Part shown: piece after piece, positions 1 through 7,146 of the stretch | How the letters are laid out: the number at the start of each line of letters is the position of its first letter | How positions within the stretch are numbered: position 1 is the first letter of the stretch | Assembly: GCA_046759145.1 (NCBI GenBank) | Contig: JBHIBR010000093.1 | Span: 1-7,146 of the forward strand | DNA length: 7,146 nucleotides | From: JBHIBR01 sp046759145 [NCBI: Nitrospinota bacterium] | GTDB lineage: Bacteria > UBA8248 | Direction: 5' to 3' | Made by a program: the position numbers and the translations under genes | The notes under the pieces: model-generated | Database searches by the model: none | Told to the model about the DNA's origin: nothing | The model's input: only the letters and a program-made list of their open reading frames with translations

Positions 1-530
1 GCCCCGTGGACGCCGTTCTCCCCGGCGGGGCCGATGGCCGCCACGCTGGCCTCAGCGTTGGCGAGGTCGGAGCGGATGGCTTCTTCCGTCTCGTGGGTGT
101 CGAGACCCCAGAAGGGCGAGGCGTCCCGAAGCTCCCCCTCCCCGTCGTGCACCCAGAGGTAGAGGGGTTCGGCCGAGTGGCCCTCGAGGATGAGGCCGTC
201 GTAGCCCGCCCGCTTGAGCTGCGGGCCCCACGAGCCGTGGCTGTGGGAGGTGAGGACGGTGTAGCCGACGTCGTAGTTGAGGCCCACTGCCGTGAAGTCA
301 GCCGCCGTGGGCACCATGGTCCCCGTCAGGGGCCCCGTCATGAAGATGAGGGGGTTATCGGGGTCCTTCGCCCCCGCCCCATCCGGCAGCTCCCGGCAGA
401 GGAGCCACACGCCCAGGCCCGTCCCGCCCACGTACTGGCGGAGGATTTCCTCCGGCGGGAGCGGCTCCTCGGCGATGCGGCGGGCCGAGAGGTTCACCCG
501 AAGGAGCTTTCCCACATAACCGAGGGGCAT
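1..530 (-). CDS. Aldehyde:ferredoxin oxidoreductase family protein, N-terminal part (3' end outside window)
   Basis: Members of this family are cytoplasmic tungsten-bis-pterin, [4Fe-4S] enzymes that oxidise aldehydes to carboxylic acids and pass the electrons to ferredoxin. The visible 176 residues are the N-terminal tungstopterin-binding domain. They show GKLLRVNLS (7-15), YVGGTGLG (33-40), a TGPLTG motif (65-70), LKRAGYDGLILEG (105-117), LRDAS (134-138) and IGPAGENGV (166-174), all family hallmarks in the correct order. The cluster-binding cysteines and C-terminal domains lie beyond position 1. The ATG at 530 is preceded by GGAG with 6 bases of spacing, and homology begins right at the N-terminus. 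Against P. furiosus AOR as I recall it, the usual GGR is AAD here (Asp78), and the usual NSGG is replaced by SHSHGSWGP (95-103), so this is a divergent subfamily. It is divergent from a 2-oxo acid decarboxylase whose aldehyde product could be its substrate (inference). Family assignment is firm; the substrate is unknown. Confidence 0.9.
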   Translation of the reverse strand, partial: MPLGYVGKLLRVNLSARRIAEEPLPPEEILRQYVGGTGLGVWLLCRELPDGAGAKDPDNPLIFMTGPLTGTMVPTAADFTAVGLNYDVGYTVLTSHSHGSWGPQLKRAGYDGLILEGHSAEPLYLWVHDGEGELRDASPFWGLDTHETEEAIRSDLANAEASVAAIGPAGENGVHG

Positions 531-568
531 GGCTTTCTCCGTCCTTTGATCAGCCTCGCGCCGCCGGC

Positions 569-585
569 TCGGCCTGCGGGGCCGA
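569..585 (-). other. Hairpin in oxidoreductase 5' leader
   Basis: The perfect 6-base inverted repeat TCGGCC / GGCCGA with a 5-base loop lies 39-55 bases upstream of the oxidoreductase start codon. It would form a G+C-rich stem in the leader RNA. I could not match the leader to the Moco/Tuco riboswitch consensus. Such short stems are common by chance at this G+C content, so any function is speculative. Confidence 0.25.
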
Positions 586-643
586 CGCACCGGCCCGCTG
601 AACCGCCTCCCCTTGCCCCGCGGTCTCAGGATATATCTCGGGT

Positions 644-657
644 CATGCTAGGGCATG
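644..657. repeat. Inverted repeat CATGC-TAGG-GCATG, possible operator
   Basis: Two 5-base perfect arms are separated by 4 bases. The repeat covers the candidate -10 element of the oxidoreductase promoter (645-650 on the minus strand), a typical place for a repressor operator. It is short, and no second copy was noticed elsewhere in the window, so it remains a candidate. Confidence 0.3.
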
Positions 658-673
658 CTGCAAAGGCGCGCAA
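645..673 (-). promoter_or_regulatory. Candidate sigma-70-type promoter for the oxidoreductase gene
   Basis: On the minus strand TTGCGC (668-673, 3 of 6 matches to TTGACA) is followed after exactly 17 bases by TAGCAT (645-650, 4 of 6 matches to TATAAT). It lies in the A+T-richer part of the spacer. Transcription would begin near 638, leaving a leader of about 108 bases that includes the 569-585 hairpin. This is inferred from consensus matching only. Confidence 0.3.
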
Positions 674-768
674 GGATGGAAGGCAAAAAGCAGAAACCCC
701 CATTCCCTCGCGAGAAAGGGGGCGGGATGGCTCAGCCTCACCCTTGCCCAACCCTGGCGCGCCCCCCC

Positions 769-797
769 GGGACAGCCGGCGCGCCTTGACTTACACT
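769..797 (+). promoter_or_regulatory. Candidate sigma-70-type promoter for the decarboxylase gene
   Basis: GGGACA (769-774, 4 of 6 matches) and TACACT (792-797, 4 of 6 matches) are spaced by 17 bases. The start point would be near 804, giving a leader of about 37 bases before the ATG at 841. The better -35-like word TTGACT at 786-791 has no acceptable -10 downstream, since the matching position is CGGCCG. The call is modest. Confidence 0.3.
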
Positions 798-840
798 AGG
801 AGAGCGTCCGGCCGGCACGTCCACCGCACGGAGGGAACGC

Positions 841-2460
841 ATGAGCACCCTCGGTCACTTCCTCATCCAAAAGCTGCGCGAGTACGGGGTGCGGGAAGTG
901 TTCGGCATCCCTGGCGATTTCGCCCTGCCCCTCTTCCGCTGCCTGGAGGAGGAGGGGAGCCTCAGGCTCGTGACCTTCTCGCACGAGCCGGCGGTGGGCT
1001 TCGCGGCAGACGGCGCGGCGCGCTGCTCGGGGAGGCTCGGGGTGGCGTGCGTCACCTACGGGGCGGGGGCGCTCAACATGGTGAACCCCGTGGCGGGCGC
1101 CTACGCGGAGAAGTCGCCTGTAGTGGTCATCTCGGGAGGGCCCGGCCGGGACGAGAAGGCCCGGGGAGTGGCCCTCCACCACCAGGTCAAGTCCTTCGCC
1201 ACCCAGCTCCGGGTCTACCGGGAGGTGACCCAGGGGGCTTTCGTGCTGGACGACCCCGCCACTGCGGCCCAGAGCATCGAGGAGGCTCTGGCCGCCGCCC
1301 GACACTACAGCCGCCCCGTCTACCTCGAGGTCCCCCGGGACCTGGTAGACGCTCCCCTCCCCGCCCCTTCTTCCCCTCCTGCCGCCCTCCCCCGGGAGGA
1401 CCCCGGGGCGGTGGAGGAGGCCGCCGACGAGGTGGGGGAGCGGGTCCGCAAAAGCCGCCGACCCGTCCTGATGGTGGGGGTGGAGCTACAGCGGTTCGGG
1501 CTGGGCTCGGCCGCGACCGAACTGGCCGAAGCCTATGGGCTCCCGACGGTGAGCTCCTTCATGGCCCGGGGCACCTTCCCCTCACACCACCCTCTGTTTG
1601 CGGGCGTCTACCTGAGCGAGGCGGGCCGGCGCGCGGTGGCGCAGCTCGTGGAGGGGAGCGACTGCCTTCTTCTCCTCGGGGTGATCCTGAGCGACGTGAA
1701 CATGGGGGTGCGGCTGCGGCGCCTCCATCCCGACCGCGTCATCCACGCCTTCGACCGCCAGGTGAGGGCGCGGCACCATCGCTTCGACCAGGTGAGCCTC
1801 GAGGGGTTGCTGCGCGCCTTGCTCTCGCGGGTCCGGGGAAGCAGGCCGAGGAGGCGCGCCCTCCCGCCCAAGCGATCCTTCCGCTTGGCGCGACGGCTGG
1901 GAGGGAGCCCCATCTCCGTCCTCGACCTCATCGGCGTCCTCAACCGATTCCTCCGGGAGCGGGAGCGCATGGTGCTGGTCTCCGACACGGGGGACCCTCT
2001 GTTCGCAAGCGTGGACCTGGACACCGACCACCTCGTGGCCTCCGCCTGCTACGCCACCATGGGCTTCGCGGTGCCCGCGGCCCTGGGGATCCAGGTGGCG
2101 GTGGGCTGGCGCCCCCTCGTGCTTGTGGGAGACGGCGCCTTCCAGATGACAGGCCCGGAGCTGAGCCAGTGCGCCCGCTACGGCCTGAACCCCATTGTAG
2201 TGGTCTTCCGAAACGATAGCTGGGAGATGCTCCAGGTCTTCATCCCGGGGCGCTTCAATGAGATCCCCGCCTGGCCCTTCGCCCGGCTTGCGGGGCACTG
2301 GGGGGGAGCCGGTTTTCGGGCCGAGACCCCTCGCGCCCTGTGGGAATCGCTCCTCAAGGCCCACGCCGAAAGACGGTTTTCCCTCATCGAGGTTCCCCTC
2401 AAGCGCGGTGACACCTCGCCCGTGCTTCGGCGCTTCACCACCGCGCTCCGGAAGGGATAG
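841..2460 (+). CDS. ipdC: Thiamine-diphosphate-dependent 2-oxo acid decarboxylase, phenylpyruvate/indolepyruvate decarboxylase type
   Basis: This cytoplasmic enzyme is expected to decarboxylate aromatic or other bulky 2-oxo acids (phenylpyruvate, indolepyruvate) to the aldehyde. The 539 residues have the three-domain ThDP fold. The N-terminal Pyr domain has GIPGDFALP (Asp26), SHEPAVGFAADGAAR (Glu49, the ThDP-activating glutamate), YGAGALNMVN and LHHQ (His113-His114). The central domain includes ILSDVN (Asp285). The C-terminal PP domain has GDGAFQMTG (430-438) and FRNDSWEML. Asp431 and Asn458 are the expected Mg ligands; the first Asn of the usual Asn-Asn pair is Arg457. The wording follows Azospirillum phenylpyruvate decarboxylase almost end to end. 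Like that enzyme as I recall it, it has Leu464 where pyruvate decarboxylase has a catalytic Glu. GGAGGG 5 bases before the ATG supports this start. It is divergent from the aldehyde oxidoreductase. Acetolactate synthase or pyruvate decarboxylase are less likely. Class is firm; exact substrate is inferred. Confidence 0.88.
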   Translation: MSTLGHFLIQKLREYGVREVFGIPGDFALPLFRCLEEEGSLRLVTFSHEPAVGFAADGAARCSGRLGVACVTYGAGALNMVNPVAGAYAEKSPVVVISGGPGRDEKARGVALHHQVKSFATQLRVYREVTQGAFVLDDPATAAQSIEEALAAARHYSRPVYLEVPRDLVDAPLPAPSSPPAALPREDPGAVEEAADEVGERVRKSRRPVLMVGVELQRFGLGSAATELAEAYGLPTVSSFMARGTFPSHHPLFAGVYLSEAGRRAVAQLVEGSDCLLLLGVILSDVNMGVRLRRLHPDRVIHAFDRQVRARHHRFDQVSLEGLLRALLSRVRGSRPRRRALPPKRSFRLARRLGGSPISVLDLIGVLNRFLRERERMVLVSDTGDPLFASVDLDTDHLVASACYATMGFAVPAALGIQVAVGWRPLVLVGDGAFQMTGPELSQCARYGLNPIVVVFRNDSWEMLQVFIPGRFNEIPAWPFARLAGHWGGAGFRAETPRALWESLLKAHAERRFSLIEVPLKRGDTSPVLRRFTTALRKG

Positions 2461-2522
2461 CGGGATGGCTCCTAGGGCGCGCTGGTGGAGGCGCCGGAGC
2501 GAGCCTCAAGGAGGCAGGAGAA

Positions 2523-2702
2523 ATGCGGAAGCAATTGGACGATGCGATCGAGCTCTACCAGGGCATGCCCCCCGAGGGCCGCAAGCACTGGCGGGAGAGG
2601 GCCGTCCCCTCCATCAAGTTCGAGAGCGAGGAAGAGCGGCGCCTTTTCCTCGAGGACCTGGACCGCATCGACGCAGGTGAAGAGCCCCAAAACCTGAGCT
2701 AG
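2523..2702 (+). CDS. Small charged hypothetical protein, 59 residues
   Basis: I do not recognise this protein. It starts MRKQLDDAIELYQGMPPEGR, continues with KHWRERAVPS and an acidic-basic helix-like stretch (FESEEERRLFLEDLDRID, 33-50), and ends EPQNLS. It has no signal peptide, membrane segment or cysteine, and looks cytosolic and mostly helical. AAGGAGG at 2508-2514 lies 8 bases before the ATG, one of the best ribosome-binding sites in the window. Amino acid composition is balanced, unlike the Pro/Arg/Gly-rich shadow frames. It sits 62 bases after the decarboxylase on the same strand and may be co-transcribed with it. It then faces the dehydrogenase gene tail-to-tail. Too short for family assignment by eye; it could be a small regulatory or partner protein, but nothing in the sequence shows that. 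Confidence 0.65.
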   Translation: MRKQLDDAIELYQGMPPEGRKHWRERAVPSIKFESEEERRLFLEDLDRIDAGEEPQNLS

Positions 2703-2766
2703 TGGACGCGCGCGGAGGTGGACCGGGAAGCGAAGGGCCTGGCCCCAGGGAGACCCCTCCGCCCGG

Positions 2767-2786
2767 GGCGCCCGCCTAGCGGCGCC
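2767..2786. terminator. Weak hairpin at the convergent gene ends
   Basis: GGCGCC (2767-2772) and GGCGCC (2781-2786) form a stem that can extend by GC/GC with one bulged base, leaving a CTA loop. That loop is the dehydrogenase stop codon. On the plus strand it is followed only by TCTTCGG and on the minus strand by no T-run, so it is not a classical intrinsic terminator. Its position between converging genes is the main support. The rest of the 73-base gap is unremarkable. Confidence 0.2.
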
Positions 2787-3762
2787 TCTTCGGCCACACC
2801 TCCGGATTCACGAGGTTGGGCGGCCTGCGGCCAGCCAGCGCCGCGAGGCAGTTGCGCACCGCCACCATCCCCATGGCGGTGCGGGTTTCGAGGGTGCCGC
2901 TGGCCGCATGGGGCTGGAGCACCACGTTCTTGAGGGAGGCGAGGCCGGGGGCAGTGCGGGGCTCTCTCTCGAAAACGTCCAGCCCGGCGCCCGCGATCTG
3001 GCCCGAGCGGAGCGCCCGAACCAAAGCCCTCTCGTCCACCACCGGCCCCCGGGAGGCGTTGATCAGGATGGCTGTGGGCTTCATGAGGGAGAACTCCCGG
3101 GCGCCGATGAGGTGGCGGGTCTCGGGAGTAAGGACGGTGTGGAGGGTGACGAAATCGGACTGCCGCAGGAGCTGAGGCAGGCTCACCCGCTTTGCTCCCA
3201 AGCGCCGCTCCTCGGCCGCCGGGAGGGCGACAATGTCAGTGTAGAGCACCTTCATGCCGAAGCCCTGGGCCCTGCGGGCCATGGCGCGCCCGATGCGACC
3301 CATGCCCACGATCCCCAGGGTCTTGCCGTGCACGTCCCGGCCCAGCATGAAGGTGGGCTTCCAGGTCTCCCAGCGACCCGAGCGGACGAAGGCGTCTCCC
3401 TCGACCATCCGGCGGGCCACCGCCATCATGAGGGTCCAGGCCATGTCGGCGGTCGTCTCGGTCAGGACCTCGGGCGTGTTGGTGACGGGCACCCCGCGCT
3501 CGGTGGCCGCCCCCAAGTCCACGTTGTCGAAGCCCACGGCATAGTTGGCCACGACCTTCAGGCCGGGGGCGTGGTCCAGGAGCTCCCCGTCCACGCGTTC
3601 GGTGAGCAGGGAGATGAGGCCCTGAGCCTTCCGCGCCTCTCGCAGGAGAAGAGGCCGCGGAACGGGGAGGTCTCCCGGGTAGACCTTGAGGTCGACTCGG
3701 GCCGCCAGGTAGTCCATCGCCGCCTGCGGGACCTTGCGGGTGAGGAAGACGCGGGGTTTCAT
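2776..3762 (-). CDS. gyaR: D-2-hydroxyacid dehydrogenase, glyoxylate/hydroxypyruvate reductase (GyaR) type
   Basis: The enzyme reversibly reduces small 2-oxo acids (glyoxylate, hydroxypyruvate) to D-2-hydroxyacids with NAD(P)H in the cytosol. The 328 residues are full length for the family. They start with MKPRVFLTRKVP and include VANYAVGFDNVDL (71-83), the Rossmann motif GMGRIG (153-158), NASRGPVVDE (Arg238), LDVFEREP (Glu267), QPHAASGT (His285) and the terminal NLVNPEV found in archaeal GyaR. Arg238, Glu267 and His285 are the family's catalytic set. Asp176 at the end of the second Rossmann strand (LYTDI) predicts NADH rather than NADPH preference. The start is set by a full AAGGAGGT (3767-3774), only 4 bases before the ATG. 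It lies 73 bases downstream of the M28 peptidase gene and is probably in its operon. A metabolic link to the peptidase is not obvious; exact substrate is uncertain within the family. Confidence 0.88.
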   Translation of the reverse strand: MKPRVFLTRKVPQAAMDYLAARVDLKVYPGDLPVPRPLLLREARKAQGLISLLTERVDGELLDHAPGLKVVANYAVGFDNVDLGAATERGVPVTNTPEVLTETTADMAWTLMMAVARRMVEGDAFVRSGRWETWKPTFMLGRDVHGKTLGIVGMGRIGRAMARRAQGFGMKVLYTDIVALPAAEERRLGAKRVSLPQLLRQSDFVTLHTVLTPETRHLIGAREFSLMKPTAILINASRGPVVDERALVRALRSGQIAGAGLDVFEREPRTAPGLASLKNVVLQPHAASGTLETRTAMGMVAVRNCLAALAGRRPPNLVNPEVWPKRRR

Positions 3763-3777
3763 CTCGACCTCCTTACG

Positions 3778-3815
3778 CCGGGGGCGGATCTTCAGCGCGG
3801 GAAGATTCCCCCCGG
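3778..3815 (-). promoter_or_regulatory. Strong intercistronic hairpin upstream of the dehydrogenase
   Basis: A 7-base outer stem (CCGGGGG 3778-3784 with CCCCCGG 3809-3815) and a 6-base inner stem (ATCTTC 3788-3793 with GAAGAT 3801-3806) enclose a 7-base loop, with a small internal loop between the stems. It occupies half of the 73-base gap between the peptidase stop and the dehydrogenase start, and ends 3 bases before the AAGGAGGT ribosome-binding site. No T-run follows on either strand, so it is unlikely to be a rho-independent terminator. RNA processing, message stabilisation or translational control are possible roles (inference). Confidence 0.45.
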
Positions 3816-3835
3816 CCCCCTTCAGACCTCTCCGC

Positions 3836-5743
3836 TCAACGTCGCCGCCCCAGCCGGGTCTTGGCCTGCAGCTTCTCTCCTCCTCTCCGGAAGCGGACCT
3901 CCACCTCGTCCCCCGCCCGGTGACTTCGCAGGACGTACACCAGGTCGTAGAGGTTCCCGATCGCAGCGCCCCCCAGGCTCACGATGAGGTCGCCCCCTCG
4001 CAAGCCCGCCCGCTCCGCCGGACTTCCCGGCCGCACGCCCGTGATGAGGACACCCTTGAGGGAGGGCTCCTGGGAGAAATCGGGGATGATCCCGAAGTAG
4101 GCTCCGTACCCCCCGCGCCAGCCCACCCGCGGGCGGCGGGGTGGGCCCTCTCGCGCCACCTGGAAGTGGAGGGGGATCTCGCCGTCTCCGACCTCTCGGA
4201 TGACGCGATGGGCGATGCGGGCCACCTTCTCAAGACTCGCCGCCTGGACCTTGTCAGCGGTGTCCGTGGGCCGGTGGTAGTCGGGATGAGGCCCCGTGAA
4301 GAAGAAGAGGACGGGGCGCCTCTGGGCGTAGAACGGCGTGTGGTCGGAAGGTCCGTAACCGTCCCCCCCGAACCGCAGCTCAACCCCGGAACCCCGGGCC
4401 GCCCCTGGCAGCAAGGAGCGGAACTCCCGGGCGGTGTCGGCACCGAAGACGTGCAGCTTCTTTTGCCGCATGCGTCCCACCATGTCGAAGTTCAACATGG
4501 CAGCCAAGCGCGAGATGGGCATGGGGGGATGCTTCGCGAAGCGGGTGGAGCCCAGGAGGCCCATCTCCTCCCCCGCGAAGGCGACGAAGTAGAGGGTGCG
4601 CCTCGTTCCTCCCGCAGCGGCGAGAGCGCGCGCGAGACCCATCACCACCGCTGCCCCCGAGGCGTTGTCATCTGCCCCCGGGTGGAGCTGGCCGTGGCGG
4701 GAGGGTGCGAGGCTCCCCTCCCCGCCGAAGCCCAGGTGGTCATAGTGGGCCCCGATGACCAGGAACTCCCCCCTCAGCTTCGGGTCCCGCCCCGCGAGCG
4801 CCCCCACCACGTTGAAGGCCGCTCCTCGGTGCTGAATGAGGTTGGCGCGGAGGGAAACCCTGACGCCAGGAAGGAGAAAGCTCCGGGGTGCGAGGCCATC
4901 GTCGATGGACCTCTGGAGCTCTTCCAGCGTCTTCCCGGAGGGCCGGAGAAGGGCCTCCACCACGCGTCGCCGGACGTTCAGGGCGGGGATGCTCTGGCGC
5001 GCTCCGAAGGCGAGCCCTCGGATGGCGAAGAGCTCCTCGGGTTCCCCCTGGGAGGACAGGGGCCCTTCCACCAGGAGGATCCCCTTGGCGCCCCGACGCT
5101 CGGCGTTGATCACCTTGTAGATGACCCGCGTGTAGCGGAAGGCCTCGGGGCGGCGGAAGGGGCTCTTTCTGTCGTACTCCCGGGGCTCGCGGGTGAGGGC
5201 GAGCACCACCTTCCCCCGCACGTCGAGCCCTTTGTAGTCGTCGTAGCCGAGCTCCGGGGCGGTGATGCCATAGCCGACAAAGACCACCTCCCCCTCGGCC
5301 TCCCCTTCGGCCGAAAAACCGAAGGGCCGAAAATCCTCCTCCAGAAGGAACCGGCAGCGGGATGAACGCCCTCCTCCCCTCAGGAGCGTCGCCTCCAGCC
5401 GGTTCCGGGGGCCCGCTTCCACGCGGGTGATCACCTGGAATTCCTGCAGGTAGCTCCCCCTATCCCCCGCGGGTTCGAGCCCCGCTCGGCGGAATTGGCG
5501 GGCGATGTATTCGGCTGCCTGCCGGATACCGCGCGTGCCGGTGGCCCGCCCCTCCATACTGGGGGAAGAGAGAATGCGCACATGTTCGAGGAGGTTCTGG
5601 CCCTTGAGCTCGTCCTGTACTTGCGCTCGCTCGAGGGCGGTGGAGGCCGGCGCCCCGCACCCGAGGACGGCAAGGGAGAGAAGGATGCAGGCCGAGAGGG
5701 ATAGAAAAACCCTACGGCCTGAGAGGCTCGACCGAGAGGCCAT
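3836..5743 (-). CDS. M28-family zinc metallopeptidase lipoprotein with C-terminal PDZ domain
   Basis: This is a predicted membrane-anchored, extracytoplasmic aminopeptidase-like hydrolase of 635 residues. A basic N-terminus and hydrophobic stretch (12-28) end in the lipobox VLGC with acceptor Cys29. A PA-like insert spans roughly 140-290. The M28 di-zinc core is complete: GAHYDHLG (His333), GADDNASG (Asp358), AGEEMGLLGS (Glu392 general base, Glu393 ligand), NFDMVGR (Asp420) and PDYHRPTD (His490). A PDZ domain follows at about 540-628 (SPAERAGLRGGDLIVSLGG). The start ATG has AGGAGG 4 bases upstream. The gene diverges from the PD40 protein gene and is followed by the dehydrogenase. The family ranges from leucine and glutamate aminopeptidases to glutaminyl cyclases, so the peptide specificity cannot be read. 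The PDZ may bind substrate termini or a partner. All metal ligands are present, so it should be active. Confidence 0.9.
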   Translation of the reverse strand: MASRSSLSGRRVFLSLSACILLSLAVLGCGAPASTALERAQVQDELKGQNLLEHVRILSSPSMEGRATGTRGIRQAAEYIARQFRRAGLEPAGDRGSYLQEFQVITRVEAGPRNRLEATLLRGGGRSSRCRFLLEEDFRPFGFSAEGEAEGEVVFVGYGITAPELGYDDYKGLDVRGKVVLALTREPREYDRKSPFRRPEAFRYTRVIYKVINAERRGAKGILLVEGPLSSQGEPEELFAIRGLAFGARQSIPALNVRRRVVEALLRPSGKTLEELQRSIDDGLAPRSFLLPGVRVSLRANLIQHRGAAFNVVGALAGRDPKLRGEFLVIGAHYDHLGFGGEGSLAPSRHGQLHPGADDNASGAAVVMGLARALAAAGGTRRTLYFVAFAGEEMGLLGSTRFAKHPPMPISRLAAMLNFDMVGRMRQKKLHVFGADTAREFRSLLPGAARGSGVELRFGGDGYGPSDHTPFYAQRRPVLFFFTGPHPDYHRPTDTADKVQAASLEKVARIAHRVIREVGDGEIPLHFQVAREGPPRRPRVGWRGGYGAYFGIIPDFSQEPSLKGVLITGVRPGSPAERAGLRGGDLIVSLGGAAIGNLYDLVYVLRSHRAGDEVEVRFRRGGEKLQAKTRLGRRR

Positions 5744-5813
5744 GCGCCCTCCTCAAGAAGAGAATCCCCCTGCCTCCGGCCCTGAATCGGGTAGGCTTGC
5801 TCCACAACCAGCA

Positions 5814-5819
5814 TATAAT
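5814..5819 (+). promoter_or_regulatory. Consensus -10 box TATAAT for the PD40 gene
   Basis: A perfect TATAAT stands out in a G+C-rich background in the 131-base divergent spacer 5744-5874. It would start transcription near 5826, giving a leader of about 49 bases before the ATG at 5875. No good -35 element is present (GTAGGC at 17-base spacing), nor an extended TGn -10, so the promoter may need an activator. The same A+T patch could also serve the divergent peptidase gene, but I found no convincing minus-strand promoter. Confidence 0.4.
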
Positions 5820-5862
5820 GATTGGAAAGGCGCGGGCCAGCTCGGCCAGCCCACTCCCCCCG

Positions 5863-5868
5863 GGAGGG
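5863..5868 (+). promoter_or_regulatory. Ribosome-binding site fixing the PD40 start at 5875
   Basis: GGAGGG lies 6 bases before the ATG at 5875. The same frame is open further upstream to a TTG at 5797, but that start has no ribosome-binding site, would precede the TATAAT box, and would bury the signal peptide. The 5875 start is therefore preferred. Confidence 0.7.
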
Positions 5869-5874
5869 AGCGTG

Positions 5875-7050
5875 ATGCCGCTCACGAAAGAAAGACTCCG
5901 GCTCGCCCTCTTGTCTGCCCTGGCCGGGGTGACTCTCTGGACGGGGGCGGTTTGGTCAGAAGCTTCTTCGAGGAGCGCCCCCCGGCAGAGCTGGATGGCC
6001 GGGGGCCACGCGGCCCCGCGCGGGGAGCCAGTTGTTTCGAGTCCCCCTCAGCACCGGGGGCTCCAACGAAGTGGGCGCATTCGCTCCGGCCCGGTGGCCG
6101 GGGGCCACCACCTGCGCAACATCCGCCAGCTCACCTTCGGGGGGAGCAACGCCGAGGCCTACTTCTCTTGGGACGGGAAGAAGGTCATCTTCCAGGCGAC
6201 CCGCGACGGCTTCGCCTGCGACCAGATCTTCACCATGAAGGCCGACGGGACCGACCTGCGGCTCCTGAGCACGGGGAAAGGCCGCACCACCTGCTCTTTC
6301 TTCATGCCCGGAGACCGGCAGATCATCTACTCCTCCACCCACCTGGGCGACGCTGCCTGCCCCCCTCGCCCGGACCGCTCCCAGGGCTACGTGTGGGCCC
6401 TGTATGACTACGACATCTTCATCGCGAACGCCGACGGCTCAAACCTAAGGCGCCTCACCGAAAACCCGGGTTACGACGCCGAGCTCGAGGGGGTGGCCCC
6501 CGACGGGACGATTGTGTTCACCTCCCTCCGGGAGGGGAACCTGGACCTCTACACCATGGACCGCAATGGCCGAAACCTGCGCCGGCTCACCCACGAGCGG
6601 GGCTACAACGGCGGCGCCTTCTTCTCCTGGGACGGGAAGGAGATTGTCTACCGCGCCTACCATCCCAAGACCCCCGAAGAGGTGGAGGATTTCGAGAGGC
6701 TCCTTGCGAAGGGGCTCATCCGCCCCCGCCGGGCGGAGCTCTTCGTGATGGACCGGGACGGGAGGAACAAGCGGAAGTTGACGCATAACGGAGCGGCCAA
6801 CTGGGCCCCCTCCTTCCACCCCAACGGCCGCCAGGTCATCTTCTCCTCGAACCTCCACGCGCCGGGCACGCGCAGTTTCGACCTCTACCTCACCCGCATC
6901 GATGGGACCGGGCTCGAGCGGCTCACCTTCGGCGGCTTCAACAGCTTTCCCGCCTTCTCCCGCGACGGGAAGAGACTTCTTTTCACCTCCAGCCGGGGGG
7001 CCAAGGGGCCGAGGGAGTTCAACATCTTCCTCGCGGAGTGGGTGCCGTGA
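5875..7050 (+). CDS. Exported TolB-like six-bladed PD40 beta-propeller protein
   Basis: The 391-residue protein begins with a Sec-type signal peptide (basic MPLTKERLR, hydrophobic 9-27, likely cleavage near SEA-SS at 30). A low-complexity linker runs to about 80. Six PD40/WD40-like blades follow. Each has an S/P-x-D/N-G-K/R strand such as FSWDGKKVIF (97-106), SPxxDG-like VAPDGTIVF (207-215), FSWDGKEIVY (250-259), FHPNGRQVIF (314-323) or FSRDGKRLLF (361-370), then a D-(I/L)-(F/Y)-x-(A/M)-x-x-D/N-G-x-x-L/K-RxLT strand. LTFGGSN (86-92) and LTFGGFN (350-356) bracket the propeller, as if closing it. Such proteins act in the periplasm or at the cell surface in protein or ligand binding; this one is not TolB itself, as it lacks the TolB N-terminal domain and a Tol-Pal context. 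The stop overlaps the next gene's start by one base, so translation is coupled. Ligand unknown. Confidence 0.85.
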   Translation: MPLTKERLRLALLSALAGVTLWTGAVWSEASSRSAPRQSWMAGGHAAPRGEPVVSSPPQHRGLQRSGRIRSGPVAGGHHLRNIRQLTFGGSNAEAYFSWDGKKVIFQATRDGFACDQIFTMKADGTDLRLLSTGKGRTTCSFFMPGDRQIIYSSTHLGDAACPPRPDRSQGYVWALYDYDIFIANADGSNLRRLTENPGYDAELEGVAPDGTIVFTSLREGNLDLYTMDRNGRNLRRLTHERGYNGGAFFSWDGKEIVYRAYHPKTPEEVEDFERLLAKGLIRPRRAELFVMDRDGRNKRKLTHNGAANWAPSFHPNGRQVIFSSNLHAPGTRSFDLYLTRIDGTGLERLTFGGFNSFPAFSRDGKRLLFTSSRGAKGPREFNIFLAEWVP

Positions 7051-7146
7051 TGGACCACCGTCGCATCCTCGTGATCGCTGCACACCCTGACGACATCGAG
7101 TTCTGCTGCTCGGGAACGGTCGCCCGGTGGACGCAGGAGGGCCGGG
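7050..7146 (+). CDS. PIG-L/LmbE-family zinc deacetylase, N-terminal fragment (runs off window)
   Basis: Only 32 codons are visible: MDHRRILVIAAHPDDIEF followed by CCSGTVARWTQEGR. The AHPDD-x-E motif (His12, Asp14, Asp15, Glu17) is the zinc-binding and catalytic signature of PIG-L/LmbE N-acetyl-sugar deacetylases such as GlcNAc-PI, MshB and BshB enzymes. The following small-residue stretch fits the family's Gly-rich segment (here CCSGTVARW; GCGGTIAKW is common). The ATG shares its A with the TGA of the PD40 gene (TGATG), indicating translational coupling. No signal peptide is visible, so the protein is probably cytosolic. The substrate cannot be told from this fragment; mycothiol/bacillithiol-type, glycan or metabolite deacetylation are all possible. 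Confidence 0.85.
   Translation, partial: MDHRRILVIAAHPDDIEFCCSGTVARWTQEGR

What the first reader, a model, noticed from the sequence alone, without database searches (positions are those of the whole stretch)
1..2460. Divergent arylpyruvate decarboxylase and tungsten-type aldehyde oxidoreductase: a compact 2-oxo acid to acid module
The decarboxylase matches phenylpyruvate/indolepyruvate decarboxylases, which release an aldehyde. The head-to-head neighbour is an aldehyde:ferredoxin oxidoreductase family member. Together they would convert an amino-acid-derived 2-oxo acid to the carboxylic acid and recover reduced ferredoxin, like the route described for anaerobic phenylalanine degradation in Aromatoleum. 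The shared spacer suggests common control. If the acid is indole-3-acetate, the module could also be an auxin route with an unusual oxidising step.
Basis: partly seen in the sequence, partly recalled or inferred. Interest (0 to 1): 0.6.

Follow-up and report, generated by a model that had tools for sequence, protein, structure and literature searches.

The report
Decarboxylase gene beside odd tungsten enzyme
A real aromatic keto-acid decarboxylase gene sits back to back with the start of a tungsten-enzyme gene, but the pairing was not found to be kept in the relatives examined and the tungsten enzyme falls in a little-known branch whose longer members lack two usual aldehyde-oxidising residues, so a two-step pathway is not shown.

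Summary
The two genes exist: a complete Azospirillum-type indolepyruvate/phenylpyruvate decarboxylase (841-2460, +) and, divergent across a 310-bp spacer, the first 176 codons of an aldehyde oxidoreductase (AOR/WOR) family gene (530..3, -), cut by the window edge. The decarboxylase passes the TIGR03394 cut-off and matches AbPPDC at 19 of 21 checked positions. A conserved module is not supported: 1 of 53 related decarboxylase loci has an AOR near by, of another type; 11 of 16 proteobacterial genomes with such a decarboxylase carry a canonical AOR, each on another contig; in one class 30 of 145 genomes have both genes and none of 28 with a listed AOR place has them within 100 kb. The window's own family could not be sampled. 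The AOR groups with six rare homologues (95/95); the longer members of this clade and its sister clade lack PfAOR Thr243 and His448, which all other rows examined keep. An aldehyde-to-acid step is therefore doubtful but not excluded. One lead: in another genome an AOR of this clade also lies head-to-head with a thiamine-diphosphate enzyme of another family. Ordinary decarboxylase, uncharacterised AOR branch, functional link unproven.

The parts
3..530 (-). 5' part (176 codons, cut by the window edge) of an AOR/WOR-family large-subunit gene; N-terminal tungstopterin-binding domain
   Evidence: PF02730 E 3.3e-50; PDB AORs E down to 1.6e-40; tree and residue table
531..840 (.). 310-bp spacer between the two divergent start codons; no consensus promoter or terminator found
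841..2460 (+). Azospirillum-type indolepyruvate/phenylpyruvate decarboxylase, ThDP-dependent, 539 aa
   Evidence: TIGR03394 582.5 bits over a cut-off of 554.5; 2nxw E 8.3e-136; residue comparison; tree

Best explanation
The right-hand gene encodes an ordinary ThDP-dependent arylpyruvate decarboxylase (Azospirillum PPDC/IpdC type) that turns phenylpyruvate or indolepyruvate (substrate inferred, not shown) into CO2 and the arylacetaldehyde. The left-hand gene starts a tungstopterin oxidoreductase of a rare, uncharacterised AOR/WOR subfamily that probably does not carry the standard aldehyde-oxidising second shell (inferred from relatives). The two are head-to-head neighbours in this lineage only, as far as could be seen; they are not a conserved pathway module, and the aldehyde is more likely handled by another dehydrogenase or reductase elsewhere in the genome (inferred).
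For: Decarboxylase: over the TIGR03394 cut-off; Asp25, Glu48, HH112-113, Asp282 and W459, E460, M461, L462, F465, F532 as in AbPPDC and in nearly all of 16 proteobacterial relatives, while 34 other relatives all differ at 461 and 465; in the tree it branches with the proteobacterial decarboxylases, 100/97. Non-conservation: 1 of 53 loci has an AOR within the stretch (L048, a 35% paralogue); 11 of 16 proteobacterial genomes have a canonical AOR, in none on the decarboxylase contig; 30 of 145 genomes of the class of G040 have both, 0 of the 28 with a listed AOR place within 100 kb; 0 of 8 genomes of the order holding the closest AORs has a decarboxylase match at E 1e-50. AOR type: clade of 7 (95/95) inside a group of 35 (89/90). 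In that group 0 of 33 rows that reach position 243 have Thr and 0 of 30 that reach 448 have His; outside it 47 of 47 have Thr243 and 46 of 46 have His448. Thr243, Glu313, Tyr427 and His448 are described as second-shell residues conserved in most characterised AORs (PMC12096430 passages; PMC13328260).
Against: The window AOR's own catalytic residues lie outside the window, so its loss of Thr243/His448 is inferred from relatives only 49-56% identical over the N-terminal domain. The decarboxylase and a canonical AOR co-occur in 11 of 16 proteobacterial genomes (against 2 of 34 others with any AOR; confounded by kinship), so a genome-level link of the two activities exists. GAPOR, an aldehyde oxidiser, also lacks the usual Tyr/His region. 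In G669 an AOR of the same clade also faces a ThDP enzyme. The group of 35 is not strongly supported and the window branch is long.
Confidence: 0.6

Rival explanations
1. The first reader's module: the decarboxylase makes an arylacetaldehyde and the neighbouring tungsten enzyme oxidises it to the acid, passing electrons to ferredoxin or another carrier; the divergent spacer co-regulates both.
For: Chemically direct; the same pair of activities is described for Aromatoleum phenylalanine degradation and canonical AORs occur in 11 of 16 proteobacterial genomes with a related decarboxylase; head-to-head arrangement with a 310-bp spacer.
Against: Pairing not found conserved; the longer members of this AOR's clade lack Thr243 and His448; no promoter-like site found.
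Confidence: 0.2
2. The AOR clade is a partner of ThDP enzymes or flavoprotein electron carriers in a chemistry other than plain aldehyde oxidation (for example on a 2-oxo acid, hydroxy acid or CoA-linked substrate), and the window pair is one case of it.
For: In G669 an AOR of the same clade lies head-to-head with an acetolactate-synthase-like ThDP enzyme, about 1.2 kb apart; in G338 an AOR of the clade is followed at once by ETF beta-like and alpha genes; unusual residues.
Against: The ThDP enzyme in G669 is of another family and is cut by the contig end; 1 of the 6 other clade members has one in the stretch read, and two sit with TRAP transporter genes (L211, L212). Several stretches are short. 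A chance of roughly 5% for one such neighbour among six is my own rough estimate, not a computed control.
Confidence: 0.15
3. The adjacency is an assembly artefact, for example of a metagenomic contig (the origin of the window is not known).
For: Single observation; no genome held.
Against: G+C content is even across the window (66-74% in 500-base steps) with no break at the spacer; both genes have open frames and ribosome-binding-like stretches.
Confidence: 0.05

Closest known systems
Azospirillum brasilense phenylpyruvate decarboxylase (PPDC/IpdC, PDB 2nxw; TIGR03394)
   Same: Full-length match, 47% identity, above the family cut-off; 19 of 21 checked positions the same
   Different: M380 and G403 are Thr; a deep branch beside the proteobacterial clade; substrate untested
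Aromatoleum aromaticum AOR (AorABC, PDB 8c0z) in anaerobic phenylalanine degradation
   Same: Same enzyme family; the pathway idea (arylacetaldehyde to acid)
   Different: Its large subunit has Arg76 and Asn93, it has small and FAD subunits in one operon and uses NAD+; the window AOR has Asp and His there and a divergent decarboxylase, not aorA, before it
Pyrococcus furiosus AOR (PDB 1aor)
   Same: N-terminal tungstopterin domain, E 3.7e-34
   Different: R76 to D, N93 to H, G95 to H
   Same: 49-56% identity over the N-terminal domain; same clade
   Different: Different neighbours: ETF, TRAP transporter, or an ALS-like ThDP enzyme; G338 has a decarboxylase relative but on another contig
Class II benzoyl-CoA reductase BamB and E. 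coli YdhV
   Same: AOR-family proteins described as lacking the usual second-shell residues (PMC12096430 passages)
   Different: BamB is the weakest of nine PDB matches to the window fragment; their extra Cys ligand was not checked here

Membership tests
Indolepyruvate/phenylpyruvate decarboxylase (TIGR03394) | Full-length score over the curated cut-off | tested here: met
   582.5 against 554.5 bits, residues 4-534
Indolepyruvate/phenylpyruvate decarboxylase (TIGR03394) | Catalytic Asp/Glu and HH motif of PDC/IPDC/PPDC | tested here: met
   D25, E48, H112, H113; HH described as specific to PDC, IPDC and PPDC in PMC3534367 (passages)
Indolepyruvate/phenylpyruvate decarboxylase (TIGR03394) | AbPPDC pocket positions (choice of positions recalled, not from a call) | tested here: inconclusive
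   T71, D282, F385, W459, M461, L462, F465, F532 kept; M380 is Thr, whereas 13 of 16 proteobacterial relatives keep Met
Indolepyruvate/phenylpyruvate decarboxylase (TIGR03394) | Activity on phenylpyruvate or indolepyruvate | not testable with these tools
   needs an assay
AOR/WOR family (large subunit) | AFOR_N domain | tested here: met
   PF02730 E 3.3e-50, 171 bits against 29.8
AOR/WOR family (large subunit) | [4Fe-4S] cysteines and C-terminal domains | not testable with these tools
   beyond the window edge
Aldehyde-oxidising AOR | Thr243, Glu313, Tyr427, His448 (PfAOR numbers) | tested here: inconclusive
   outside the window; of the same clade's members that reach the columns 5 of 5 lack Thr243, 4 of 4 lack Tyr427 and His448, 5 of 5 keep Glu313
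Aldehyde-oxidising AOR | Arg76 and Asn93 as in PfAOR | tested here: not met
   Asp and His in the window; Arg76 in 5 of 5 aligned solved AORs, Asn93 in 4 of 5, WOR83 reading His. Weaker mark: of 47 rows outside the group 42 have Arg76 and only 28 Asn93
Aromatoleum-type three-subunit AOR | small-subunit gene aorA directly before the large-subunit gene | tested here: not met
   the gene before it is the divergent decarboxylase; what lies downstream is not visible
Conserved decarboxylase-AOR module | pairing kept in relatives | tested here: not met
   1 of 53 loci, with an AOR of another type; 0 of 28 genomes with both within 100 kb; the window's own family was not sampled

The most novel reading that the evidence does not exclude
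The AOR is a member of an uncharacterised tungstopterin subfamily that has given up the aldehyde-oxidising second shell and works, with a ThDP enzyme encoded head-to-head (an arylpyruvate decarboxylase here, an acetolactate-synthase-like enzyme in another genome), on a 2-oxo-acid-derived substrate by a reaction other than plain aldehyde oxidation.
Probability: 0.12. Interest if true: 0.65.

Novelty: new member of a known kind. Interest (0 to 1): 0.28.

Why it matters
It corrects an attractive pathway guess: naming both neighbours after their families would suggest an aldehyde-to-acid module, but neither the gene context examined nor the residues of related AORs back it. It also points to a two-clade branch of AOR homologues (34 sequences here besides the window) without Thr243 and His448 wherever these columns are reached. 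A 2026 paper says that only five of 92 WOR clades have a member with a defined physiological role (PMC13328260 abstract), so a testable, possibly unassigned branch is of some use; I did not place it among those 92 clades.

Tried and rejected
Viral contigs searched with the decarboxylase and with the M28 peptidase gave no relative. In plasmid records the best listed decarboxylase relative has 40.5% identity (20 of 875 records listed). The window's taxon could not be fixed: its M28 peptidase is 52% like G040, its AOR is closest to G669 and G738 and its decarboxylase to Proteobacteria. TIGR03394 was sparse: 5 of 299 genomes of the phylum of G001 at E 1e-100 and 7 of 118 of the phylum of G041 at E 1e-80, none over the cut-off. 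Two more searches for the AOR clade found no new members at strict limits: 8 genomes of the class of G738 at E 1e-110 (its other matches are 38-39% identical) and 148 of the class of G228 at E 1e-125. My simple ORF picker misplaced genes in high-GC stretches (for example in L180), so neighbours there rest on Pfam matches of named ORFs. No structure was predicted. A paper search for the phrases indolepyruvate decarboxylase and aldehyde ferredoxin oxidoreductase together found no paper; one on AOR, decarboxylase, gene neighborhood, thiamine pyrophosphate and electron transfer flavoprotein (four of five) listed one paper, not opened. Both cover only the held open-access library.
Full report
What is there. 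The 7146-base window (66-74% G+C in 500-base steps) holds, left to right, the start of an AOR-family gene (530..3, minus), a decarboxylase (841-2460, plus), a D-2-hydroxyacid dehydrogenase (3762..2776, minus), an M28 peptidase with a PDZ domain (5743..3836, minus) and a PD40-repeat protein (5797-7050, plus). The two genes of the finding are divergent, with 310 bases between the start codons. The AOR gene leaves the window after 176 codons.

The decarboxylase is a good member of a known family. It scores 582.5 bits against TIGR03394 (cut-off 554.5). Its best solved relative is the Azospirillum brasilense phenylpyruvate decarboxylase, 47% identical over 527 positions. I compared 21 positions taken as catalytic, cofactor or pocket positions of that enzyme (the choice is recalled, not from a call): 19 are the same and two differ, M380 to Thr and G403 to Thr; 15 of 16 proteobacterial relatives also have Thr at 403, but 13 of 16 have Met at 380. 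Thirty-four relatives from other groups all differ from AbPPDC at 461 and 465, and 32 of 34 at 462 (this set of 34 is not quite the set of 34). In a tree of 60 sequences the window branches next to the 16 proteobacterial ones (100/97), on a long branch.

The pairing was not found conserved where it could be looked for. The one scan of genome contigs gave 53 loci, some of them only about 3 kb long. The window's AOR fragment finds an AOR in 1 of 53 (L048, Azoarcus taiwanensis, 35% identity, about 3 kb from the decarboxylase). Whole-genome searches of 50 of the 53 genomes (L047, L049 and L053 left out) found an AFOR_N domain in 13. By group of the decarboxylase tree these are 11 of 16 proteobacterial genomes and 2 of 34 others; kinship confounds this contrast. 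The best AOR of each of the 11 has the canonical residues and lies on a contig of another length than that of the decarboxylase; the decarboxylase contigs L002 (3.3 kb) and L008 (16 kb) are short, so an edge could hide a neighbour there. In the class of G040, 84 of 145 genomes have a decarboxylase relative (E 1e-60), 79 an AOR (E 1e-10) and 30 both (counted). For 28 of these at least one AOR place is listed (for 24 all of them; the listing is capped): only G232, G237 and G309 have a listed AOR on the decarboxylase contig, over 100 kb away. For G275 and G303 no AOR place is listed. The order that holds the AORs closest to the window's has 8 genomes, none with a decarboxylase match at E 1e-50 (the tool warns that an empty answer without a positive control shows little). 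None of these groups is shown to be the window's own.

The AOR is unusual. Its closest homologues are in G669 (56 and 54% identity), G738 (54%), G228 (51%) and G338 (49%, two copies). In a tree of the N-terminal domain with 82 rows the window falls with these six in a clade of 7 (95/95), sister to 28 others (group of 35: 89/90, not strongly supported; the window branch is long). At PfAOR positions 76, 93 and 95 the window reads Asp, His, His where PfAOR reads Arg, Asn, Gly. None of the 34 other rows of the group has Arg76 or Asn93; of the 47 rows outside it 42 have Arg76 and 28 Asn93, so Asn93 is a weak mark. Outside the columns used for the tree the split is clean: 0 of 33 rows of the group that reach position 243 have Thr and 0 of 30 that reach 448 have His (Pro or Trp instead), against 47 of 47 and 46 of 46 in the rest. 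Position 427 is not diagnostic: His stands there in all 30 rows of the group that reach it, but also in 16 rows outside. In the clade of 7, Glu313 is kept in 5 of 5; of the [4Fe-4S] cysteines Cys288 is Ser in 2 of 5, the others are kept where reached. A review describes Thr243, Glu313, Tyr427 and His448 as second-shell residues conserved in most characterised AORs and absent in BamB and YdhV, of which BamB does other chemistry and YdhV is unassigned; it also says that GAPOR lacks the Tyr/His region though it oxidises an aldehyde (PMC12096430, passages). So the pattern argues against, but does not exclude, aldehyde oxidation. The window's own residues at these places cannot be read.

Neighbours of the AOR clade. 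Six other members were read with their surroundings. G338 (L182): ETF-domain and ETF alpha genes directly downstream. G228 (L180): enoyl-CoA hydratase, acetyl-CoA hydrolase/transferase and flavin oxidoreductase genes within about 6 kb of the AOR start, and ETF matches about 6-7 kb away. G669 (L211) and G738 (L212): TRAP transporter genes. G669 (L210): a ThDP enzyme of the acetolactate-synthase kind, head-to-head at about 1.2 kb, cut by the contig end. L181 (G338): the AOR is at a contig end. Among 53 stretches around the better AOR matches (not all matches, several cut short by contig ends), ThDP-enzyme matches occurred in 3 (L210, L249, L253); L210's own protein was one of the queries, but the window decarboxylase also found it (E 7e-18). 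This is a lead, not a pattern.

Aromatoleum as a model. There aldehydes of phenylalanine and other pathways are oxidised mainly by NAD(P)-linked dehydrogenases; the AOR is three-subunit, uses viologens or NAD+ and is assumed to prevent build-up of the aldehyde (PMC6365974: abstract, introduction and passages; PMC9765128: passages). The classification paper lists its role as aldehyde oxidation for growth (PMC13328260, part of the results section). Co-occurrence in 11 of 16 proteobacterial genomes agrees with such a link, but for canonical AORs, not for the window's type.

Conclusion. The decarboxylase is ordinary. The AOR is a member of a subfamily for which I found no characterised member among the solved AORs matched. 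A joint pathway and shared regulation are possible but not supported by conservation, by the residues of related AORs or by signals in the spacer.

Noticed in passing
L020:11278-13323 and the matching gene in 19 other loci: In 20 of 53 loci, mostly Binatota-like, the decarboxylase relative is followed at once by a gene of one cluster; the one member scanned is an AMP-binding acyl-CoA synthetase. The non-proteobacterial decarboxylases have a changed pocket, so they may do something else.
   Followed up: partly
AOR rows, 28-row clade (e.g. L148, L150, L160): A second AOR clade with Lys76, Asp313, His427, Pro448, sometimes with two copies per genome (e.g. G040, G305, G289); in L184 and L187 a gene with a Cys-rich ferredoxin-like start precedes it (judged from the sequence, no Pfam run).
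   Followed up: partly
L048:11400-13718: Azoarcus taiwanensis carries another AOR paralogue (35% to the window fragment) about 3 kb from its decarboxylase; related copies in G001, G003 and G005 lie on other contigs than the decarboxylase.
   Followed up: partly
window 2776-3762: D-2-hydroxyacid dehydrogenase convergent with the decarboxylase; nearest NCBIfam model is glyoxylate reductase, below its cut-off (402.3 against 455 bits); it could act on 2-oxo acids, untested.
   Followed up: no
window 2524-2697: Small open frame after the decarboxylase, 57 codons scanned, with no Pfam or NCBIfam match.
   Followed up: no
L210:1-1422 and 2660-3811: ThDP enzyme and an AOR of the window's clade head-to-head in genome G669, both cut by contig ends.
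   Followed up: partly
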